From positions 4,340,001-4,404,000 of the forward strand of contig NZ_CP097263.1 of assembly GCF_028622115.1 (NCBI RefSeq): DNA of 64,000 nucleotides. The letters run 5' to 3'. The notes below the pieces were generated by a model. That model worked only from the letters and a program-made list of their open reading frames with translations, had not been told where the DNA came from and did no database searches. Made by a program: the position numbers and the translations under genes. This document shows, one piece after another, positions 1-64,000 of this stretch. Origin of the DNA: Kutzneria chonburiensis. GTDB lineage: Bacteria > Actinomycetota > Actinomycetes > Mycobacteriales > Pseudonocardiaceae. Within the stretch, counting starts at the first letter, position 1. Every line of letters starts with the position of its first letter.

Positions 1-2664
1 CATGATCTTCGACGCCTCGTCCAGGTAGTGCTTCCTGGTCTCGTTGTCGAGGGCGTTGAACTCGTCCTTGGCCCGCAGCACCCGCTGGTGCAGCTCTTCC
101 CGCTCCTCATGCCGCTGCGGCGGAACCTCGTGCTGCTCCTCATGCTGCTGAGGCCGCTGCTCGTGATCCTGCGGCCGCTGCTCGTGGTCCTGGGAGTGCT
201 GCTCCTGCTGGTGTTCCTGGCTCGACCCGTGTTCTTGGGTCGGGCCGTGTTCCTGGGTCGGGCCGTGTTCCTCGGTCTGCTCGTGGACCTGAGTCTGGTC
301 GTGGGTCTGGGTCTGGTCGTGGACCTGAGTCTGGTCGTGGGTGTCGCCGGGAGTGCGGGCCGGGGCGTTGCTCTCGGTGGCGATCTTCGGAGCGTCCTTG
401 GCCGTGGTGTCCGGCTTGCCCTTGCCCGTCTCCGACTTGACGTCGTCGGTCCTGGTCGCGACCGGCTTGTCCGTGCCACGGTTGCCGGTCGGCGTCTCGT
501 GCTGGGTGCCCCGGGTCGGCGGCGGCGTCGACGTCTGCCGGTCGCCGCCCGTGCCCGTGTTGCGGTCGCCCCGGGTCGGGCCGTCGTGGTGGCCGCCCAT
601 CGGGACCGGCGGTGCGACGTTCTGATTCTGGTTCTGGTGCTGGGTGTTCTCGTGGTCGTCGCTCGCGGAGCGGACCTCACCGCCGTCGTGCGTGGGCGGC
701 CGGACGCCGTGGTCGGTGAGGTTCTCCTGCGAGGTCGTGTCATGGGTCTGGACGTTGTCGTGCGGCGTGTCCGCGCGCTGCGGCACGTTCGATCCGCCGG
801 TCTCCTGCCGCACCGGCGGCGGCGACTGCACGGACTCGTGCTGCCCGGCGTTGTTCTGCACGGTGTTGTCGTGCTGCACGGTGTTGTCGTGCTGCACGGT
901 GTTGTCGTGCTGGACCGTGTTGTCGTGCTGGACCGTGTTGTCGTGCTGCACCGTCGGGCCGTCGTGCTCGACCGGCGGCGCGGTGTGCTGCACCGGCGGG
1001 GCATTGTGCTGGGCCGGCGGCTGCGCGGTCTCGTGCGGCGGGACGTTCTGGTTCTGCTGCGGCCCGTCCTGGTGCTGCGTCTCCTGATGCTGGGACGGCG
1101 GCACGTTCGAGGACCCACCGGTCTCGTTGCGCACCGGGGGCGGCTGGTTGACGGCCGGGCCATGACCGCCCGCGTTGCCCGGCGGCGGCTGGCTCACGGT
1201 GGTGTTGTGGTCACCGGTGTTGTTGCCACCACCGGTATTCGCCGGCGGCGGCTGATTCACCGTCGGGTTGTGACCACCAGTGTTGCTACCGCCCGTGTTC
1301 GCCGGCGGCGGCTGGTTGACCGTAGTGTTGTGGTCGCCGGTGTTGCTGCCGCCAGTGTTGGTCGGCGGCGGCTGATTCACCGTCGTGTTGTGGCCACCAG
1401 TGTTGCTACCGCCCGTGTTCGCCGGCGGCGGCTGGTTGACCGTGGCGTTGTGGTCACCGGTGTTGTTGCCACCGCCCGTGTTGGTCGGCGGCGGCTGATT
1501 CACCGTCGTGTTGTGGCCACCGGTGTTGCTACCGCCCGTGTTGGCCGGCGGCGGGGCGCCGACCTCGGTGTGGCTGCCAGAGTTGTTGCCACCGACGGAA
1601 TTCCCACCACCAGCGCTGGTGTGGCTGCCGCCGACGCCGGACGGCGGACTCTCCAAACCGGACAGTCCACTGTGGTTGCCGTTGCCCTCGCCGAGGCCAA
1701 GGGATTCCTTGGGCGGCGGCACATCGAGGTTGAGATCATCCTTGATGTTGGGCATGTCGAAGTGCACGCCGTCGACGTTGCCGACGTGGATCTCGCCCAT
1801 CTTGGGCACGCCGCCGTGCGCGCCGCGACCGCCACGGCCGCCGCCGATGGCACTGCCGATCGCCCCGGCCAGACCGGAGGTGACGCCGTAGCCGAGGTCC
1901 TCGGTGTCGTGCTCGGGATCCATGGCGACGTTGATGCCGGTGATGCCGAGACCGGTCAGACCGGCGTTGGTGAACAGACCGGCGACACTGTCGCCGAAGC
2001 CCCGCGACATGCCCTTGTTCAGACCGATGTGCAGGCCACCGCCGAGCAGACCGCCGAGGCCGCCCATCGCGGCGGCCATGCCGGTGTTCTGCAGGTTCCA
2101 GGAGAACTCACCCGGGTCCTTGGCCTTGAGCTTCTGGATGAGCTGGATGGCGACGTCCAGCGCGACCTGGGAGATGACGCCCATGGCGATGGCCATGGCC
2201 AACCGCCGCAGGATCATGCCGACGGTCAACCGGGTGGCGGCGATGAACACCGGCTCCATGGCCAGCGACCCGCCGAACGTCCACACCGCGTTGGCCACGG
2301 CCCAGGCCAGCTCGGCGGCCAGCAGCACCAGCTGGCCGATGATCATGTACTTGGAGTACTCGACCTGCTGCGCGGTCTTGTAGGACAGCTTGGTGATCTG
2401 CGCGCCCGCGTCGACCAGGGCCGGCAGCTGCTGGTGCATCTGCTTGACGAACTCGGCGAACTGCTGCCCGGCCGAGCCGGTCGCGTTGCCCGTGACCATC
2501 TGGAAGTACGGCTCGAAGTCCGCGGAGATGTCGTGCACGGACGTCGAGAACTCGGTCCACGCGCGCGCCAGCTCGCGCAGCTTGTCCTCGTCGCCCTTGG
2601 GCCAAGCCTGACCGGCCACGATCTTGAACAGCCAGTCGAGCTCGGACGGCATCTCCAGACTCAT
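1..2664 (-). CDS. CpnT-like WXG100-domain protein, C-terminus beyond window
   Basis: The reading frame starts at 2664 and stays open to position 1, giving 888 codons without a stop. A GAAGGG ribosome site precedes the ATG. Residues 1 to about 130 resemble the N-terminal domain of CpnT-like T7SS effectors: an early ELDWLFKIVAGQAWPKGDED stretch, then amphipathic helices and hydrophobic segments. A Gly/Ala-rich hydrophobic stretch follows to about residue 290. Next comes a long linker with 20-residue NTGG/HNTT/NQPPP repeats, then QHDNTV repeats, then a His/Gln/Glu-rich stretch. At the window edge the sequence becomes ordinary again (EFNALDNETRKHYLDEA), so a C-terminal domain is beginning. The architecture of secretion domain, linker and C-terminal domain is that of polymorphic toxins, but the effector part is unseen, so toxin function is inferred. 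It is the last visible gene of the T7SS operon, 33 bases behind its neighbour. Confidence 0.8.
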   Translation of the reverse strand, partial: MSLEMPSELDWLFKIVAGQAWPKGDEDKLRELARAWTEFSTSVHDISADFEPYFQMVTGNATGSAGQQFAEFVKQMHQQLPALVDAGAQITKLSYKTAQQVEYSKYMIIGQLVLLAAELAWAVANAVWTFGGSLAMEPVFIAATRLTVGMILRRLAMAIAMGVISQVALDVAIQLIQKLKAKDPGEFSWNLQNTGMAAAMGGLGGLLGGGLHIGLNKGMSRGFGDSVAGLFTNAGLTGLGITGINVAMDPEHDTEDLGYGVTSGLAGAIGSAIGGGRGGRGAHGGVPKMGEIHVGNVDGVHFDMPNIKDDLNLDVPPPKESLGLGEGNGNHSGLSGLESPPSGVGGSHTSAGGGNSVGGNNSGSHTEVGAPPPANTGGSNTGGHNTTVNQPPPTNTGGGNNTGDHNATVNQPPPANTGGSNTGGHNTTVNQPPPTNTGGSNTGDHNTTVNQPPPANTGGSNTGGHNPTVNQPPPANTGGGNNTGDHNTTVSQPPPGNAGGHGPAVNQPPPVRNETGGSSNVPPSQHQETQHQDGPQQNQNVPPHETAQPPAQHNAPPVQHTAPPVEHDGPTVQHDNTVQHDNTVQHDNTVQHDNTVQHDNTVQNNAGQHESVQSPPPVRQETGGSNVPQRADTPHDNVQTHDTTSQENLTDHGVRPPTHDGGEVRSASDDHENTQHQNQNQNVAPPVPMGGHHDGPTRGDRNTGTGGDRQTSTPPPTRGTQHETPTGNRGTDKPVATRTDDVKSETGKGKPDTTAKDAPKIATESNAPARTPGDTHDQTQVHDQTQTHDQTQVHEQTEEHGPTQEHGPTQEHGSSQEHQQEQHSQDHEQRPQDHEQRPQQHEEQHEVPPQRHEEREELHQRVLRAKDEFNALDNETRKHYLDEASKIM
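856..954 (-). repeat. 18-bp tandem repeat encoding QHDNTV units
   Basis: About five near-identical 18-bp units (core gtgttgtcgtgctg) run in tandem inside the CpnT-like gene and encode repeated QHDNTV hexapeptides. The period is a multiple of three, so copy-number change would not break the frame. Confidence 0.85.
1185..1560 (-). repeat. ~60-bp tandem repeat encoding NTGG/HNTT/NQPPP units
   Basis: About six imperfect 60- to 63-bp units, each beginning near a (g/c)ccggcggcggctg core (around 1242, 1301, 1361, 1421, 1483 and 1542), encode 20-residue Asn/Gly/Pro-rich repeats in the linker of the CpnT-like protein. Units alternate between two variants (gctgattcacc and gctggttgacc), which suggests duplication of pairs. 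Confidence 0.8.
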
Positions 2665-2697
2665 GGTCTGCCCTTCACTGTCCTACCGCAGTCAGGT

Positions 2698-4020
2698 CTA
2701 CTTCTCCGGCTCGGCCGGGATCGCCGGCTCGGCGGGAAGGAATATCTCGGGCTCCAGCTCGGCGAAACCGACCGGCTCGGAGCGGTGCCTCGGCGACGTC
2801 GCCTCGCCCGGCGCGAACCGTGCCGTCGGATGCGGCGCGTTGACGTGCGACGGCGGCGTCGCGACACCGTCTGCACGGTGCAACGGCTCCCCCGGCACAC
2901 CCTCGTGCCGGGGCAACGTCACCTCGCCCGGCGCAGGCTCCGTCACGAACCGCGAAGTCGCATGCGGCGCATGCACGTGGGAGGGCGGCGTCGCAATGCC
3001 GTCCGCGCGGTGCAGCGGCTCAGCCGGAATGCCCTTCTCCGCCGGCAAAAGCGCCTCGCCCTCACGTGGAAGCAGGTGCCCCATGGGCGTTCCCGGCTCG
3101 GCGGCGGACCACTTCGCGTCGGTCAACGGAACTCCCGGCGTCTGCGGGACGAACTCGCCCCGCTCGGCCGGAATCGCCGCCGCGAACCGGCCCTCGGCCG
3201 GCACGCCGGGAGTCGTGGGGATGAACTCCGCCGGCTCGGCCGGAACGGACTTCACGAACTTCCCCTTCTCGGCCGGAATCGACACGTCCTCGACCGGACG
3301 GGCCGGCACTTCCGCGGTACGCGGCAACAGGTCGTGGCGCTCGGTCGGCTCCAGCGGCACGCCGTCCCTCGACGTGGCCAGCACCGGCTTCGACGGGATC
3401 GCCGGCTTGAGCTCCTCACGCAGCGCCGGCCGCAACGGCTCCAAGGGCTCACCGTTCTCGCCGGTCGCCGGGATCCGTTCTGCCTCACGGCGCAGCGCGG
3501 GCTGCAACGGCTCGGCCGGCGTCTGCCTGGTCAGCTCACGGCGGGTCGCGCGCTCCAGCGGCACCTTCTTGTCGTCGCCGGTCACGCTGAGGTTCTTGGT
3601 GTTGCCGGGGCCATTGCCGCCCCCGCCACCGCCACCACCGCCGTAGCTGCCACCACCACCGCCGCCCCCACCGCCACCGCCGTCGCCGCCGCCCTCGCGG
3701 CGCAGCTGCATCTTGCGGGCCAGCTCCTGGTTGTGCTCTTCCACCTTCTCGTAGGCGTCGATCATCTGCCGCACGCCCTCGCCCACGCTGTGCACCACGT
3801 CGGCCATGTCGGTCACGCCGGTGAGCGTCTGGTCCCGGGCGGTGCCGTACTGCTTGAAGAAGGCGTGCCCGTTCTTGTCGTTGCCCCACGGCGTGCCGAG
3901 GCTGTCGAGGGTGTGCTCCAGCTTGGACGTGATCTGCACCAACCGGTCACCCAGGCTCTTGAAGCCGTCGACCGCGGGCGCCATGCCCTCGGTGTTGACG
4001 GACACCTTGTCGTCGGCCAT
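2698..4020 (-). CDS. WXG100-variant T7SS protein with Gly-rich hinge and Pro/Glu-rich tail
   Basis: 440 aa; a strong AGGAGG ribosome site precedes the ATG. Residues 1-105 form a helical hairpin of the WXG100 type with the actinobacterial variant turn PWGND (W45-G46) in place of strict WxG. A YEKVE sequence at 90-94 after the second helix fits the YxxxD/E T7SS export signal. Residues about 108-145 are almost pure glycine. The remainder is Pro/Glu/Arg-rich with repeated LHRADG(V/I)ATPPSHV and LPRHEG(V/I)P segments. No enzymatic domain is visible. It lies 37 bases after the YbaB-like gene and 33 before the CpnT-like gene. It is probably an exported substrate or chaperone-like partner of the downstream large protein; this role is inferred from position and the export motif. 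Confidence 0.8.
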   Translation of the reverse strand: MADDKVSVNTEGMAPAVDGFKSLGDRLVQITSKLEHTLDSLGTPWGNDKNGHAFFKQYGTARDQTLTGVTDMADVVHSVGEGVRQMIDAYEKVEEHNQELARKMQLRREGGGDGGGGGGGGGGGSYGGGGGGGGGNGPGNTKNLSVTGDDKKVPLERATRRELTRQTPAEPLQPALRREAERIPATGENGEPLEPLRPALREELKPAIPSKPVLATSRDGVPLEPTERHDLLPRTAEVPARPVEDVSIPAEKGKFVKSVPAEPAEFIPTTPGVPAEGRFAAAIPAERGEFVPQTPGVPLTDAKWSAAEPGTPMGHLLPREGEALLPAEKGIPAEPLHRADGIATPPSHVHAPHATSRFVTEPAPGEVTLPRHEGVPGEPLHRADGVATPPSHVNAPHPTARFAPGEATSPRHRSEPVGFAELEPEIFLPAEPAIPAEPEK

Positions 4021-4057
4021 GAGAAACCTCCTGTGTCGGGTGGCCGGTCAGAACTTC

Positions 4058-4489
4058 TCAGTCGTCGGAGACGCCGGGAATGCGCCCGTTGTCCACGTAC
4101 TCGCGCAGCTCGTCGGACATGAACGGGTTGCGGGGCATGGCCTTGGTCAGGTCGGCGTCCGATCCGAACAGCGCGCTCACGTTCACGCCGGCCGGCGCGT
4201 TGGCCGCCATCAGCTCACGCTGCTGCTTGATCAGGTCGTCGCGAGCCGTGCTGAAGGTGTCGATGATCAGGTTCGACAGCTCGGTCGGCGCCATGTCCCG
4301 GTAGGAGTCGGTCAGGAACTTCAGCTCCATCAGCTGTCCCTGCGCGCCCACCGTCACCGACACCTGCTTGCGCTGCGACACACCGACCCCGGTGAGCTCC
4401 GACATCTTGCGCTGGTGCTCACCGAGCTTCTCCAGCTGCTGCTGGTAGTCGGCCATCAGCTTCTGGACGGCGTCGTCGTACTCCGACAT
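4058..4489 (-). CDS. YbaB/EbfC-family nucleoid-associated-like protein
   Basis: 143 aa. The start at 4489 was chosen because an AGGAG site lies just upstream and the family profile begins there; a longer in-frame extension runs antisense-like into the preceding gene. The N-terminal coiled helix (YDDAVQKLMADYQQQLEKLG) followed by strands QVSVTVGAQGQLMELKF and the LSNLIIDTFSTARDDL helix matches the YbaB/EbfC fold, a small DNA-binding dimer. The C-terminal 40 residues are extra. YbaB-like proteins recur in actinobacterial ESX loci, where their role is unclear. This copy sits between two WXG100-type genes, so either a regulatory or a chaperone role is possible. Confidence 0.8.
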   Translation of the reverse strand: MSEYDDAVQKLMADYQQQLEKLGEHQRKMSELTGVGVSQRKQVSVTVGAQGQLMELKFLTDSYRDMAPTELSNLIIDTFSTARDDLIKQQRELMAANAPAGVNVSALFGSDADLTKAMPRNPFMSDELREYVDNGRIPGVSDD

Positions 4490-4517
4490 CGTCAGCTCCT
4501 CTCCACCACGATCACGG

Positions 4518-7500
4518 TCATCCCAGCACTCCGGGCACATCGGAGCCGCGGCTGTCCCACTGGTCGGACCGCCGGTCGAGCAGGTCGGCCGAGGTCCGCT
4601 CGGGCTCTTCCTCGGGCTCCTCGCCCTCGGCGACGGCCGAGTCCGGCTCCGGCTCCGGTTCCGGCTCGGCGTTCGGGTCGGGCACGTGGAACGAGCTGCG
4701 CGCGCCGCTGACCTCGGGCTCCGGCTCGGCCGAGCCGGGGATGATCTTCCCAGGCCGCCAGGTTGCCAGCTTCGCCTGGTCGTCGGCCGGTGCGGGCACG
4801 CCGCGCAGGTCGCCCTGCACCCACTTGTCGTTGTCCTCCACCGGGGCGTCGGTGGCCAGGTCCTCCTGGCCGTCCTGTCCCTTGCGCCCGAACAGCCACG
4901 GCAGCACGGCGGCCGACGACGCGCCGCCGACCTCCCACGCCGTGAAGTCCTCGGCCCCGTCGTTCCCGTGCACCATGGCCACACGGTCGGGCGGCGTCGC
5001 CGGTTCAGCCGACGGCACGCCGATGTGCTCGGTGTTACCCGGGTGATGGCCGCCGTGGCCCTCGGCGAAGGCGCTCTCGCCGACCCCGCTGCCCGTCGCG
5101 AGCAGCTCCGACGCGTCCGACCGGTGACCGGCCGGCGTCGACGACGGCTGCCCCGGGGCCACGCCCGGCGTCATCATCGTCGGCATGCCGGGCGTCGGCT
5201 CGGCCGCGGTCTCCGTGACGTCGGCCGGCGTGGTGCCGTCGAGGCCGTAGAGCGTGCCGGAGCCGCCGGCCGCGCCGGTGCCGCCGGAGAGCAGCACCGA
5301 CGGATCGCCGGCATAGTCGGCCATGCCGCCGCCGGGAAACGCGGTCGGATCGAGCAAGCCACTGGCATCGGACTTGGGCGGGGCCTGGTTCTGGTTGCCC
5401 ATACCGCCGCCCATGCCACCCATACCCGGGCTCATCGGCATACCCGCGCCCGGTGCGCCAGGCGTACCGGCGGGGCCGCCGCCAGCCGGCAGCTGCTGGT
5501 TGTCGCCCGCGCCATCCTGGCCGAGATCGTGGACGCCGCCCGCGCCGGCCAGCGACGGGTCGTTGACGTCGGTGCTGCCGGGGAAACCACCGACCGGCGG
5601 CAGATCGGCACCGCCATCGGAGCCGGCCAGGTTGTCCAGACCGTCCAGCGAGCCGGAGCCGCCGGCCGCACCGGTGCCGCCCGAGAGCAGCACCGACGGA
5701 TCGCCGGCATAGTCGGCCATGCCGCCGCCGGGGAACGCGGTCGGGTTGAGCAGGCCGCTGGCGTCCGACTTGGGCGGCGCCTGGTTCTGGTTGCCCATAC
5801 CGCCGCCCATGCCACCCATACCCGGGCTCATCGGCATGCCCGAACCGGGCACGCCGGCGGGGCCGCCGCCGGCCTGCGCCAGCTGCTGCTCGTTGCCGCC
5901 GAGGCCGTCGCCGAAACCGTCCTGGCCAAGGCCATGGTCGCCGGTCAGCGACGGGTCGTTGACGTCGGTGCTGCCGGGGAAACCGCTCACCGGCGGCAGA
6001 TCAGCGCTGCCGCCGCCGCCACCGCCGCCCGCGCTGGTCAGGTTGTCCAGACCCTCCAAGCCCTTCAGACCGTCCAAACCGGACAGTCCGCCACCGCCGC
6101 CGGACGCGCCGTCGCCGCCGTGCAGCAACGTGGACGGGTCGAACACGTCGCCGTCCAGCGAGCCCGGGAACTTGGTCGGGTTGAGCAGGCCGCTGGCGTC
6201 GGACTTGGGCGGCGGGTTGTTCTGCCCCATGCCGCCCATGCCACCGCCCATGCCACCCATCGGCGGCATGCCGCCGGCGCCGAGCTGGTTGTTGTTCGCA
6301 CCGCCAAGACCGCCGCCGGTGCCGTCACCGAGGCCGGGGAACTGGTTGGGGGCGTTCTGCTCCAGGTTGTTGGCCAGGTTCTTGAGGTCGTCGAGGCCGC
6401 CGCCACCGGCGCCGCCCAGCTTGTCGTCGCCGAGGCCGCCCGCGCCACCACCACCGCTGCCACCGAGGCCGGTGTCGCCGGGGAAGCCGCTGACCGGCGG
6501 CGGGCTGAACTTGGTGTTGCCGAGGCCGCTGCCGTCCTGGCCGCTGGTGTCGTTGAACAGGTCGTTGTTCTTGCCCAGCCCGTCAAGGCCGCTGTTGCCG
6601 AGACCACTGTTGCCAAGGCCCGTGTTGCCAAGGCCGCCGCCACTGCCGCCGAGGCCACCGGGGAACTGGCTCACCGGAGGCGGCACGAAGTTGCTGCCCC
6701 CACCGCCACTTCCGCCGCCGGCGCCACCGCCGAGGCCGTCGCCACCGAGACCGTCGCCACCGCCCGGGAACTGGCTCGGGGGCGGGATCGCGGCCAGGTT
6801 GTTGCCGCCGAGGCCACCTCCGCCGCCACCACCGCCGCCGAGGCCGTCGCCGCCAAGACCATCGCCACCGCCGGGGAACGGGCTGATGGGCGGCGGCTTG
6901 AAGTCGCTGCCGCCACCGGTGCCGCCACCGCCACTGCCCCCACCGTCACCGCCACCGTTGAACGCGTTGACGGGTGGCGGCTTGAAGTCGCTCCCGCCGC
7001 CTCCGCCGCCACCGCCGCCGTCGCCGAAGGGGTTGTTGTTGCCGTCGCCGAACGGGTTGTTGTTGCCACCGCCGTCGCCGCCACCGGGCGGCGGCGGGAT
7101 GTTGAAGTTGCTGCCGTCGTTCGGGCCCGGCAGGTCGTCGGGGCTCGGCGCCGTGAAACCGTCGTTGGTGACCGCGTAGTGGCCGGACAGGTTGGTGATG
7201 ACCTTGCGCATGTCATTGGTCATCATGTCCACGATGACCTGGTCCTCGTGGACCATGACGTAGCCGTTCTTGTCCTTGCTGGCCCCGCGGGCCAGGGCCT
7301 GGTCGGCGTACCACTGGTCGATGGCGTGGATGGTCTGGATCGCGGTGTCCAGCCGGACGCCGTTCTGGAAGACCTGGTTGGGGATGTTGTCCGCGGCGAT
7401 GTCGCCGCCAAGCACCTGCGCGTTGGCCTTGATGTTCTGGCTGAGCTGGTACATCTTCGTGTTGAAGGCGGAGGCCGCCTCGCCCTTCCACGGCGCGTCG

Positions 7501-7742
7501 TCGCCGTAGGACAGGGCGTCGGCCTGGTCGCGGATGCTCTGGCCGACCATCTCCAGCGCGCCCTTGACGTAGTTGAGCGCGTTGGCCGCGTCCTTGAGCG
7601 ACTGCGGGTTGGACAGGCCCGAGTTCGACGCGCTGCCGTAGTAGCCGACGATGGCCGTCATGATCTTGTGCCAGTCCCAGGTGCTGAAGTCGTCGGGCGT
7701 GCCCTCGCCAGGGTTGTTGTTCGTCTCGCTCGGGTCAGCCAT
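4518..7742 (-). CDS. Giant WXG100 protein with Gly/Pro/Asn-rich repeats and acidic tail
   Basis: 1074 aa. AGGAG precedes the ATG. Residues 1 to about 200 are a helical WXG100-type domain with the turn PWKGEAASAF (W85-x-G87). From about residue 210 to 840 the sequence is low complexity: runs of Gly, Asn and Pro, with recurring PPxxxFPGG segments and three copies of a PPKSDASGLL(N/D)PT(A/K)FPG module. The last 220 residues are more complex and very acidic, with several EPEPEPE-like runs, ending SDVPGVLG. No catalytic motif is seen. Its place between the small Esx-like genes and the YbaB-like gene suggests a T7SS-exported, possibly surface-located filament or wall-spanning protein; this is inferred. 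The opposite strand is also largely open here because of codon bias and should be ignored. Confidence 0.8.
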   Translation of the reverse strand: MADPSETNNNPGEGTPDDFSTWDWHKIMTAIVGYYGSASNSGLSNPQSLKDAANALNYVKGALEMVGQSIRDQADALSYGDDAPWKGEAASAFNTKMYQLSQNIKANAQVLGGDIAADNIPNQVFQNGVRLDTAIQTIHAIDQWYADQALARGASKDKNGYVMVHEDQVIVDMMTNDMRKVITNLSGHYAVTNDGFTAPSPDDLPGPNDGSNFNIPPPPGGGDGGGNNNPFGDGNNNPFGDGGGGGGGGGSDFKPPPVNAFNGGGDGGGSGGGGTGGGSDFKPPPISPFPGGGDGLGGDGLGGGGGGGGGLGGNNLAAIPPPSQFPGGGDGLGGDGLGGGAGGGSGGGGSNFVPPPVSQFPGGLGGSGGGLGNTGLGNSGLGNSGLDGLGKNNDLFNDTSGQDGSGLGNTKFSPPPVSGFPGDTGLGGSGGGGAGGLGDDKLGGAGGGGLDDLKNLANNLEQNAPNQFPGLGDGTGGGLGGANNNQLGAGGMPPMGGMGGGMGGMGQNNPPPKSDASGLLNPTKFPGSLDGDVFDPSTLLHGGDGASGGGGGLSGLDGLKGLEGLDNLTSAGGGGGGGSADLPPVSGFPGSTDVNDPSLTGDHGLGQDGFGDGLGGNEQQLAQAGGGPAGVPGSGMPMSPGMGGMGGGMGNQNQAPPKSDASGLLNPTAFPGGGMADYAGDPSVLLSGGTGAAGGSGSLDGLDNLAGSDGGADLPPVGGFPGSTDVNDPSLAGAGGVHDLGQDGAGDNQQLPAGGGPAGTPGAPGAGMPMSPGMGGMGGGMGNQNQAPPKSDASGLLDPTAFPGGGMADYAGDPSVLLSGGTGAAGGSGTLYGLDGTTPADVTETAAEPTPGMPTMMTPGVAPGQPSSTPAGHRSDASELLATGSGVGESAFAEGHGGHHPGNTEHIGVPSAEPATPPDRVAMVHGNDGAEDFTAWEVGGASSAAVLPWLFGRKGQDGQEDLATDAPVEDNDKWVQGDLRGVPAPADDQAKLATWRPGKIIPGSAEPEPEVSGARSSFHVPDPNAEPEPEPEPDSAVAEGEEPEEEPERTSADLLDRRSDQWDSRGSDVPGVLG
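5279..5846 (-). repeat. ~170-bp direct repeat, copies ~400 bp apart, within the giant WXG100 gene
   Basis: The segment 5279-5448 is nearly identical to 5678-5846 (offset about 399). Both encode the PPKSDASGLL/MADYAGDPSVLLSGG module. A more diverged third copy lies around 6120-6260. High identity at the DNA level indicates recent duplication or gene conversion. Confidence 0.8.
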
Positions 7743-7835
7743 TTCCGCTCCAGCTCCTTGAACCGACTACACACCGGCCGGCCGGCCACCCGTCCATTGT
7801 GGACGGGCGACCGGCCATCAGCCGGTCAGGACCCG

Positions 7836-8408
7836 CTACTTACCCTTGCCGAACGCCGAACCGGCGTCGCCGACGGCGCCGATGTCGGTGCTGACCCAGC
7901 TGTCGTTCAGAGCCCGATTCAGCTGCTGGCCGGTCATCTTGTTCAGGTCGTCGACGTTGTCGTAGTCCTTGGCCATCTTGACCACGGCCTCGTGCACGTC
8001 GGTGACCGTCTTGATGGTCTTCTTCAGCACCGTCTCGAAACCGGCCTGCATCATGCCGGTGCCGTCGTTGGCGGTGAGCATGGTCTTCATGACGTGACCG
8101 GTGTTGAAGTCACCGGCCTCGACCGGCTTGAGGTCCTGGAGCTTGGTCAACGCGTTGTTGAGCGGCTCCTTGAGCTTGTCGATGTTGTCGGCGAACACCT
8201 TCAGCGTCGCCGTGTGGACCTCGGTCTTGCCGCCCTTGCCGTCGCCCTTGGTGCCGGGCACGTCCGGCGGGGTGAAGCTCGGGTTGTCCGGCGTGCCGGT
8301 CGCCGTGGTGAAGCCGGGGATGTTGTTGGTGTCGAACGGCTTCGCGTCGGGCTTGGGCGGCGGGGGTGGCGGCGGGATCGTGCTGCCGTCGAGTGTGCCG
8401 TACGTCAT
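7836..8408 (-). CDS. T7SS-associated helical protein, EspC-like, with YxxxD motif
   Basis: 190 aa, strong AAGGAGG ribosome site. The first 60 residues are Pro-rich with a PPPPPPP run and no secondary-structure signal. Residues 65-165 start TLKVFADNIDKL and form two long helices, similar in pattern to EspC/DUF2580-type ESX proteins (a tentative match). YDNVD at 149-153 fits the YxxxD/E export signal. No WxG turn is visible, so it is not a canonical WXG100. It lies 16 bases after the second small Esx-like gene, consistent with co-export. Confidence 0.7.
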   Translation of the reverse strand: MTYGTLDGSTIPPPPPPPKPDAKPFDTNNIPGFTTATGTPDNPSFTPPDVPGTKGDGKGGKTEVHTATLKVFADNIDKLKEPLNNALTKLQDLKPVEAGDFNTGHVMKTMLTANDGTGMMQAGFETVLKKTIKTVTDVHEAVVKMAKDYDNVDDLNKMTGQQLNRALNDSWVSTDIGAVGDAGSAFGKGK

Positions 8409-8424
8409 GACGAACCTCCTTCGG

Positions 8425-8715
8425 TCACACGCCCCACTTGGAGGAGCCGACCCGCTCCGCCTCGAGGATGTGGTTGCGGATGTCTTCCAGGTCGCGCTGG
8501 GCCAGCGCGAGGTCGCTGGTCATGGTCTCGTGGGCCTGCTCGTACTGGGCCTCGACCGTGACGAACGCGTTCTTGGTGTCACCCTCGAACTCGTTGGTGT
8601 GCTGCTTGACCTGCTGCGACAGCGTCTCGCCGACCTGGTTGAGGTGGTTGGCCACGGCCTGGATGGACTGCGAGATGTCCTCGACGACGTGGAGTTCCAT
8701 GGAGTAGTCGGACAT
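8425..8715 (-). CDS. ESAT-6-like (WXG100-family) small protein with FEG in place of WxG
   Basis: 96 aa; AGAGGAG precedes the ATG. Two amphipathic helices flank the turn EFEGDTKNAF, where F43 replaces the usual Trp of WxG, in a protein of typical Esx length. It is adjacent to a canonical WXG100 gene, as in EsxA/EsxB pairs, so a heterodimer is likely. A second ATG at codon 6 is possible. No YxxxD/E is seen, so export may depend on its partner. Confidence 0.8.
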   Translation of the reverse strand: MSDYSMELHVVEDISQSIQAVANHLNQVGETLSQQVKQHTNEFEGDTKNAFVTVEAQYEQAHETMTSDLALAQRDLEDIRNHILEAERVGSSKWGV

Positions 8716-8765
8716 TGTCTCCTCTTTCGTACGGGTCTACAGGGGGAACGGAAGGTGAGGGAGGC

Positions 8766-9089
8766 TCAGATGCCCAGGCCGCTGGTGTGGCTGCGGGCCT
8801 TGCCGGCGACCGAGATGATGTTGTCGTTGGTCGCGCCGTACAGCTTGGCCGTGTCCAGCATCGTCTGCTGCATCTCCTTCAGCTTCGCCACCACCTGCTT
8901 GGCGCCGTCCTGGAAGGAGTTCATGGCCTCGTGGTAGGTCGAGGCGGCCTGCCCGGTCCACACGCTGGCCAGCGTGTCGCAGTGCTGCTGAAGGTTCTGC
9001 AGCTCCTTGTCCGCGCCCTGGATGGCGTCGTCCTGGCTGGTCGCGGTGTTGTACAGCTCCTGCACAGTCACCTTGGAAACGGAAGCCAT
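8766..9089 (-). CDS. WXG100-family T7SS protein (EsxB/CFP-10-like)
   Basis: 107 aa; GAGGAG upstream. A helix-turn-helix hairpin has the canonical turn VWTGQAAS (W44-T45-G46). Near the C-terminus YGATND is one residue away from a strict YxxxD/E signal. It is 71 bases downstream of the EccA-like gene and 50 upstream of the FEG-type Esx partner. Expected to be a small helical substrate or co-substrate of the ESX machine. Confidence 0.9.
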   Translation of the reverse strand: MASVSKVTVQELYNTATSQDDAIQGADKELQNLQQHCDTLASVWTGQAASTYHEAMNSFQDGAKQVVAKLKEMQQTMLDTAKLYGATNDNIISVAGKARSHTSGLGI

Positions 9090-9160
9090 GCGGTTTCACT
9101 CCTCGAACTCGGTGGTGCGCTCGGTCACCACGTGGGGTTGTCTCGGTCGTCCGTGCCGCT

Positions 9161-12100
9161 TCAGGCCGGCACGGGAACCGCCTTTCGCTCCTCGGTCGAC
9201 GGCATGGCGCCGTCGAGGTCGGCCGTGGTGACCGTCCTTGAGGTGGCGTTCGCGGCGACTGCCGCCGCGAACCGGTGCGCCTCGCGCACGCCGCCGGCCG
9301 TTGCCCCGGCCGACAGCGCCGCCATGACGCCTTCCCCCGCCTGCCAACCGTTCTCGGTCCACCAGCGGAGGACGAGTTCGGCCTTCTCGGCCGGCGAGTA
9401 GTCGGTGAAGCGCAGGTGCTCGGCGAAACGGCCGGCCAGCTCCGACCGGCCGCCGAGCAGTGCGCTGATCAGCTGCTGCTGCCCGGACAGCAGCAGCACG
9501 GTGTCGGACGCGGCCCCGAGCACCTCGTGCACGGCCGCGACCACACGGTTCTTCTCCTCGTCGGACCGACGCAGGAACGCCGGATCGATGTCGACGAGCA
9601 GCGCGCCGCCGGCCGCCGCGTCCAGCGCCGCCCGCACCCGGATCGCGGCCTGGCCGTCGTACCGGCCGGGCACCGCGGACAGCGGAAGTTCCGTGACCAC
9701 ACCGGAAGCCAGCAGCCCCAGCTCGGACAGCGAGCGCGTGAACAGCCGGGCCACCGTGCGGCGGCCGGTGCCCAGCGGGCCGTCCAGCACCAGGTTGGCC
9801 AGTCCGCCCAACGGCTGCCGACGCCGGCTCAGCGCCAGCAGACCGGTCAGCCGGGCCAGCAGAGCCTCCTTGACCGCGGCCTGACCGACCAAAGTGGACA
9901 GTCGGCGGGCGCTGGCCCCGGGCGGCAGGTTGTCCTCGGGCGTGTCGGTGCCGTCGTCGCCCTCGGCCAGCGGCACATCGCTGATCGCGAAACGGGACAG
10001 CTCGTTGTCCGCGCCGCCGGTCATGGCCAGCCGGGAGGCCTGGGTGGAGATCATCGACTCGAACAGCTGGCGCGCGACACGGCCGTTGCCGAAGGTCTTG
10101 CCCTTCGGCGTCTTGTCGAAGAACCGGTGCAGCGCGTTGAGCACGTCGTCGTCGAGCTCGTAGTAGTGCTTGGCCGCCATCCCCCGCACGATGGTGACCA
10201 GCTCGTCCACCGTGTAGTTGGGGAATTCCACGGTCTTGGTGAAGCGGGAGGCCATACCGGGGTTGGAGGCGAGGAACTGCTCCATCTGGTCGGTGTAGCC
10301 GGCCACGATGACCACGATGTCGGACCGGTGGTCCTCCATCAGCTTCATCACCGTGTCCACGGCCTCCTGGCCGAAGTCCGGGCCGGAGCCGCCGGACTGC
10401 GAGGTCAGGGTGTAGGCCTCGTCGATGAACAGCACGCCGCCCAGTGCCTTCTCGAACACCTCGGTGGTCTTGATCGCGGTGGCGCCGATGTACTGCGCGA
10501 CGAGGTCGGCCCGGGCCACCTCGATCATGTGGCCTTCACGGAGGATGCCCAGCTCGGCCAGGACCGAGCCGTACAGGCGGGCGACCGTGGTCTTACCGGT
10601 GCCGGGCGGGCCGGCGAAGACCAGGTGCCGGCTCACCGACGGCATCGGCAGACCCAGCTGCTCACGTCGCTGGGCCATCCGGTTCAGGTTGATCAGACCG
10701 GTGACCTCGGCCTTCACCGAGTCAAGGCCGACAAGGCTGTGCAGGTCGGCCAGCGGGCCGTCGCCGCGGTGCTGGGCCTCCTCGGCCTGCGGCAGCGGCG
10801 GCTGCTCCGGCTTCGCGGCCGGGGCGGCCGGCTGCACGACCGAGGCCGGCGCGGGAGCCACGGGAGCGGGGGCCGGCGGGGCTGCGGCCTCGTTGTCGAA
10901 GATCTCGCAGCTGTCCAGTTCGGACACTCCGCTGCCCCGGACATCGATACCGGGCCCCGAATTGTGGTGCACACGGCAGCGGGTGGCCCGCAGCGTGCCG
11001 CCGTCGGCGACGACGATGCCGGCCCCGTTGACCTCCGAGACCTCGCTGGCCTCCAGCGTCAGCAGGCAGCCGGAGCCGATCTCGATCGGGCAGCCCTTGG
11101 CCGCCGCCGACGTCACGGAAGCGTTGGCATTGCCCGTGAGCAGCAGGCCCGCGCCGGATCCCGTACGCACGCTGAGCTCGTCGACACGGCCGGTGGAGGA
11201 GCCCTCCAGCGCGACACCGACGCCGCTGTCCAGCTCGACCAGCGCCCGGCGCAGGTCGATCCGGGAGTCCACGACCCGGACGCCGCCGGTCACCGAAAGC
11301 CCGTCGATACGGGGCTTTCCACCGCCGCTGACCAGAACCGAGGACTGCTCGGCCTTGGTCACGGTCAGCATTCGCACGCTCGGGTCGGCGTTGGCGTCGA
11401 CCAGCAGGCCGATCGGGCTCTCCGTGATGGTGCAGCCCTCGATCACCGGCGACGCGCCGCCGGTCACGTGCACGCCCTGGCGGGCGGCGGCGGTGAACGT
11501 GCAGTCCCGCAGCACCGGCTTGGCGCCGTTGGCGATGTGCACGGACTGGCCGCCGGAGCCGGTGAACTCGCACTCGGTCAGCGTCACCGCGCCGGCGCTG
11601 GTCAGGTACGCGTCCAGGCTGGCGCTGCCGGTGATGGACACCCGGGTCAGGTCGGCCCGGCCGTCCTGCTCGATCACCACGGCCGGCTTGCCGGCGCCGA
11701 CGATCCTGGTGTCCTCGACCTGGCCGACGCCGTTCCCGTTGACGCACAGGCCGTTTCCCTTGACCCGGTCGAACACGCAGCCGCGGACCTGCACCCGGCC
11801 CTGCTCGGCAACGACCATCGCCGACGAGCCGACCTCGACGATCACGGTCTCCTCGACCGAGCTGTTGCCGACGGAGGTGACCACGATGCCGGCACCGGTC
11901 GGGTTCTGCACCCGGCACTGCCGCATCGCCAGCACACCGGTCTGCCGGGCCAGCACCGCCGTCCACGCCGCGCCGCCGACCCGGCAGTTGTCCAAGGCCG
12001 CCTCGCCGTGCCGGACGTCCAGCACCGGCAGCTCGGCGTCGTCGCCCGTGATGTCCAGACCGGACAGCTGCACCGCGCCACCCGCGACCACGACGGTGCT

Positions 12101-12289
12101 GCCGGTGGCCGAGTGCAGCCGGACCGTGCCGGGGCCGTCCTCGGCGTTGATCGTGACGACGCCGGTGATGGCCAGCGACTCCTCGTAGCGGCCGGCGGCG
12201 ACATTGATCACCGAGCCGTTGGTCGCTCTGGTCAGTGCCTCCGCGATGGTCCGGAACGCGCCCGGGACCTGAAGGACCTGGCGGGTCAT
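9161..12289 (-). CDS. eccA: EccA-type AAA+ ATPase fused to an N-terminal right-handed beta-helix
   Basis: 1042 aa. The start at 12289 gives a 4-base ATGA overlap with the upstream stop; a 29-residue upstream extension is out of character. Residues 1 to about 465 are repeated short strands with regularly spaced Gly, Asn and Cys and phrases such as DNCRVGG, RGCVFDRV and DSCEIFDN, typical of parallel beta-helices. A Pro/Ala-rich linker follows to about 510. The first AAA+ module is CbxX/EccA-like, with Walker A GPPGTGKT at 560-567 and Walker B VLFIDEA at 619-625. A second module is degenerate, with GPLGTGRR and LLVDIDP. EccA proteins remodel ESX substrates in the cytosol; mycobacterial EccA has a TPR-like N-domain, so a beta-helix here is a different substrate-recognition platform (inference). 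Confidence 0.88.
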   Translation of the reverse strand: MTRQVLQVPGAFRTIAEALTRATNGSVINVAAGRYEESLAITGVVTINAEDGPGTVRLHSATGSTVVVAGGAVQLSGLDITGDDAELPVLDVRHGEAALDNCRVGGAAWTAVLARQTGVLAMRQCRVQNPTGAGIVVTSVGNSSVEETVIVEVGSSAMVVAEQGRVQVRGCVFDRVKGNGLCVNGNGVGQVEDTRIVGAGKPAVVIEQDGRADLTRVSITGSASLDAYLTSAGAVTLTECEFTGSGGQSVHIANGAKPVLRDCTFTAAARQGVHVTGGASPVIEGCTITESPIGLLVDANADPSVRMLTVTKAEQSSVLVSGGGKPRIDGLSVTGGVRVVDSRIDLRRALVELDSGVGVALEGSSTGRVDELSVRTGSGAGLLLTGNANASVTSAAAKGCPIEIGSGCLLTLEASEVSEVNGAGIVVADGGTLRATRCRVHHNSGPGIDVRGSGVSELDSCEIFDNEAAAPPAPAPVAPAPASVVQPAAPAAKPEQPPLPQAEEAQHRGDGPLADLHSLVGLDSVKAEVTGLINLNRMAQRREQLGLPMPSVSRHLVFAGPPGTGKTTVARLYGSVLAELGILREGHMIEVARADLVAQYIGATAIKTTEVFEKALGGVLFIDEAYTLTSQSGGSGPDFGQEAVDTVMKLMEDHRSDIVVIVAGYTDQMEQFLASNPGMASRFTKTVEFPNYTVDELVTIVRGMAAKHYYELDDDVLNALHRFFDKTPKGKTFGNGRVARQLFESMISTQASRLAMTGGADNELSRFAISDVPLAEGDDGTDTPEDNLPPGASARRLSTLVGQAAVKEALLARLTGLLALSRRRQPLGGLANLVLDGPLGTGRRTVARLFTRSLSELGLLASGVVTELPLSAVPGRYDGQAAIRVRAALDAAAGGALLVDIDPAFLRRSDEEKNRVVAAVHEVLGAASDTVLLLSGQQQLISALLGGRSELAGRFAEHLRFTDYSPAEKAELVLRWWTENGWQAGEGVMAALSAGATAGGVREAHRFAAAVAANATSRTVTTADLDGAMPSTEERKAVPVPA

Positions 12290-15222
12290 GCGCTCGTCCT
12301 CTCCAGCGTGGTGGACAGCAGCCCGGGCGGGGCGCTCGCGGTCGGCCGCGCCGTGTCCTTGGCCGGCTGGGCCCACGCCTCGGCCGCCTGGTCGAGGCCG
12401 TTGAGGGCCAGGTCGTCGAACATGCTGCGGCCGGTGTTGACCTGGCCGTCCTCGCCGATCTCGGCGGTGGACAGCTCACGCAGCAGCACCACCGGGGTGG
12501 GCTCGGTCCGCACGTCCAGCACCTTGAAGTTGGTGCCGGGCAGGAACAACACCTGGTCGGCCACGGACGGGTCGATCAGCTGGGTGCGGCGGGCGGTCAT
12601 CGACCACACCCGGAACTCCACCTCGCCGGCCGCGGCCGGCCGGCCGTTGATGGTGGCGGTCAGGAAGGCCCATTCGCTGACCAGCAAACGGTTCCGGTAC
12701 CAGTCCAGTTCGGACGGTCCGGCGGCGGCCCACAGCTGGGTCGCGCCACGGTAGGACGGCAGCCGCTTCAGGCCGGAGCTGACCACCCGGGCCAGCGGCA
12801 CGTGCGGTCCGGGGGCGGCCGCGCGGATCGCCTCGTCAACGCCGGCGGCATCGCCGGTCAGGTACAGCCGCACGCCGACCAGGTCGGCCAGCACCTCGTC
12901 GGCGTCCACACCGACGCGCAGGCCCGGCACCTGGGACAGCATCCGGCCGACCGTGCTGGCGGCCACGTCGTACTGGGAGCTCAGGGTCTTGCGCAGCCAG
13001 GCCCGTTCCTCGGTCAGGGCCCGGCCCGGCGGCACCGCGCAGGCGTTGGCCGCCGGCACCGGCTGCACGGCCACCCGCTTGGCCGTGGCGGCCACTGGTT
13101 TCGGCGCCTCGGTGGCCACGGGAGTCTCGGCCACGACGACCGGTTCCGGCTGCGGGACCGGCTCGGGCTCCAGGATCTCCTGCGGCGACGGGGTTTGCGG
13201 TGCGGCGGGGGCCGGGGCGGCTGCCACCGGGGCCGGCACCGCGATGGCCGCGAAGTCGATGCCGAAGTCCGGCACCGAGGACTCCAGCCGCAGCCCGGAC
13301 GGCATCGCCGCCGGCGGCGCGTCCACGGCAGCGGTCATGATCGGCTTGGGGGCGGCGTCGGTCGGCGACTCGATCACCGGCCCGGCGACCGCGACCGCCG
13401 GCTCGACGACGTCGGGCTCGACCACCGGGGCCTCGACCACCGGAGCCTCGGCGACCAGAACCTGCACACCCGGCGCTGCAACGGTTTCGGGCACAACCAC
13501 CGGAGCCTCGACGGTCTCGATCACCGGAGCCTCGGTCACCAGGACCTCGGTCACCGGCGCCTCGACCACCGGCTCGTCTTCGACGATGTCCTCGGTGTGC
13601 CCGATGACCGCCGACTCCAGCACGATCTCCGTGCCGGTCTCCACCGCGATCGGCTTGGCCGGAACCCGCTTCGCCGCAACGGTTTCCGCCGGCTCGACCT
13701 GGGCGGTGAACGGGACGTGCACGGTCGGCGCGTCCAGCTCCTCGCCCTCGACGACGTCGGCGTCCCCGATCAGCTCGACCGACACGATCTGCGTGGCCTC
13801 GACCGGGGCGTCCACCGGCGCCGAGGGCAAAGCCGGCAGCGACAGCTGCGGGGCCATCTGCTCAACGCCGGTGTCGGCCGGCAGCTGCACCGTCGAGCCG
13901 GCGGTCCAACGGCCGGGCACGCTCTCCACGATCATGCCGCGCGCGGCCGGCAGCGTCGGCACGTGCGACGAGAAGGCCGAGGCCGGCAGCACGCGGAACA
14001 TACGGCGCATGGCCGGGTCCAGCGTGCCCATCAGGTCGCCGGCCAGCTTCTGCATACGCTCGGACAGGTGCCGCGTGGTCGTGTCGAACACCACGGCGGC
14101 GTGGCGGGGGTCGATCGGGGCGGTACGCACGAAGTCGGCGTTGACCGGGGCCACCGGCGGCCGCAGCCACAGTCCACTCTGGACGATCTCGACCACGGCA
14201 TCGTTGGCGTACCAGTAAACCCCGGGAGAAAGCTCAGTCGCGCCGTCGATCGGGCTGTCGTGGGACAGCAGCTGCGGCGGCAGGATCCGGCCGGCGGCCG
14301 CGGCACGCGGCTGGTACCGCAGCTCACGGGCGAACGAGCGCCAGCCCAGCTGCCCGTCCGGGGACACCACGTGCAGCGTGCCGGCGGTGGACGGCATGCC
14401 CGCATGGAAGGTCACCGGCGCGCCCAGCTGGTCCGCAAGCGCTTGCCCCACCGAGGAACGCAGCGTCTCGACCGGTCCGTACTGGATGAACCGCAGTCGG
14501 TCGCGGCTCTCCGGCGGCACCGAGTGGCAGAACCGGGCGATCTCGCTCATCGGCACCGGGCGGGACTTGGGCGAGCCCAGCACCACGGTCATCAGGTCCA
14601 GCCGCGGCACCAGGCCGGAGATCAGCAGCGCCCGCTGGTCGTCGGCCGACTCCAGCGGCCGGATCCACACGCCGGACGGCAGCGGCTCGACCACGCTGAC
14701 CGGACCCGGCTGCCAGATCTGCTCGGTGCCCGGGTACGTCCACTCCGGAATGGGAAAGCGGCGCGAGTCGTGCTGCGGCGCGCGGCCGCGCTTGAACAGC
14801 ACCCAGCCGACGCCCTTGAGCGCGGAGCTGAACAGCGCGCCGCCGGGCGCCATCACGACATCACCGTCCGGCACCAGCACCGGCACGTTGAGCCGCTCGG
14901 CCAGCCACTGGCCGGTCATCACGGCGGCGTCCCGGGAGTGCTTGCCCAGCACGAGGCGGTACCCGCCGCGACGACGGCCCAGCAGCGCCGCGACGGCGTG
15001 CCACAGCTCGATCGGCCCGTCCGGCGGCACGTCCACCACGACCACGGTGTGGTCGGGGTCCTTGGCGATCATGCGGGCGAACGCCAGCGCGCGCTGGTTG
15101 AGGTGTCCCTCAAGGTGCAGCAGCATCGCGTGACCCGCGTCGACAGCGACCACCTGTGGCAGTGCCGTGTTCTGGGAAGTGGTGCCCACGGCCCAGGTGC
15201 GCAGCCTCGTGCCCAGCATCAT
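12286..15222 (-). CDS. T7SS-locus protein with C-terminal ADP-ribosyltransferase-like (probably inactive) domain
   Basis: 978 aa; the start lies 1 base after eccB and the stop overlaps eccA by 4 bases. Residues 1 to about 430 are a globular region of unknown family without membrane segments (it begins LGTRLRTWAVGTTSQ). Residues about 430-710 are a Val/Glu/Pro/Ala-rich linker with repeated EAPV units. Residues about 735-905 resemble an ADP-ribosyltransferase: LPSYRG with R825, then a WAFLTATI strand where STS would be, and ADQVLFLPGTNFKVLDV where the ExE loop and final strands would be. The ExE glutamates are replaced by A-D-Q, so NAD-dependent catalysis is doubtful. It occupies the place of a structural component in the operon and may bind the machine or its substrates. 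The family identity of the N-terminal half is unknown. Confidence 0.7.
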   Translation of the reverse strand: MMLGTRLRTWAVGTTSQNTALPQVVAVDAGHAMLLHLEGHLNQRALAFARMIAKDPDHTVVVVDVPPDGPIELWHAVAALLGRRRGGYRLVLGKHSRDAAVMTGQWLAERLNVPVLVPDGDVVMAPGGALFSSALKGVGWVLFKRGRAPQHDSRRFPIPEWTYPGTEQIWQPGPVSVVEPLPSGVWIRPLESADDQRALLISGLVPRLDLMTVVLGSPKSRPVPMSEIARFCHSVPPESRDRLRFIQYGPVETLRSSVGQALADQLGAPVTFHAGMPSTAGTLHVVSPDGQLGWRSFARELRYQPRAAAAGRILPPQLLSHDSPIDGATELSPGVYWYANDAVVEIVQSGLWLRPPVAPVNADFVRTAPIDPRHAAVVFDTTTRHLSERMQKLAGDLMGTLDPAMRRMFRVLPASAFSSHVPTLPAARGMIVESVPGRWTAGSTVQLPADTGVEQMAPQLSLPALPSAPVDAPVEATQIVSVELIGDADVVEGEELDAPTVHVPFTAQVEPAETVAAKRVPAKPIAVETGTEIVLESAVIGHTEDIVEDEPVVEAPVTEVLVTEAPVIETVEAPVVVPETVAAPGVQVLVAEAPVVEAPVVEPDVVEPAVAVAGPVIESPTDAAPKPIMTAAVDAPPAAMPSGLRLESSVPDFGIDFAAIAVPAPVAAAPAPAAPQTPSPQEILEPEPVPQPEPVVVAETPVATEAPKPVAATAKRVAVQPVPAANACAVPPGRALTEERAWLRKTLSSQYDVAASTVGRMLSQVPGLRVGVDADEVLADLVGVRLYLTGDAAGVDEAIRAAAPGPHVPLARVVSSGLKRLPSYRGATQLWAAAGPSELDWYRNRLLVSEWAFLTATINGRPAAAGEVEFRVWSMTARRTQLIDPSVADQVLFLPGTNFKVLDVRTEPTPVVLLRELSTAEIGEDGQVNTGRSMFDDLALNGLDQAAEAWAQPAKDTARPTASAPPGLLSTTLERTSA

Positions 15223-15223
15223 G

Positions 15224-16564
15224 TCACTGCCCTCCTCCGCGATTCGCCGTCAACACGGCCTTGCCCATCACCAGGTCGGGACCGGACGGCATGGCGTCCA
15301 GCACCTCCTTGGGCACGCCGACCGGCGCGTTGCCGAGCCCGAGCGGTCCGAAGGCCTGCTGCGCCACCCGGAACTTCTCGCCCTGGTCGGTGATCAGGTA
15401 GTAGGTCCGGTTGTTGGCCTGCGACGGCGCCGGCTCGGCCACCGCGAGCATTCCCTTGCCCGGCGGCACGTTCATCAGGGTCCGCCCGGCGTACACCGGC
15501 AGCGGCTCGATCACCAGCTCCCCCTTGCCGACCACGTCGCCGCGCGAGTGCTGGAGCACGCACATCGCCTGGTCGGCGATGAAGTTGCGGGCGGAAACCA
15601 GGTTCGGCGTGCCCTGCAACAGCGTGTGGTCGGCCGACTCGGGCAGGGTGGCCAGTTCGGCCGTGCTGATCTGCTTGGGCTGCGCGGCGCCCGGCTGGCC
15701 GAGCAACAGGGCCAGCGCGGTCGGGTTGACCGGGGCGACGCCGTCCTTGCGCACGACGAAGGTCTGCTGCTCGCCACCCGCGTCGGCCCGCACGAGGTCG
15801 CCGACCTTGAGCCCGGCCTGGAAGTTCGTCCCGGCGTCGGGGATCTTCGGCACGTCCAGGGTCGGGCCCTGGTCGAGCTGGTGGATCCACACGGTCGGCA
15901 CCTTGGTCGGCGGCACGTCGCCGAAGCCCAGCGCGACCAGCGCGGTGTGCGAGGCGATCGGGAAGATGCGGCTGCGCCAGACCGCGTAGTTGACCTGGTC
16001 CGGTCCCTGCACCAGGTAGCGGGCGTTGTCGTCGAGCCCGGTGGTCCTGGTGTTCGGGTCGATGTCGATCACCAGGGACGGCGCGGTCGCGCCGGGGGCC
16101 GCGCACAGCGACCACTCGGGCCCGACCATGTCCTTGGCCTGCGGCACGGAATCCGGCGCGCCGGGGATGCCGACCGCCGCGCCGTGCGGCACGCCGACCA
16201 GCGAGTTGCGGGAGACCGGGGTGAACTGCCCGGTCTGGTTGCTGCCGGCGTAGAACAGCATGGCCGAGGCGGTGTTCAGCGTCGGGTACAGCGCGCCCTC
16301 GAGGTAGAGGTACCGGTTGCCGGTCTCCTTCTCCACCACGATCGCGCCGGCCTTCTTGTAGTCGGTGTTGCCGCCCGGCACGATCAGGCCGTACACCGCG
16401 AAGCCCAGGCACAGCAGCACGGCGACCAGCACGCCCCACATCAGGCCGAGCGATGACCGGCGCAGCGGCGGCTCGCCGCGGCCGGGGTCGCCGGTGGTCA
16501 GGGCGCTGGCCAGGCGGGAGGTGACGAACTGGTAGGCCTGGACGTGATCGCGTCGACTCTGCAT
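15224..16564 (-). CDS. eccB: Type VII secretion protein EccB
   Basis: 446 aa. The N-terminus (MQSRRDHVQAYQFVTSRL) is the conserved EccB start, followed by one membrane segment at about 40-62 and a large extracytoplasmic repeat domain containing the conserved cysteine pair region. Length is close to that of mycobacterial EccB (about 480-500) but somewhat shorter. EccB is the periplasm-facing part of the ESX membrane complex, with EccC and EccD. It is 3 bases after eccD and 1 base before the ART-like gene, which implies translational coupling. Confidence 0.95.
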   Translation of the reverse strand: MQSRRDHVQAYQFVTSRLASALTTGDPGRGEPPLRRSSLGLMWGVLVAVLLCLGFAVYGLIVPGGNTDYKKAGAIVVEKETGNRYLYLEGALYPTLNTASAMLFYAGSNQTGQFTPVSRNSLVGVPHGAAVGIPGAPDSVPQAKDMVGPEWSLCAAPGATAPSLVIDIDPNTRTTGLDDNARYLVQGPDQVNYAVWRSRIFPIASHTALVALGFGDVPPTKVPTVWIHQLDQGPTLDVPKIPDAGTNFQAGLKVGDLVRADAGGEQQTFVVRKDGVAPVNPTALALLLGQPGAAQPKQISTAELATLPESADHTLLQGTPNLVSARNFIADQAMCVLQHSRGDVVGKGELVIEPLPVYAGRTLMNVPPGKGMLAVAEPAPSQANNRTYYLITDQGEKFRVAQQAFGPLGLGNAPVGVPKEVLDAMPSGPDLVMGKAVLTANRGGGQ

Positions 16565-16567
16565 GCC

Positions 16568-18052
16568 TCAGCCCGCCAGCGCCCGGAACCAGTGGTACGC
16601 GTCCAGCACGACCAGCAGCAGCGGCACCAGCGCGATCGCGGTCCACAGCTCGGCGATGTCGCCGACCTGGCCCCAGATCGGCAGCAGCCGGGTCTGCGGC
16701 AGCCGCCACGCGCCGATCACCAGCGCCACCACGACCAGCAGCACGCCGACGAGCAGGCCGATGCGGCCGGTCGGGGACAGCGAGAAGGCGTAGTTCAGCA
16801 CCACCGAGGTGATGATCAGGGCGCCGGCCCACACCGTGGATCCGCGCTGCCACACCGACAGCAGCGACTTGGCCCGCAGCAGCGCGGCCAGCCCGAACAC
16901 CAGCGGCAGCACCCAGCCGATCCAGCCCTCGACCATCCGCACCAGCACCAGGCAGTCCACAATGGACACGATGGATGCGGCCACGATGACCGCGGTCAGG
17001 TAGCCGTCGGCGATGGCCGCCTTGGCCGCCACCTGGTTGGCCGGCGCCGGGTCGATGTCGGTCTGCAGCTCCTCGGTGGTGCGCGGCAGGTTCGGCACCC
17101 TCAGCCGGGCCAGCCGGGCCGCGATGCGCGCGCCGAACGTGGCGAACAGGAACAGGAAGACGGCGACGATGCTGACCGCGCCGGGCACGTCGGCCGAGGT
17201 GCCGGTGAGCAGCACCGAGCCGAGGATGCCGCAGAGGCCGAGCAGCCCGGCCGCGCCGTAGACGGCGATGCCGCCCCTGGTCGCGGCGGCCAGCGCCGCC
17301 GCGACCAGCACCACGCAGATGCCCGACAGCAGAACCCCGGACGGCTGTGGGGCAAGCACATCGGCCACGTCCTGCTGGCCGATCAGGCCGGCGGCCGCGG
17401 CGAACACGCAGGCGGCGACGCCGCCGACGTAGGAAAGCGGGCGGTCCTGGGTGATCTCGTGGATGGCGACCGCGCCACCGCCGAGGGCCAACGTGATCAC
17501 GCCGCAGTAGATCGCCAGCAGGCCACCGGGTCCGCCGGCGAACAGCACGGCGACGCCGAGCACGACCACGGTCAGCGTGGCCAGGCCCAGGAAGATCCGC
17601 CGGGTCGACTCGGGCCGCCAGCGGTCCGGCCGGGCGGCGATGGCCTCGCCGACGCCGTCGGCCAGGTCGTCGTAGGTCAGCTCGGGCATCGGGGCCACGG
17701 CCGCGCGGAGGTAGAGCACGTCGCCGTCGTGCAGGTCGGCCTGCTCCGGCGTGGCGTCCAGGTCAAGCGGGGGCTCGCCCAGCCGCTGCAACACCCAGTC
17801 CTTGCCCTCGTCCTGGCCCCGGTTGACGTGCCGGGCCAGCACGGGCAGCAGCAGCCCGAACGTGGCCGCGGCCGGGATGGCCAGGTCGGCCCGGCCGTCC
17901 GGGCCGTGCACGGTGATCCGGCACAGGTCCGCGCCGCCGGCGCCACCGGCCAGCGCCACCTGCTCGACCGGGGCGTCCTGGACGGCCACCATGGTCCCGC
18001 GCGGCGTGGCCGGGAACGACGCGTCCGCGCCGATCGCGTCCGTGGGCCTCAT
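16568..18052 (-). CDS. eccD: Type VII secretion integral membrane protein EccD
   Basis: 494 aa. Residues about 40-125 form the cytosolic ubiquitin-like domain (CRITVHGPDGRADLAIPAAA). Eleven hydrophobic segments follow from about residue 150, the expected EccD topology. A CAGGAG site lies upstream of the ATG at 18052; codon 21 (MVAVQDAP) is an alternative start. EccD builds the membrane vestibule of the ESX core. It is separated from eccC by 76 bases, the largest gap among the core genes. Confidence 0.95.
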   Translation of the reverse strand: MRPTDAIGADASFPATPRGTMVAVQDAPVEQVALAGGAGGADLCRITVHGPDGRADLAIPAAATFGLLLPVLARHVNRGQDEGKDWVLQRLGEPPLDLDATPEQADLHDGDVLYLRAAVAPMPELTYDDLADGVGEAIAARPDRWRPESTRRIFLGLATLTVVVLGVAVLFAGGPGGLLAIYCGVITLALGGGAVAIHEITQDRPLSYVGGVAACVFAAAAGLIGQQDVADVLAPQPSGVLLSGICVVLVAAALAAATRGGIAVYGAAGLLGLCGILGSVLLTGTSADVPGAVSIVAVFLFLFATFGARIAARLARLRVPNLPRTTEELQTDIDPAPANQVAAKAAIADGYLTAVIVAASIVSIVDCLVLVRMVEGWIGWVLPLVFGLAALLRAKSLLSVWQRGSTVWAGALIITSVVLNYAFSLSPTGRIGLLVGVLLVVVALVIGAWRLPQTRLLPIWGQVGDIAELWTAIALVPLLLVVLDAYHWFRALAG

Positions 18053-18128
18053 TCTTGTGCTCCTGTCCAGGATCCGTGCCGGGAGTGAGACGTGCTCAGG
18101 TTCTGGGTATGACGCGAGGTGGCGATCA

Positions 18129-21100
18129 TCACGCGGCCCCGCTCTGGAACAGGCGGATGGACCGGCGGGTGACCAGCTGGGCCCGGCCCGGCGGCAGCGT
18201 GCGCGGCTTGGCCTCGCCGAGGAACTTGCCCTCTTCCTTGGGGTAGCTCAGCAGCACGCCCGGGTTGCCCAGCTCCCACATGCGGCGCAGCAGCGGGTCC
18301 ATCATCGCCCGCATCGCGCCGGAGGTGCTGCGCGAGATCACCACGTGCATGCCGATGGTGGCGCCGTGGGCCAGCAGCGGGATCAGCGGCTGCGTCGGCG
18401 AGGCCATGCTGCCGCCGCTGACCAGCAGGTCGTAGTCGTCGACCAGGATGAACAGCTTCGGACCCGAGTACCAGTCCCGCTTGGCCAGCTGCTCCGGCGT
18501 GATGTCCTTGCCGGGCATGCGTTTGGTCATCGAGACGCCGGCGTTGGCGATCAGGTCGGTCAGCGCGTCGGCGTCGACCGCGTAGCCGATCCGGTACGGC
18601 TCGGGCACGTCGTCGTGCAGCTGCCGGCGGGTGTCGCCGAGCAGGATGCGCGCCTCCTGCGGGCTGTAGCGGCCGATCACGTTGCGGATGATCAGCTTGA
18701 GCATGTTGGTCTTGCCGACCTCGGTGTCGCCGAACACCGACAGGTGCGGCGTCTGCTCGAGGTCGTGCCACACCGGCGCGAGCCGCTGCTCGTCGATGCC
18801 GATGCAGAACCGGCTGCCCTCGGGGGCCGGCAGGTCGCCCATCGGCAGGCGGGTCGGCAGCATCCGCACCTCGGGCGCGCGCTGCCCGCCCCAGAACGTC
18901 GCGATCTCCTCGCACGCCGCCTTGGTCGCCGTGGTCAGGTCGTCGGTGGCCGAGGAGCTGTCGATCCGGGGCAGGCCGGCCAGGAAGTGGAACTTGGTGT
19001 GGGTCAGGCCGCGGCCGGGCTGCTCCGGCACCCGGGCCGCCACGCGGGCCCCCAGCTCGGACTCGACCGGGTCGCCCAGCCGCAGCTCCAGCTTGGTGCC
19101 CAACGGATCCCGGGTCGCCGGGCGGATCTCCGACCAGCGGTTGGACGCGATCACCACGTGCACGCCGAAGGCCAGGCCGCGGGAGGCCAGCTCGTTGACC
19201 CGCGGCTCCAGGTCGGGGAAGTCGTTGCGCAGCGTGCTCCAGCCGTCGACGATCAGGAACACGTCGCCGTTGGGGTCCTGGATGCGGCCGGTGGTGCGGC
19301 CCTGCCGGTAGGCGACCATGGAGTCGATGCCGGCCTGCGCGAACACCTGCTCGCGGCGTTCCAGCACCTGCGAGATCTCCTCGATGGTCCGCAGCACCCG
19401 GTCGCGCTCGAGGCGGGTGGCCACCGAGCCGACGTGCGGCAGGCCGGCCGTGGAGACCAGGCCGCCGCCGGCCAGGTCGAGACAGTAGAACTGGATCTCG
19501 TCCGGCGTGTGGGTCAGCGCCAGCGACAGGATCAGCGTGCGCAGCAGGGTGGACTTGCCGGACTGCGGCGCGCCGACCAGGCCGACGTGGCCGTTGGCCC
19601 CGGACAGGTCGGCCACCAGCAGCTCGCGGATCTGCTCGTACGGGCGGTCGACGATGCCCAGCGGCACACGCAGCGAGCGGGTGGCCGGGTGGTCCAGCGC
19701 GGTCATGCCGCGGACCGGGTCCGGCACGATGCCGGGCAGCAGCTCGTCGAGGCTGGGCGAGGCGGCCAGCGGCGGCAGCCACACCTGGCGGGCCGGCGGG
19801 CCCTGGTCGACCAGCCGGTCGATCAGGACCTCCATCAGGCTGTCCTCGTCGTCGTTGGCCGACTCGAGCCGCTCCTCGCGCACCTGCTCCGGCTCGTCGT
19901 CCTCGGGACGGCGGATGCGGCCGGGCAGCAGCGCGAACGGGGCGACCTCGCCGACGGCCCGGTTCTGCGCGGCGGCGGACTCGCCGGGGCCGTCCGGGCA
20001 CGGCCCGGAGACGTAGGCCGCCTTGAACCGCACCAGGTTGGTCGTGTCGATCTTGAGGAAGCCGTGGCCGGGGGCCGAGGGCAGCTCGTACGCGCTGGGC
20101 ACGCCGATGACGCTGCGGGACTCCATGGCCGAGAAGGTGCGCAGCGCGATCCGGTAGGACAGGTGGCCCTCGACCCGGTGGATGCGGCCCTCGTCCAGAC
20201 GCTGCGAAGCCAGCAGCAGGTGCACGCCCAGCGACCGGCCCAACCGGCCGATCTGGACGAAAAGGTCCATGAACTCCGGCTTGGACGACAGCAGCTCGGA
20301 GAACTCGTCGACCACCACGAACAGCACCGGGAACGGGGCCAGCTGCGCGCCGCCGGCGCGGGCCTTCTCGTAGTCGTACAGCGAGGAGTAGCCGTGCTGG
20401 CGCAGGAACTCCTGGCGGCGGTTCATCTCGCCGCTGATCGAGTCCTGCATGCGGTCGACCAGCGGCAGCTCGTCCTGGAGGTTGGTGATCACGGCGCTGG
20501 TGTGCGGCAGCTTGTCCATGCCCATGAACGTGGCGCCGCCCTTGAAGTCGACCAGCACCATGTTCAGCACCTCGGACGAGTGCGTCGAGGCCAGGCCGAT
20601 CACCAGCGTGCGCAGGAACTCCGACTTGCCCGAGCCGGTGGCGCCGATGAGCACGCCGTGCGGGCCCATGCCGCCCTGCGCCGACTCCTTGATGTCCAGC
20701 TCGACGACCTCGCCGCTCTCGGTGACGCCGACCGGCACGGTCAGCCGCGCCTTCTGGTTGCGCCGCGGCCGCCACTGGTTCTGCACGTCGAAGTTGCGGG
20801 CGTCGCGGATGCCCAGCAGCGCCGTCAGGTCGAAGTTGCTCTCCAGCGGCTGCTCGATCAGGTCCACGGTGCCGCTGGTGCGCATCGGGGCCAGCTGCCG
20901 GGCCACGTTCTCGGCGGCGGTGACGCTGACCGTGTCGACCACGGCCTTGCCGGTGTTCTCGCCGGCCGGGAACTCCACCTCGGCGCCGGACACGGTCAGC
21001 CGCAGCACGTCCGGGCCGCCGTGCATGGCGCCGGTGACGTCCAGCAGCACCACGTTGCGCAGGCCGGTGTCCAGCAGCCGGGAGTGCTCGGGGATCTGCA

Positions 21101-22067
21101 CCCGGTGCGCCACCACGACGTGGAACGGCTCGTTCGGGCCGGGCGGCACGGTGCGGTCGAAGTCGGGGCGGTCGGTGACGGCCGCGCCGAGCAGGTCCAT
21201 CAGCGTGTCGTGGTCGTCGGAGACCAGCCGCAGCGGGCCGGCGCCGTCACGCATGGCGGCGTGCGTGACGTGCGGCAGCCACTTGCACCAGTCCCACTCG
21301 GCGCTGCCCGGCTCGTCGGTCAGGATGGCGATCTTCAGGTCGTCCGGCGAGTGCAGCACGGCCAGTTGCAGCAGCATGGCGCGGACCAGGGCCAGCACCG
21401 GGCCGGCCTCGCCGGCGAACTCGACGCTGGTGAAGCTGCGCAGGCCGACCGCGATGGGCAGGTCGCCGACGGTGCGGAAGGCGCGGATGAAGCGACGCAG
21501 CGCGATCGCCGTCAGCGGTTCGAGGTCCTCGATCGGGCGAGTGCGCGGCGGGATGAACTCCAGCGCGGCACGCTGCGCGCCAAGGCCGATGCGGACCCGG
21601 CCGAAGTCCTCGTGGCTGGCCCGGCGCTCCCACAGCCGCGGACCCGAGACCAGCGACCAAAGCGAGGAAGGCTCGGGATTGTCCCAACGGGAGGCGGCGC
21701 GCTGCTCATCGGCCGCGGCGCGGGCCTGGCCGCGCAGCTGGGCCAGGTAACGCAGGTAGTCGCGGCGCTCGGCGCGCATCTTGCGCTTGCGCTCCATGCC
21801 CTGGCGCCCGATCTGGGTGACGCTCATGGACACCATGGAGACGCCCATCATGCCGGACATCATGTAGACGGTCGGCGAGCTGCCGGCGATGGAGAACATC
21901 ATGACCATCGCGGCGCTGCCGAGACCCATCGGCAGGTAGACCATGGCCGAGCTGAAGTCGAGACCGGCGGGCTCGCCGAGCACGGGCGGCTCGGCCAGCT
22001 CCACCTCCCCGGTCGGCAGGGCCGGGCCGGCGACGCGCTGCGATCGTTTGACGATCACGATGCTCAT
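18129..22067 (-). CDS. eccC: Type VII secretion ATPase EccC (single-chain EccCa-EccCb)
   Basis: 1312 aa, full length for an unsplit EccC. Two membrane segments lie at about 40-62 and 66-85. Three FtsK/SpoIIIE-type ATPase domains follow: Walker A GATGSGKS at 475-482 with Walker B VVVDE at 584-588; GAPQSGKS at 832-839; and GDTEVGKT at 1113-1120 with FILVDDYD near 1206. Domain 1 keeps the canonical catalytic residues; the third P-loop lacks the usual small residues before GK, as in regulatory domains of EccC that bind substrate C-termini. GGAGT-like sequence precedes the ATG at 22067. It is the first gene of the operon, after a 1-kb upstream region. Confidence 0.96.
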   Translation of the reverse strand: MSIVIVKRSQRVAGPALPTGEVELAEPPVLGEPAGLDFSSAMVYLPMGLGSAAMVMMFSIAGSSPTVYMMSGMMGVSMVSMSVTQIGRQGMERKRKMRAERRDYLRYLAQLRGQARAAADEQRAASRWDNPEPSSLWSLVSGPRLWERRASHEDFGRVRIGLGAQRAALEFIPPRTRPIEDLEPLTAIALRRFIRAFRTVGDLPIAVGLRSFTSVEFAGEAGPVLALVRAMLLQLAVLHSPDDLKIAILTDEPGSAEWDWCKWLPHVTHAAMRDGAGPLRLVSDDHDTLMDLLGAAVTDRPDFDRTVPPGPNEPFHVVVAHRVQIPEHSRLLDTGLRNVVLLDVTGAMHGGPDVLRLTVSGAEVEFPAGENTGKAVVDTVSVTAAENVARQLAPMRTSGTVDLIEQPLESNFDLTALLGIRDARNFDVQNQWRPRRNQKARLTVPVGVTESGEVVELDIKESAQGGMGPHGVLIGATGSGKSEFLRTLVIGLASTHSSEVLNMVLVDFKGGATFMGMDKLPHTSAVITNLQDELPLVDRMQDSISGEMNRRQEFLRQHGYSSLYDYEKARAGGAQLAPFPVLFVVVDEFSELLSSKPEFMDLFVQIGRLGRSLGVHLLLASQRLDEGRIHRVEGHLSYRIALRTFSAMESRSVIGVPSAYELPSAPGHGFLKIDTTNLVRFKAAYVSGPCPDGPGESAAAQNRAVGEVAPFALLPGRIRRPEDDEPEQVREERLESANDDEDSLMEVLIDRLVDQGPPARQVWLPPLAASPSLDELLPGIVPDPVRGMTALDHPATRSLRVPLGIVDRPYEQIRELLVADLSGANGHVGLVGAPQSGKSTLLRTLILSLALTHTPDEIQFYCLDLAGGGLVSTAGLPHVGSVATRLERDRVLRTIEEISQVLERREQVFAQAGIDSMVAYRQGRTTGRIQDPNGDVFLIVDGWSTLRNDFPDLEPRVNELASRGLAFGVHVVIASNRWSEIRPATRDPLGTKLELRLGDPVESELGARVAARVPEQPGRGLTHTKFHFLAGLPRIDSSSATDDLTTATKAACEEIATFWGGQRAPEVRMLPTRLPMGDLPAPEGSRFCIGIDEQRLAPVWHDLEQTPHLSVFGDTEVGKTNMLKLIIRNVIGRYSPQEARILLGDTRRQLHDDVPEPYRIGYAVDADALTDLIANAGVSMTKRMPGKDITPEQLAKRDWYSGPKLFILVDDYDLLVSGGSMASPTQPLIPLLAHGATIGMHVVISRSTSGAMRAMMDPLLRRMWELGNPGVLLSYPKEEGKFLGEAKPRTLPPGRAQLVTRRSIRLFQSGAA

Positions 22068-23066
22068 CAGTCTGACTCCATGGTCGCGGCGGCACGCTCA
22101 TCAAAGGCTATGTGAGGCGATGAGTCGCTGTTGTACTACAGGGGATCAATGGCAAGCGATGAGTGCCCTAAGGTCCCTCACCAGGCTTGTCCAGCGGTGG
22201 CCCCACCGGTTCAAACTTCCCAGGTCGGGATGCATGAGCCGACGGACGTGAAAAAGCTACAGGAACGTTATTCGACGTTTGCACCAGGCCATGCGGGAAC
22301 TACATCACAACAATGTCGTACCGTTTGTCTTGCGTCGAGGTTCCGTTCCGCTTCCCGGCACACGCTTCACACGGACGAGCGACAAAACCGGTTCGGGCCT
22401 GTGACCTGCTTCACACTCGGCCGGGTGGCGGGCATGTGCGCTGGTCACCGGCGCGCGGTAACCAACGTGCTGTCACGGCCGGCCTCCTCGACTGCCTGAG
22501 CAGGTCCATAGTGGACGGAAGCCGGATGGCGCGCCAGTCCCTCGACGCCCACGCGAACGTCCTATGGGACACCGCCCCGGCGGCGCGACGGCACCTGACC
22601 GAACGTGCCCCTGAGCACGAGCGACGCTGCACGATCATTCACCCGCTCGGTGGGAGCGCTCTCTCCACCCCACCGATCCACCTCCCATCGATCTCCACCC
22701 TGCCCTGTCCAGATCCACAGCCAATCAATGCCGTCTCCACACCTTCTCCACGGATACTTTCAGGGACAACAGATCCCGAGGTGGGAAGCCTTTTTTCGGA
22801 TCCGTCACGACTGCTTGACCCGACCTTCGTAGGGTGTCGGAAGTGAGCCGGGACACCCGTCCACATCTGTCGTCTCCAGGACGTGGAGAGCGGTCGACCC
22901 GCTACGGGCACCCCGGCCGAGCCACGGCCGCCGACGCCCCGTACATTCGCCGGTTGTCTTGCGCCGCCCCGGAAGTCGATCGTGTCGAATCACCGGAAGG
23001 GGTGACACCGGTTCCGCGCTCGCCTCTGCCCGTTCGGGAGGCGCCCCGGCCGCTACCGTCGGGGCC
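22068..23066. other. ~1-kb region without a supported gene, upstream of the T7SS operon
   Basis: Short open frames occur on both strands but have no recognisable domain, no good ribosome site and no actinomycete codon bias. The base composition is visibly lower in G+C than the flanking genes, with A/T-rich patches near 22240-22330 and 22790-22800. This stretch must contain the divergent promoters of eccC and the methyltransferase. No convincing -35/-10 pair or repeat was found. Confidence 0.6.
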
Positions 23067-23804
23067 ATGGCGGAATCCGACGAACAGTACGACGCGCTCG
23101 GCCAGACCTACGAGCGGGCCAAGCACATCCCCACCGGCCGCGCCGAGCAGGCCACCTTCCTGTCGGCGCTGCCCGACCTGGCCGGCCGGTCCGTGCTGGA
23201 CGTGGCCTGTGGAACGGGTTTCTATCCCCGCAGGTTCGTCGACCTCGGGGCCGCGAGGGTGGTCGGCGTCGACTCCGCGGCCGAGATGCTGGCGTACGCG
23301 AACCACGTGGAGCGCAAGGAGCCGCGCGGTATCGAATACCACCAGGCCGACGCCGCCGCGCTGCCCGACCTGGGGCGGTTCGACGTCGTGACGGCGGTGT
23401 GGCTGCTGGGCTACGCCGACAACCCCGACAGCCTCGACCAGATGGCGGCCAACCTCGCGGCGCACCTGGTGCCGGGCGGCACGCTCGTGGTGCTGGTCCC
23501 CAATCCCGACGCCGACTTCGACATCCTCGCCGGCCCCTACGGCCGCTACGGCTACGACGTGATCAGGACCGGCGAGGCGACCTTCCGGCAGCCGGTCTCG
23601 GTCCGGGTGCTGGACGACCCGGCCTTCGCCTTCGACTCCTTCTTCTGGCCGCCGGGCGCGTTCGAGACGGCCCTGTCGCGGGCCGGCCTGGTCGACGTGC
23701 GCCGCGCGCCCACCGTCATCCCCGACGACGACCTCGGCGAGGAGTTCTGGGCCGACCTCCGCCGCAGCCCGAGCTTCGCGGTGTTCACCGCCCGTTCGAA
23801 CTAG
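23067..23804 (+). CDS. Class I SAM-dependent methyltransferase
   Basis: 245 aa. The start at 23067 was preferred to an upstream in-frame ATG because the protein fold begins with SDEQYDALGQTYERA. Motif I is VLDVACGTGFYPRRF, followed by an acidic VVGVDSA strand end, D in QADAAALPD, and the post-motif AAHLVPGGTLVVL. It resembles ToxA/UbiE-like small-molecule methyltransferases common near actinomycete secondary-metabolism genes; the substrate cannot be deduced. It is a single gene converging on the DUF1540 gene, with a hairpin between them. Confidence 0.85.
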   Translation: MAESDEQYDALGQTYERAKHIPTGRAEQATFLSALPDLAGRSVLDVACGTGFYPRRFVDLGAARVVGVDSAAEMLAYANHVERKEPRGIEYHQADAAALPDLGRFDVVTAVWLLGYADNPDSLDQMAANLAAHLVPGGTLVVLVPNPDADFDILAGPYGRYGYDVIRTGEATFRQPVSVRVLDDPAFAFDSFFWPPGAFETALSRAGLVDVRRAPTVIPDDDLGEEFWADLRRSPSFAVFTARSN

Positions 23805-23825
23805 GCCAGTCGAAATAATCGAATT

Positions 23826-23856
23826 CGCGGCCGGGGAACAGCGTTCCCCGGCCGCG
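23826..23856. terminator. Bidirectional hairpin terminator
   Basis: Perfect 14-bp arms (cgcggccggggaac and its complement) around a 3-base loop, lying between two convergent stop codons. No long T-run is present, as is usual for actinomycete terminators. Confidence 0.8.
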
Positions 23857-23862
23857 ATTCGG

Positions 23863-24165
23863 CTAGCCCCTGGTGTACGTCATGCAGTTGCTGGCGTGCC
23901 CGCCCTCCCCCGGCGCGACCCGCACGCCGCCGGCCGCCGTGCACTCCAGGTCCTGGTTGTGCAGGCAATCACTGCGGGAGCAGGCCCCGACCTGGGCCAT
24001 CACCCTTGGCAGGCCGCCCTTGCGGGCCAGCGGGATGAACGTCGCGCAGTCGGCGCTGCCGTTCTCGCCGCTCACCGTGATCGCGAACGCGTGGCACCCG
24101 TCGTGGTTGTAGGAACAGCCGGTCACCGTGCACTCGCTGACGACCGGCATTTCCGTGGTGGTCAT
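23863..24165 (-). CDS. DUF1540 double-domain cysteine-rich protein
   Basis: 100 aa; GAGGAG upstream of the ATG. Two DUF1540 units are visible: CTVTGCSYNHDGCHAFAI with CATF, then CSRSDCLHNQDLECTA with CMTY. The spaced cysteines suggest metal binding, but the family has no proven function. A possible iron-box-like sequence lies about 76 bases upstream of the start. Confidence 0.88.
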   Translation of the reverse strand: MTTTEMPVVSECTVTGCSYNHDGCHAFAITVSGENGSADCATFIPLARKGGLPRVMAQVGACSRSDCLHNQDLECTAAGGVRVAPGEGGHASNCMTYTRG

Positions 24166-24240
24166 GAGCTCTCCTCATGGCGTCGTGTTCGGCCGATCCG
24201 ACGCTGCCAGCGAACCCCCATGATCGCAACGTGAAATCAA

Positions 24241-24259
24241 TAAGGTAAGGCTCAGCTGA
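24241..24259 (-). promoter_or_regulatory. Possible IdeR/DmdR-like iron box
   Basis: The sequence taaggtaaggctcagctga matches the 19-bp actinobacterial iron-box consensus at 14 positions by eye. It lies upstream of the DUF1540 gene (and about 100 bases upstream of the divergent GNAT gene). Position is suitable for an operator, but the score is modest. Confidence 0.3.
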
Positions 24260-24355
24260 ACGTCCACAAGAAACGCTCGTATTCGGCAGTCCGGCGGGGA
24301 TTTTCGGTCAGCGCCGGACGTGCGGACCACGGTCGCGCGGGTAGCGTACCGAGAC

Positions 24356-25117
24356 ATGGGCCAGCAGATCGATGTCGACGCCGCCGTGAACGCCTTCTAC
24401 GACACGCTTCGCCGGTTCACCGAGTTGTGCCCCGGCATGCTGACGCGGGAAGGCGCGGCCGGCACGAGGCTGCTGTACACCGGTCTGCCGGTGTCCACAT
24501 TGAACTGTGTGGCCGTCGCACCCGACCCCGATCTGGCCGAGGTCGACGCGTTCGCCAAGGAAATAGCGGCAATGGGCGTGCCGTGGAGCATTCAGACCCG
24601 CGGTGAGCCCGAGGCCGGCGTGCGCGACATCGCCGCCCGGCACGGCCGTACCAACGTCAGCACGCTCCCCCTGCTGGCCGCCGACATCTCGCAGCCGCCG
24701 CTGACCGCCGTCCCGGCCGGCGCCACCGTCCGCGGGATCACCGGCCAGGACGGCGCCGTGTACGCCGCCGTGCTGGCCGAGGGGTTCGAGATGCCGCAGG
24801 AGATGGCGGACGTCTTCACCGAGCCCGCGCTGCTCGACGCCCCCGGCTGCACCGCCTTCGTGCTCGAGGTGGACGGCGAGGCCGTCGCCGCCGGCTTCAA
24901 CGTGGTCATCGGCGAGTACGTGGCGCTGTACAACGGCACCGTGCCGGCCCGCCACCGCCGGCACGGCTACTACCGCGCCCTGGTCGCCGCCCGCCTCCGG
25001 CACGCCGTCGCCGCCGGCGCGCGCTACGGGATCACCCAGAACAGCACCATGTCCCGGCCGCTCTACGAATCCCTAGGCTTCGCCCTCTCCGAGGACTGGC
25101 GCTACCTCAGCGGCTGA
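24356..25117 (+). CDS. GNAT-family N-acetyltransferase
   Basis: 253 aa from ATG 24356; a GTG at 24320 would add 12 residues. The C-terminal half (about 120-253) carries the GNAT fold: ATVRGITGQDGAVYAAVLAEGF, an FVLEVDGEAVAAGF beta-strand pair, and the acetyl-CoA loop VPARHRRHGYYRAL, ending with SRPLYESLGF. The N-terminal 110 residues may be a degenerate second GNAT unit. The substrate is unknown. It ends 3 bases before a large inverted repeat. Confidence 0.85.
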   Translation: MGQQIDVDAAVNAFYDTLRRFTELCPGMLTREGAAGTRLLYTGLPVSTLNCVAVAPDPDLAEVDAFAKEIAAMGVPWSIQTRGEPEAGVRDIAARHGRTNVSTLPLLAADISQPPLTAVPAGATVRGITGQDGAVYAAVLAEGFEMPQEMADVFTEPALLDAPGCTAFVLEVDGEAVAAGFNVVIGEYVALYNGTVPARHRRHGYYRALVAARLRHAVAAGARYGITQNSTMSRPLYESLGFALSEDWRYLSG

Positions 25118-25119
25118 CA

Positions 25120-25170
25120 CCACATGCGCTTCCTATGTGGCATCTGATGCCACATAGGAAGCGCATGTGG
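25120..25170. terminator. 25-bp perfect inverted repeat, likely bidirectional terminator
   Basis: Arms 25120-25144 and 25146-25170 are exact complements around a single central base, so the hairpin would close at a few central bases. It sits between convergent genes: the GNAT stop at 25117 and the mshC stop at 25174. Unlike neighbouring terminators it is only about half G+C. Confidence 0.8.
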
Positions 25171-25173
25171 CAC

Positions 25174-26412
25174 TCAGAGCTCGATGCCCAGCAGGGCGTC
25201 GACGGCGGTGCGGATCAGCGCCGGCGCTTGCTCGTCCGAGCCGCCGTGGGTCAGCGCCTGCTCGGCCCAGGCGTCAAGCGCGGCAAGGGCTTTCGGCGTG
25301 TCCAGGTCGTCGGACAGGTGGTCACGCAGCCGGGCGACGGTGTCGGTGGCGTCCTGCGCCGACGACAGCGCAACGGCCTCCCGCCAGCGGGCCAGGCGGG
25401 CCTTGGCCTCGGTCAGCAGGCCGTCGGTCCAGGCCCGGTCCTGACGGTAGTGCCCGGCGAACAGGGCCAGCCGGATCGCGCCCGGGTCGATGTTGTCGGC
25501 CCGCAGCCGGGACACGAACACCAGGTTGCCGCGGGACTTGGACATCTTCTCGCCGTCCAGCCCGATCATGCCGGCGTGCGCGTAGTGCCGGGCGAACGGG
25601 TGCCGGCCGGTCAGCGCCTCGGCGTGCGCCGCGCTGAACTCGTGGTGCGGGAAGACCAGGTCGGAGCCGCCGCCCTGGACGTCGAAGCCGTCGCCCAGCC
25701 GGTTCAGGGCGATCGCGCTGCACTCGATGTGCCAGCCCGGACGGCCCGCGCCCAGCTCCGACTCCCACGACGGCTCGCCCGGCCGGGCCATCCGCCACAG
25801 CAGCGCGTCCAGCGGGTCCCGCTTGCCGACCCGGTCCGGGTCGCCGCCGCGCTCGGCGAAGAACTCGGTCATGGTCGGGATGTCGTAGTTGGACTCGTAG
25901 CCGAAGTGGCCGGAGGCGTTGCGGTCGAAGTAGACGTCCGGGAACTCCGGGTCGTCGGCCCGGTAGGCCGCGCCGCTGGCCAGCAGCTTGGCGATGGACT
26001 CGACGATCTCCGGGATGGCCTCCACCGCGCCGACGAACTCACGCGGCGGCAGCACCCGCAGCGCCACCATGTCCTCGCGGAACAGCGCCGTCTCCCGCAT
26101 GCCCAGCACGACCCAGTCGTCCTGGTCGCGCTCGGCCCGCTCCAGCAGCGGGTCGTCGATGTCGGTCACGTTCTGCACGTAGTGGACCTGGTGCCCGTTG
26201 TCCAGCCACTGCCGCTGCACCAGGTCGAAGGCCAGGTACGTGGCGGCGTGGCCGAGGTGGGTCGCGTCGTACGGGGTGATCCCGCAGACGTAGATGGTCG
26301 CCGTCTCGCCGGGGGCGGTCGGCCGGACCTGCGCGGTCGAGGTGTCGAACAGCCGCAGGGGTCGGGGCGTGCCGGGGACCCGGGGTACCGGGACTGAGGA
26401 CCAGGTCTGCAT
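25174..26412 (-). CDS. mshC: L-cysteine:1D-myo-inositol 2-amino-2-deoxy-alpha-D-glucopyranoside ligase (mycothiol biosynthesis)
   Basis: 412 aa from ATG 26412 ([10 protein letters not shown]); an upstream extension of 39 codons lacks family similarity. MshC is a cysteinyl-tRNA-synthetase-like enzyme that joins Cys to GlcN-Ins with ATP, the third step of mycothiol synthesis. Visible signatures are the zinc-binding and HIGH-like region [30 protein letters not shown], and the KMSKS motif in [10 protein letters not shown]. The length matches the family (about 412). [11 protein letters not shown] distinguishes the Cys ligase group. The cysteinyl-tRNA synthetase CysS alternative is unlikely because the tRNA-binding C-terminal domain is missing. 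Confidence 0.95.
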
Positions 26413-26471
26413 GACACCGACACTAACTTGGGGGCCGACGTGGGACAGCACACCCCGACCGACCGGCCGAA

Positions 26472-28391
26472 TCAGCCGTCCACGATCTGGGACGACACCG
26501 CGTACACGGCGGTCTGGGAATTCCGCCACACCGGTGTCAGGCTCCGGACCTGGTCAAGTCCCTTCAGGCCGGGGATGGGGGACGGCTTGGCCCCGACGAT
26601 CTGCCCCTGCGACACGAAGACGTAGCGGATGTTCAGGTCGCGCACGGCCGCCTGCACCGCGCGGTCGGTGTCCAGCATGTTGAACCGGTTGAACAGCAGC
26701 ATGCGCTGCGGGCCGGCCGGGACCGCGTCGCCGGGCAGGATCAGGGCGTGGCCGAACACGGGGTGCGCGCCGGCCAGCGACCACATCCACGGCGAGCCGT
26801 CGAACGGGTCGTTCATCACCAGCGAGCCGGCCGGGGCCAGCCGGGCCAACTCCTCCATGCCGGCCTCCATTGTGTGGGAGACGACCGGGCCGTCCGAGAA
26901 CGCCTGGGCCAGGCGTTCGGTGTTGCGGTTCACGTACAGGCCCCTGGTGGCGATGATCACCAGCAGCGCCACCAGGCCGACCGCCGCCACTGAGGTCAGG
27001 CGGGGTGTGACGCGACTGAGCAGGCGGCCGATCGTGACCAGGCCGACCGCGGCCAGCACCACCGAGCCCATCGCGCCGATCGCGTCCAGCCGCCAGGAGT
27101 CGTTCCACCACGGCTGCGTGACCGCCCGTACCCATGGAGCCTCGGAGGACGAGTCCAGCACGAACAGCACCGCGAACACCGCGCCGCCGACCAGCCACCA
27201 CAGCAGCGGCCGGGTGCTGCGCAGCAGGAACAGGCCGATCACGCCGACCGCGCACAGGCCGGCCAGCCAGACCTCCGGCAGGCCGATCGAGCGGCTGCCC
27301 GTGGTGAACTCCTCGACCGCTTGCCAGGCCGTCCAGTCCGCCTTCCAGGCCGATCCCCCGCCGCCGGCCGCGCTGAGCGTGCCCAGCACCTGGAAGACGC
27401 CGGTGAGGCCGCCGACCACGGCGATGAGCAGCAGGGTTCGCAGGTCGGCCAGCGGGACCCTGCGGCGCGTGATCCAGCGTTGGGCCAGGAAGAACGCCGC
27501 CGGGATGACCGCCGCGACCGTCACGCTCGGGTGCACCGCCGTCAGGCCGACGCCGGCGATCGCCGTGGTGAGGACCGTGCCCGGGCTCGGTGCGTCCATG
27601 GCCCGGCCGAGCAGCGCCAGCAGGGCCGGGATGAGGGCCACGCCGGCCGTGAACGGGAACAGCGGGCCCCAGGTGAGCGTGTCATAGGGGAATTGGGTGA
27701 ATGCGCAGGCCAGAATGGCCGACGCCGCCGCCAGTGCCGGCATTCTCGTTGTCCGGGCAACCATGACCGCAATCGACAGGCTGAACAGACCGGCCTGAAA
27801 ACCATTGCTCACGTCCATGACCTGCGGAATCGGCCAGCCGCCGAGCTGCTGTACCGTGGCATCCAGCACGTGATACGCGTTCGGGTAGAAGAAGTTATTA
27901 CTCGCCGTCGCATTGACGGCTTTCAGCGCCGCCGGCGACGAGTTGCCCGAGTCGGCGATGAACCGGATCGCGTTGGCGTGGAACGAGGCATCCCACCATT
28001 GTGGGATCGCCGTGAAGCCACTCGCGCGACCCATAGCCAGCAGGCCCACACCGGTCGCCACCAGCACCGCCCCGGCCAGCATCCAGTGCCTTGACCTGGG
28101 CCAATCCAGGCTCTGCGGCCTCCGTTCAGTCCTTGTCAGCCGCCCGAGGCCGTAGGCGATCGCCGCCGACAGCACACTCACCGCCAGCAGCGTAAGCACA
28201 TTCCACCGCAGTCCGATCAGCGGCACCAATGGCCCGTAGATACCAATTACACCATACGTCAATGGTGCCGCCGCAGCCGCCAACAACCAGCCACGAATTC
28301 CTGACGCATACCCGACAAGCAGCCCCGGCGCAATGACGACCAGCAGATAAACGGCAGCCGTCATCGCGACGGCCAGCGCCGCCCCGTTCAT
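26472..28391 (-). CDS. Large polytopic membrane protein, DUF6541-like
   Basis: 639 aa from ATG 28391. About 14 hydrophobic segments alternate with short loops. The extracytoplasmic stretch after the fifth segment contains [20 protein letters not shown] and [12 protein letters not shown], phrases typical of actinobacterial DUF6541 proteins, which have a GT-C glycosyltransferase-like topology. The last 130 residues are soluble, with [17 protein letters not shown] cell-envelope glycosylation role is possible but not shown. It stands 59 bases upstream of mshC in the same direction. Confidence 0.75.
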
Positions 28392-28550
28392 GTGGTTCCC
28401 CCCACAGTTCAGTGCATTCGGCGATCGTCGACGCGCGACGATCACCCCCATTGTGCCGTACAGGGAGTAGACGGATCCTCTGAATTAACGTTGCCCCGTG
28501 ACCACGGTCGTTATCGACCTGAGACCGTCGAGCTGGTAGAACCGCACCTC

Positions 28551-29243
28551 GTGACGACTCGTGTGGACAGCGTCGGCGACTTCGACCTGCCGGTATGGCT
28601 GCCGGCCGGCGGGCAGGGGCCCGCCATCGTGTTGGTCCAGGAGATCTTCGGTCTGGACGACTACCTGCGTTCCGTCGCCGCCGAGCTGGCCGCCGCCGGC
28701 TTCGTCGTCGGCGTGCCGGACCTCTTCTGGCGTACCGACCCCGGTTGGTCTTCCGGCCACGACGAGGCCGGCCTCTCCGCCTCCATGGCCGTAGCCGGCG
28801 AGTTCGACCCCGCGTCCGGCGTTTCCGACGTCGCCGCCGCCCTAGCCCACCTTCGTTCCCTCCCCGAGGTCACCGGCAAGGCCGGCGCCCTCGGCTTCTG
28901 CCTCGGCGGCTCCCTCGCCTACACCCTCGCCGCCGTGGCTTCCCCCGACGCCGTCGTCTCCTTCTACGGCTCCACGGTGCCTTCCCAGCTCTCCCTCTTG
29001 GACCAGATCACCTGCCCCCTCCAGTTCCACTTCGGCGGCCAGGACCCCTACATCCCCCGCTCCGCCGTCGCCCAGGTCGAGGCCGCCGTCGCCGGCCGGC
29101 CCGGCGTCGAGATCCACGTCCAGGAGCAGGCCGGGCACGCCTTCCACAACCACGCCGCCCCCATGTTCCACCACCCCGAAGCCGCCGCCGCCGCATGGAA
29201 GCTGGCCACCGCTTTCTTGAACACCCACCTGGCGCCGTCCTGA
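28551..29243 (+). CDS. Dienelactone hydrolase family protein
   Basis: 230 aa from GTG 28551; the upstream in-frame extension lacks family similarity and reaches the divergent membrane-protein gene. The alpha/beta-hydrolase core shows PAIVLVQEIFGLDDYLR, nucleophile Cys in GFCLGGS, Asp in GGQDPYIP and His in AGHAFHN, the Cys-Asp-His triad of dienelactone hydrolases. The length is typical. Third codon positions are unusually C-rich in the middle of the gene. The substrate in this strain is unknown. Confidence 0.9.
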   Translation: MTTRVDSVGDFDLPVWLPAGGQGPAIVLVQEIFGLDDYLRSVAAELAAAGFVVGVPDLFWRTDPGWSSGHDEAGLSASMAVAGEFDPASGVSDVAAALAHLRSLPEVTGKAGALGFCLGGSLAYTLAAVASPDAVVSFYGSTVPSQLSLLDQITCPLQFHFGGQDPYIPRSAVAQVEAAVAGRPGVEIHVQEQAGHAFHNHAAPMFHHPEAAAAAWKLATAFLNTHLAPS

Positions 29244-29244
29244 T

Positions 29245-29359
29245 GTCAGGAAGGGCCCCTTACTGACGTTGAACGTCAGTATCGGTCCCTTGATCTTGCG
29301 GTGGCGTCAGGAAGGGGTCCTTCCTGACGTTCAACGAGAGGATTCGTCCCTTGATCTTG
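29245..29359. repeat. Cluster of short palindromic repeats (REP-like / terminator)
   Basis: Three hairpin-forming elements follow the hydrolase gene: 29245-29267 (gtcaggaaggg and near-complement), 29262-29280 (actgacgtt/aacgtcagt, perfect) and 29305-29329 (cgtcaggaagg/ccttcctgacg around ggt). A cccttgatcttg direct repeat occurs at 29287 and 29347. Such gtcaggaaggg-type hairpins look like dispersed intergenic repeats, and at least one probably terminates transcription. From 29360 to 29660 no further gene or signal was recognised. Confidence 0.7.
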
Positions 29360-29660
29360 GGCCGGGGGTGTCGGCCGCGGGGTCGAGTCCGGTGCCCGCA
29401 ATGGACGGATGTCGAGCCGAGGATGTTCGGGCAACGGCGGGGGTACAACCGGGACGTCTTGACGGAGCAGCCGACGGCTGGTGTCGGGACGCGAATCGAG
29501 GGCGGCGGACGAGAACTATGACGGGAGGCGCTCGAAGCGGCGGAGTGCCGGCCGGCGGGCACGATGGTGCAGGTGGGGGCACTGACCGACCCCGGGATGC
29601 CGCTGGTGGCGGTGCGGTGAGCTGGGAAAACCGATTGCCACCGTCAGGCATGATCGGGCC

Positions 29661-30160
29661 GTGGAACCTCTCGACGAAGCAACCATCCGCGCCTCCTTCG
29701 TGAACTGCTCGAAGGGGAAGCCCGCCGGCTGAGCCTGCCGGGGCGGCTGGCCGACGTCGACTGGGCCGACCTGGACTTTCTCGGCTGGCGCGACCCGAAG
29801 GCGCCGGCCAACGCGTACCTGGTGCTGCCCCGCGACGGCAAGGTGGTCGGCCTGGCGATGCGCGCGGCGGCGCCGCATCTGAGCCAGCTCAAGCGGTCGG
29901 TCTGCGCGCTGTGCATGACGACGCACACGGCGGCCGACGTGTCGCTGTTCGCGGCCCGCCGGATCGGCAACGCCGGCAAGCTGGGCAACACGGTCGGCAC
30001 CTACATCTGCGCCGACCTGGCCTGCAGCCTCTACCTGCGCGGCAAGCGCAAGCCGAGCACGCCGAGCCTCAAGCCGACGTCCACTGTGGACGAAGACGTG
30101 GCCAGGACGGTGGCCAGCCTCAACAAGTTCGTCGACGAGGTGCTGACCGACAACGCCTGA
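29661..30160 (+). pseudogene. FBP-domain zinc-finger protein, frameshifted as read
   Basis: The frame from GTG 29661 reads VEPLDEATIRASFVNCSKG and then hits a stop. The frame -1 to it continues EARRLSLPGRLADVDW and runs to 30160 through the treble-clef zinc finger (CALCMTTH ... ICADLACS). Adding one G to the gggg run at 29714-29717 restores a continuous protein of about 166 aa, the usual FBP size. FBP proteins are the actinobacterial relatives of fibronectin-binding/EF-G-binding FusB-type zinc-finger proteins. An assembly error in a homopolymer is as likely as a real mutation. The portion 29822-30160 is intact. Confidence 0.75.
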
Positions 30161-30214
30161 CGCCCTTGCGGCAAGTGGATCAAGGGCTACCGGCCCCGGT
30201 CAGGCGTGACGGTT

Positions 30215-30994
30215 ATGGTCCCGCGCGTGGAGACGATCGACGACTTCGGCGCGGTGCTGAGCAAGCACCCCGTGAACAACAAGCGCCGCCTGGTGACGGG
30301 CTTCTGGGCACTGGCCATCGGCGCGGTCGGCACCGTGCTGGGTGGCTACCTGTTCGTCACCGTGGACGACACGGTCAGCTACGCGCTCAACCGCAACGTC
30401 GGCGTCACGCTGGGCATCGGCCTGGTCGGCCTGTGGATCGCGGCGATCTCGCTGGGCCGGGCGCTGCGCGGCGGCTCCGACGAGTACTTCGAGGTCCGCC
30501 AACACGGCCTGGTGCACGCCACGGCCCGCCAGGTCCGCGGCTGGACCTGGGACAGCATCGACGACCTGGTGATCAGCCGCTCACTGAAGGAAACCGCGCT
30601 GTCCCAGCGGCTGGGCGGCGGCCGGGTCCTGGTCTCGTTCGACAACGGCCAGAAGGCCCGGTTCGACAACACGACCGCCGACCGCTACGCGCTGGAAGAC
30701 GCGATCAGGAGCCGCTACCCCGGCGTGGTCCGCGCCGAGCGGATGGACTGGGCGCGCAAGGTCGGCTCGTGGTGGCTGGCCTTCGCGGCGGTGTTCCTGG
30801 CGGCCGGCATCTGGATGGTGGTCACGATCGCCAACTCGAAGTCCGAGCAGATCGTGGACACCGGCAGTGGCACCACGGCGATCGAGATCACCACGGTCAG
30901 CGACGCCGGTTACGTCTGGCTCGCGGTCGGCCTGGTGGTGTGCGCGCTCGGCCTGATCACCAGCGCCAGCTTCTACTTCACGTACCGACGCTGA
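30215..30994 (+). CDS. Four-helix membrane protein, unknown family
   Basis: 259 aa from ATG 30215; GTG codons at 30206 and 30227 are alternatives. Hydrophobic segments lie at about 28-50, 62-82, 188-208 and 235-256. Between the second and third is a cytosolic domain of about 100 residues with FEVRQHGLVHATARQVRGWTW-like strands, resembling PH-like/DUF6585-type domains (tentative). It is a single gene that converges on the VWA gene, separated by a hairpin. Function unknown. Confidence 0.75.
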   Translation: MVPRVETIDDFGAVLSKHPVNNKRRLVTGFWALAIGAVGTVLGGYLFVTVDDTVSYALNRNVGVTLGIGLVGLWIAAISLGRALRGGSDEYFEVRQHGLVHATARQVRGWTWDSIDDLVISRSLKETALSQRLGGGRVLVSFDNGQKARFDNTTADRYALEDAIRSRYPGVVRAERMDWARKVGSWWLAFAAVFLAAGIWMVVTIANSKSEQIVDTGSGTTAIEITTVSDAGYVWLAVGLVVCALGLITSASFYFTYRR

Positions 30995-30997
30995 GAA

Positions 30998-31034
30998 ACC
31001 GCCTGGCGTCCCGAGAAAGGGGACGCCAGGCGGT
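30998..31034. terminator. Bidirectional hairpin terminator
   Basis: 15-bp perfect arms (accgcctggcgtccc and complement) with a 7-base loop between the convergent stops at 30994 and 31041. Confidence 0.85.
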
Positions 31035-31040
31035 CGGACG

Positions 31041-32996
31041 TCAGCTCCGGCGGCGGTTGCGCAGGTAGTCGCCGACGACGGCGGCGCCGAGGCCGTCGAG
31101 GTCGGGGGCGATCACGCGACCGCCGCTGCGACGGGCGATGACGTCGACGAAGCGGGCCAGCCGCGGCTCGTCGCCGAGGCGGAACACGCTGATGGACGCG
31201 CCGAGCTTGGCCAGCGAATCCACTTCCACCAACGTCTTGCCCAACGTGCGTTCCAGCGGCGGATAGTTGAACACGGCCTCGCCGTCGGACTCCAGGTGCG
31301 CGGTGGGCTCGCCGTCGGTGACGACAAGAACCACGGGCTGCGCATCGGGATGCCGACGAACATGCCGGCCGGCCAGCAACAACGCGTGGTGTAGGTTGGT
31401 GCCCTGCTCCCACGCGCCCTCCAGCGCGGTCAGCTCGCCAATGTCCACAGTGGTCGCATGCCGCCCGAACGTGATGAGCTGCAACGCATCCGTACGGAAT
31501 CGGGTGCTGATCAACTGGTGCAGGGCCAACGCGGTGCGCTTCATCGGCAGCCACCGCCCGTCCTGCACCATGGACCACGAGGTGTCCACGCACAGCGCGA
31601 CCGCGGCCCGGGCCCGCTGCTCGGTCTCGGTGATCTCGACGTCCTCGACGGCCAGCCGAACCTTGCCGCCGCCGGAGGAAACGGTGCGCAGCACGGCATT
31701 GCGCACGGTCCGCGACACGTCCCACGGCTCGGTGTCGCCGAACTCCCACGCCCGCGTGGAACCCGTCGGCTCACCGGCCGCGCCGGCCTTGTCGCTGTCC
31801 CGCTCGCCGCGACCCCGCAGCTGGTCGACGACCTGACGCAGCGCCGTCTCGCCGAGGCGGCGCAAAGCCTTGGGCGTCAACCGAAGGCTGCCGTCGGCCG
31901 CCCGCTCCAGCAGACCCTGCTGCCGCAGCGCACGCTCCATTTCGGACAGTCGACGGGCGTCGACGCCGGCCTCCTGCCCGAGCTGGCGGACCAACGACTC
32001 GACGTCGATGTCCTCCAGCGAAGCGCCCGGATACGACTGGGCCAGCTGCTCGGCCAACGCGTCCAGCTCGGCCAGATCCTGCATGGCCTGGGCGCCCTCG
32101 CCCAGTCCCATCGGGTTCTTGCCACGGAACCGGGCCGAGCCGTTCCAGTCCTCCCCCGGCCGCAGCTGCTGGAGGTGCGCGTCGAGCAGGTCGAGCTGCG
32201 CCCCGAGGCTCGGGTCGCCGAACGCCTGCTGGCCCAGCTGGGCCAACTCCGCCCGCTGCTCGTCGGTCATCGAGTTCAACATCCGTTGTGCCGCAGCGGA
32301 ACGCTGCGCCAGCAGATCGGCCAGCTCGTCGGTGTTGCGCGGGTTCTCCGGGAAGAACTCGCCGTGCTTGGCCATGAACTCCTGGAACTGCTCGGTGGTG
32401 TCCTCGCCCGCCGAGTGCGCCGACAGCAACGAGTTCAGATCGGACAGCATGTCCTTAATCCGCTCCACGTCCTGCGGCGTGGCGTTCTGCATGGCCTGCT
32501 TCATGCCCTGGAACCGCTGTTCCAGCATCTCCCGGCCGAGCAGGTCCTGGATCTGCCGGTACGACTCGCGGGCGTCCGAGGACTGCCAGTCGTAGTTGGA
32601 CAGCTCGGTGACGGCGGCCGCGGTGCCGGGCGGCAGCGCGTCCAGCTGCGCTTCCCGGAACCGCGCGTCGTCGGACGGGTTGGGGAACAGCTCCCGCCGC
32701 TCGGCCGTGAGGGCGTCGTTGAGCAGGCGCTGCACCTCCCGCATGGTGCCGTCCAGGTTGTTGCGGCGCTGGATCTGCGAGCGCCGCTCCCACACCCGGC
32801 GGGTCAGGTCGTCGAGACCCTGCGTGCCCTGCACGCCCCGACGCATCAGCTCGCGCAGCGCGGCCTGCGGCGACGAGCCCTCCATCACCTCGCGCCCCAG
32901 CTCGTCCAGCGCCGCCCGCAGATCCGGCGGCGGGGCGAGCGGATCATCGCCACCCAGCCATTCGTGGTAGCGGTAACGCCGTGCCGGGGTGGCCAT
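31041..32996 (-). CDS. VWA-domain protein, partner of a MoxR-type ATPase
   Basis: 651 aa. The N-terminal 430 residues are helical and rich in Gln/Glu/Arg. The C-terminal von Willebrand A domain has the MIDAS sequence DTSWSM, a conserved TNLHHAL threonine loop and VVTDGEPT. Its start overlaps the ATPase stop by one base (TGATG), so the two are translationally coupled. MoxR-VWA pairs act as chaperone-like metal-insertion or complex-assembly systems; the client is unknown because no other gene accompanies the pair. Confidence 0.9.
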   Translation of the reverse strand: MATPARRYRYHEWLGGDDPLAPPPDLRAALDELGREVMEGSSPQAALRELMRRGVQGTQGLDDLTRRVWERRSQIQRRNNLDGTMREVQRLLNDALTAERRELFPNPSDDARFREAQLDALPPGTAAAVTELSNYDWQSSDARESYRQIQDLLGREMLEQRFQGMKQAMQNATPQDVERIKDMLSDLNSLLSAHSAGEDTTEQFQEFMAKHGEFFPENPRNTDELADLLAQRSAAAQRMLNSMTDEQRAELAQLGQQAFGDPSLGAQLDLLDAHLQQLRPGEDWNGSARFRGKNPMGLGEGAQAMQDLAELDALAEQLAQSYPGASLEDIDVESLVRQLGQEAGVDARRLSEMERALRQQGLLERAADGSLRLTPKALRRLGETALRQVVDQLRGRGERDSDKAGAAGEPTGSTRAWEFGDTEPWDVSRTVRNAVLRTVSSGGGKVRLAVEDVEITETEQRARAAVALCVDTSWSMVQDGRWLPMKRTALALHQLISTRFRTDALQLITFGRHATTVDIGELTALEGAWEQGTNLHHALLLAGRHVRRHPDAQPVVLVVTDGEPTAHLESDGEAVFNYPPLERTLGKTLVEVDSLAKLGASISVFRLGDEPRLARFVDVIARRSGGRVIAPDLDGLGAAVVGDYLRNRRRS

Positions 32997-34405
32997 CAGC
33001 CGTAGACCGTCATCTCGTCGTCGGCGTCCTTGCCCAGCTGGCGGCTCAGGTACAGGTACTCGAGCGCGAACTCGACGGCCGAGGCGATCCAGCCGGCCGG
33101 CTGGTCCGGCTTGATGTCGAGGCGCGCCGCGACCTCGTGCAGCACCGGCAGTTCCGGCAGCGCCGCCAGCACCTCGGACGCCGGCACGCGCTCGCCGGTG
33201 GCCACCGGGTGGCCGTCGGTCACGGCCTCGGCCAGCGACCGCAGGTTGAGCCCGGCCAGCTTGCCGCGGGCGGTGTCGGCCACCGACCGGCGCAGCAGGT
33301 GTTCCAGGATCTCGTGCTCACGGCCCTCTTCGCCGGATTCGAACTCCAGCTTGCCGCGCAGCACCGACGGCACGGCCTCCAGGTCGACCGGACGGGCCAC
33401 GGCCTCGGGCTCACCGGTCAGCGCGGCCCGGCGCAGCGCCGCGGCGGCGACCGTCTCGGCCGCCGCGATGGCGAACCGGGCGGACACGCCGGAACGCTGG
33501 TCGACCGACGCCGACTCGCGCAGGTGCCGCACGAAGCGTGCGACCACCTCGACCAGGTGGTCGCCGACCTCGGCGACGAGCTGGGCCTCCTGGCGGATCA
33601 GGTCGATCTCGCCGGCCACCTCGAGCGGGTAGTGCGTGCGCACCTCCGCGCCGAAGCGGTCCTTGAGCGGCGTGATGATCCGGCCGCGGTTGGTGTAGTC
33701 CTCGGGGTTGGCCGTGGCCACCAGCAGCACGTCCAGCGGCAGCCGCAGCGTGTAGCCGCGGATCTGGATGTCGCGCTCCTCCATCACGTTGAGCAGCGAC
33801 ACCTGGATGCGCTCGGCCAGGTCGGGCAGCTCGTTGATGGCCACGATGCCGCGGTGGGCCCGCGGCACCAGTCCGAAGTGGATGGTCTCGGGGTCGCCGA
33901 GGCTGCGGCCCTCGGCCACCTTGGTCGGGTCGACGTCGCCGATGAGGTCGCCGACCGAGGTGTCGGGGGTGGCCAGCTTCTCGGTGTAGCGCTGGGAACG
34001 GTGCAGCCAGGCCACCGGCAGCTCGTCGCCGAGTTCGGCGGCGCGGCGGCGGGCGGCGGGGCTGATCGGGTCGAGCGGGTGCTCGGCGAGCTCGGCGCCG
34101 TCGATCACCGGCGTCCACTCGTCGAGCAGGCCGGCGAGGGTGCGCAGCAGGCGGGTCTTGCCCTGGCCGCGCTCGCCGAGCAGCACGACGTCGTGGCCGG
34201 CGATGATCGCGCGCTCCAGCTGCGGCAGGACCGTGCGGTCGAAACCGACGATGCCCGGCCACGGGTCGCGCCCGGCGCGCAGCGCGTCGAGCAGGTTGTC
34301 CCGCAGCTCGGCCTTCACGGAGCGGGGCTCGTGCCCCGCGGCGCGCAACTGGCCCACGGTCGTCGGCAGCGAGTGGGATGGGGTCGGAACAACTGTCACC
34401 CCCAT
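32996..34405 (-). CDS. MoxR/magnesium-chelatase-like AAA+ ATPase
   Basis: 469 aa from ATG 34405. Walker A GERGQGKT, Walker B-type IVAINELPDL, and the helix-2 insert typical of the MoxR/BchI clade (VMEERDIQIRGYTLRLPLDV) with sensor sequence VATANPEDYTNRG. It is coupled to the VWA gene. It is expected to hexamerise and work with the VWA protein. Similar pairs are widespread in Actinobacteria; the specific target is not known. Confidence 0.9.
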   Translation of the reverse strand: MGVTVVPTPSHSLPTTVGQLRAAGHEPRSVKAELRDNLLDALRAGRDPWPGIVGFDRTVLPQLERAIIAGHDVVLLGERGQGKTRLLRTLAGLLDEWTPVIDGAELAEHPLDPISPAARRRAAELGDELPVAWLHRSQRYTEKLATPDTSVGDLIGDVDPTKVAEGRSLGDPETIHFGLVPRAHRGIVAINELPDLAERIQVSLLNVMEERDIQIRGYTLRLPLDVLLVATANPEDYTNRGRIITPLKDRFGAEVRTHYPLEVAGEIDLIRQEAQLVAEVGDHLVEVVARFVRHLRESASVDQRSGVSARFAIAAAETVAAAALRRAALTGEPEAVARPVDLEAVPSVLRGKLEFESGEEGREHEILEHLLRRSVADTARGKLAGLNLRSLAEAVTDGHPVATGERVPASEVLAALPELPVLHEVAARLDIKPDQPAGWIASAVEFALEYLYLSRQLGKDADDEMTVYG

Positions 34406-34555
34406 GAAGCTAATAGCCCCAGGCAAGCGGGTCGACGTGGAGCAACTCCACCGGCCCACTTCGTCACGTCACGGTGGCCGTTCTGCCGGCATCAGGCGGT
34501 CGGGCAGGGTAAAATGCGGTGGTACGTCGGTTCGGGATCGGGCAGGCTACGCCCT

Positions 34556-35326
34556 GTGACCGATCTGTTTCCCCTGGCCAACCGTATTGCCGACGTGGCC
34601 GGAGTAGTGGGTGTCGTGCTCGGCGGGTCGAGGGCCCGTGGCACCGCCGATGCCCATTCCGACACCGATATCGGCGTCTACCGCCGGGGTGAGATGGACT
34701 TGTCCGCTCTCCGCGAAATCGCCGCCGAGTACCCCGGATCGTCCGTGGCCGCGCCCGGCGAATGGGGTCCGTGGGTCGACGGCGGCGCGTGGCTGCGGAC
34801 GCCCGGTTCCAAGACCGACCTGCTCTGGCGGGACCTCGACCGGGTCGACGCCGTCCTCGCCGAAATCCAGCAAGGCGTCGTCCGCTGCGAACAGCAGGTC
34901 GGCCATCCCCTGGGTTTCTTCTCTTACGCGTACTTGGCCGAGCTCGCGACCTGTCAGGTCCTCGTCGACCGCGCCGGGGCGCTGGCCGAGGTGCTGGCGG
35001 CCCTCGATCCGTATCCCCCAACGCTGGCCGCCGCGATCGAGCGGACCTACGGCTTCGAGGCCCGGTTCAGCGTCGACAACGCCGTGGTGCCGGCAGCGCG
35101 CGGAGATCGCTTCTCCGCCAACGGTTTCCTGTTCCGGGGCATCGGCTGTCTGGTGCACGTCCTGCACGCCCGGGCCGGCGCCTGGCTGGCGACGGAGAAG
35201 AACGCCGTCGCCTCCGCCGCCAAGTTGCCTTGCGCACCAACGGATTTCGCCGTCCGCGTCGAGCACGTCCTGGCCGCCGCGGATGTCGCGGCGGCACAGG
35301 ACCTGCTCACGGAATGCCGGTTGTGA
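34556..35326 (+). CDS. Nucleotidyltransferase-fold protein
   Basis: 256 aa from GTG 34556. The first 50 residues have the Pol-beta-type nucleotidyltransferase signature GGSRARG...SDTDIGVY, with two Asp residues for metal binding and a third acid likely in TDLLW. The remaining helical part resembles aminoglycoside adenylyltransferase-like or DUF4037-like proteins. The substrate is unknown; antibiotic resistance should not be assumed. It ends 2 bases before the convergent cupin gene. Confidence 0.82.
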   Translation: MTDLFPLANRIADVAGVVGVVLGGSRARGTADAHSDTDIGVYRRGEMDLSALREIAAEYPGSSVAAPGEWGPWVDGGAWLRTPGSKTDLLWRDLDRVDAVLAEIQQGVVRCEQQVGHPLGFFSYAYLAELATCQVLVDRAGALAEVLAALDPYPPTLAAAIERTYGFEARFSVDNAVVPAARGDRFSANGFLFRGIGCLVHVLHARAGAWLATEKNAVASAAKLPCAPTDFAVRVEHVLAAADVAAAQDLLTECRL

Positions 35327-35328
35327 CC

Positions 35329-35742
35329 TCAGGCGTCCAGGAAGGGCCGGGCGTTATGCGACGTGCCACTCCTTGAGCAGGTCCGCCTGGGGGATTCCGC
35401 TGTCGCGGCATACCAGTGCGGGTAGGTCACGTACACCATCTCCGTGTCCTCGTCGGCAACGTAGTCGACCTGGGTCCCGGCGCGCAGGTAGAGCAGCTCG
35501 CCGACGCCGGCCGACACGGGACCGCCCGGCCCGTTGACGGTGAACCGGCCCTTGGTGATGACCAGGACCTCGTCGTAGTTCACCTGCCACGGGTTGGTCT
35601 CGCCCTTGCCGTACCGGCCGTAGCCGACGCTCATCTGTGCGCCGTGTTCCTGGTTGAGCACGTCGGCCAGGAAGATCTGCTGGTCCAGCCGCTGAAACCA
35701 GGACGTCGGGGTGTCGACGCCAAACCGTTGCACCGTCATCAT
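35329..35742 (-). CDS. Cupin-domain protein, C-terminus probably altered by a 1-base indel
   Basis: 137 aa as read. A single cupin barrel is visible, with YGKGETNPWQVNYDEVLVI and GELLYLRAGTQVDYVADEDTEMVYV. After WYAATAESP the as-read frame gives an Arg/Ser-rich tail, whereas one extra C in the run at 35389-35393 would give ESPQADLLKEWHVA and a TAA stop at 35354, a far more natural cupin ending. It is divergent from a TetR gene with two palindromes between. Probably a small-molecule-binding or sugar-isomerase-like cupin regulated by that TetR. Confidence 0.75.
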   Translation of the reverse strand: MMTVQRFGVDTPTSWFQRLDQQIFLADVLNQEHGAQMSVGYGRYGKGETNPWQVNYDEVLVITKGRFTVNGPGGPVSAGVGELLYLRAGTQVDYVADEDTEMVYVTYPHWYAATAESPRRTCSRSGTSHNARPFLDA

Positions 35743-35755
35743 CGCCTCCGGAGCT

Positions 35756-35799
35756 AAGTGGAATTTCTTCCACTTATAGAAGTGGAGAAAGTTCCACTT
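35756..35799. promoter_or_regulatory. Two tandem palindromic operators between cupin and tetR
   Basis: Two 20-bp dyads, 35756-35775 (aagtggaa-N4-ttccactt) and 35780-35799 (aagtggag-N4-ttccactt), lie 24 bases apart, centre to centre, in the 79-base divergent interval. Spacing of about two helical turns fits binding of two TetR dimers. The A/T content is markedly higher than in surrounding DNA. Confidence 0.85.
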
Positions 35800-35821
35800 G
35801 TCAACCGGCTAGGCTGCCGCG

Positions 35822-36394
35822 GTGCTTCCGATCTCCGGGTCCGGCCCCACGGAGCGAGCCGACGCGGCGCGCAACCGGCAGAAGATCCTGCGGGCCGCGG
35901 CCAAGCTGGTCGCCACGCGCGGGGTGGAGAGCCTCGCCCTGGACGAGGTGGCCGCGGCAGCCGGAGTCGGCGTCGGCACGGTCTACCGGCGGTACCCCGA
36001 TCGCGGCGCGCTGGCGCACGCATTGCTCGAGGAGAACGAACGCGAGTTCCAGGCGGCGTTCATCGGCGGCCCACCGCCGCTGGGACCGGGCGCGCCCGCG
36101 AGCGAGCGGATCCGCGCGTTCGTGCACGCATTCGTGGATCGCTTGGAAGACCAGGGAAAGCTGCTGATGGTCGCGGAGACCGAGACGCCGATGGCGCGCT
36201 TCGTCACCGGCGCCTACCGGTTGCACCACAACCACCTGGCGATGCTCATCGCCGAGGTCGAACCGGACGTCGACGCGGACTTCCGGGCGGACGCGCTGAT
36301 GGCGCCGCTGGCCGCGGCGCAGTACGTCCATCAGCGCGAGAACGGCATGAGCGTGGACCGCATCAAGGCCGGCTTCGACCAGCTGCTGAGCTGA
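35822..36394 (+). CDS. TetR-family transcriptional regulator
   Basis: 190 aa from GTG 35822. The N-terminal helix-turn-helix is ILRAAAKLVATRGVESLALDEVAAAAGVGVGTVYRRYPDR (shown here only as a summary span, residues about 22-61). The C-terminal part is a TetR_C ligand-binding domain. The twin palindromes just upstream suggest autorepression and control of the divergent cupin gene. The inducer is unknown. Confidence 0.9.
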   Translation: MLPISGSGPTERADAARNRQKILRAAAKLVATRGVESLALDEVAAAAGVGVGTVYRRYPDRGALAHALLEENEREFQAAFIGGPPPLGPGAPASERIRAFVHAFVDRLEDQGKLLMVAETETPMARFVTGAYRLHHNHLAMLIAEVEPDVDADFRADALMAPLAAAQYVHQRENGMSVDRIKAGFDQLLS

Positions 36395-36418
36395 TCGCCG
36401 CCGGCCTCGAGCGGGATT

Positions 36419-37876
36419 TCAGTGCGTGGGCTTGGGGACGTTCGTCGGGGCAAAGGTTGCTGCCGGCGGAGTTGTCGGCCATTCCGCCGCGCAGTGGGTG
36501 CCGCGGGCCGGCAGCGTGAGATCGAGCAGGTAGGCGTTGATGGCGTCACGGGCGCAGAGGCTGTTGCCGTAGTCGCCGTGGCCGGTGCCGTCGTAGGTGA
36601 GCAGCCGCGCGGTGGGGATCTGCGTGACGACGTTCTGGGCCCACTCGTACGGGGTCGCGACGTCGTGGATGCCGTTGGTCATCAGCACCGGTGGGGCGTT
36701 GCGGACGTGCAACGCGTGCTGGGGATTGTTCAGCGGCCCGGTCCAGCCGAGGCAGTTGGTGACGTCGGAGAAGAAGTCGGAGAAGTGGGTGTGCGGGGCG
36801 ACGGCCTCGGAGGTGGCGCGCAGGGCGCTCAGCGACGAGAAGTTGTCGATGTTGGGCCAGGTCCAGTCGGAGCACCAGATGGCCTGGTAGCTGTTGTCCT
36901 CGGTGTCGGACGGCGGCGCGAGGTGGACGGTGCCGGCGGCCAGCTGCTTGAGGGCGTCGGCGAGGGCGAACCAGTCGCGGGCCGGGTGGTACATGGCGCT
37001 GAACGCGCGGTCGCGAAGGCCGGCCGGTGTGATGTCTCCCAGAGTGCCGGCCGACGCCTTGGCGTAGAGATTGTCCCACAGTGCCAACACATCCTGGTCG
37101 TGTAGCGAGCACGACGGCGTGCGGTCGCACCAGGAAGCGAAGTCCTTGAACGAGTTCTCGAACGCCAGCGCGGCCGTGGCCTCGTAGCGGAAGGCACCGA
37201 TGCTGTGGTCCATGTTGGAGTCGAGCACGATGGCCCGCAGATTCCGGCCGTACCGCTCCAGATACTGCTGGCCGATCTGCGTGCCGTACGAGACGCCGTA
37301 ATAGCTGATCTTGGATTCGCCGAGCTGCTCGCGCAGGAAGTCCATGTCCCGCACCACACTCACGGTGTCCACGTGATCGAACAGCGGCCCGTTCAGCTGC
37401 CGGCAGTTCTTGGCCACCCGGTCGTTGTGCGCCAACAGGTTCCGGTACTGGTCACGGGTCGTCGGCACCAACTCGACCGGCTCTTCCAGAACCTTGCTGT
37501 CACACCGGATATCCGCGCTGGCCCCGACGCCGCGCGGGTCGAAGCCGACGATGTCGAACGAGTCGGCCAGCGCCTGGTAGCGGGCGCTGTGGGCGATGGC
37601 CTCCACGTAGCTGACGCCGGAACCGCCCGGACCGCCGGGGTTGACCATCAGCACACCCTTGCGCTGCGCCGGTTTCGCCGCCTTCAGCCGGGCGACGGCC
37701 ATCGGTGTGGTCGGCCCGTGCGGACGGGTCCAGTCCACGGGAACGGGCACCGTGGCGCAGTCCACCGCCGGCTGGCCGTCACACGGATGCCAGTCGACAG
37801 TGGCCGCGGAAGCGGTTGCGGGGGCGAGGGTCGACAGCAGGGTGGCAACGCCCAGGCAGGCAAGGAGTCGGCGCAT
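36419..37876 (-). CDS. Secreted alpha/beta-hydrolase, tripeptidyl-aminopeptidase family
   Basis: 485 aa from ATG 37876. A Sec signal peptide (MRRLLACLGVATLLSTLAPA, cleavage near ASA-ATV) is followed by the hydrolase core: oxyanion GGPGGSG, nucleophile elbow YYGVSYGT, Asp in NGIHDVATPY and His in GTGHGDYG. The C-terminal TAP-like domain and four or more cysteines match the Streptomyces Tap/SlpD family of secreted peptidases. The role is inferred from family only: release of N-terminal tripeptides from secreted proteins. Confidence 0.88.
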   Translation of the reverse strand: MRRLLACLGVATLLSTLAPATASAATVDWHPCDGQPAVDCATVPVPVDWTRPHGPTTPMAVARLKAAKPAQRKGVLMVNPGGPGGSGVSYVEAIAHSARYQALADSFDIVGFDPRGVGASADIRCDSKVLEEPVELVPTTRDQYRNLLAHNDRVAKNCRQLNGPLFDHVDTVSVVRDMDFLREQLGESKISYYGVSYGTQIGQQYLERYGRNLRAIVLDSNMDHSIGAFRYEATAALAFENSFKDFASWCDRTPSCSLHDQDVLALWDNLYAKASAGTLGDITPAGLRDRAFSAMYHPARDWFALADALKQLAAGTVHLAPPSDTEDNSYQAIWCSDWTWPNIDNFSSLSALRATSEAVAPHTHFSDFFSDVTNCLGWTGPLNNPQHALHVRNAPPVLMTNGIHDVATPYEWAQNVVTQIPTARLLTYDGTGHGDYGNSLCARDAINAYLLDLTLPARGTHCAAEWPTTPPAATFAPTNVPKPTH

Positions 37877-37942
37877 GGACCCACCCTCGCGGACGGCGAG
37901 AACCGGCCACAACGGTCACGTTTTCACTGTGAATCAGGTCGG

Positions 37943-40810
37943 TCAGCGACCGGCCCGCCGCACCCCGGCCGCCGCGTCGATTGCCGCCAAACGGCGGCGC
38001 ACCTGCTCCACCCGATGGTCGCCGACCTGCTCGAGAATGGCCAGCGACTGCTCCCAGGACTCCTTGGCCTCGGCCAGCTTCCCGTCCTCGTGCAGCACGC
38101 TGGCCAGCTCGTGCAGCGACCACGCCTCACCCGGCCGGCCGCCGGACTCCCGGAACAGCCGCACCGCCCCACGGAAGCAGTCGGCGGCCCGGTCGAGCTT
38201 GCCGAAATGCCGGTGCGCCTCGCCCAGTTCGCGATACACCTTGATCGCCCCGGCCCGGTCGTCCATCTCCACGAACAGCCGCAGCGCCCGGTCGAAGTTG
38301 GCCACGGATTCCTGGTACCGCCCCAGAACCCGGCAGTACGAGCCGAGGTGGCTCAACGCCCAGGCCTCGCTCCACCGGTCGCCGTTCTCCCGGCTCACCG
38401 CCAACGCGCGGTTGGTCAGCTCGAACGCCTCGTCGACCCGCCCGGCCCAGAAGTACGCCGACCCCAGCGCCCCGCCGACCACGTGGTCCAGCGGCCCGCC
38501 GGACAGCGGCTCGTAGACGATCCGCGCCCGCTCCATGCACTCCAACACCTGCATGTGGCGGCGCAATTCGTTGTAGCAGTAGCCGAGTCCGATCAGCAGC
38601 CGCACCTCGCCGTACCGGTCGCCGGCAGCCACCGCAGCGCCGATACCGGTCTGGTGACTGCTGATCCACTCCGGCCACGGCGTCCGCAGCGCGAAGAACG
38701 CCCACATGGCCCCGGGAATCCCGGTGGCGTGGTAGGTGTCGCCGAGCTCGGCGGCCTGCGCGGTCGCGGCGACGAGGTTGGACAACTCCGTCTCGCACCA
38801 TGCCAACGCGGCGCTGCCGTCGGTGAACGTCGCCGGCTGCCCACCGGGCACGGGCGGCGGCAGTTCGGAACGCCGCCGGAACGGGGCCAGCATCTCGTCG
38901 ACCGTGTTGGCGGTGTGCAGATAGAAGTCCAGCAGCCGGCTGACCGCGCCAATCCGCTCGGCCCGGCTGTCGTGCTCGGCGGCGCACTCGGCCGAGTAGA
39001 CGCGCAGCAGGTCGTGGAAGCGATAACGGTCGCGGCCAACGCCTTCCAGCAGGTGCCCACTGGCCACGACGTCAAGCAGCCGCCGCGCCCGCACCACCGG
39101 CACGTTGGCCAGGGCCGCTGCGGCGGCGACGCTGATCTCCGTGCCAGCGTGCAGCCCGAGCATGCGGAACATGCGGGCCGGCTCCGGCTTCAAGGCGTGG
39201 TACGACCACGAGAACACGGCCCGGACGGCAGTGCTCTCGTCGTCAACGGCCAGCACGTCCAGCCGAGCCCGCTCATCGGCCAGCTCCTGGCACAGATCGT
39301 CCAGGTCGAGATGCGGACGGTCGTTGAGCTGCGCGGCGGCGATCCGCAGCGCCAGCGGCAGATGCCCGCACAGCCGAGCCAGCTCGGCGGCGGCCTCCGG
39401 CTGCGCCTCGATCTGTGCCTTGCCGACGCCGGCCGCCAGCATCTCCACGGATTCCGGCTCGGCCAGCACGTCCAACGTCACGCGATGGGCCCCGTCCCGG
39501 GCCACCAGCCCGCCCAGCCGGCTGCGGCTGGTGACGATCACCGAGCAGCTCGGGCTGCCCGGCAACAGCGGCCGGACCTGGTCGGTGCTGGCCGCGTTGT
39601 CCAGCAACACAAGCATGCGCTTACCGGCGATCAGGCTCCGGTACAGGCCGGCCTGCTCGTCGGTCTCGGCCGGGATCGCCGACGCCTCCACGCCCAGGCC
39701 GCGCAACAGCTGCCCCAGCGCGGCGGCCGGTTGCAGCGGCGGCTGCTGCGGGTCGAAACCGCGCAGGTTGACGTAGAGCTGCCCGTCGGGGAACTGCTCG
39801 GCCACCCGGTGCGCGACGTGCACGGCCAGCGCGGTCTTGCCGATGCCGCCGCTGCCGTCGATCGCCGAGATCACGGCCACCGTGCGGTCGCCGCCGACCA
39901 GCACGTCCTCCAACTGGGCCAATTCCTGCACCCGTCCGGTGAAACCGGGCACGTCGTGCGGCAGCTGGGCCGGCTTGGGCGTGGTGATGGCGCCGGTGCT
40001 GATCGGCGCGGCAGTCGGCGCCGGCGCGGCCGGCTTGTCGGCGATCAGGTCGCGGTGCAGGTCCCGCAGCTCGGGGCCGGGCTCGATGCCCAGCTCGTCG
40101 ACCAGCACGCGACGAGCGTCCTCGAACACCTCCAGCGCGTCGGCCTTGCGGCCGGCGCCGTAGAGGGCGGTCATCAGCAGCGCCCGCGGCCGTTCGCGCA
40201 GCGGCTGCTGGCGCACGACCGGCGACAGCTCGGCCACGGCGTCGTCGTTGCGGCCGAGCGCGATCAGCGCGTCGGCCAGCGACTCCACGGTGGCCAGCCG
40301 CAGCTCGTCCACCCGGGCCCGTTCGCCCGCGACGAACGGGCAGGAGATGCCGTCGAACGGCAGCCCCCGCCACAGCCGCAGCGCCGACTGGAGCTGGACC
40401 ACCGCGCCGTGAAGATCGCCCGAGCTTCGCGCGATTCTTGCCCGTTCGCGCAGCTGCTCGGCCCGGTCGCAGTCGAGCGCGCCCGGTTCGAGCCGGAGCA
40501 GGTAACCGGAATTGGCGCCGGCCGAGACCAGAAGCGCACTGGGCGCACGACTGGGCCGATCGGGTTCGAGGGCGCGGCGCAGGGCCGAGAGGTACGTGGA
40601 GACGCTGCCGCCGGCCGTGGTCGGCGGGTCGTCGCCCCACAGGGCATCGACCAGCTCCGTGCGTCCGACGGCGCGATTCGCGCGCAGCGCCAGCAAAGCC
40701 AGCAGGGCGCGTTGCATCGGGGGACCCAGTGCGATCTCGCGATCCCCGAGAAGCGCCCGCACCGGTCCCAGCACCTCGACCCGCAGCGGAACCCCGTTCG
40801 CCGCGTGCAC
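37943..40810 (-). CDS. SARP/AfsR-type regulator with NB-ARC and TPR domains
   Basis: 955 aa from GTG 40810; longer upstream frames are spurious. Residues 8-105 are an OmpR-type winged helix (LRVEVLGPVRALLGDREI), 115-255 the BTAD activator domain, and about 285-560 an NB-ARC ATPase with P-loop GSGGIGKT (319-326) and LLVLLDNAAS-like Walker B. TPR-like repeats fill 620-955 (GRYQESVANFDRALRLF and similar). Such regulators activate secondary-metabolism or development genes; no biosynthetic cluster is in view, so the target is unknown. It lies opposite the YcxB-like gene. Confidence 0.93.
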   Translation of the reverse strand: MHAANGVPLRVEVLGPVRALLGDREIALGPPMQRALLALLALRANRAVGRTELVDALWGDDPPTTAGGSVSTYLSALRRALEPDRPSRAPSALLVSAGANSGYLLRLEPGALDCDRAEQLRERARIARSSGDLHGAVVQLQSALRLWRGLPFDGISCPFVAGERARVDELRLATVESLADALIALGRNDDAVAELSPVVRQQPLRERPRALLMTALYGAGRKADALEVFEDARRVLVDELGIEPGPELRDLHRDLIADKPAAPAPTAAPISTGAITTPKPAQLPHDVPGFTGRVQELAQLEDVLVGGDRTVAVISAIDGSGGIGKTALAVHVAHRVAEQFPDGQLYVNLRGFDPQQPPLQPAAALGQLLRGLGVEASAIPAETDEQAGLYRSLIAGKRMLVLLDNAASTDQVRPLLPGSPSCSVIVTSRSRLGGLVARDGAHRVTLDVLAEPESVEMLAAGVGKAQIEAQPEAAAELARLCGHLPLALRIAAAQLNDRPHLDLDDLCQELADERARLDVLAVDDESTAVRAVFSWSYHALKPEPARMFRMLGLHAGTEISVAAAAALANVPVVRARRLLDVVASGHLLEGVGRDRYRFHDLLRVYSAECAAEHDSRAERIGAVSRLLDFYLHTANTVDEMLAPFRRRSELPPPVPGGQPATFTDGSAALAWCETELSNLVAATAQAAELGDTYHATGIPGAMWAFFALRTPWPEWISSHQTGIGAAVAAGDRYGEVRLLIGLGYCYNELRRHMQVLECMERARIVYEPLSGGPLDHVVGGALGSAYFWAGRVDEAFELTNRALAVSRENGDRWSEAWALSHLGSYCRVLGRYQESVANFDRALRLFVEMDDRAGAIKVYRELGEAHRHFGKLDRAADCFRGAVRLFRESGGRPGEAWSLHELASVLHEDGKLAEAKESWEQSLAILEQVGDHRVEQVRRRLAAIDAAAGVRRAGR

Positions 40811-41016
40811 CTTTCCACCACCTGCCCCAGCAGAGCCGCGCCGGGAGCATACAGCGCGAACGAGAATGCGAACCGTTGTCAGTTCTATTACGGACAGTGT
40901 GATGTGATGACGCTCGGCGAACCTGGACAACCGCCCGGCGCGCCGAAGTGGCAATCGATCACTCTTCCGGAGCAGACTGTCGCATCCGCAGTGTGACGTA
41001 GATAACGGAGGCGCCC

Positions 41017-41496
41017 GTGCGCGTCGAGTTCTCCTGGGAGCCGGAAGCGGCCGATCGCCGCGATGCCCTGCGGGCCGTCGCGCCCGCGGTCCGGTGGGCT
41101 CCCGCGTTCGCGGTCTGCCTGGTGATCCTGGCGGCCTTCCTGCTGCTCGCCGACAACACCTCGGCCGCGGTGTTGACCCTGGTGGCGGCGGCCGCGGTGG
41201 CCGTCGGCGTGCCGTGGCAGGCCAGCCTGCTCTACCGCGACACCCTGTCGGCGAACCAGCGCGTGCGGGCCACCGCCGACGAGTTCGCGCTGCGCATGCA
41301 CGGCATGGGCCTGCCCGACGAGCTGGCCTGGTCCTCGCTGCAGAGCTGGCAGGAGACCGAGCACGGCATCGTGCTGCGGCTCGGCGCGCGGGCCCACGGC
41401 CCGGTGTACGCGGTGCCGCACCGCGCTTTCGCGCTCCCGTCCGATGAGCACATGTTCCGCGAACTGCTGATCCGGCGGGTGGGTCCGACCGGCTGA
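41017..41496 (+). CDS. YcxB-like membrane protein
   Basis: 159 aa from GTG 41017 with GGAGG upstream. Two adjacent hydrophobic helices lie at about 27-46 and 49-68. The C-terminal cytosolic domain (ADEFALRMHGMGLPDELAWSSLQSW) has the PH-like strand pattern of YcxB proteins. Function unknown. It precedes a hypothetical gene by 17 bases and may be co-transcribed with it. Confidence 0.75.
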   Translation: MRVEFSWEPEAADRRDALRAVAPAVRWAPAFAVCLVILAAFLLLADNTSAAVLTLVAAAAVAVGVPWQASLLYRDTLSANQRVRATADEFALRMHGMGLPDELAWSSLQSWQETEHGIVLRLGARAHGPVYAVPHRAFALPSDEHMFRELLIRRVGPTG

Positions 41497-41513
41497 CCGT
41501 CTTCGCCTCTGTA

Positions 41514-42323
41514 ATGTCGGTAGGCGTGTCTTGTCCGAGTGCGACGCTGGTCGTCTGGACCTCTGCCTGGCTGCACGGCGCGGCCGCGGCCGACGATGTC
41601 CTTGACGCCCTCCAGATCTGGGCCGAGCTGCACGAGGTGGTCGCCGACGACGACGGCACCGCCACCGCGCTCGACCTGCCCGGCCCCGATGAGATGCCGG
41701 CCGCCCCGGCCATGCTGCTGGCGGCGCTGCGGCGCACCCAGGCCGGCGACGGCCGACTGGTGCTGCCCGTGCCCGGCGACACCCGTGGACTCGGCGGCAA
41801 CGGTCCCCTGAGCGCCACCGCCGTGCGCGCCGGGCAGGCCATGGTGCTGCCGGAGGCCGGACTGGGCATCGTGCCGCGACTGGTGGCCGATCAGGTGATC
41901 CGCTGGACGGTGTTCGACCACCCGGAGATCACCCCGCCGGAGCACATCCCGCTGGGTGAAGCCGAGCACGCGCTGGCCGGCGCGATGCGCGAGGCCGCCA
42001 GCACGCTCGTGGACCTGGACGTGGCCCGGGAACGGCCCAACGTCCGCAAGGACATCGAGTCGGTGATGGCCGCCCAGCCCACGCCGTTGTGGCCGGCCGG
42101 CATGCCGGCGCGGTCGCTGCGGGTGCTCCAGCGGGCGGCCGAGGTCGCCGCGATCCTGGAGGTCGCGGCGGGCGACTCCCCCGGCGGCGCCATGTCGGCC
42201 TCGGCCACACGGGGCCGAGAAGAAGCCTTGCGGCCGCTTCTCGACGCCGTGCGCCGGGCCCGGTGTGCCGCCGTGGACGAGGCCGTCCGGGTGCTCGGCG
42301 AGCACGCCAACAAGAGCCGCTAG
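41514..42323 (+). CDS. Conserved actinobacterial hypothetical protein
   Basis: 269 aa from ATG 41514 (GTG at 41526 also possible). An N-terminal Ala/Asp-rich alpha/beta region (TLVVWTSAWLHGAAAADDVLDAL) is followed by LPGDTRGLGG and a helical C-terminus. There is no signal peptide or membrane segment and no recognised motif. Codon usage is normal for the strain. Its stop overlaps the convergent secreted-protein gene by 4 bases. I do not recognise the family. Confidence 0.7.
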   Translation: MSVGVSCPSATLVVWTSAWLHGAAAADDVLDALQIWAELHEVVADDDGTATALDLPGPDEMPAAPAMLLAALRRTQAGDGRLVLPVPGDTRGLGGNGPLSATAVRAGQAMVLPEAGLGIVPRLVADQVIRWTVFDHPEITPPEHIPLGEAEHALAGAMREAASTLVDLDVARERPNVRKDIESVMAAQPTPLWPAGMPARSLRVLQRAAEVAAILEVAAGDSPGGAMSASATRGREEALRPLLDAVRRARCAAVDEAVRVLGEHANKSR

Positions 42324-43771
42324 CTGAACTTCACGTTCATCGGCAGGTTGATGAAGTCCGGCGTCGGGTTCGGACCGCTGAAGCAGACCACCGCGTTCAG
42401 CGGGCTGCCCGGCGAGAACGGCGGCGTCGACGAGCCGAAGATGTCGGTCATCTGGGTCGGCGTCGTTGTCGCGCCCTCCGGCAGCGCCACCACGGCGTTC
42501 GGGTCGCCGCACTCGGACGTCGAGTGGTGCAGCTTCACGAACAGCAGCGTCGTGTCACGGAAGCCCGAGGCCGGGAAGGTGATCGAGCTGGCCGTGCCGG
42601 GCCGGGTCACGCCGAACGGCGGGTAGGCGCCCCTGAACGGGATGAAACCGCCGACGGTCGGCTGCCGGTTCAGCGTCAGCGTCACCTGGGCCGGGCCGGG
42701 CGGCGTCGCGCCGGGCGCCAGGGCGACGATGGCCGGGTTGGTGCCGGTGGCCACGAGCTGGCCGGTGTCCCGCTTGGTCGACGCCGAGTCGAACGTGATC
42801 AGGTGGTGGTCGCCGCTGTGGTGGAAAGCGATTTCCCAGTTGCTGTTGGCGTCGACGGCGATGGCCGGGCTGGTGCCGGGTTCGGCGGTCAGGCCGCTCT
42901 CCAGCCGGTGGCCGTTGCCGTTGATGTCCACCCAGACGGTGTCGTCGCCGGCCGTGAAGGCCATGTCGAAGGTGCCGTCGGGCAGCACCGCGAGGCTGGG
43001 GCTGGTGTTGGCGGCCAGCACCGACGGCGTCTGGTCGGTGGCGCCCGGGAAGATGCCGAGCTTGGCCGTGACGGTCGTCAGCCGGTTCTTGCTGTCGTGG
43101 TAGGCCACCCGAACCTGGCCGGCGGCGTTGACCGCGATGGCCGGGCTGGTGCCGGGCGCGGCCGGGAAACCCTGGCCGGCGATGTGCGCCGCCTGGTTGG
43201 GCTCGCTGAACCGGACCAGGCCGTCCTTGCCCACCCAGGCCGAGACGAAGCCGCCGCCGAGCGGCCCGGGCACCGGGGCCACCACGGGACTGGTGCCGTC
43301 GGCGATGTCGCCGTGCGAGAAGCTGCACACTCCATTGTGGATCGGGATGTTGAGGCCGTTCTCCTCGCCGCCTTCGGAGAACTCGATCTCCACGGCGTTG
43401 GTCGAGCTGATCGTCACGCTGGGGCTGGTGCCGGGCGTCACCGGGAAGGGTGCCGGGCTACAGGCCGTCTGCTTCACCTGGCTGCCGCCGGACACGCTGT
43501 TGGCCAGCCACAACGTCCGGTCCGACGCGGCGAACGCCTCGTCGAAGCTGCCATCGGGCAACGCGGCCAGCGACACGCTGGACTGCGCGGCCATCACCGA
43601 GGCAGTGGTGGTCACCTGGCCGGCCGGGTTGATCTCGGTCAGGCGGGCCGACGGGGCCTGGAAGGCGATCTCGAAACCGCCGGCCGTGGCGGCGTCAGCC
43701 GTCGATGGGAGGAGCACGATGGCGGCGGCCGCCGCCAGTGCGCTGGCCATTGTCTTCGTCAATTGCTGCAC
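42320..43771 (-). CDS. Secreted protein with beta-propeller-like repeats
   Basis: 483 aa from GTG 43771; an ATG six codons later is an alternative start. A signal peptide (LAAAAAIVLLPSTADA) leads to six or seven repeats of about 50 residues built on GTSPAIAVNAAGQVRVAY, GTSPAIAVDANSNWEIAF and ANTSPSLAVLPDGTFDMAF. This spacing and the strand pattern suggest blades of a beta-propeller, possibly sugar- or protein-binding. The last 110 residues form a separate strand-rich domain with one Cys pair. No catalytic residues are obvious. Confidence 0.75.
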   Translation of the reverse strand: MQQLTKTMASALAAAAAIVLLPSTADAATAGGFEIAFQAPSARLTEINPAGQVTTTASVMAAQSSVSLAALPDGSFDEAFAASDRTLWLANSVSGGSQVKQTACSPAPFPVTPGTSPSVTISSTNAVEIEFSEGGEENGLNIPIHNGVCSFSHGDIADGTSPVVAPVPGPLGGGFVSAWVGKDGLVRFSEPNQAAHIAGQGFPAAPGTSPAIAVNAAGQVRVAYHDSKNRLTTVTAKLGIFPGATDQTPSVLAANTSPSLAVLPDGTFDMAFTAGDDTVWVDINGNGHRLESGLTAEPGTSPAIAVDANSNWEIAFHHSGDHHLITFDSASTKRDTGQLVATGTNPAIVALAPGATPPGPAQVTLTLNRQPTVGGFIPFRGAYPPFGVTRPGTASSITFPASGFRDTTLLFVKLHHSTSECGDPNAVVALPEGATTTPTQMTDIFGSSTPPFSPGSPLNAVVCFSGPNPTPDFINLPMNVKFS

Positions 43772-43887
43772 GTCACCGAGATAGCGGTCAGAGTTACGAT
43801 CAGTGCCGCGCGCACCCGGCGTAACCCCTCGGCCTATCAAGAGGTGATGGGGCGGGGCACCTCCGGAAGAACACGGGGCGGTAGCGC

Positions 43888-44520
43888 ATGGGGCGGCTAC
43901 GGAAGATGGCAGGCGACGGTGAAGCGGGTGACGGCGGTCCGCAACGGCCCGTGGACAGCGGAGCGCCCGAGGCCAAGCCCGTCCAGCTGCCGACCGCGGT
44001 CTACCCCAGCTGGGACGCCATCTACGACGACAACGTCACCCGGCTCTACCGGCTGATGCACAGCAAGGTCGGCAACCGGCCGGACGCCGAGGACCTCACC
44101 TCCCAGGTGTTCGTGGCCGCGCTGAAGTCACTGCGGCCGTCGGCCACGATCGGCGAGGTGCGGGCCTACCTGCTGGCCACGGCCCGTACGGTGCTGGCCG
44201 GGCACTGGCAGCGCACGCTCGGCCGCCAGGTCACCCTGATCGACGTGGACGCCACCGATCTGGACGCGTTCGCCCAGCCCGCGTCGAGCCAGTCCTCGAA
44301 CAAGGCCATCGACCACGCCACCCGCATCCTGGCCGCCCTGCCAGAACGGCACCGGCGCATTCTCGTGCTGCGCTTTCTGCACGGCTACTCCATCCGCGAG
44401 GCAGCGGCGGAAATGGACATCACCGTCACGAATGCGAAGGTGTTGCAGCATCGGGCGCTGCGCAAAGCCGCCGGACTCGACCCGGAATGGTCGGAACTCA
44501 GACCGGCGGATTCGGAATGA
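43888..44520 (+). CDS. ECF-type RNA polymerase sigma factor
   Basis: 210 aa. Region 2 is visible at about 45-85 (YDDNVTRLYRLMHSKVGNRP, then AEDLTSQVFVAALKSL), and region 4 at about 145-195 (LPERHRRILVLRFLHGYSI, REAAAEMDITVTNAKVLQH). The stop overlaps a 60-aa gene by ATGA. No classical zinc anti-sigma gene is adjacent; the downstream small gene and the Rieske protein share a domain that could fill that role. First gene of a six-gene operon. Confidence 0.9.
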   Translation: MGRLRKMAGDGEAGDGGPQRPVDSGAPEAKPVQLPTAVYPSWDAIYDDNVTRLYRLMHSKVGNRPDAEDLTSQVFVAALKSLRPSATIGEVRAYLLATARTVLAGHWQRTLGRQVTLIDVDATDLDAFAQPASSQSSNKAIDHATRILAALPERHRRILVLRFLHGYSIREAAAEMDITVTNAKVLQHRALRKAAGLDPEWSELRPADSE

Positions 44521-44699
44521 GACGCCCGGTCGACCGGTACGTGAACCGTCTGCTCGACGACCGTCGGCCGCGTGCGTTCGCGGCGTCGGCGGATGATGCC
44601 TGCTGTTTGCGGGCGGCCATCGAGTTGATCGGCTGTCGTGGTGTGACACCGAGCGATGCCTTCCGCAGCCGTCTTCGGCGGTCTCTTTCCCGGGTGTAA
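44517..44699 (+). CDS. 60-aa protein related to the N-terminal domain of the nearby Rieske protein
   Basis: Start at 44517 gives a 4-base ATGA overlap with the sigma gene, a hallmark of coupled translation. The sequence DRYVNRLLDDRRPRAF aligns with RRFVDDLLGQRRPRPF of the Rieske protein, and the alignment continues through the Ala-rich helix to F-x-S-(R/Q)-LR. It has no membrane segment and two cysteine pairs (CC and a single C). It may be a sigma-binding or anti-sigma module; this is inferred from position and shared domain. Confidence 0.75.
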   Translation: MRRPVDRYVNRLLDDRRPRAFAASADDACCLRAAIELIGCRGVTPSDAFRSRLRRSLSRV

Positions 44700-44714
44700 C
44701 TCGGTGGCGTATTC

Positions 44715-45185
44715 ATGGGCATGCCAATCATCTCGAAACGAAAAGTCGCCGCTATGGCGCTCGTCGGGACCGTGGGACTGATTTCCGCGTGCGGCGCGCC
44801 TGGGCCCGCCTTGACGTCACCGAACAGCAGCCTCGCCGGTATGCCGGGCGCTTCCGGTTCGACGTCGATGCCCGGAATGGACATGCCGTCGTCCTCGGCC
44901 GCGGCGTCGGCGCCGGCCGCGCCGGTGTCCGGCACGACGGTCGCCATCACGAACTTCGCCTTCTCACCGGCCTCGCTCACCGTGAAGGTCGGCACCAAGG
45001 TCACGTGGACGAACAAGGACGGCGACGCGCACACGGTCACCAGCACCGGCTCGGGTGGGCCGCTGAACTCGCCGGCCATGGCCACCAACGACACGTTCAG
45101 CTTCACGTTCACCACGCCGGGCACCTTCAACTACCTGTGCACGATCCACCCCTTCATGACGGCCGTCGTGACGGTGACGCCGTGA
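44715..45185 (+). CDS. Cupredoxin (plastocyanin/azurin-like) lipoprotein
   Basis: 156 aa; an in-frame ATG at 44721 is also possible. A lipobox (GLISAC) marks a membrane-anchored lipoprotein. A Ser/Ala/Met-rich linker with MPGMDMP follows, then a cupredoxin domain from about residue 75. Type-1 copper ligands are apparent: His in GDAHTVTS and Cys, His and Met in YLCTIHPFM. Expected to carry electrons or copper on the outer face of the membrane. It lies 15 bases after the 60-aa gene and overlaps the next gene by GTGA. Confidence 0.9.
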   Translation: MGMPIISKRKVAAMALVGTVGLISACGAPGPALTSPNSSLAGMPGASGSTSMPGMDMPSSSAAASAPAAPVSGTTVAITNFAFSPASLTVKVGTKVTWTNKDGDAHTVTSTGSGGPLNSPAMATNDTFSFTFTTPGTFNYLCTIHPFMTAVVTVTP

Positions 45186-46126
45186 GGGAGCCCATCGAGG
45201 AGCAGGAGGCCGGGCCCGAGGGCATGACCCGGCGGCAGCTGATGCGGCACGCCGGCTGGTTCGGCGGCGCGGTGCTGCTCAGCGTCGTCGGCGGCGAGGT
45301 CATCAGCAGCCTCGCCACCGACGCCACGGCCGCGTCCGATCCGAACACGTTGAGGTTCGTACAGGTGTCCGACAGCCACATCGGCTTCACCGGGCCGGCG
45401 AACACCGACGTCACGGCGTCGTTCGAACACGCGCTGGATCGCATCAACTCGCTCGGGTTTCGCCCGGACTTCGTCATGCACACCGGCGATCTCACGCATT
45501 TGTCGACGCCGGCGCAGTTCGACCAGGTCAAGCAGATGCTGTCGACGGCCCGTACGGACCGGGTTTTCGTCGTCCCCGGCGAGCACGATTCCGTCGGTGA
45601 CGGTGGCAAGGCGTATCGACAGGCGTTCGGGGCCAACACGATCGGCGACGGCTGGTACAGCTTCGACACGCACGGCGTGCATTTCCTGGCGCTGGTGAAC
45701 ACTTTGGCCCTTGAGAAATTCGGCCACCTCGGCAATGATCAGCTGGATTTCGTGCGCAAGGACCTGGCCGGGGTGAAATCGGACACGCCGGTCGTGGTGT
45801 TCAGCCACATTCCGCTGTTCGCGATGTATCCGCAGTGGGGCTGGACCACCGACGACTCGCTTCAGGTCATCAACCTGCTGCGGCGTTTCTCGTCGGTGAC
45901 CTGTCTCAACGGGCACGTGCACCAGTTGTTCACCAAGACCGAGGGCAACATCACCTTCCATTCCGCGACCACGACGGCGTATCCGCTGCCCAAGCCGGGA
46001 ACCGCGCCGCAGCCGACGCCGCAGGTCCTGCCGGCGCGGCAGCTCCAGGACGCGTTGGGCATTCGCAGCGTCAGCTATCGCACGGGCGACCAGGCGCTGG
46101 CCTTGAAGGAGGAGCGGCTCACGTGA
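45182..46126 (+). CDS. Tat-type secreted metallophosphoesterase
   Basis: 314 aa from GTG 45182 (GTGA overlap). The twin-arginine-like start MTRRQLMRHAGWFGGAVLL suggests export in folded form. Calcineurin-like motifs are complete: DSHIG, HTGDLTH, PGEHD (GNHD with Glu for Asn), FSHIP and GHVH. The length is normal. It would act outside the cytoplasm next to the cupredoxin. The Glu-for-Asn change in the third motif may alter metal binding. Next gene start overlaps by GTGA. Confidence 0.88.
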   Translation: MREPIEEQEAGPEGMTRRQLMRHAGWFGGAVLLSVVGGEVISSLATDATAASDPNTLRFVQVSDSHIGFTGPANTDVTASFEHALDRINSLGFRPDFVMHTGDLTHLSTPAQFDQVKQMLSTARTDRVFVVPGEHDSVGDGGKAYRQAFGANTIGDGWYSFDTHGVHFLALVNTLALEKFGHLGNDQLDFVRKDLAGVKSDTPVVVFSHIPLFAMYPQWGWTTDDSLQVINLLRRFSSVTCLNGHVHQLFTKTEGNITFHSATTTAYPLPKPGTAPQPTPQVLPARQLQDALGIRSVSYRTGDQALALKEERLT

Positions 46127-46503
46127 GCGTGTTGATTCGACTGGCCATCGTCGCCACCCTGGCCGAGACCGGGTTCGTGCACGCCAAGCTGTACCTGGGC
46201 GGCTACCGCGTCATCCCGTACATCGGCCCCATGTTCCTGCTCCAGGCCGCCGTGTCGTTCGCCGTCGCCGCGCTGCTGCTCTTCGCCGCGCCCGTGGTCC
46301 TGCGGCTGCTCGCCGCCGGCGCGGCGGCCGGTGCGCTGTTCGGCTTCGTTCTGTCACGAACGGTTGGCGTGTTCGGCTTCACCGAGCGCGGCTTCGACCC
46401 CGCGCCCGACGCCCTGCTCAGCGTGCTGGCCGAAGTCCTGTGCCTGCTGTTGATCGGCGTGCTGTGGGTCCGTGAAATCCGGCGTCGGCGCCCAGCGTTG
46501 TAA
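46123..46503 (+). CDS. Four-helix membrane protein of the Rieske/cupredoxin operon
   Basis: 126 aa from GTG 46123, preceded by AAGGAGGAG. Four hydrophobic segments (about 3-22, 29-54, 58-79 and 95-114) fill most of the protein; a His lies in GFVHAKLYLGGY at the end of the first. No family recognised. Candidate membrane partner for the exported redox proteins, by context only. Confidence 0.8.
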   Translation: MSVLIRLAIVATLAETGFVHAKLYLGGYRVIPYIGPMFLLQAAVSFAVAALLLFAAPVVLRLLAAGAAAGALFGFVLSRTVGVFGFTERGFDPAPDALLSVLAEVLCLLLIGVLWVREIRRRRPAL

Positions 46504-46541
46504 CCTGCCGTGCTATTCCATCCCGAGGAAGGGATGACCTG

Positions 46542-47216
46542 ATGAAACGTGATGCCCGGCGGTTTGTCGACGATCTCCTCGGGCAGCGCCGGCCGCGTCC
46601 GTTCCAGGCCGATGAGGAGGACGAGGCCGTGGTGCGGACCGCCGTCGAGCTGGCGGCTGCCCGTCCCGGGGCCGACGAGCCCAGTCCCGAGTTCGTCAGC
46701 CAGCTGCGGGACCGCGTCACCGGCGACTCCCAGCCTCGTGCTCACACGAGCCGTCGCCGCCGGGTCTTGCAGGTAGCGGCCGCCGCCGCCGGGGCTTTCA
46801 CCGTGGGCATCGTCGCCGACCGGGCCGTCGCGTCCGGCGGCGACACCACGCCCGTCGTCGCCGCCCCCGAGACCGAGATCATGCCCACCCACGGCACGTG
46901 GGCCACCGTCGCCGCCAGCACCGACCTCGTCGAGGGCGCCGTCCGCGAGTTCGACCTCGGTGCCGTGGTTGGCGTCGTTCAGCGCACGTCGGGCCGGCTC
47001 CGGGCTGTGTCGTCGGTGTGTACCCACATGGCGTGCCGGCTGGGGCTCAACGACAAGCGCGACACCCTGGTCTGCCCTTGCCACGGCGCCACGTTCAGCG
47101 TCGCCGGCCAGCCCGTGCGCAACCTACGGTCGGCCGACCCGCTGCCCGCGTTGCCCCGGCTGGCCGTACGGGAGTTCGAGGGTTCGATCCAGATCTATTG
47201 CCCGGTCCGGGGCTAG
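46542..47216 (+). CDS. Membrane-anchored Rieske [2Fe-2S] protein with an extra N-terminal domain
   Basis: 224 aa; GAGGAAGG site upstream. Residues 1-62 are a soluble charged domain shared with the 60-aa protein. Residues 71-95 (SRRRRVLQ... hydrophobic) form a Tat-like anchor. The Rieske fold from about 110 has both cluster motifs: C160-T-H162 and C178-P-C180-H181, with C165 and C180 placed for the usual disulfide. It is the last gene of the operon. The cytosolic N-domain could sense or transmit the redox state to the sigma factor; this is hypothetical. Confidence 0.9.
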   Translation: MKRDARRFVDDLLGQRRPRPFQADEEDEAVVRTAVELAAARPGADEPSPEFVSQLRDRVTGDSQPRAHTSRRRRVLQVAAAAAGAFTVGIVADRAVASGGDTTPVVAAPETEIMPTHGTWATVAASTDLVEGAVREFDLGAVVGVVQRTSGRLRAVSSVCTHMACRLGLNDKRDTLVCPCHGATFSVAGQPVRNLRSADPLPALPRLAVREFEGSIQIYCPVRG

Positions 47217-48063
47217 AGACTCCCTGACGTCCTCGAGCCGCGCCACCCCGACATCTCGACCACCCGCCCCATCCCTCGCACCCCAGCCGCATAGCCGCCC
47301 GCTGCATCTCTCGCACCGCAGCCACCCACGCCACCCCTGACACCTCGGTCGCCCGCTCCATCCCTCGCACCCCAGCCGCCTGCGCCATCCCTCGCACCCT
47401 AGCCGCCTGCGCCATCCCTCGCACCAGCCGCCTGCGCCATCCCTCGCACCGCAGCCGCCATAGCCGACTGCCTCCCAGGCATCTCGACCGCCCTCGCCGC
47501 CTGTTGCACCCGGACACCTCGGCCGCCCTCGCCGCCGCTCCGCCCTTGACACCGCAGCCGCCCGCGCGGCCTTCCGCCTGTTGCACCGTGACCACCTTCC
47601 CCGCCACTTCCCGAACCCCTGTCACTCGGGCGACCCTTGCAACCAGGGCGACCTTCCCGGCACGGTCCGCCATGACTGCCTTCGCCGGCTATCCCGCTCC
47701 AGCCGTGCCCTTCGGCCACTGCCCCCAGCCGCGAAGCCGTACCCAGCCACCTGCTCGACACCGACCATCGCCTCTTGTCTCACGGCTCCTGTTGTCCCGC
47801 CACGACATTCGCCCTGCGCCACAAGACCTTTCGCCACGCCGCCAAGGTGGTCGCGCACCCCCATTCGCTTCCCCTGCATGCACAATGCCCTTCGCCCTCC
47901 GCGACAACCCCTCACCGACAGCGCCATCCCGCAACTCTCTTTCCTTGCACCGCAACACTCACAGCTTTCGTGACCGAAAGTCATTGCCTGCCAACGGTTT
48001 CTCACTCTATCGAGCGATACTCACACATCGAGTCGATCTTTGCGCGGGCGTAGAATTGCTGGT
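47217..48063. repeat. Low-complexity C-rich tract with degenerate 25-27-bp repeats
   Basis: Between 47270 and 47470 the element ccatccctcgcacc recurs, with exact copies at 47358, 47385, 47412 and 47437. Beyond 47470 the tract stays C-rich and degenerate. Open frames on both strands translate to monotonous Pro/Arg/Ala or Gly/Trp/Arg-rich sequence with no domain, so it is treated as non-coding. It separates the Rieske operon from the HNH gene. Confidence 0.65.
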
Positions 48064-49164
48064 ATGGACAGGAAAGTCGCTCGTATCATCGAGATCGAGC
48101 ACCAGAAACGAGCACTCGCCGCCGAGCAACTCCGCCTCACCGCCGAGATCGCCACCGACGAATACGTCGCCACCGACCTCGCCATGGCCTTACAGCTCTC
48201 GCCCTCCAACGCCGAGGACTACGTCGACTGGGCCACCCGCGTCGAGACCTACTTCCCCGACGTCATCGACGCCATGGCCGCCGGCATCATCAGCGAACGC
48301 TCCGCCCACGCCATCGTCGACCCGACCCGCTTCTACCCCGAAGAGCTCGCCCAACGGGTGGTGAGCGCCACCCTCGCGACCGCCGCCGGCCGCACGCCGC
48401 AACAACTCCGCCGCTCGTCGCTGGGCCGGCTGCAACGGGCCGATCCCGCCTTGCACTTCCTCAAGCGGGAAGAAGCCCGCCGCAACCGCAAAGTCGTCAT
48501 CTACGACGAAGAAGACAGCATGGCCACCCTGGCCTGCCAACAACCCGCCGAGATCACCCAGGCCATGTACACCAAGATCGATCGGATCGCCCAACAGGAA
48601 ACGAAAAACGGGCGCACGATCGATGAGGTTCGTGCGGATGTGATGGCGGGGTTGATCCTTGAGGACCCGAAGACTGCTGGTTTGAAGCCGTTGATTCAGG
48701 TGACTGTGCCGATCACCGCCTTGCTCGGTGTGGATGAGCGGCCGGGCCAGTTGGACGCCGGTCAGTTGATCCCGGCGCCGGTTGTTCGGGAGCTGATGTC
48801 CCACCCGGGCACCGTGTTTCACCGGCTGCTGACCGACGAGGCCGGGCAGCTGCTGGAGTACAGCCCGGAGATCTACCGGCCGAAGGCCGATGTGGACCGG
48901 TTCATCCGGACCCGGCACAGGACGTGTGTGATGCCGTGCTGCTCGCATCCCTCGCGGTCCTGCGACATCGATCACGCCGTCGCTTGGCCGGAGGGGAAGT
49001 CGACCGGGACGAATCTGGGGCCGTTGGATCGAAAGCATCATCGGTACAAGCACGCGACCAAGGCGAAGGTGACCATCGCGGACGATGGCACGACGACGCT
49101 GGAGACGCGGTGGGGGCTGACCTACACGACTAAGCCGGAGCCTGTTGAGGAACCGCCGTTCTAG
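48064..49164 (+). CDS. 13E12-type DUF222/HNH endonuclease family protein
   Basis: 366 aa from ATG 48064. Residues 1-250 are the DUF222 helical domain; the C-terminal HNH motif shows CVMPCCSHPSRSCDIDHAVAW and then LDRKHHRYKH. The family occurs in many copies in actinobacterial genomes and is often linked to repeats and recombination; its activity is mostly untested. The first half uses C-ending codons almost exclusively, the second half (from about 48600) has many T/G-ending codons (gtt, cgt, gat), suggesting a chimera of two paralogues. Confidence 0.88.
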   Translation: MDRKVARIIEIEHQKRALAAEQLRLTAEIATDEYVATDLAMALQLSPSNAEDYVDWATRVETYFPDVIDAMAAGIISERSAHAIVDPTRFYPEELAQRVVSATLATAAGRTPQQLRRSSLGRLQRADPALHFLKREEARRNRKVVIYDEEDSMATLACQQPAEITQAMYTKIDRIAQQETKNGRTIDEVRADVMAGLILEDPKTAGLKPLIQVTVPITALLGVDERPGQLDAGQLIPAPVVRELMSHPGTVFHRLLTDEAGQLLEYSPEIYRPKADVDRFIRTRHRTCVMPCCSHPSRSCDIDHAVAWPEGKSTGTNLGPLDRKHHRYKHATKAKVTIADDGTTTLETRWGLTYTTKPEPVEEPPF

Positions 49165-49487
49165 GGAGCTCTCCAAGCTTTCGAGCACCAGGTGTCGGTC
49201 AGCGAGGGCCACGGGCCTGGCGGCGCCGCTGCCGCGGCCACGACGGCTAGACCACGGGTGGACAGACTACGGGGCCGTCGCGGCCTTGCCCCTTGGCACC
49301 GTGGGCGCGTCGACTGGTGGGTTTGAGTCGGGTGGTTGCTTTCGTTGGGGCGCTTGCGTTGGGTGGGGGGTCCTGCTTCCTGATGGGCATGTGGGGGTTG
49401 CTGCTACGCGGTTTGCCTGCCATTTGTGGGGTGGCTATGAAAAAGCCGGGGGCGATGGAAGCTGCCCCCGGCGTGATCAGTGGATCG
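49165..49487. other. Intergenic stretch with one terminator; otherwise nothing recognised
   Basis: The 323 bases after the HNH gene contain G-rich sequence without a plausible gene. A hairpin near its right end serves the minus-strand gene that follows. No promoter or repeat was identified. Confidence 0.6.
49440..49472 (-). terminator. Rho-independent terminator of the substrate-binding protein gene
   Basis: Stem gccgggggc (49445-49453) pairs with gcccccggc (49464-49472). Five A residues just to the left become a U-run on the minus strand, the classical intrinsic terminator layout. It lies 15 bases past the stop of the gene to its right. Confidence 0.85.
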
Positions 49488-51236
49488 CTACTTCTTGACG
49501 CCTACGGCGGCGTAGTCGTACATGCCGTAGCCGTCGGAGACGAAGAGGTTGGTGCCCCTGGCGGGTCGGTAAAGGAGGGACTTGGCCACCAGGCCGGGGA
49601 GGATGTAGGCGTCGTCCATGACCTTCTGGTCCACCTGGCTCCAGATCTGCTGGCGGGCGGTGGAGTCCTCGGTGATGGCGGCCTTGTCGACCAGCTGGTC
49701 GACCTCGGGGTCCTTGACGCCGAGGTTGCTGTTGCCGCCGGAGGCGCGGATGACGCGGCTGTCGACGATCTGGCTGAAGTAGCCGAAGCCCTCGGGCCAG
49801 TCGGCCTGCCAACCGAAGATCATCAGGCCCAGGGAGTTGTTCTTGGCGTAGTCGGGCTTGCCGGCGTAGAGCTTGCCGTAGTCGCCCTGGGGGAAGGGCT
49901 TGATGGTGAGCTTGATGCCGACCTTCGCCAGGGACTGCTGGAGGGACTCGGCGGTGGCCTTCTCGCGGGGGCGCTCGGCGCGGTACGAGATGTTGGTGCT
50001 GAAACCGGTGGGCTGGCCGCAGGCCTCGAGCTCCTGCTTGGCCCTGGCCTCGTCGCCGGCGTTGTTGGGGGTGGGGTACGGGTCGAACTTCTGCGCACCG
50101 GGGATGACGGGGGGCTGCAGGTTGGTGGCGATGTCGCCGCCGATGCTGCCGCCGTACGCGGCCTGGTAGGACGTCTTGTCGGTGGCGTACTCCACGGCCC
50201 GCCGACAGTGCACGTTGTCCAGCGGCGCGACGTCACCGTTGATCGCGGTGTACCAGAGGCGGGCGCTGGCGGGGTTGTCGGTGTTGGCCTTCTGCTTCTG
50301 GTCGGCCAAGAGCTTGCCCTGGGCGGCGGCCTGCACACCCACACCGCTGACCTCGAAGTCCAGGTCGCCGGCGATCAGGCGCTGGTCGATGTCGTCGGCG
50401 TTGGTGTTGAGGGCCACCTCGAACTTGTCGGGCAGCGCCTTGCGCAGTGGATCGGTCTGCTGGTCCCAGTGCGGGTTGCGGACCAGGGTGAAGCTCTTGC
50501 CCAGGTTGTTGTCGCCGAACATGTACGGCCCGCTGGACACCACGTGCTTCTTGTACTCGCTGCCGGTGTCCTTGGCCGCCGGCACCGGAATGGTCGACGG
50601 CAGCATGGCGAAGTAGTCGAACGCGGCGAACGCCGACTTCAGGTGGAAGACGATCGTGGTGTCATCGGGCGTCTCGATGGCCTTCAGACCCAGCTTGTCC
50701 TTGGACGTGTCCTTGTAGGCCGAGGTGTAGCCCTGCAGATCCAGGTAGTCGTTGAAGTACGTCGGCCCGTCCGGGAACACGGTCTTGTCCAACGACCGCT
50801 CCACCGCGTACTTCACGTCCTTGGACGTCACGGTCGAGCCGTCCTCGAACTTCACGCCGGTCCGGATGTGATAGGTCCACGTCTTGTCATCGTCACTGGA
50901 CTTGCCCAGGTCGGTGGCCAGATCCGGGACCAGCTTGGCGCCGGCCGGGCCGGGCTGCGGGGCGAACGTGAGCAGGCTGCGGCCGAACAGCCGGGAGAAG
51001 TCCCACTCGTAGCTGTAGTACGAATCGGCCGGGTCCAGGGAGTCCCAGTCGCCGGGGTTGGCCATCCGAATGGTGCCGCCCTTGGCGTCGGACGCGTTGA
51101 ACACCTTGCTGACGGCCGCGTTGAACTGCGCGCCGCCGCCCGAACCGTCGCTGCCGGAGCCGCCGCTGCAAGCGGTCACACCCGTGGCGAGCATGGCGAC
51201 GGCACCGACCGCCGCCATGATCCGCTTTCTCCCCAT
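49488..51236 (-). CDS. ABC transporter substrate-binding lipoprotein (family 5, oligopeptide type)
   Basis: 582 aa from ATG 51236, chosen because GGGAG lies at the right distance; an ATG 12 bases upstream is less well placed. Lipobox ATGVTAC, then a Gly/Ser linker. Family signatures are GDWDSLDPADSY, LVPDLATDLGKSSDDDKTWT, FEDGSTVTSKDVKYAVERS and SGPYMFGDN. It would bind peptides or similar solutes outside the membrane. No permease or ATPase genes are adjacent, so it is an orphan receptor here. Confidence 0.92.
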   Translation of the reverse strand: MGRKRIMAAVGAVAMLATGVTACSGGSGSDGSGGGAQFNAAVSKVFNASDAKGGTIRMANPGDWDSLDPADSYYSYEWDFSRLFGRSLLTFAPQPGPAGAKLVPDLATDLGKSSDDDKTWTYHIRTGVKFEDGSTVTSKDVKYAVERSLDKTVFPDGPTYFNDYLDLQGYTSAYKDTSKDKLGLKAIETPDDTTIVFHLKSAFAAFDYFAMLPSTIPVPAAKDTGSEYKKHVVSSGPYMFGDNNLGKSFTLVRNPHWDQQTDPLRKALPDKFEVALNTNADDIDQRLIAGDLDFEVSGVGVQAAAQGKLLADQKQKANTDNPASARLWYTAINGDVAPLDNVHCRRAVEYATDKTSYQAAYGGSIGGDIATNLQPPVIPGAQKFDPYPTPNNAGDEARAKQELEACGQPTGFSTNISYRAERPREKATAESLQQSLAKVGIKLTIKPFPQGDYGKLYAGKPDYAKNNSLGLMIFGWQADWPEGFGYFSQIVDSRVIRASGGNSNLGVKDPEVDQLVDKAAITEDSTARQQIWSQVDQKVMDDAYILPGLVAKSLLYRPARGTNLFVSDGYGMYDYAAVGVKK

Positions 51237-51353
51237 GTGAGCTCCCATCTCCGTGCAGGGTTGCCGAAGTTCACCAGAAGCCGGCGCCCGGGGTCGAGGC
51301 GGCCTCGGCAAATTCGGCGATTTCTGGCCCTAAGTGCCGTGCCCGATCAGGCA

Positions 51354-52376
51354 TTACCGAGGACGGCGGGCCGGTGGTTCACAGCACGCGACGGCGCAGA
51401 ACTCGCCGTTCACAGTGCAGCCAAGTGTCGAAAACGTCGAAAGCTTGCGGGGTTCGACGCCGTCGACGTGCTCACGCACCAGCTCCACGACCATGTCGGC
51501 GAAGCGCTGGTCGGGGCCGGGGGTGGCGGCGCGGGCGAAGCCCATGCCGTACGACTCGGCCCGCTCACGGGCCTCGGTGTCCAGGTCCCACACGACCTCG
51601 AGGTGGTCGCTGACGAAACCGACGGGACACACCACCAGGTTGGCCACGCCCTTGGCGTGCAGGGCATCCACGTGGTCGACGATGTCCGGCTCCAGCCACG
51701 GCACCTGCGGCGGCCCGGAGCGGGACTGCCACACGACGTCGTACTCCGTGACGCCGAGCTCCGCGGCGACCAGCCGGGCGGCCTCGGCGACCTGCTGCGA
51801 GTACAGGTGCCCGGACGGCCCGCCGGTGGCGTCGAAGGCGTTGGGGATGGAGTGCGCGGTGAACACGAGCCGGAAGTCGTCGAAGCCGGCGGCGGCCGTA
51901 CGCACGGCGTCGGCGAACGGCAGCACGAAGCCGGGATGGTCGAAGTACTGGCGCAACTTCACCAGCTCGGGCGGGTCGGCGACGGCGGCCCGGGCCCGCA
52001 GGATGTCCTCGTCGTACTGGCGGCAGGCCGAGTAGCCGCCGTAGGCGCTGGTCGGGAAGACCAGCGCACGACGAACACCGTCGGCGATCATCTCGCCGAC
52101 GGTGTCCTCGAGCATCGGATGCCAGTTGCGGTTGCCGAAGTAGACCGGCAGGTCGACGCCGGCGGCCGCGAGGGCCGCGCGGATCCCCTCGATCAGGTCC
52201 CGGTTGAGCCCGTTGATCGGGGAGACGCCGCCGAAGTGCAGGTAGTGCTGGGCGACCTCGTCGAGCCGCTCGGGCGGCACGCCCCGACCCCTGGTCACGT
52301 TCTCCAGGAACGGCCGGACGTCGTCCGGTCCCTCCGGACCACCGAAGGACAGCAGCAGCAGGGCGTCGACACTCAC
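51354..52376 (-). CDS. hemH: Ferrochelatase (coproporphyrin/protoporphyrin type)
   Basis: 340 aa from GTG 52376. Inserts Fe2+ into the porphyrin in late haem synthesis; in actinobacteria the substrate is coproporphyrin III. Signatures: [14 protein letters not shown] at the N-terminus, catalytic His in FTAHSIPN, acidic proton-path residues in [14 protein letters not shown], and a C-terminal cysteine cluster ([14 protein letters not shown]) that could hold the [2Fe-2S] cluster known in some actinobacterial enzymes. Downstream 5-prime neighbour is a DUF4142 lipoprotein gene, 20 bases away. Confidence 0.95.
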
Positions 52377-52396
52377 GCCTGACAATCTAAGCGCTG

Positions 52397-53200
52397 TCAC
52401 TCCGGGATCGCGGACCCGGCCCTCCGCTTGCCGCCGTTGTTGCGCCGCATGATCGGGATCAGGATCGCGCCGCCGGCCATCAGCGCCGCGATGACGAACA
52501 CCCCGATGCTGCTGTTGTTGTTGGACGTGATCTGCGCCGCGGTGGTCACCGGGGTGATCGGCGGCGCGGTCGGCGAGGCCAGCGCGCTGTAGTTGACCAG
52601 GCCGGTCTGCTCCAGCACGGTGATGTGGTCGAGCACGGTGGTCATGCACTGGTTGGCGAAGTCGCGGATCAGCGAGTTCCGGGTGCCGGCCCGCACCTGC
52701 GACAGCAGCTGGTAGACCGAGCCGTGCTGGTCGCGCAGCGGCCCGACGAAGGCCCGGTCGAAGTCGATGCCCGGCTGGGCGTTCTGCATGTTGGTCAGGA
52801 AGCCCTGCTGCTCGGGCAGCGGCTTCGTCGGAATCGTCACCCCGAGCTGCTGGGCGATCTGCACGTTCATCTTGTTGAGCAGGGTGTGGCCCTGGATGAG
52901 GTGCTGCCCCGCGGTGCGGACCGAGGGGTTGTTGGTCATGGTCTGCGCCATCTCGCCGCTGGGCAGCTCCCACGAGCCGGCCAGCGCGACCTTCACCAGC
53001 ATCAGCCGGTCGGCCGGGCCGACCGGGCCCCACTGGCTCTGCGTGACCTGGGTGCCGACGTCCAACGGGTTGTTCGGGTCCACCTGGCCGGGCGGCGTAG
53101 CCGCCTGCGACTGGCCGATGGCGCAGCCGGACAGCGGCAGCACGGCGCTGATCCCGATAACGACGAGGACGGCGGCCTTGCGCACCGCGCGAGAGATCAC
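52397..53200 (-). CDS. DUF4142-domain lipoprotein with C-terminal membrane anchor
   Basis: 267 aa from GTG 53200; a longer start at 53242 (MPDSYSY) is possible. Lipobox LPLSGC follows a hydrophobic signal. The central helical region ([20 protein letters not shown], then [19 protein letters not shown]) has the DUF4142 pattern of ferritin-like four-helix bundles. A C-terminal segment ([18 protein letters not shown]) and basic tail give a second anchor. Located just upstream of hemH in the same direction; a functional link is not known. Confidence 0.85.
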
Positions 53201-53284
53201 CGGTCCGACCACCTTTCCTGGATACGAATAGCTATCCGGCATTACGGGGTGGACCGGTGACCCGATCACTGCGGCGACTCGCCG

Positions 53285-54616
53285 TTACCTTATCGTGATC
53301 TGAATCGCTTCAGCGAGGACGTCAAGGCCGTCGTTCAGGACATCCGTCGGGATCACGAGCGGCGGCAGCAGGCGCAGCACGTTGCCGTACGTTCCGGCGG
53401 TCAGCACCACGACTCCCCTTGCGTGGCAAGCCTTCGCGATCCGCCCGGTCAGCTCGGCGTCCGGTTCGGACGTGCCCGGCTTGACCAGCTCGACGGCCAG
53501 CATCGCGCCCCGGCCCCGCACGTCGCCGATCGCCGGGATGCCGGCGGCCAGCTCGCGCAGCCGCGGCAGCGTGATCTCCTCGATGGCCTTGGCCCGCGCG
53601 TTCAGGTCCTCGTCCCGCATGATCCCGATCGACGCCAGCGCGGCGGCGCAGGCCACCGGGTTGCCACCGTAGGTGCCGCCGAGACCGCCGCCGTGCACGG
53701 CGTCCATAACCTCGGCCCGGCCGGTGACGGCGGCCAGCGGCAGGCCGCCGGCGATGCCCTTGGCCGTGGTGACGAGATCGGGCACCACGCCCTCGTGCTC
53801 GCTGGCGAACCACGCGCCGGTACGGCAGAAGCCGGTCTGGATCTCGTCGGCGACGAACAGGACGCCCTTGGCCCGGCACCAGTCCGCGACGGCCTTGAGG
53901 AAGCCCGGCGCCGGCACCACGAAGCCGCCCTCGCCCTGGATCGGCTCGATCAGCACGCAGGCCACGTTGTCCGCGCCGACCTGCTTCTCCAGCTGGTCCA
54001 ACGCGCGGGCGGCGGCCTGCTCGCCGGTCAGGCCGGCCGGGTCGCGGAACGGGTAGGACATCGGCAGCCGGTACACCTCGGGCGCGAACGGCCCGAACCG
54101 GTGCTTGTACGGCATGTTCTTGGCGGTCAACGCCATCGTGAGGTTGGTGCGGCCGTGGTAGGCGTGGTCGAAGACCACGACCGCCTGCCGCCCGGTGGCG
54201 TGCCGGGCGATCTTGACGGCGTTCTCCACCGCCTCGGCCCCGGAGTTGAACAGGGCCGACCGCTTCTCGTGCGAGCCCGGCGTCAGCTCGGCCAGCTGCT
54301 CGCACACGTCCACGTAGGCGTCGTACGGCGTGACCATGAAGCAGGTGTGGGTGAACTTGGCGACCTGTTCCTGCACAGCCGCCACCACCGCCGGCGCGGC
54401 GTTGCCCACGCTGGTCACGGCGATGCCGGAACCCAGGTCCACCAACGTGTTGCCGTCCACGTCGTGCAGCAGCCCGGCACCGGCCGACTCGACGAACACC
54501 GGCAGCCCGCTGCTGACGCCGGCGGCCACGGTCCGCAACCGGCGCTGCTGGGCGGCCTGCGACTGGGGGCCCGGGATCTCGGTGACGAGGTGCCGGGCGA
54601 GAGTGGGGGTAGCCAC
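53285..54616 (-). CDS. gabT: 4-aminobutyrate aminotransferase
   Basis: 443 aa. PLP-dependent class III aminotransferase converting GABA and 2-oxoglutarate to succinate semialdehyde and glutamate. Motifs: [54 protein letters not shown] and the PLP lysine in [12 protein letters not shown]. The length and N-terminus match actinobacterial GabT. It lies 13 bases after a GabP-like permease, forming a GABA uptake and use operon. No succinate semialdehyde dehydrogenase gene is in the window. Confidence 0.94.
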
Positions 54617-54629
54617 TGGGATTCCCTTC

Positions 54630-56006
54630 CTATACGGACACGCGGGCGCGGTGCCGGACGAAGCTGACGACCAGCACCAGCGCGCCGACGAGCAGGCTGA
54701 GCAGCAGTTGCGAGCGGGCGTCGGCGTCGAAGGCCATGCCGGCGAGCAGCACGATCATCGCCACGATCGACACCCACGTCAGGTACGGGTAGCCCCACAT
54801 GCGCAGGGTCAACCGCTCCGGGTCGTCCCGTTCCAGCTGACGCCGCATGCGCAGCTGGGACACGGCGATCACCAGCCACACGAACACCGCGATCGCGCCG
54901 GAGGAGTTGGTGAGGAACAGGAACACCTTGTCCGGCGAGACGTAGTTGAAGACCACGGTGATGAAACCGACCACAGTGGACACCAGAACGGCCGCCGTCG
55001 GCACGCCGGTCCTTCCGATGCGGCCGAGGAACTGCGGGGCGTCACGCCGGTTGGACAGCGAGAACATCATCCGGGAAGCGGTGTACAGACCGGAGTTGAG
55101 GCAGGACAGCACCGAGGTCAGCACGATCACGTCCATCACGACACCGGCCGCCGGCAGCCCGATCCGGTCCAGCACCGCGACGTACGGGCTCTTGGCCACG
55201 CCCGCGTCGTCCCACGGCAGCAGGGTCACCACGATGGCGATGGACCCCAGGTAGAACACGATGATCCGCCACACCACCGAGCGCACCGCCGACCGCACGG
55301 CGTGCCCCGGGTCCTCGGACTCGCCGGCGGCGACGGTGGCGATCTCCGCGCCGAAGAAGGAGAACACCACCACCAGCATGGCCGCGAACACCGGCGACGC
55401 GCCGTTGGGCAGGAAGCCGCCGTGCCCGGTCAGGTTGGACAGGCCGGGCGACGGGAAGCCCGGCAGCAGCCCCAGGATGGCCACGATGCCGACCAGCAGG
55501 AACACCGCGATGGCGGCGACCTTGATGGAGGCGAACCAGAACTCGAACTCGCCGTACGAGCGGACCGAGAACAGGTTGGTCACGGTGAGCAGGGCCATCA
55601 GGATCAGCGCGCACGTCCACTGCGGCACCTCGGGGAGCCAGCGGTGCACGATGGTCGCGCCGGCCGTCGCCTCGACGCCGAGCACGACGACCCAGAAGAA
55701 CCAGTACAGCCAGCCGATGGTGAAGCCGGCCCACGGCCCGATGACGCGGTCGGCATAGGCCGAGAAGGAGCCGGTCTCCGGGTTGGCGGCCGACATCTCG
55801 CCGAGCATGCGCATCACCAGCACCACCAGCAGGCCGCACACCGCGTAGGCGAGCAGCGCGCCCGGACCGGCCTGTTTGATCGCGGCACCGCTGCCGACGA
55901 ACAGGCCGGCGCCGATCACACCGGCGATGGCGATCATGGACAGGTGGCGGCGTTGCAGGGTGGACGCCAGCTTGCGCGGCGGTTGATCGAGGTCGGACGT
56001 GCTCAC
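54630..56006 (-). CDS. gabP: GABA/amino-acid permease (APC superfamily)
   Basis: 458 aa from GTG 56006 with GGAG upstream. Twelve hydrophobic segments. The first contains the APC signature SMIAIAGVIGAGLFVGSG; later FSFFGAEIATVAAGESEDPG matches the amino-acid transporter consensus. Pairing with gabT makes GABA the likely substrate, but related lysine/aromatic permeases look alike, so the symbol rests on context. Confidence 0.88.
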   Translation of the reverse strand: MSTSDLDQPPRKLASTLQRRHLSMIAIAGVIGAGLFVGSGAAIKQAGPGALLAYAVCGLLVVLVMRMLGEMSAANPETGSFSAYADRVIGPWAGFTIGWLYWFFWVVVLGVEATAGATIVHRWLPEVPQWTCALILMALLTVTNLFSVRSYGEFEFWFASIKVAAIAVFLLVGIVAILGLLPGFPSPGLSNLTGHGGFLPNGASPVFAAMLVVVFSFFGAEIATVAAGESEDPGHAVRSAVRSVVWRIIVFYLGSIAIVVTLLPWDDAGVAKSPYVAVLDRIGLPAAGVVMDVIVLTSVLSCLNSGLYTASRMMFSLSNRRDAPQFLGRIGRTGVPTAAVLVSTVVGFITVVFNYVSPDKVFLFLTNSSGAIAVFVWLVIAVSQLRMRRQLERDDPERLTLRMWGYPYLTWVSIVAMIVLLAGMAFDADARSQLLLSLLVGALVLVVSFVRHRARVSV

Positions 56007-56078
56007 GGGCGGCTCCGGTTTCCTCAGGGCGGATGGTTCACGGTGGTCTGGCGGGACCGCCGCGGCCAAGTAGCCTGT

Positions 56079-56097
56079 TTGGACAAGTCAGTCCGAA
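56079..56097. promoter_or_regulatory. Possible PucR operator in the gabP/PucR divergent promoter
   Basis: The interval between divergent starts (56006 and 56127) carries ttggac-N6-gtccgaa, a 19-bp dyad with near-perfect arms at 56079-56097. Its location suits shared control of the gab operon and the regulator. Confidence 0.5.
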
Positions 56098-56126
56098 TTG
56101 TTCGCCGAACTGTCGAGGACCGCCGA

Positions 56127-57560
56127 GTGACGCCCACTCTCGCCGCGCTGGTCGACCGGCCCGAACTGGGCCTGGTCGTGCGCGCCGGGGCCGAGCACCT
56201 CAACCGGCCGGTGCAGTGGGTGCACACCAGCGAACTGGCCGATCCGACGGCGTTCCTCGAGGGCGGCGAACTGCTGCTGACCACGGGTTTGTGGGTGCGC
56301 TCCGGGGCCGCGGCCTACATCGGGCGGCTGCACGAGGCCGGGGTCGCCGGGCTGGGCTTCGGTACCGGGCTGACCCACGCATCGGTACCCGCCGCGGTGA
56401 TCAAGGCGGCGGCCGCGGTCGGCCTGCCGGTGATCGAAGTGCCGCGGCCGGTGCCGTTCATCGCGATCAGCAAAGCCGTGGCCAAGGCCGTCGCGGCCGC
56501 CGAGTACGCCGCCGTGACCAGGGCGTATCAGGCGCAGCGGGCGCTCACTTCGGCGGCTGTAAGACCCAATGGCGTTACGGGTGTTACCCGGCAGCTGAGT
56601 CGTCGCCTCGACGCGTGGGCGGTCCTGCTCGATCCGCGCGGGCAGGTGCTGGCCGGCGACAGTGCGGTGCTCGACAAGCTCCGCGCCGAACTCCCCCGGT
56701 TCCATGCCGGGCCGGCCAGCCTCACCTACGAGTTGGACGGCGACGAGATCACCGTGCAGACCCTGGGGGCCGGCGAGCGGATCCGCGGCTTTCTCGCGGT
56801 CGGCCGGGCCACTCGACTGACGCCGGCCGACCAGCAGGTGCTGACCACCGCGGCCTCGCTGTTGACGGTCAGCTTCGAGCGGCCGCACGCCGTGGAGGCG
56901 GCCACCCGGAGGTTGCGCGGCGGGCTGCTGCGGCTGCTGCTGGCCGGGGAGACGGAGCTGGTGGCCGAGATCGCCGCCGATCTGTGGGGCGAGCTGCCGG
57001 CGGCCCCGGTGCGGGTGCTGCTGGCGGCGGGGCCGGCGCGGGCTCGGCAGGCGGCGGTCGACCGGGCCGAGGACAGCGACGCCTTCCATGCGCCGTACAG
57101 GGATTCGCTGCTGCTGATCGTCGCGGACGAGGTGGCGTTGCCCGGGCTGAACGTCGGCGTCTCCGATCCGGCCGAGTACGGCGGTCTCGATCGGGCATTG
57201 CGGCAGGCCGAGCGGGCGTTGGCCGCGGCGGTGCGGGCCGACGTGCCGGTCGTGCGGTTCGCCGAGCTGGCCGACGACGGCGTGCTCACGTTGGTGGATC
57301 CACAAGTCGCGGGCGTGTTCGCGGACCGGTTGCTCGCCCCGCTCGTTGAACACGATGCGACCGGCCGTGGCGAGCTGATCGCCTCGCTGCGGGCCTGGCT
57401 GGCGCACAACGGCCAGTGGGACCCGGCCGCGGCGGCGCTCGGCGTGCACCGGCACACGCTGCGGCACCGGCTCGCCAAGGTCGGGCAGCTGCTCGGCCGG
57501 GACCTGGACTCCGCCGACACACGCGCGGAGTTGTGGCTGGCTTTGCGCCTGCGGGCCTGA
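56127..57560 (+). CDS. PucR-family transcriptional regulator, likely regulator of gabPT
   Basis: 477 aa from GTG 56127; GAGGAC lies upstream. The N-terminal PucR ligand domain (LAALVDRPELGLVVRAG, then ELADPTAFLEGGELLLTTG) and the C-terminal HTH (AALGVHRHTLRHRLAKVGQLLG) are both clear. Divergent from gabP, with a dyad between. PucR proteins control purine or GABA/polyamine use in Actinobacteria; control of gabPT is inferred. Confidence 0.9.
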   Translation: MTPTLAALVDRPELGLVVRAGAEHLNRPVQWVHTSELADPTAFLEGGELLLTTGLWVRSGAAAYIGRLHEAGVAGLGFGTGLTHASVPAAVIKAAAAVGLPVIEVPRPVPFIAISKAVAKAVAAAEYAAVTRAYQAQRALTSAAVRPNGVTGVTRQLSRRLDAWAVLLDPRGQVLAGDSAVLDKLRAELPRFHAGPASLTYELDGDEITVQTLGAGERIRGFLAVGRATRLTPADQQVLTTAASLLTVSFERPHAVEAATRRLRGGLLRLLLAGETELVAEIAADLWGELPAAPVRVLLAAGPARARQAAVDRAEDSDAFHAPYRDSLLLIVADEVALPGLNVGVSDPAEYGGLDRALRQAERALAAAVRADVPVVRFAELADDGVLTLVDPQVAGVFADRLLAPLVEHDATGRGELIASLRAWLAHNGQWDPAAAALGVHRHTLRHRLAKVGQLLGRDLDSADTRAELWLALRLRA

Positions 57561-57577
57561 GGAACAGTAGGACTGAG

Positions 57578-58747
57578 ATGGACGAGAGCGCGGCGCAAGC
57601 GCTGGCGGCGGGTGTGGCGGAGCGGGTGCCGGCGCTGGCCGACCAGCTGGTGCTGGTCATCGCCGAGCAGAACCCGGGCTACCGCCGGGTCGGCGTGGTC
57701 TCCGACGACGACCTGCGGCGGTCCTGCCACGACAACATGTCCAGCGTGCTCCGGCTGATCGGCCGGGACGAGGACGCCGAGGAGTTCTACGCCGCGGCCC
57801 GCTGCACCGGCCGTCGCCGGGCCGAGCAGCGCATGCCGCTGGACGACGTGCTGCGCTCGTTCCGGCTCGGCGGCCGGCTGCTGTGGCAGGCGCTGGTCGA
57901 CCAGGCCCGGTCCGACGGCAGCGTGGATGCCGAGGGGCTGCTGGAGATCGCGACCTGGCTGTGGGAGGTCGTCGACTCCACGTCCGCGCACGTGGCCGCC
58001 GCCTATCACGCCGCCGAGCGGCAGCTGGTGCGCGTCGACGAGCAGCGGCGGGCGACGCTGTGGGAGGGCCTGCTTCGCGGACGCGCCAAGGATCTCGCCT
58101 TCGCCCATGAGGCCGCTCGCATCATCGGCGTGCCGGTCGACGGTCCGTACGCCGTCGTCGTCGCCGATGCCTCGACCGCCGTCGGCCAGGTGCTGGCCGA
58201 GCACGGCATCCACTCCGCGTGGCAGCTCCGGGCCCACACGCTCGTCGGCCTACTCTCCTTGGATTCACCCGAATTGGGCATTGTGCTGAAGGTGCTGCGC
58301 GATGCGCTGACCACGCCGGCCGGGGTGTCGCTGGTGGTGCACGGCTTGGCCGACGTGGACGTCGCCTACCGGCAGGCGACGCTGGCCCGTCGCTCCATCC
58401 AGCCCGGCCGGGTCGAGGTCGCCGCGCTGGCCGACCGGCTGCCCGAGGCCCTCGTGCTCAGCTCGCCCGAACTGGCCGAGGAGCTCATCCGGCTGCGGCT
58501 CGGGCCGCTGCTCAAGATCCCGGTCGGCGAGCGCCGGATCCTGTTGGACACCTTGGCCGCCTGGGTCGCCACCGCCGGCTCGGTCAGCCGCACCGCCGAG
58601 CTCGCGCACTGCCACCGCAACACGGTGATCAACCGCCTGGCCCGTATCGAGGCTGTCACCGGCAACGACCTGTCCGACGTGCCGCACCTGGAGCTCTCCC
58701 TGGCGCTCAAGGCCTCCTGGCTGCTGCCGCCGGGGCCGCTGGCCTGA
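57578..58747 (+). CDS. Second PucR/CdaR-type regulator with RsbRD-like N-terminus
   Basis: 389 aa from ATG 57578, 17 bases after the first PucR gene. The N-terminal helical domain (about 10-165) resembles the RsbT co-antagonist/RsbRD sensor fold; the middle is a CdaR/GGDEF-like domain, and the HTH at about 325-385 reads TAELAHCHRNTVINRLARI. It is a different subfamily from its neighbour. Could act on gabPT or on the downstream molybdenum hydroxylase genes. Confidence 0.87.
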   Translation: MDESAAQALAAGVAERVPALADQLVLVIAEQNPGYRRVGVVSDDDLRRSCHDNMSSVLRLIGRDEDAEEFYAAARCTGRRRAEQRMPLDDVLRSFRLGGRLLWQALVDQARSDGSVDAEGLLEIATWLWEVVDSTSAHVAAAYHAAERQLVRVDEQRRATLWEGLLRGRAKDLAFAHEAARIIGVPVDGPYAVVVADASTAVGQVLAEHGIHSAWQLRAHTLVGLLSLDSPELGIVLKVLRDALTTPAGVSLVVHGLADVDVAYRQATLARRSIQPGRVEVAALADRLPEALVLSSPELAEELIRLRLGPLLKIPVGERRILLDTLAAWVATAGSVSRTAELAHCHRNTVINRLARIEAVTGNDLSDVPHLELSLALKASWLLPPGPLA

Positions 58748-58879
58748 CCGCAGGTGCGGGCGCCAACCCGGGCAGCGAGCCGCGCCTGCGGCGCTTGTGC
58801 ATCGTGCACAGTCTGACTACGCCAGAAGTAGGCACGTCGGTCATGGCGACCCCCTGTGATGGGTGACACACTCCGCGCC

Positions 58880-61150
58880 ATGGCCGAAGACCTCCGTCGC
58901 CGTAGGTTCCTCGCGTATCTCCTTGCCGCACCGACGCTTGCCGTCGCGGTGCAGTGGATCGATCCGCAGCGGGCCGACGCCGCCGTCCCCACCCTGCCGC
59001 AGCCCGAGGAGATCTTCGACCTCGGCGATCTGCAGAACCTCGCCGCCGCGCCGACGGCCAATCTCGTGTCCGTGCAAGTGAATCGGGACGGCAGCGCCAC
59101 CTTCGCCGTGCCACGGGCCGAGGTCGGCCAGGGCATCACCACCGCCGTGGCGATGATGGTGGCCGAGGAGATGGACCTGCCGCTGGACAAGGTCACCGTG
59201 ACGCTGGCCGACGCCCGGCCGGAGCTGCTGATGAACCAGCTCACCGGCGGCTCCAACTCGGTCCGCAGCATCTACACCCCGGTCCGCACGGCCGCCGCGG
59301 TGGCCCGGCAGCGGCTGGTCGAGACCGCCGCGAAGCAGTGGGGCACAACGGCGTCCTCGCTGACCACACGGGACGGCGTGATCAGCGACGCCACCGGCCG
59401 GACCGCGACCTACGCCTCGCTGGCCGTGGCGGCGGCGAGTTCCAAGATCGAGGCCGCCACCGTGCAGCTGAAGTCCACTTCGGACTTCAAGGTGCTGGGC
59501 ACGCCCCAGAACCGGATCGACGCACGCGACGCGGTCATGGGGCGCAAGACGTTCGGCATGGACATGCAGGTGCCCAACGCCAAGCCGACCATGGTCCGCC
59601 GGCCGCCGACGATCAACGGCACGGTCCGCTCGGTCAACAACAAGGCGGCGGTGCTGGCCATGCCCGGCGTCACCGACGTCGCCGCGGTGACCAACGGCGT
59701 CGCCGTGCGGGCCGACACGTTCGGCCAGTGCATCGACGGCCTGCGCGCGCTGGACGTGAGCTGGGGACCAGGCACAGTGGACGGTCACTCGGACGCGACT
59801 GTGTTGGCAGCGCTGAAGAAGGCCCAGCTGCCGATGCTGGTGCCGGGCCTGCTGACCGAGGTGCTGGACGCCGAGTTCACCTTCGCGTTCGCCAGCAACA
59901 GCCCGCTCGAGCCGGACAACGCCATCGCCGACGTGCGTTCGGACTCGGCCGAGATCTGGTCCAGTCTGAAGGTGCCGATCGTGGCCCAGGAGGACATCGC
60001 CGCCCAGCTGGGCCTGCCGGTCGGCGCGGTGAAGGTGCACGTGGCCCAGGGCGGCGGCTCGTTCGGCCGGCACCTGTTCCACAATGTGGCCGCCGAGGCC
60101 GCGGAGATCTCGCAGAAGATGGGCAAGCCGGTCAAGCTGATGTGGTCGCGCACCGACGACTTCCGGCAGGGCCGCACCCACCCGATGTGCACGTCCCGGG
60201 TGCGCATGACCTACACGCTCGGCAACGTGGTGAGCTACGAGCAGCGGCACACCAGCGTGCAGACCGAGTTCAGCCACGGCCTCGGCGAGATGCTGACCTC
60301 GTTCGCGGCCAAGCTGCCGATCGCCGGCAACCTCAGCTTCGCCGAGTCGATCTTCCTGCTGACCCAGTCCTCGCCGTACAACTTCGGCGTCACCACCCAG
60401 CTGCTCAACGAGATCCCGCTCAAGTTCAACACCGGCAGCATGCGCAACATCTACTCGCCCAACGTGGTCACCGCGCAGGAGCTGGTGGTCGACCAGCTGG
60501 GCAAGAAGATGGGCAAGGACCCGGTGGCGATCCGGCGGGCCTTCCTGAGGGACAACCGGCTGAAGGCCGTCTTCGAGAAGGCCGTCCAAGTTGGACAGTG
60601 GGGCAGGGCCTTGCCGCAGGGCGTGGCGCAGGGCATCGCCGTGCACTCCGAGTACCAGGCCGCGGTGTGCTGCCTGGTGGAGATCGACTGCCGGCCGGAG
60701 ACGGTCAACCGACCGGTCACCGACGGCGTCACCGGGCCGCGGGTGACCAAGGCGCTGATCGTCGTGGATCCCGGCTTCGCGGTGAACCCGCGCGGGCTGG
60801 AGGCACAGATGATCGGCGGCATGAACGACGGCATCGCCATGGCGCTGACGTCCAGCCTGCACATCAAGGACGGCATCCCCCTGGAAGGCAGCTGGGACAA
60901 CTACTTCTACACCCGGCAGTGGAACACGCCGCTGGACATGCAGGTGGTGATCGCGCCCAGCGGCGGCAACCCCAGCGGCGCCGGCGAGCTCGCGGTCGCG
61001 CCGTCGATGGCCGCCGTGGCCTGCGCCTACGCCCGGGCGGTCGGCCAGATGCCCACGTACTTCCCGATCAACCACGGCACGCTCGGCTTCGAGCCCTACC
61101 CCACCGAGCCGTCAACGCCGCCCTCGCCGACCAACGGCCTCGACTCCTGA
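58880..61150 (+). CDS. Molybdopterin-binding subunit of a xanthine dehydrogenase/IorB-type hydroxylase
   Basis: 756 aa from ATG 58880. A Tat-like signal (LRRRRFLAYLLAAPTLAVAV) points to export in folded form. Family motifs include RAEVGQGITTAVAMMVAEEM, GGGSFGRHLFHN and GAGELAVAPSMAAVA, close to isoquinoline 1-oxidoreductase beta subunits. These enzymes hydroxylate N-heterocycles or oxidise aldehydes with a Mo cofactor. No FAD subunit is encoded next to it, so electrons probably pass to a cytochrome or membrane partner. The substrate is unknown. Confidence 0.88.
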   Translation: MAEDLRRRRFLAYLLAAPTLAVAVQWIDPQRADAAVPTLPQPEEIFDLGDLQNLAAAPTANLVSVQVNRDGSATFAVPRAEVGQGITTAVAMMVAEEMDLPLDKVTVTLADARPELLMNQLTGGSNSVRSIYTPVRTAAAVARQRLVETAAKQWGTTASSLTTRDGVISDATGRTATYASLAVAAASSKIEAATVQLKSTSDFKVLGTPQNRIDARDAVMGRKTFGMDMQVPNAKPTMVRRPPTINGTVRSVNNKAAVLAMPGVTDVAAVTNGVAVRADTFGQCIDGLRALDVSWGPGTVDGHSDATVLAALKKAQLPMLVPGLLTEVLDAEFTFAFASNSPLEPDNAIADVRSDSAEIWSSLKVPIVAQEDIAAQLGLPVGAVKVHVAQGGGSFGRHLFHNVAAEAAEISQKMGKPVKLMWSRTDDFRQGRTHPMCTSRVRMTYTLGNVVSYEQRHTSVQTEFSHGLGEMLTSFAAKLPIAGNLSFAESIFLLTQSSPYNFGVTTQLLNEIPLKFNTGSMRNIYSPNVVTAQELVVDQLGKKMGKDPVAIRRAFLRDNRLKAVFEKAVQVGQWGRALPQGVAQGIAVHSEYQAAVCCLVEIDCRPETVNRPVTDGVTGPRVTKALIVVDPGFAVNPRGLEAQMIGGMNDGIAMALTSSLHIKDGIPLEGSWDNYFYTRQWNTPLDMQVVIAPSGGNPSGAGELAVAPSMAAVACAYARAVGQMPTYFPINHGTLGFEPYPTEPSTPPSPTNGLDS

Positions 61151-61163
61151 GGAGACCCGCCGC

Positions 61164-61640
61164 ATGTCCAGTCACACCTTCGTGCTCAACGGCGAGCGGG
61201 TCACCGTCGAGGTCGCCGACGACGTCCGGCTGCTGTGGGTGCTGCGCGACCTGCTCGGCGTCACCGGCCCCAAGTACGGCTGCGGGCTCAACGTCTGCAA
61301 GTCCTGCACCTCGCACATCAACGGCAAGGCGTTCAACCCGTGCTCGGTGCCGGTGTCGGCGATCAAGGCCGACGACGAGATCACCACCATCGAGGGCCTG
61401 CCGGCGACCGTCGGCGCGGAGCTGCATCCCATGCAGGAGGCCTGGCTCGAGCAGGACGTCGCCCAGTGCGGCTACTGCCAGCCGGGGCAGATCATGACCG
61501 CGGTCGCCCTGGTGCACAGGGTCAGGGCCGAGGGCCGGGCCATCACCGACGACGACCTGGACCAGATCCGCAACATCTGCCGCTGCGGCACGTACTCCCG
61601 CATCCGCACCGCCATCAAGTCCGGCGCGGCCAAGATGTAA
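61164..61640 (+). CDS. [2Fe-2S] subunit of the molybdenum hydroxylase (IorA-like)
   Basis: 158 aa; GGAG upstream. Two iron-sulfur clusters are indicated: plant-ferredoxin-type CGLNVCKSC with a distal Cys, and the C-terminal QCGYCQPGQ and CRCGTYSR motifs. The length is normal for a stand-alone small subunit. It is 13 bases after the large-subunit gene and is certainly its partner. It has no signal of its own and is probably exported bound to the Tat-bearing subunit. Confidence 0.93.
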   Translation: MSSHTFVLNGERVTVEVADDVRLLWVLRDLLGVTGPKYGCGLNVCKSCTSHINGKAFNPCSVPVSAIKADDEITTIEGLPATVGAELHPMQEAWLEQDVAQCGYCQPGQIMTAVALVHRVRAEGRAITDDDLDQIRNICRCGTYSRIRTAIKSGAAKM

Positions 61641-61706
61641 GCCCTATTTTTTGTCACATGCGGTCCGGATGTGCCGAATAGAGGCAAGTATGACGCGCAT
61701 GTGACG

Positions 61707-62318
61707 TCAGGGCCGGCGATAGGCGCCGTGCCACCAGATGAGCGCCAGCTCACGCGCGAAGGCCTCGTCCTGGTCGGGATCCCCGGCCAGGACGTGGTCG
61801 ACGATGGCCTTCTCGCCGCCCATCACGATCACCCGCGTCGCGTTGACGACGTCGACACTCGACGGCGTCCGGCCGGCGGCCTGCTCCTGTTCGAGGACCT
61901 GGACCGTCCGCGCGCTGAACGGGGCGATCAGCCCGGACCAGAAGTCCCGCACGGTCGCGTCGTAGGCCGAGACCTCCGCGACCGCCAAGACCATGGTGAT
62001 GTTGTCCCGGTAGATCGCCACCACCTGCTGGAAGGCCTCGGTGAGGCCGGCGACGCCGCTGTCCGGCTCCCACGCCGACGCGACGCCGAACGACGTCTCC
62101 ACCATGTCGCCGGCCAGCCGCAGCAGCAGGGCCGTCTTGTCCTTGAAGTGGGCGTAGAAGGTCGAGCGGGCCACGCCGGCCTCGGCCGAGATGTGCTGCA
62201 CGCCCAGCTCGGTGAACGTCGCGCCGCCGTCGAGCAGCCGCCGCGTCGCGGCCAGTATCTCCGCGTCGGCCGAGGCCCGGCGCTCGGGGTTCGGCGCGCG
62301 GCGGGTGATCGAAGGCAT
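61707..62318 (-). CDS. TetR-family transcriptional regulator
   Basis: 203 aa. HTH at about 18-62 includes ILAATRRLLDGGATFTELGV then ISAEAGVARSTFYAHF. The C-terminal domain is helical and of unknown ligand. Divergent from the aldo/keto reductase gene; a perfect 34-bp palindrome lies in the interval and is probably its operator. Confidence 0.9.
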   Translation of the reverse strand: MPSITRRAPNPERRASADAEILAATRRLLDGGATFTELGVQHISAEAGVARSTFYAHFKDKTALLLRLAGDMVETSFGVASAWEPDSGVAGLTEAFQQVVAIYRDNITMVLAVAEVSAYDATVRDFWSGLIAPFSARTVQVLEQEQAAGRTPSSVDVVNATRVIVMGGEKAIVDHVLAGDPDQDEAFARELALIWWHGAYRRP

Positions 62319-62349
62319 GGGCAGAACCTAGTGCACGTCCGCGCGGCCG

Positions 62350-62383
62350 GACACTACACAGTGTCCGGACACTGTGTAGTGTC
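62350..62383. promoter_or_regulatory. Perfect 34-bp palindrome, probable TetR operator
   Basis: Half-site gacactacacagtgtcc (62350-62366) is followed immediately by its exact complement (62367-62383). Each half is itself partly symmetrical (ggacactacacagtgtcc), so two overlapping dyads are present. It lies in the 96-base interval between tetR and the aldo/keto reductase. Confidence 0.9.
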
Positions 62384-62414
62384 GAACGGGACGTCACTCG
62401 AAAGGACCAGTCCC

Positions 62415-63455
62415 GTGAAATATCGCCAGCTCGGCCGCACCGGCGTGTGGGTCTCCGAGATCTCCCTCGGCACCATGACCTTCGGCGGCAAGGACCACCC
62501 GGTGTTCAGCAACATCGGCGCCCTCGGCCAGCCGGAGGTGGACCGGGTCGTCGGCACGGCACTGGACGCCGGCGTCAACTTCATCGACACCGCCGACGTC
62601 TACGCCGAAGGCGAGTCCGAGGAGCTGCTGGGCCGGGCCATCGGCAAGCGCCGGCGCGAGGTCGTGCTGGGCACCAAGCTGCTCGCCGCGGTCGGCCCCG
62701 GCCCCAACGACCAGGGCCTGACCCGGCTGCACATCATGCGCGCGCTGGAGGACAGCCTGCGCCGGCTCGGCACCGACTACGTGGACCTGTACCAGATCCA
62801 CAACTTCGACCCGATCACGCCGCTGGAGGAGACGCTGGCCGCGCTGGACGACGCCGTGCGGCAGGGCAAGGTCCGCTACCTCGGCTGCTCCAACCTGGCC
62901 GCGTGGCAGGTCAGCAAGGCGCTGGGCATCTCGGCCCGTGACGGCCGGGCCCGGTTCGTGGCCAACCAGGTGCACTACTCGCTGGTCTCTCGTGACGTGG
63001 AGCGCGACCTGGCCCCGCAGTCGCTGGACGAGGGCGTCAGCCTGACCGTGTGGAGCCCGCTGGCCGGCGGCTTCCTGGCCGGCAAGGTCGACCGCGGCGG
63101 TGTGGCCACCGACCAGGAGAGCCGCCGGGCCAAGGTCGGCGGCGACTTCGTCCAGTTCGACGTGGAGCGCGGCGTGAAGATCGTCGAGGTGCTGCGGGCC
63201 GTGGCCGGGCGGCACGAGGTGAGCCCTGCTCGGGTCGCCATCGCCTGGCTGCTGGCCCAGCCGGCCGTCACCAGCGTCGTCGTCGGGGCCCGCCGCCTCG
63301 ACCAGCTCACCGACACCATCGCCGCCAGCGACCTCACCCTGACCGACCAGGACCTCGCCGATCTGGACGAGGTCAGCCGGCCGCCGACGGCCTACCCGAA
63401 CTGGATCCAGGAGGCGTTCAACCCGAGCCGCATCCCGGCGGCCAACCAGTCATGA
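62415..63455 (+). CDS. Aldo/keto reductase
   Basis: 346 aa from GTG 62415 with a GAAAGGACC site. NADPH-dependent carbonyl reductase. The tetrad is visible: Asp and Tyr in DTADVYAEGESEE, Lys in VVLGTKLL, His in YQIHNFDP. The C-terminal cofactor region is SVVVGARRLDQL. It belongs to the YajO/potassium-channel-beta-like group common in Actinobacteria. Regulated by the divergent TetR protein (inferred). Substrate unknown. Confidence 0.92.
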   Translation: MKYRQLGRTGVWVSEISLGTMTFGGKDHPVFSNIGALGQPEVDRVVGTALDAGVNFIDTADVYAEGESEELLGRAIGKRRREVVLGTKLLAAVGPGPNDQGLTRLHIMRALEDSLRRLGTDYVDLYQIHNFDPITPLEETLAALDDAVRQGKVRYLGCSNLAAWQVSKALGISARDGRARFVANQVHYSLVSRDVERDLAPQSLDEGVSLTVWSPLAGGFLAGKVDRGGVATDQESRRAKVGGDFVQFDVERGVKIVEVLRAVAGRHEVSPARVAIAWLLAQPAVTSVVVGARRLDQLTDTIAASDLTLTDQDLADLDEVSRPPTAYPNWIQEAFNPSRIPAANQS

Positions 63456-63467
63456 CCGGCCAACCCG

Positions 63468-63515
63468 CATAGGTCACCGTGACATAGGTCCTCCCCTAGG
63501 TTACGGTGACCTATG
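63468..63515. promoter_or_regulatory. Inverted repeat overlapping the padR start
   Basis: Arms 63468-63488 (cataggtcaccgtgacatagg) and 63495-63515 are complementary except for two positions, with a 6-base spacer. The right arm covers the GTG start of the PadR gene, a position suitable for autorepression or for leaderless transcription control. Confidence 0.7.
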
Positions 63516-64000
63516 TGTGGGTGGAGATAGCACTGCTCTCGAACCTGGCCGGCCGCCCGGCCCACGGCTACGAGCTCCGGCACCGGGTCGAGCAGGGCCT
63601 GGGGATCTCGCTGTCCAACAACTCGCTGTATCCGACGCTGCGCCGCTTCACCGAAGCCGGCGCGGTCACCAGAACGCCGCAGGCCCAGCAGGGCCGACCG
63701 ACCCGGCACGTCTACGAGATCACCGAGGTCGGCGTCGAGATGCTGCACGACATGTTGGCCGAGCTGCCCTCCGAGCTGGCCGCCGACCAGACCGAGTTCT
63801 CGGTCCGGCTGGCCCAGTTCGACCGGCTGACCATCGCCGAGCGCCTGGCCGTGCTGGACGCGCGGACCCGAGCCCTGCTCGACAAGTCCGCGCGGCTGGA
63901 CGAGATGGCCGGGACGGTCGACGCCGACGGCTGGGCCCGGCTCGTGCTGGACGAGGGACTGCGCCGCTCACACGCCGAACTGCGCTGGCTCGAGACCCTG
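63506..64000 (+). CDS. PadR-family transcriptional regulator (3-prime end beyond window)
   Basis: 165 codons are open from GTG 63506 to the last base. The winged helix begins VEIALLSNLAGRPAHGYELR and shows LSNNSLYPTLRRF then QGRPTRHVYEITEVG, the PadR signature. The following helix (LAELPSELAADQTEFSVRL) is the usual dimerisation part. An alternative start is the GTG at 63515. Probably autoregulated through the overlapping inverted repeat. Confidence 0.88.
   Translation, partial: MTYVWVEIALLSNLAGRPAHGYELRHRVEQGLGISLSNNSLYPTLRRFTEAGAVTRTPQAQQGRPTRHVYEITEVGVEMLHDMLAELPSELAADQTEFSVRLAQFDRLTIAERLAVLDARTRALLDKSARLDEMAGTVDADGWARLVLDEGLRRSHAELRWLETL

What the first reader, a model, noticed from the sequence alone, without database searches (positions are those of the whole stretch)
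12508..13020. Degenerate ADP-ribosyltransferase domain built into a T7SS core-operon protein
Residues about 735-905 follow the ART strand order: R in YRG (R825), WAFLTATI in place of STS, and ADQVLFLPGTNF where the ExE loop belongs. The catalytic Glu is missing. A pseudo-ART coupled to eccB and eccA by 1- to 4-base junctions suggests a toxin fold co-opted as a binding module, or an immunity-like decoy for exported ART toxins.
Basis: inference. Interest (0 to 1): 0.7.

Follow-up and report, generated by a model that had tools for sequence, protein, structure and literature searches.

The report
Dead-toxin protein in secretion operon
A bacterial protein-export gene cluster carries a protein whose end domain has the shape of a toxin enzyme but has lost its working parts, which suggests that an old weapon was turned into a part of the export machine.

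The parts
12286..15222 (-). whole gene, 978 aa (P0001): N-terminal alpha/beta domain, acidic Pro-rich linker, dead ART domain
   Evidence: relatives in 80 fetched loci
12433..13020 (-). dead ADP-ribosyltransferase domain, residues 735-930
12733..12735 (-). Leu830, at the position of the catalytic arom-R arginine
   Evidence: ungapped alignments
12748..12750 (-).
12652..12666 (-). FLTAT, residues 853-857, where the STS motif lies in active ARTs
12553..12561 (-). Ala-Asp-Gln, residues 888-890, in place of ExE; Gln890 at the catalytic Glu
12604..12606 (-). Trp873, in all 109 ungapped rows of the family; E (4), N, R, H in the 7 intact-looking ARTs
12586..12591 (-). Arg878-Arg879; R879 in 104 of 109 ungapped rows, D (5), H, Y in the 7 intact-looking ARTs
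13021..13902 (-). low-complexity acidic linker, residues 441-734 (net charge -35)
   Evidence: fast-evolving
14728..15165 (-). residues 20-165, caspase/CPD-like sub-domain; Pro66 and Gly93 at the catalytic His and Cys positions
   Evidence: moderate
13963..14700 (-). residues 175-420, second alpha/beta part of the N-terminal domain; no relative outside this family found
15224..16564 (-). eccB
   Evidence: PF05108 E 1.3e-75
16568..18052 (-). eccD
   Evidence: PF19053, TIGR03920
18129..22067 (-). eccC (EccCa plus EccCb)
   Evidence: TIGR03924, TIGR03925
9161..12289 (-). right-handed beta-helix plus AAA ATPase protein (EccA-like)
   Evidence: Pfam; matches both parts downstream in 77 of 77 fetched loci with room
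8766..9089 (-). WXG100 protein
   Evidence: PF06013 E 3.7e-12
8425..8715 (-). WXG100 protein
   Evidence: PF06013 E 2.2e-6
4518..7742 (-). 1074-aa Gly/Pro-rich repeat protein with a WXG-like N-terminus, possible substrate
   Evidence: TIGR03930 E 6.6e-4, below its cut-off

Best explanation
The protein is a soluble pseudoenzyme component of a subtype of actinobacterial type VII secretion system (eccC-eccD-eccB-this gene-beta-helix/AAA). It was built from a toxin cassette: a caspase-like processing domain followed by an ART warhead, both now without their catalytic residues. It works by binding, not by catalysis. The N-terminal domain and the ART-fold cleft, joined by a long acidic linker, act as an adaptor or scaffold between the EccC/EccB/EccD membrane complex, the beta-helix/AAA protein and the WXG substrates, much as the pseudokinase YukC/EssB contacts coupling ATPase and effectors in T7SSb. 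Shown here: ART fold, loss of all three R-S-E residues in the window, conservation with a new set of near-invariant residues, fixed gene order among near relatives, purifying selection. Moderately supported: caspase ancestry of residues 20-165. Inferred: cytosolic place, adaptor role and partners.
For: Fold. Loss of catalysis: [QE]xE in 0 of 111 rows, STS pattern in 0 of 111, Arg at the arom-R column in 5 of 111. New conserved residues W873, R878, R879 and mostly R890. Full gene order in 68 of 68 fetched loci with room on both sides, from at least five families of Actinomycetota. dN/dS 0.09-0.34 in the ART domain over 10 pairs and 0.08-0.40 in the N-terminal domain over 6 pairs of same-genus sequences, 0.35-0.60 in the linker over 6. 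No WxG motif, no strongly hydrophobic 19-residue stretch (best Kyte-Doolittle mean 1.67), no N-terminal helical hairpin in the model. Relatives with intact-looking ART (ExE in 7 of 7 aligned) in 2135-2733-aa proteins; the two scanned have a WXG100_2 N-terminus; the two ART groups are split at 100/100. A caspase-like domain with invariant His-Gly and Cys lies upstream of the ART in five of the seven. Profile match of that domain to our N-terminus E 2.7e-5, prob 74%, against prob 0.2% and 0.1% for two unrelated pairings. One relative, L098, keeps both His and Cys. Precedents: XopAI, YukC.
Confidence: 0.6

Rival explanations
1. Immunity-like decoy: the dead ART titrates or shields the targets of exported ART toxins made by the same or neighbouring cells.
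For: ARTs of the intact-looking type occur in the same bacterial family: 30 of 100 genomes hold a profile match classed by hand as that type (motifs of these rows not read), one of them a partial match at 6.95 Mb in the window's own genome.
Against: 0 of 90 ART-like domains in the window and 80 fetched regions show the catalytic Glu (R 79, Q 9, unreadable 2). Co-occurrence across 100 genomes is not significant (16 of 40 against 14 of 60, p 0.12). A decoy does not explain the fixed place between eccB and the AAA gene (68 of 68).
Confidence: 0.13
2. Exported non-enzymatic effector or surface part: the protein is itself carried out by the system and works outside.
For: It lies in a T7SS operon and has a toxin-like domain order.
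Against: No WxG motif and no N-terminal helical hairpin in the model; the WXG-type proteins of the operon are separate genes.
Confidence: 0.12
3. Ligand sensor or unusual enzyme: the cleft still binds NAD, ADP-ribose or another nucleotide, or has a new activity, and gates secretion.
For: Near-invariant residues W873, R878, R879 and R890; an Arg one residue after the arom-R column in 62 of 111 rows.
Against: All three R-S-E features are lost in the window and in 105 of 111 rows in all; XopAI, the best profile match among solved structures, is reported as unsuited to NAD.
Confidence: 0.12

Closest known systems
XopAI (PDB 6k94, 6k93, 6kly), type III effector
   Different: XopAI keeps the ARTT-loop motif and has an acidic cleft; here the motif is lost, with R or Q at the catalytic position. 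XopAI is an effector; this is encoded inside a secretion operon
Tre1 (PDB 6dre, 6drh), ART toxin
   Different: Tre1 shows the arom-R (YRG) and ExE in the alignment; here both are gone. (That 6dre/6drh are Tre1 is recalled; the calls name them PAAR repeat protein and ART toxin/immunity pair, and the XopAI paper, names 6DRH Tre1)
YukC/EssB pseudokinase of T7SSb
   Same: dead-enzyme domain in a T7SS; reported to co-purify with the FHA region of the coupling ATPase and to interact with an effector's N-terminal part (PMC9600267, passages)
   Different: unrelated fold; membrane protein of Bacillota systems
Large proteins with caspase-like and intact-looking ART domains in the same bacterial family (2135-2733 aa)
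   Same: homologous ART (A3 against A6 prob 98.7%, E 1.6e-16) and, moderately, a caspase-like domain in the same order in five of seven
   Different: intact-looking catalytic residues; WXG100_2 N-terminus and PI3/4-kinase-like match in the two scanned; separate ART group in the tree; two of them have a second caspase-like copy after the ART

Membership tests
ART superfamily (R-S-E type), by fold | ART fold | tested here: met
   profile
ART superfamily (R-S-E type), active enzymes | arom-R arginine | tested here: not met
   Leu830 in the window; Arg in 5 of 111 rows at this column
ART superfamily (R-S-E type), active enzymes | STS motif | tested here: not met
   0 of 111 rows
ART superfamily (R-S-E type), active enzymes | [QE]xE with catalytic Glu in the ARTT loop | tested here: not met
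   0 of 111 rows
ART superfamily (R-S-E type), active enzymes | NAD binding or transferase activity | not testable with these tools
   needs protein
T7SS operon component | fixed place among eccC, eccD, eccB and the AAA gene | tested here: met
   68 of 68 loci with room on both sides; the loci are the 80 best of 133 confirmed, so near relatives
T7SS operon component | needed for secretion | not testable with these tools
   needs a knock-out
EccE | EccE domain (PF11203) | tested here: not met
   genome search finds three EccE places, none in the window; no PF11203 match to P0001 at E 1
Peptidase C80 / caspase-like domain (residues 20-165) | fold | tested here: inconclusive
Peptidase C80 / caspase-like domain (residues 20-165) | catalytic His and Cys | tested here: not met
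   P66 and G93 in the window; both residues kept in 1 of 60 rows
T7SS substrate (WXG100/LXG type) | WxG motif and N-terminal helical hairpin | tested here: not met

The most novel reading that the evidence does not exclude
A whole subtype of actinobacterial type VII secretion systems uses an exapted, doubly dead toxin (caspase-like protease plus ADP-ribosyltransferase) as a standing machine part. Its ART cleft, where mostly acidic residues of the intact-looking relatives have become Trp, Arg and Arg, docks an acidic segment: its own linker or the tail of a substrate or partner.
Probability: 0.4. Interest if true: 0.75.

Novelty: new variant of a known kind. Interest (0 to 1): 0.62.

Why it matters
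Secretion machines are usually thought to be the launchers and toxins the load. Here the load seems to have been built into the launcher, by a route parallel to, and unrelated in fold with, the pseudokinase of T7SSb. It also points to a T7SS subtype with no mycosin or EccE gene found near it (the EccE test is weak). Among 15 plasmid records with a match, 11 list the place as 'hypothetical protein', 2 list no feature and 2 have no annotation. The family gives a clear set of residues and genomes for testing what a dead ART binds.

Tried and rejected
Pfam and NCBIfam alone were blind to the ART domain: no Pfam match to the domain at E 10, no ART family in Pfam scans of 65 members at E 1, NCBIfam XopAI at E 0.076 with 12 bits against a cut-off of 300. 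PF01129 in the own genome gave nothing, but its control rang nowhere, so that search says nothing.

That the ART match is an accident was rejected by the model and fold search. That the gene is decaying was rejected by dN/dS and by the absence of stops inside the matched places; dN/dS is a simple Nei-Gojobori count on few sequences (L039 left out of the N-terminal and linker counts because its reading frame differs there).

An EccE identity was considered: no EccE match. Mycosin and EccE near the operon: none of the genome's 23 mycosin-profile places or 3 EccE places lies in the window; own-genome mycosins found no match at E 1e-5 in the 80 loci or the window (one 104-aa frame in L062 at 4e-4). 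For EccE this single-sequence test is weak, since even paralogues of one genome match each other only at about 1e-5.

Phage relatives (some called minor head protein, E 2e-3 to 9e-3) and the PHROG match at 0.0034 were not followed. The second half of the N-terminal domain gave no relative outside the family, but VIA rows barely test it. AAA and beta-helix counts (69 and 76 of 77) came from a sequence-level choice of hits and are replaced; the AAA query was in the wrong frame. The table was classed by hand from rows, by frame length and list, without reading each sequence. The seven intact-looking ARTs were chosen from rows with frames over 2000 aa; shorter ones were not aligned. Model coordinates could not be read, so the cleft was judged from alignments only.

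Papers: search listings only; PMC6829252 abstract and section 2.2; passages of PMC3482391 and PMC9600267. No title or abstract start in those listings is about this protein; most listed papers were not opened, and subscription papers and preprints are mostly not held. One search returned mostly unrelated medical papers.

Full report
The thing itself. The gene at 12286-15222 (minus) codes for 978 aa. It starts 1 base after eccB (15224-16564) and its stop overlaps the ATG of the next gene at 12289. Order on the minus strand: eccC, eccD, eccB, this gene, a right-handed beta-helix plus AAA protein, two WXG100 proteins, a 190-aa protein and a 1074-aa Gly-rich protein with a weak WXG signal. The nearest named relatives are Kutzneria, at 88-90% identity in the ART domain, so the window is most likely Kutzneria or close to it (inference).

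The dead active site. [QE]xE occurs in 0 of 111, an STS pattern in 0, Arg at the arom-R column in 5; all three features are lost in 105 of 111. The three rows with Glu read GDE, PEE and LDE. In ungapped alignments with Tre1 and XopAI, with seven intact-looking relatives and profile to profile, R825 falls on Asn or mostly Gln and the arom-R on Leu830. XopAI's published arom-R motif, FTG, fits this register. In 62 of 111 rows an Arg follows one residue later; the window has Trp there.

New conservation. W873 is in all 109 ungapped rows, R878 in 109 and R879 in 104. In the seven intact-looking ARTs the residue at 873 is Glu in 4, the one at 879 Asp in 5, and the one at 890 Glu in 7. Pairwise dN/dS among same-genus sequences is 0.09-0.34 for the ART domain (10 pairs), 0.08-0.40 for the N-terminal domain (6) and 0.35-0.60 for the linker (6). 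So the domain is kept, with a changed cleft.

A fixed place in the operon. Of 133 confirmed relatives in named genomes the best 80 were fetched. Of the 69 with room upstream, 69 have matches to eccC, eccD, eccB and the N-terminal domain on the same strand. Of 77 with room downstream, 77 have beta-helix and AAA. All parts are present in 68 of 68 with room on both sides, and the upstream order was the same in 60 of 60. The loci come from Streptomycetaceae, Micromonosporaceae, Pseudonocardiaceae, Catenulisporaceae and Streptosporangiaceae at least. Nine of 80 have a second copy downstream. These are the nearest relatives, so they are likely orthologues. Among 12 further relatives in 18-19.5 kb pieces (own copies L126-L128; L129-L131, L139, L141-L145), ecc genes were seen in 3 (L128, with only a short EccB match, L130, L131), the beta-helix/AAA without ecc genes in 3 (L129, L141, L142) and neither in 6. 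Spread, the own genome counted: 46 of 100 genomes of the same family match the single sequence at E 1e-3 (a few of these are only intact-looking-type ARTs), 53 of 298 of the order match the profile at 1e-5, 3 of 396 of the phylum at 1e-10.

How it may work. The N-terminal model shows no helical hairpin, and there is no WxG motif or strongly hydrophobic 19-residue stretch, so a soluble cytosolic protein is likely (inference). XopAI is reported to have turned a dead ART cleft into a peptide-binding site (abstract). YukC shows that a T7SS can use a dead enzyme fold that contacts the coupling ATPase and an effector (passages). By analogy, this protein is a scaffold or adaptor. The linker is acidic (net -35 in the window; negative in 70 of 78 linkers measured) and conserved positions near the ARTT loop have gained Arg, so docking of an acidic segment is a testable guess. 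The ART domain as a whole is not basic (median net charge -3).

The decoy idea. 0 of 90 ART-like domains found in the window and the 80 loci show the Glu (R 79, Q 9, unreadable 2). In 100 genomes of the family, 40 were classed by hand as having the pseudo-ART and 30 an ART of the other type, 16 both, p 0.12. This does not exclude a decoy but gives it no support.

Print. Searches for T7SS with ART, pseudoenzyme, beta-helix, EccE and mycosin, and WXG100 with ART listed no paper whose title or abstract start is about this protein. In 15 plasmid records with a match, 11 places carry 'hypothetical protein', 2 no listed feature, and 2 records have no annotation.

Noticed in passing
L126:10206-17990 (own genome about 4.307-4.315 Mb): a 2594-aa ORF with a Fic-family match lies directly upstream of another pseudo-ART copy; two NTPase proteins with LuxR-type ends lie downstream
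   Followed up: partly
own genome 6949626-6949985: a partial match to the intact-looking ART type in a 362-aa frame; similar short ones in three other genomes of the same genus
   Followed up: no
L086, L090, L097, L101, L102, L106, L107, L112, L114: second pseudo-ART gene downstream of the first, 9 of 80 loci
   Followed up: partly
L039: the reading frame of the N-terminal part differs from that of the ART part in Kutzneria sp. 744; sequencing error or real break not told apart
   Followed up: no
window 4518-7742: Gly-rich protein with repeated blocks of KSDASGLLNPT and PPVSGFPG type
   Followed up: no
window 31041-34459: VWA protein with a weak EspA/EspE match (E 0.009, below cut-off) next to a MoxR-like AAA protein
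   Followed up: no
window 26472-28451: 659-aa DUF6541 protein, E 7.7e-120
   Followed up: no
phage records, hits H16-H27: distant ART-like matches in phage proteins, some called minor head or morphogenesis protein, E 2e-3 to 9e-3
   Followed up: no
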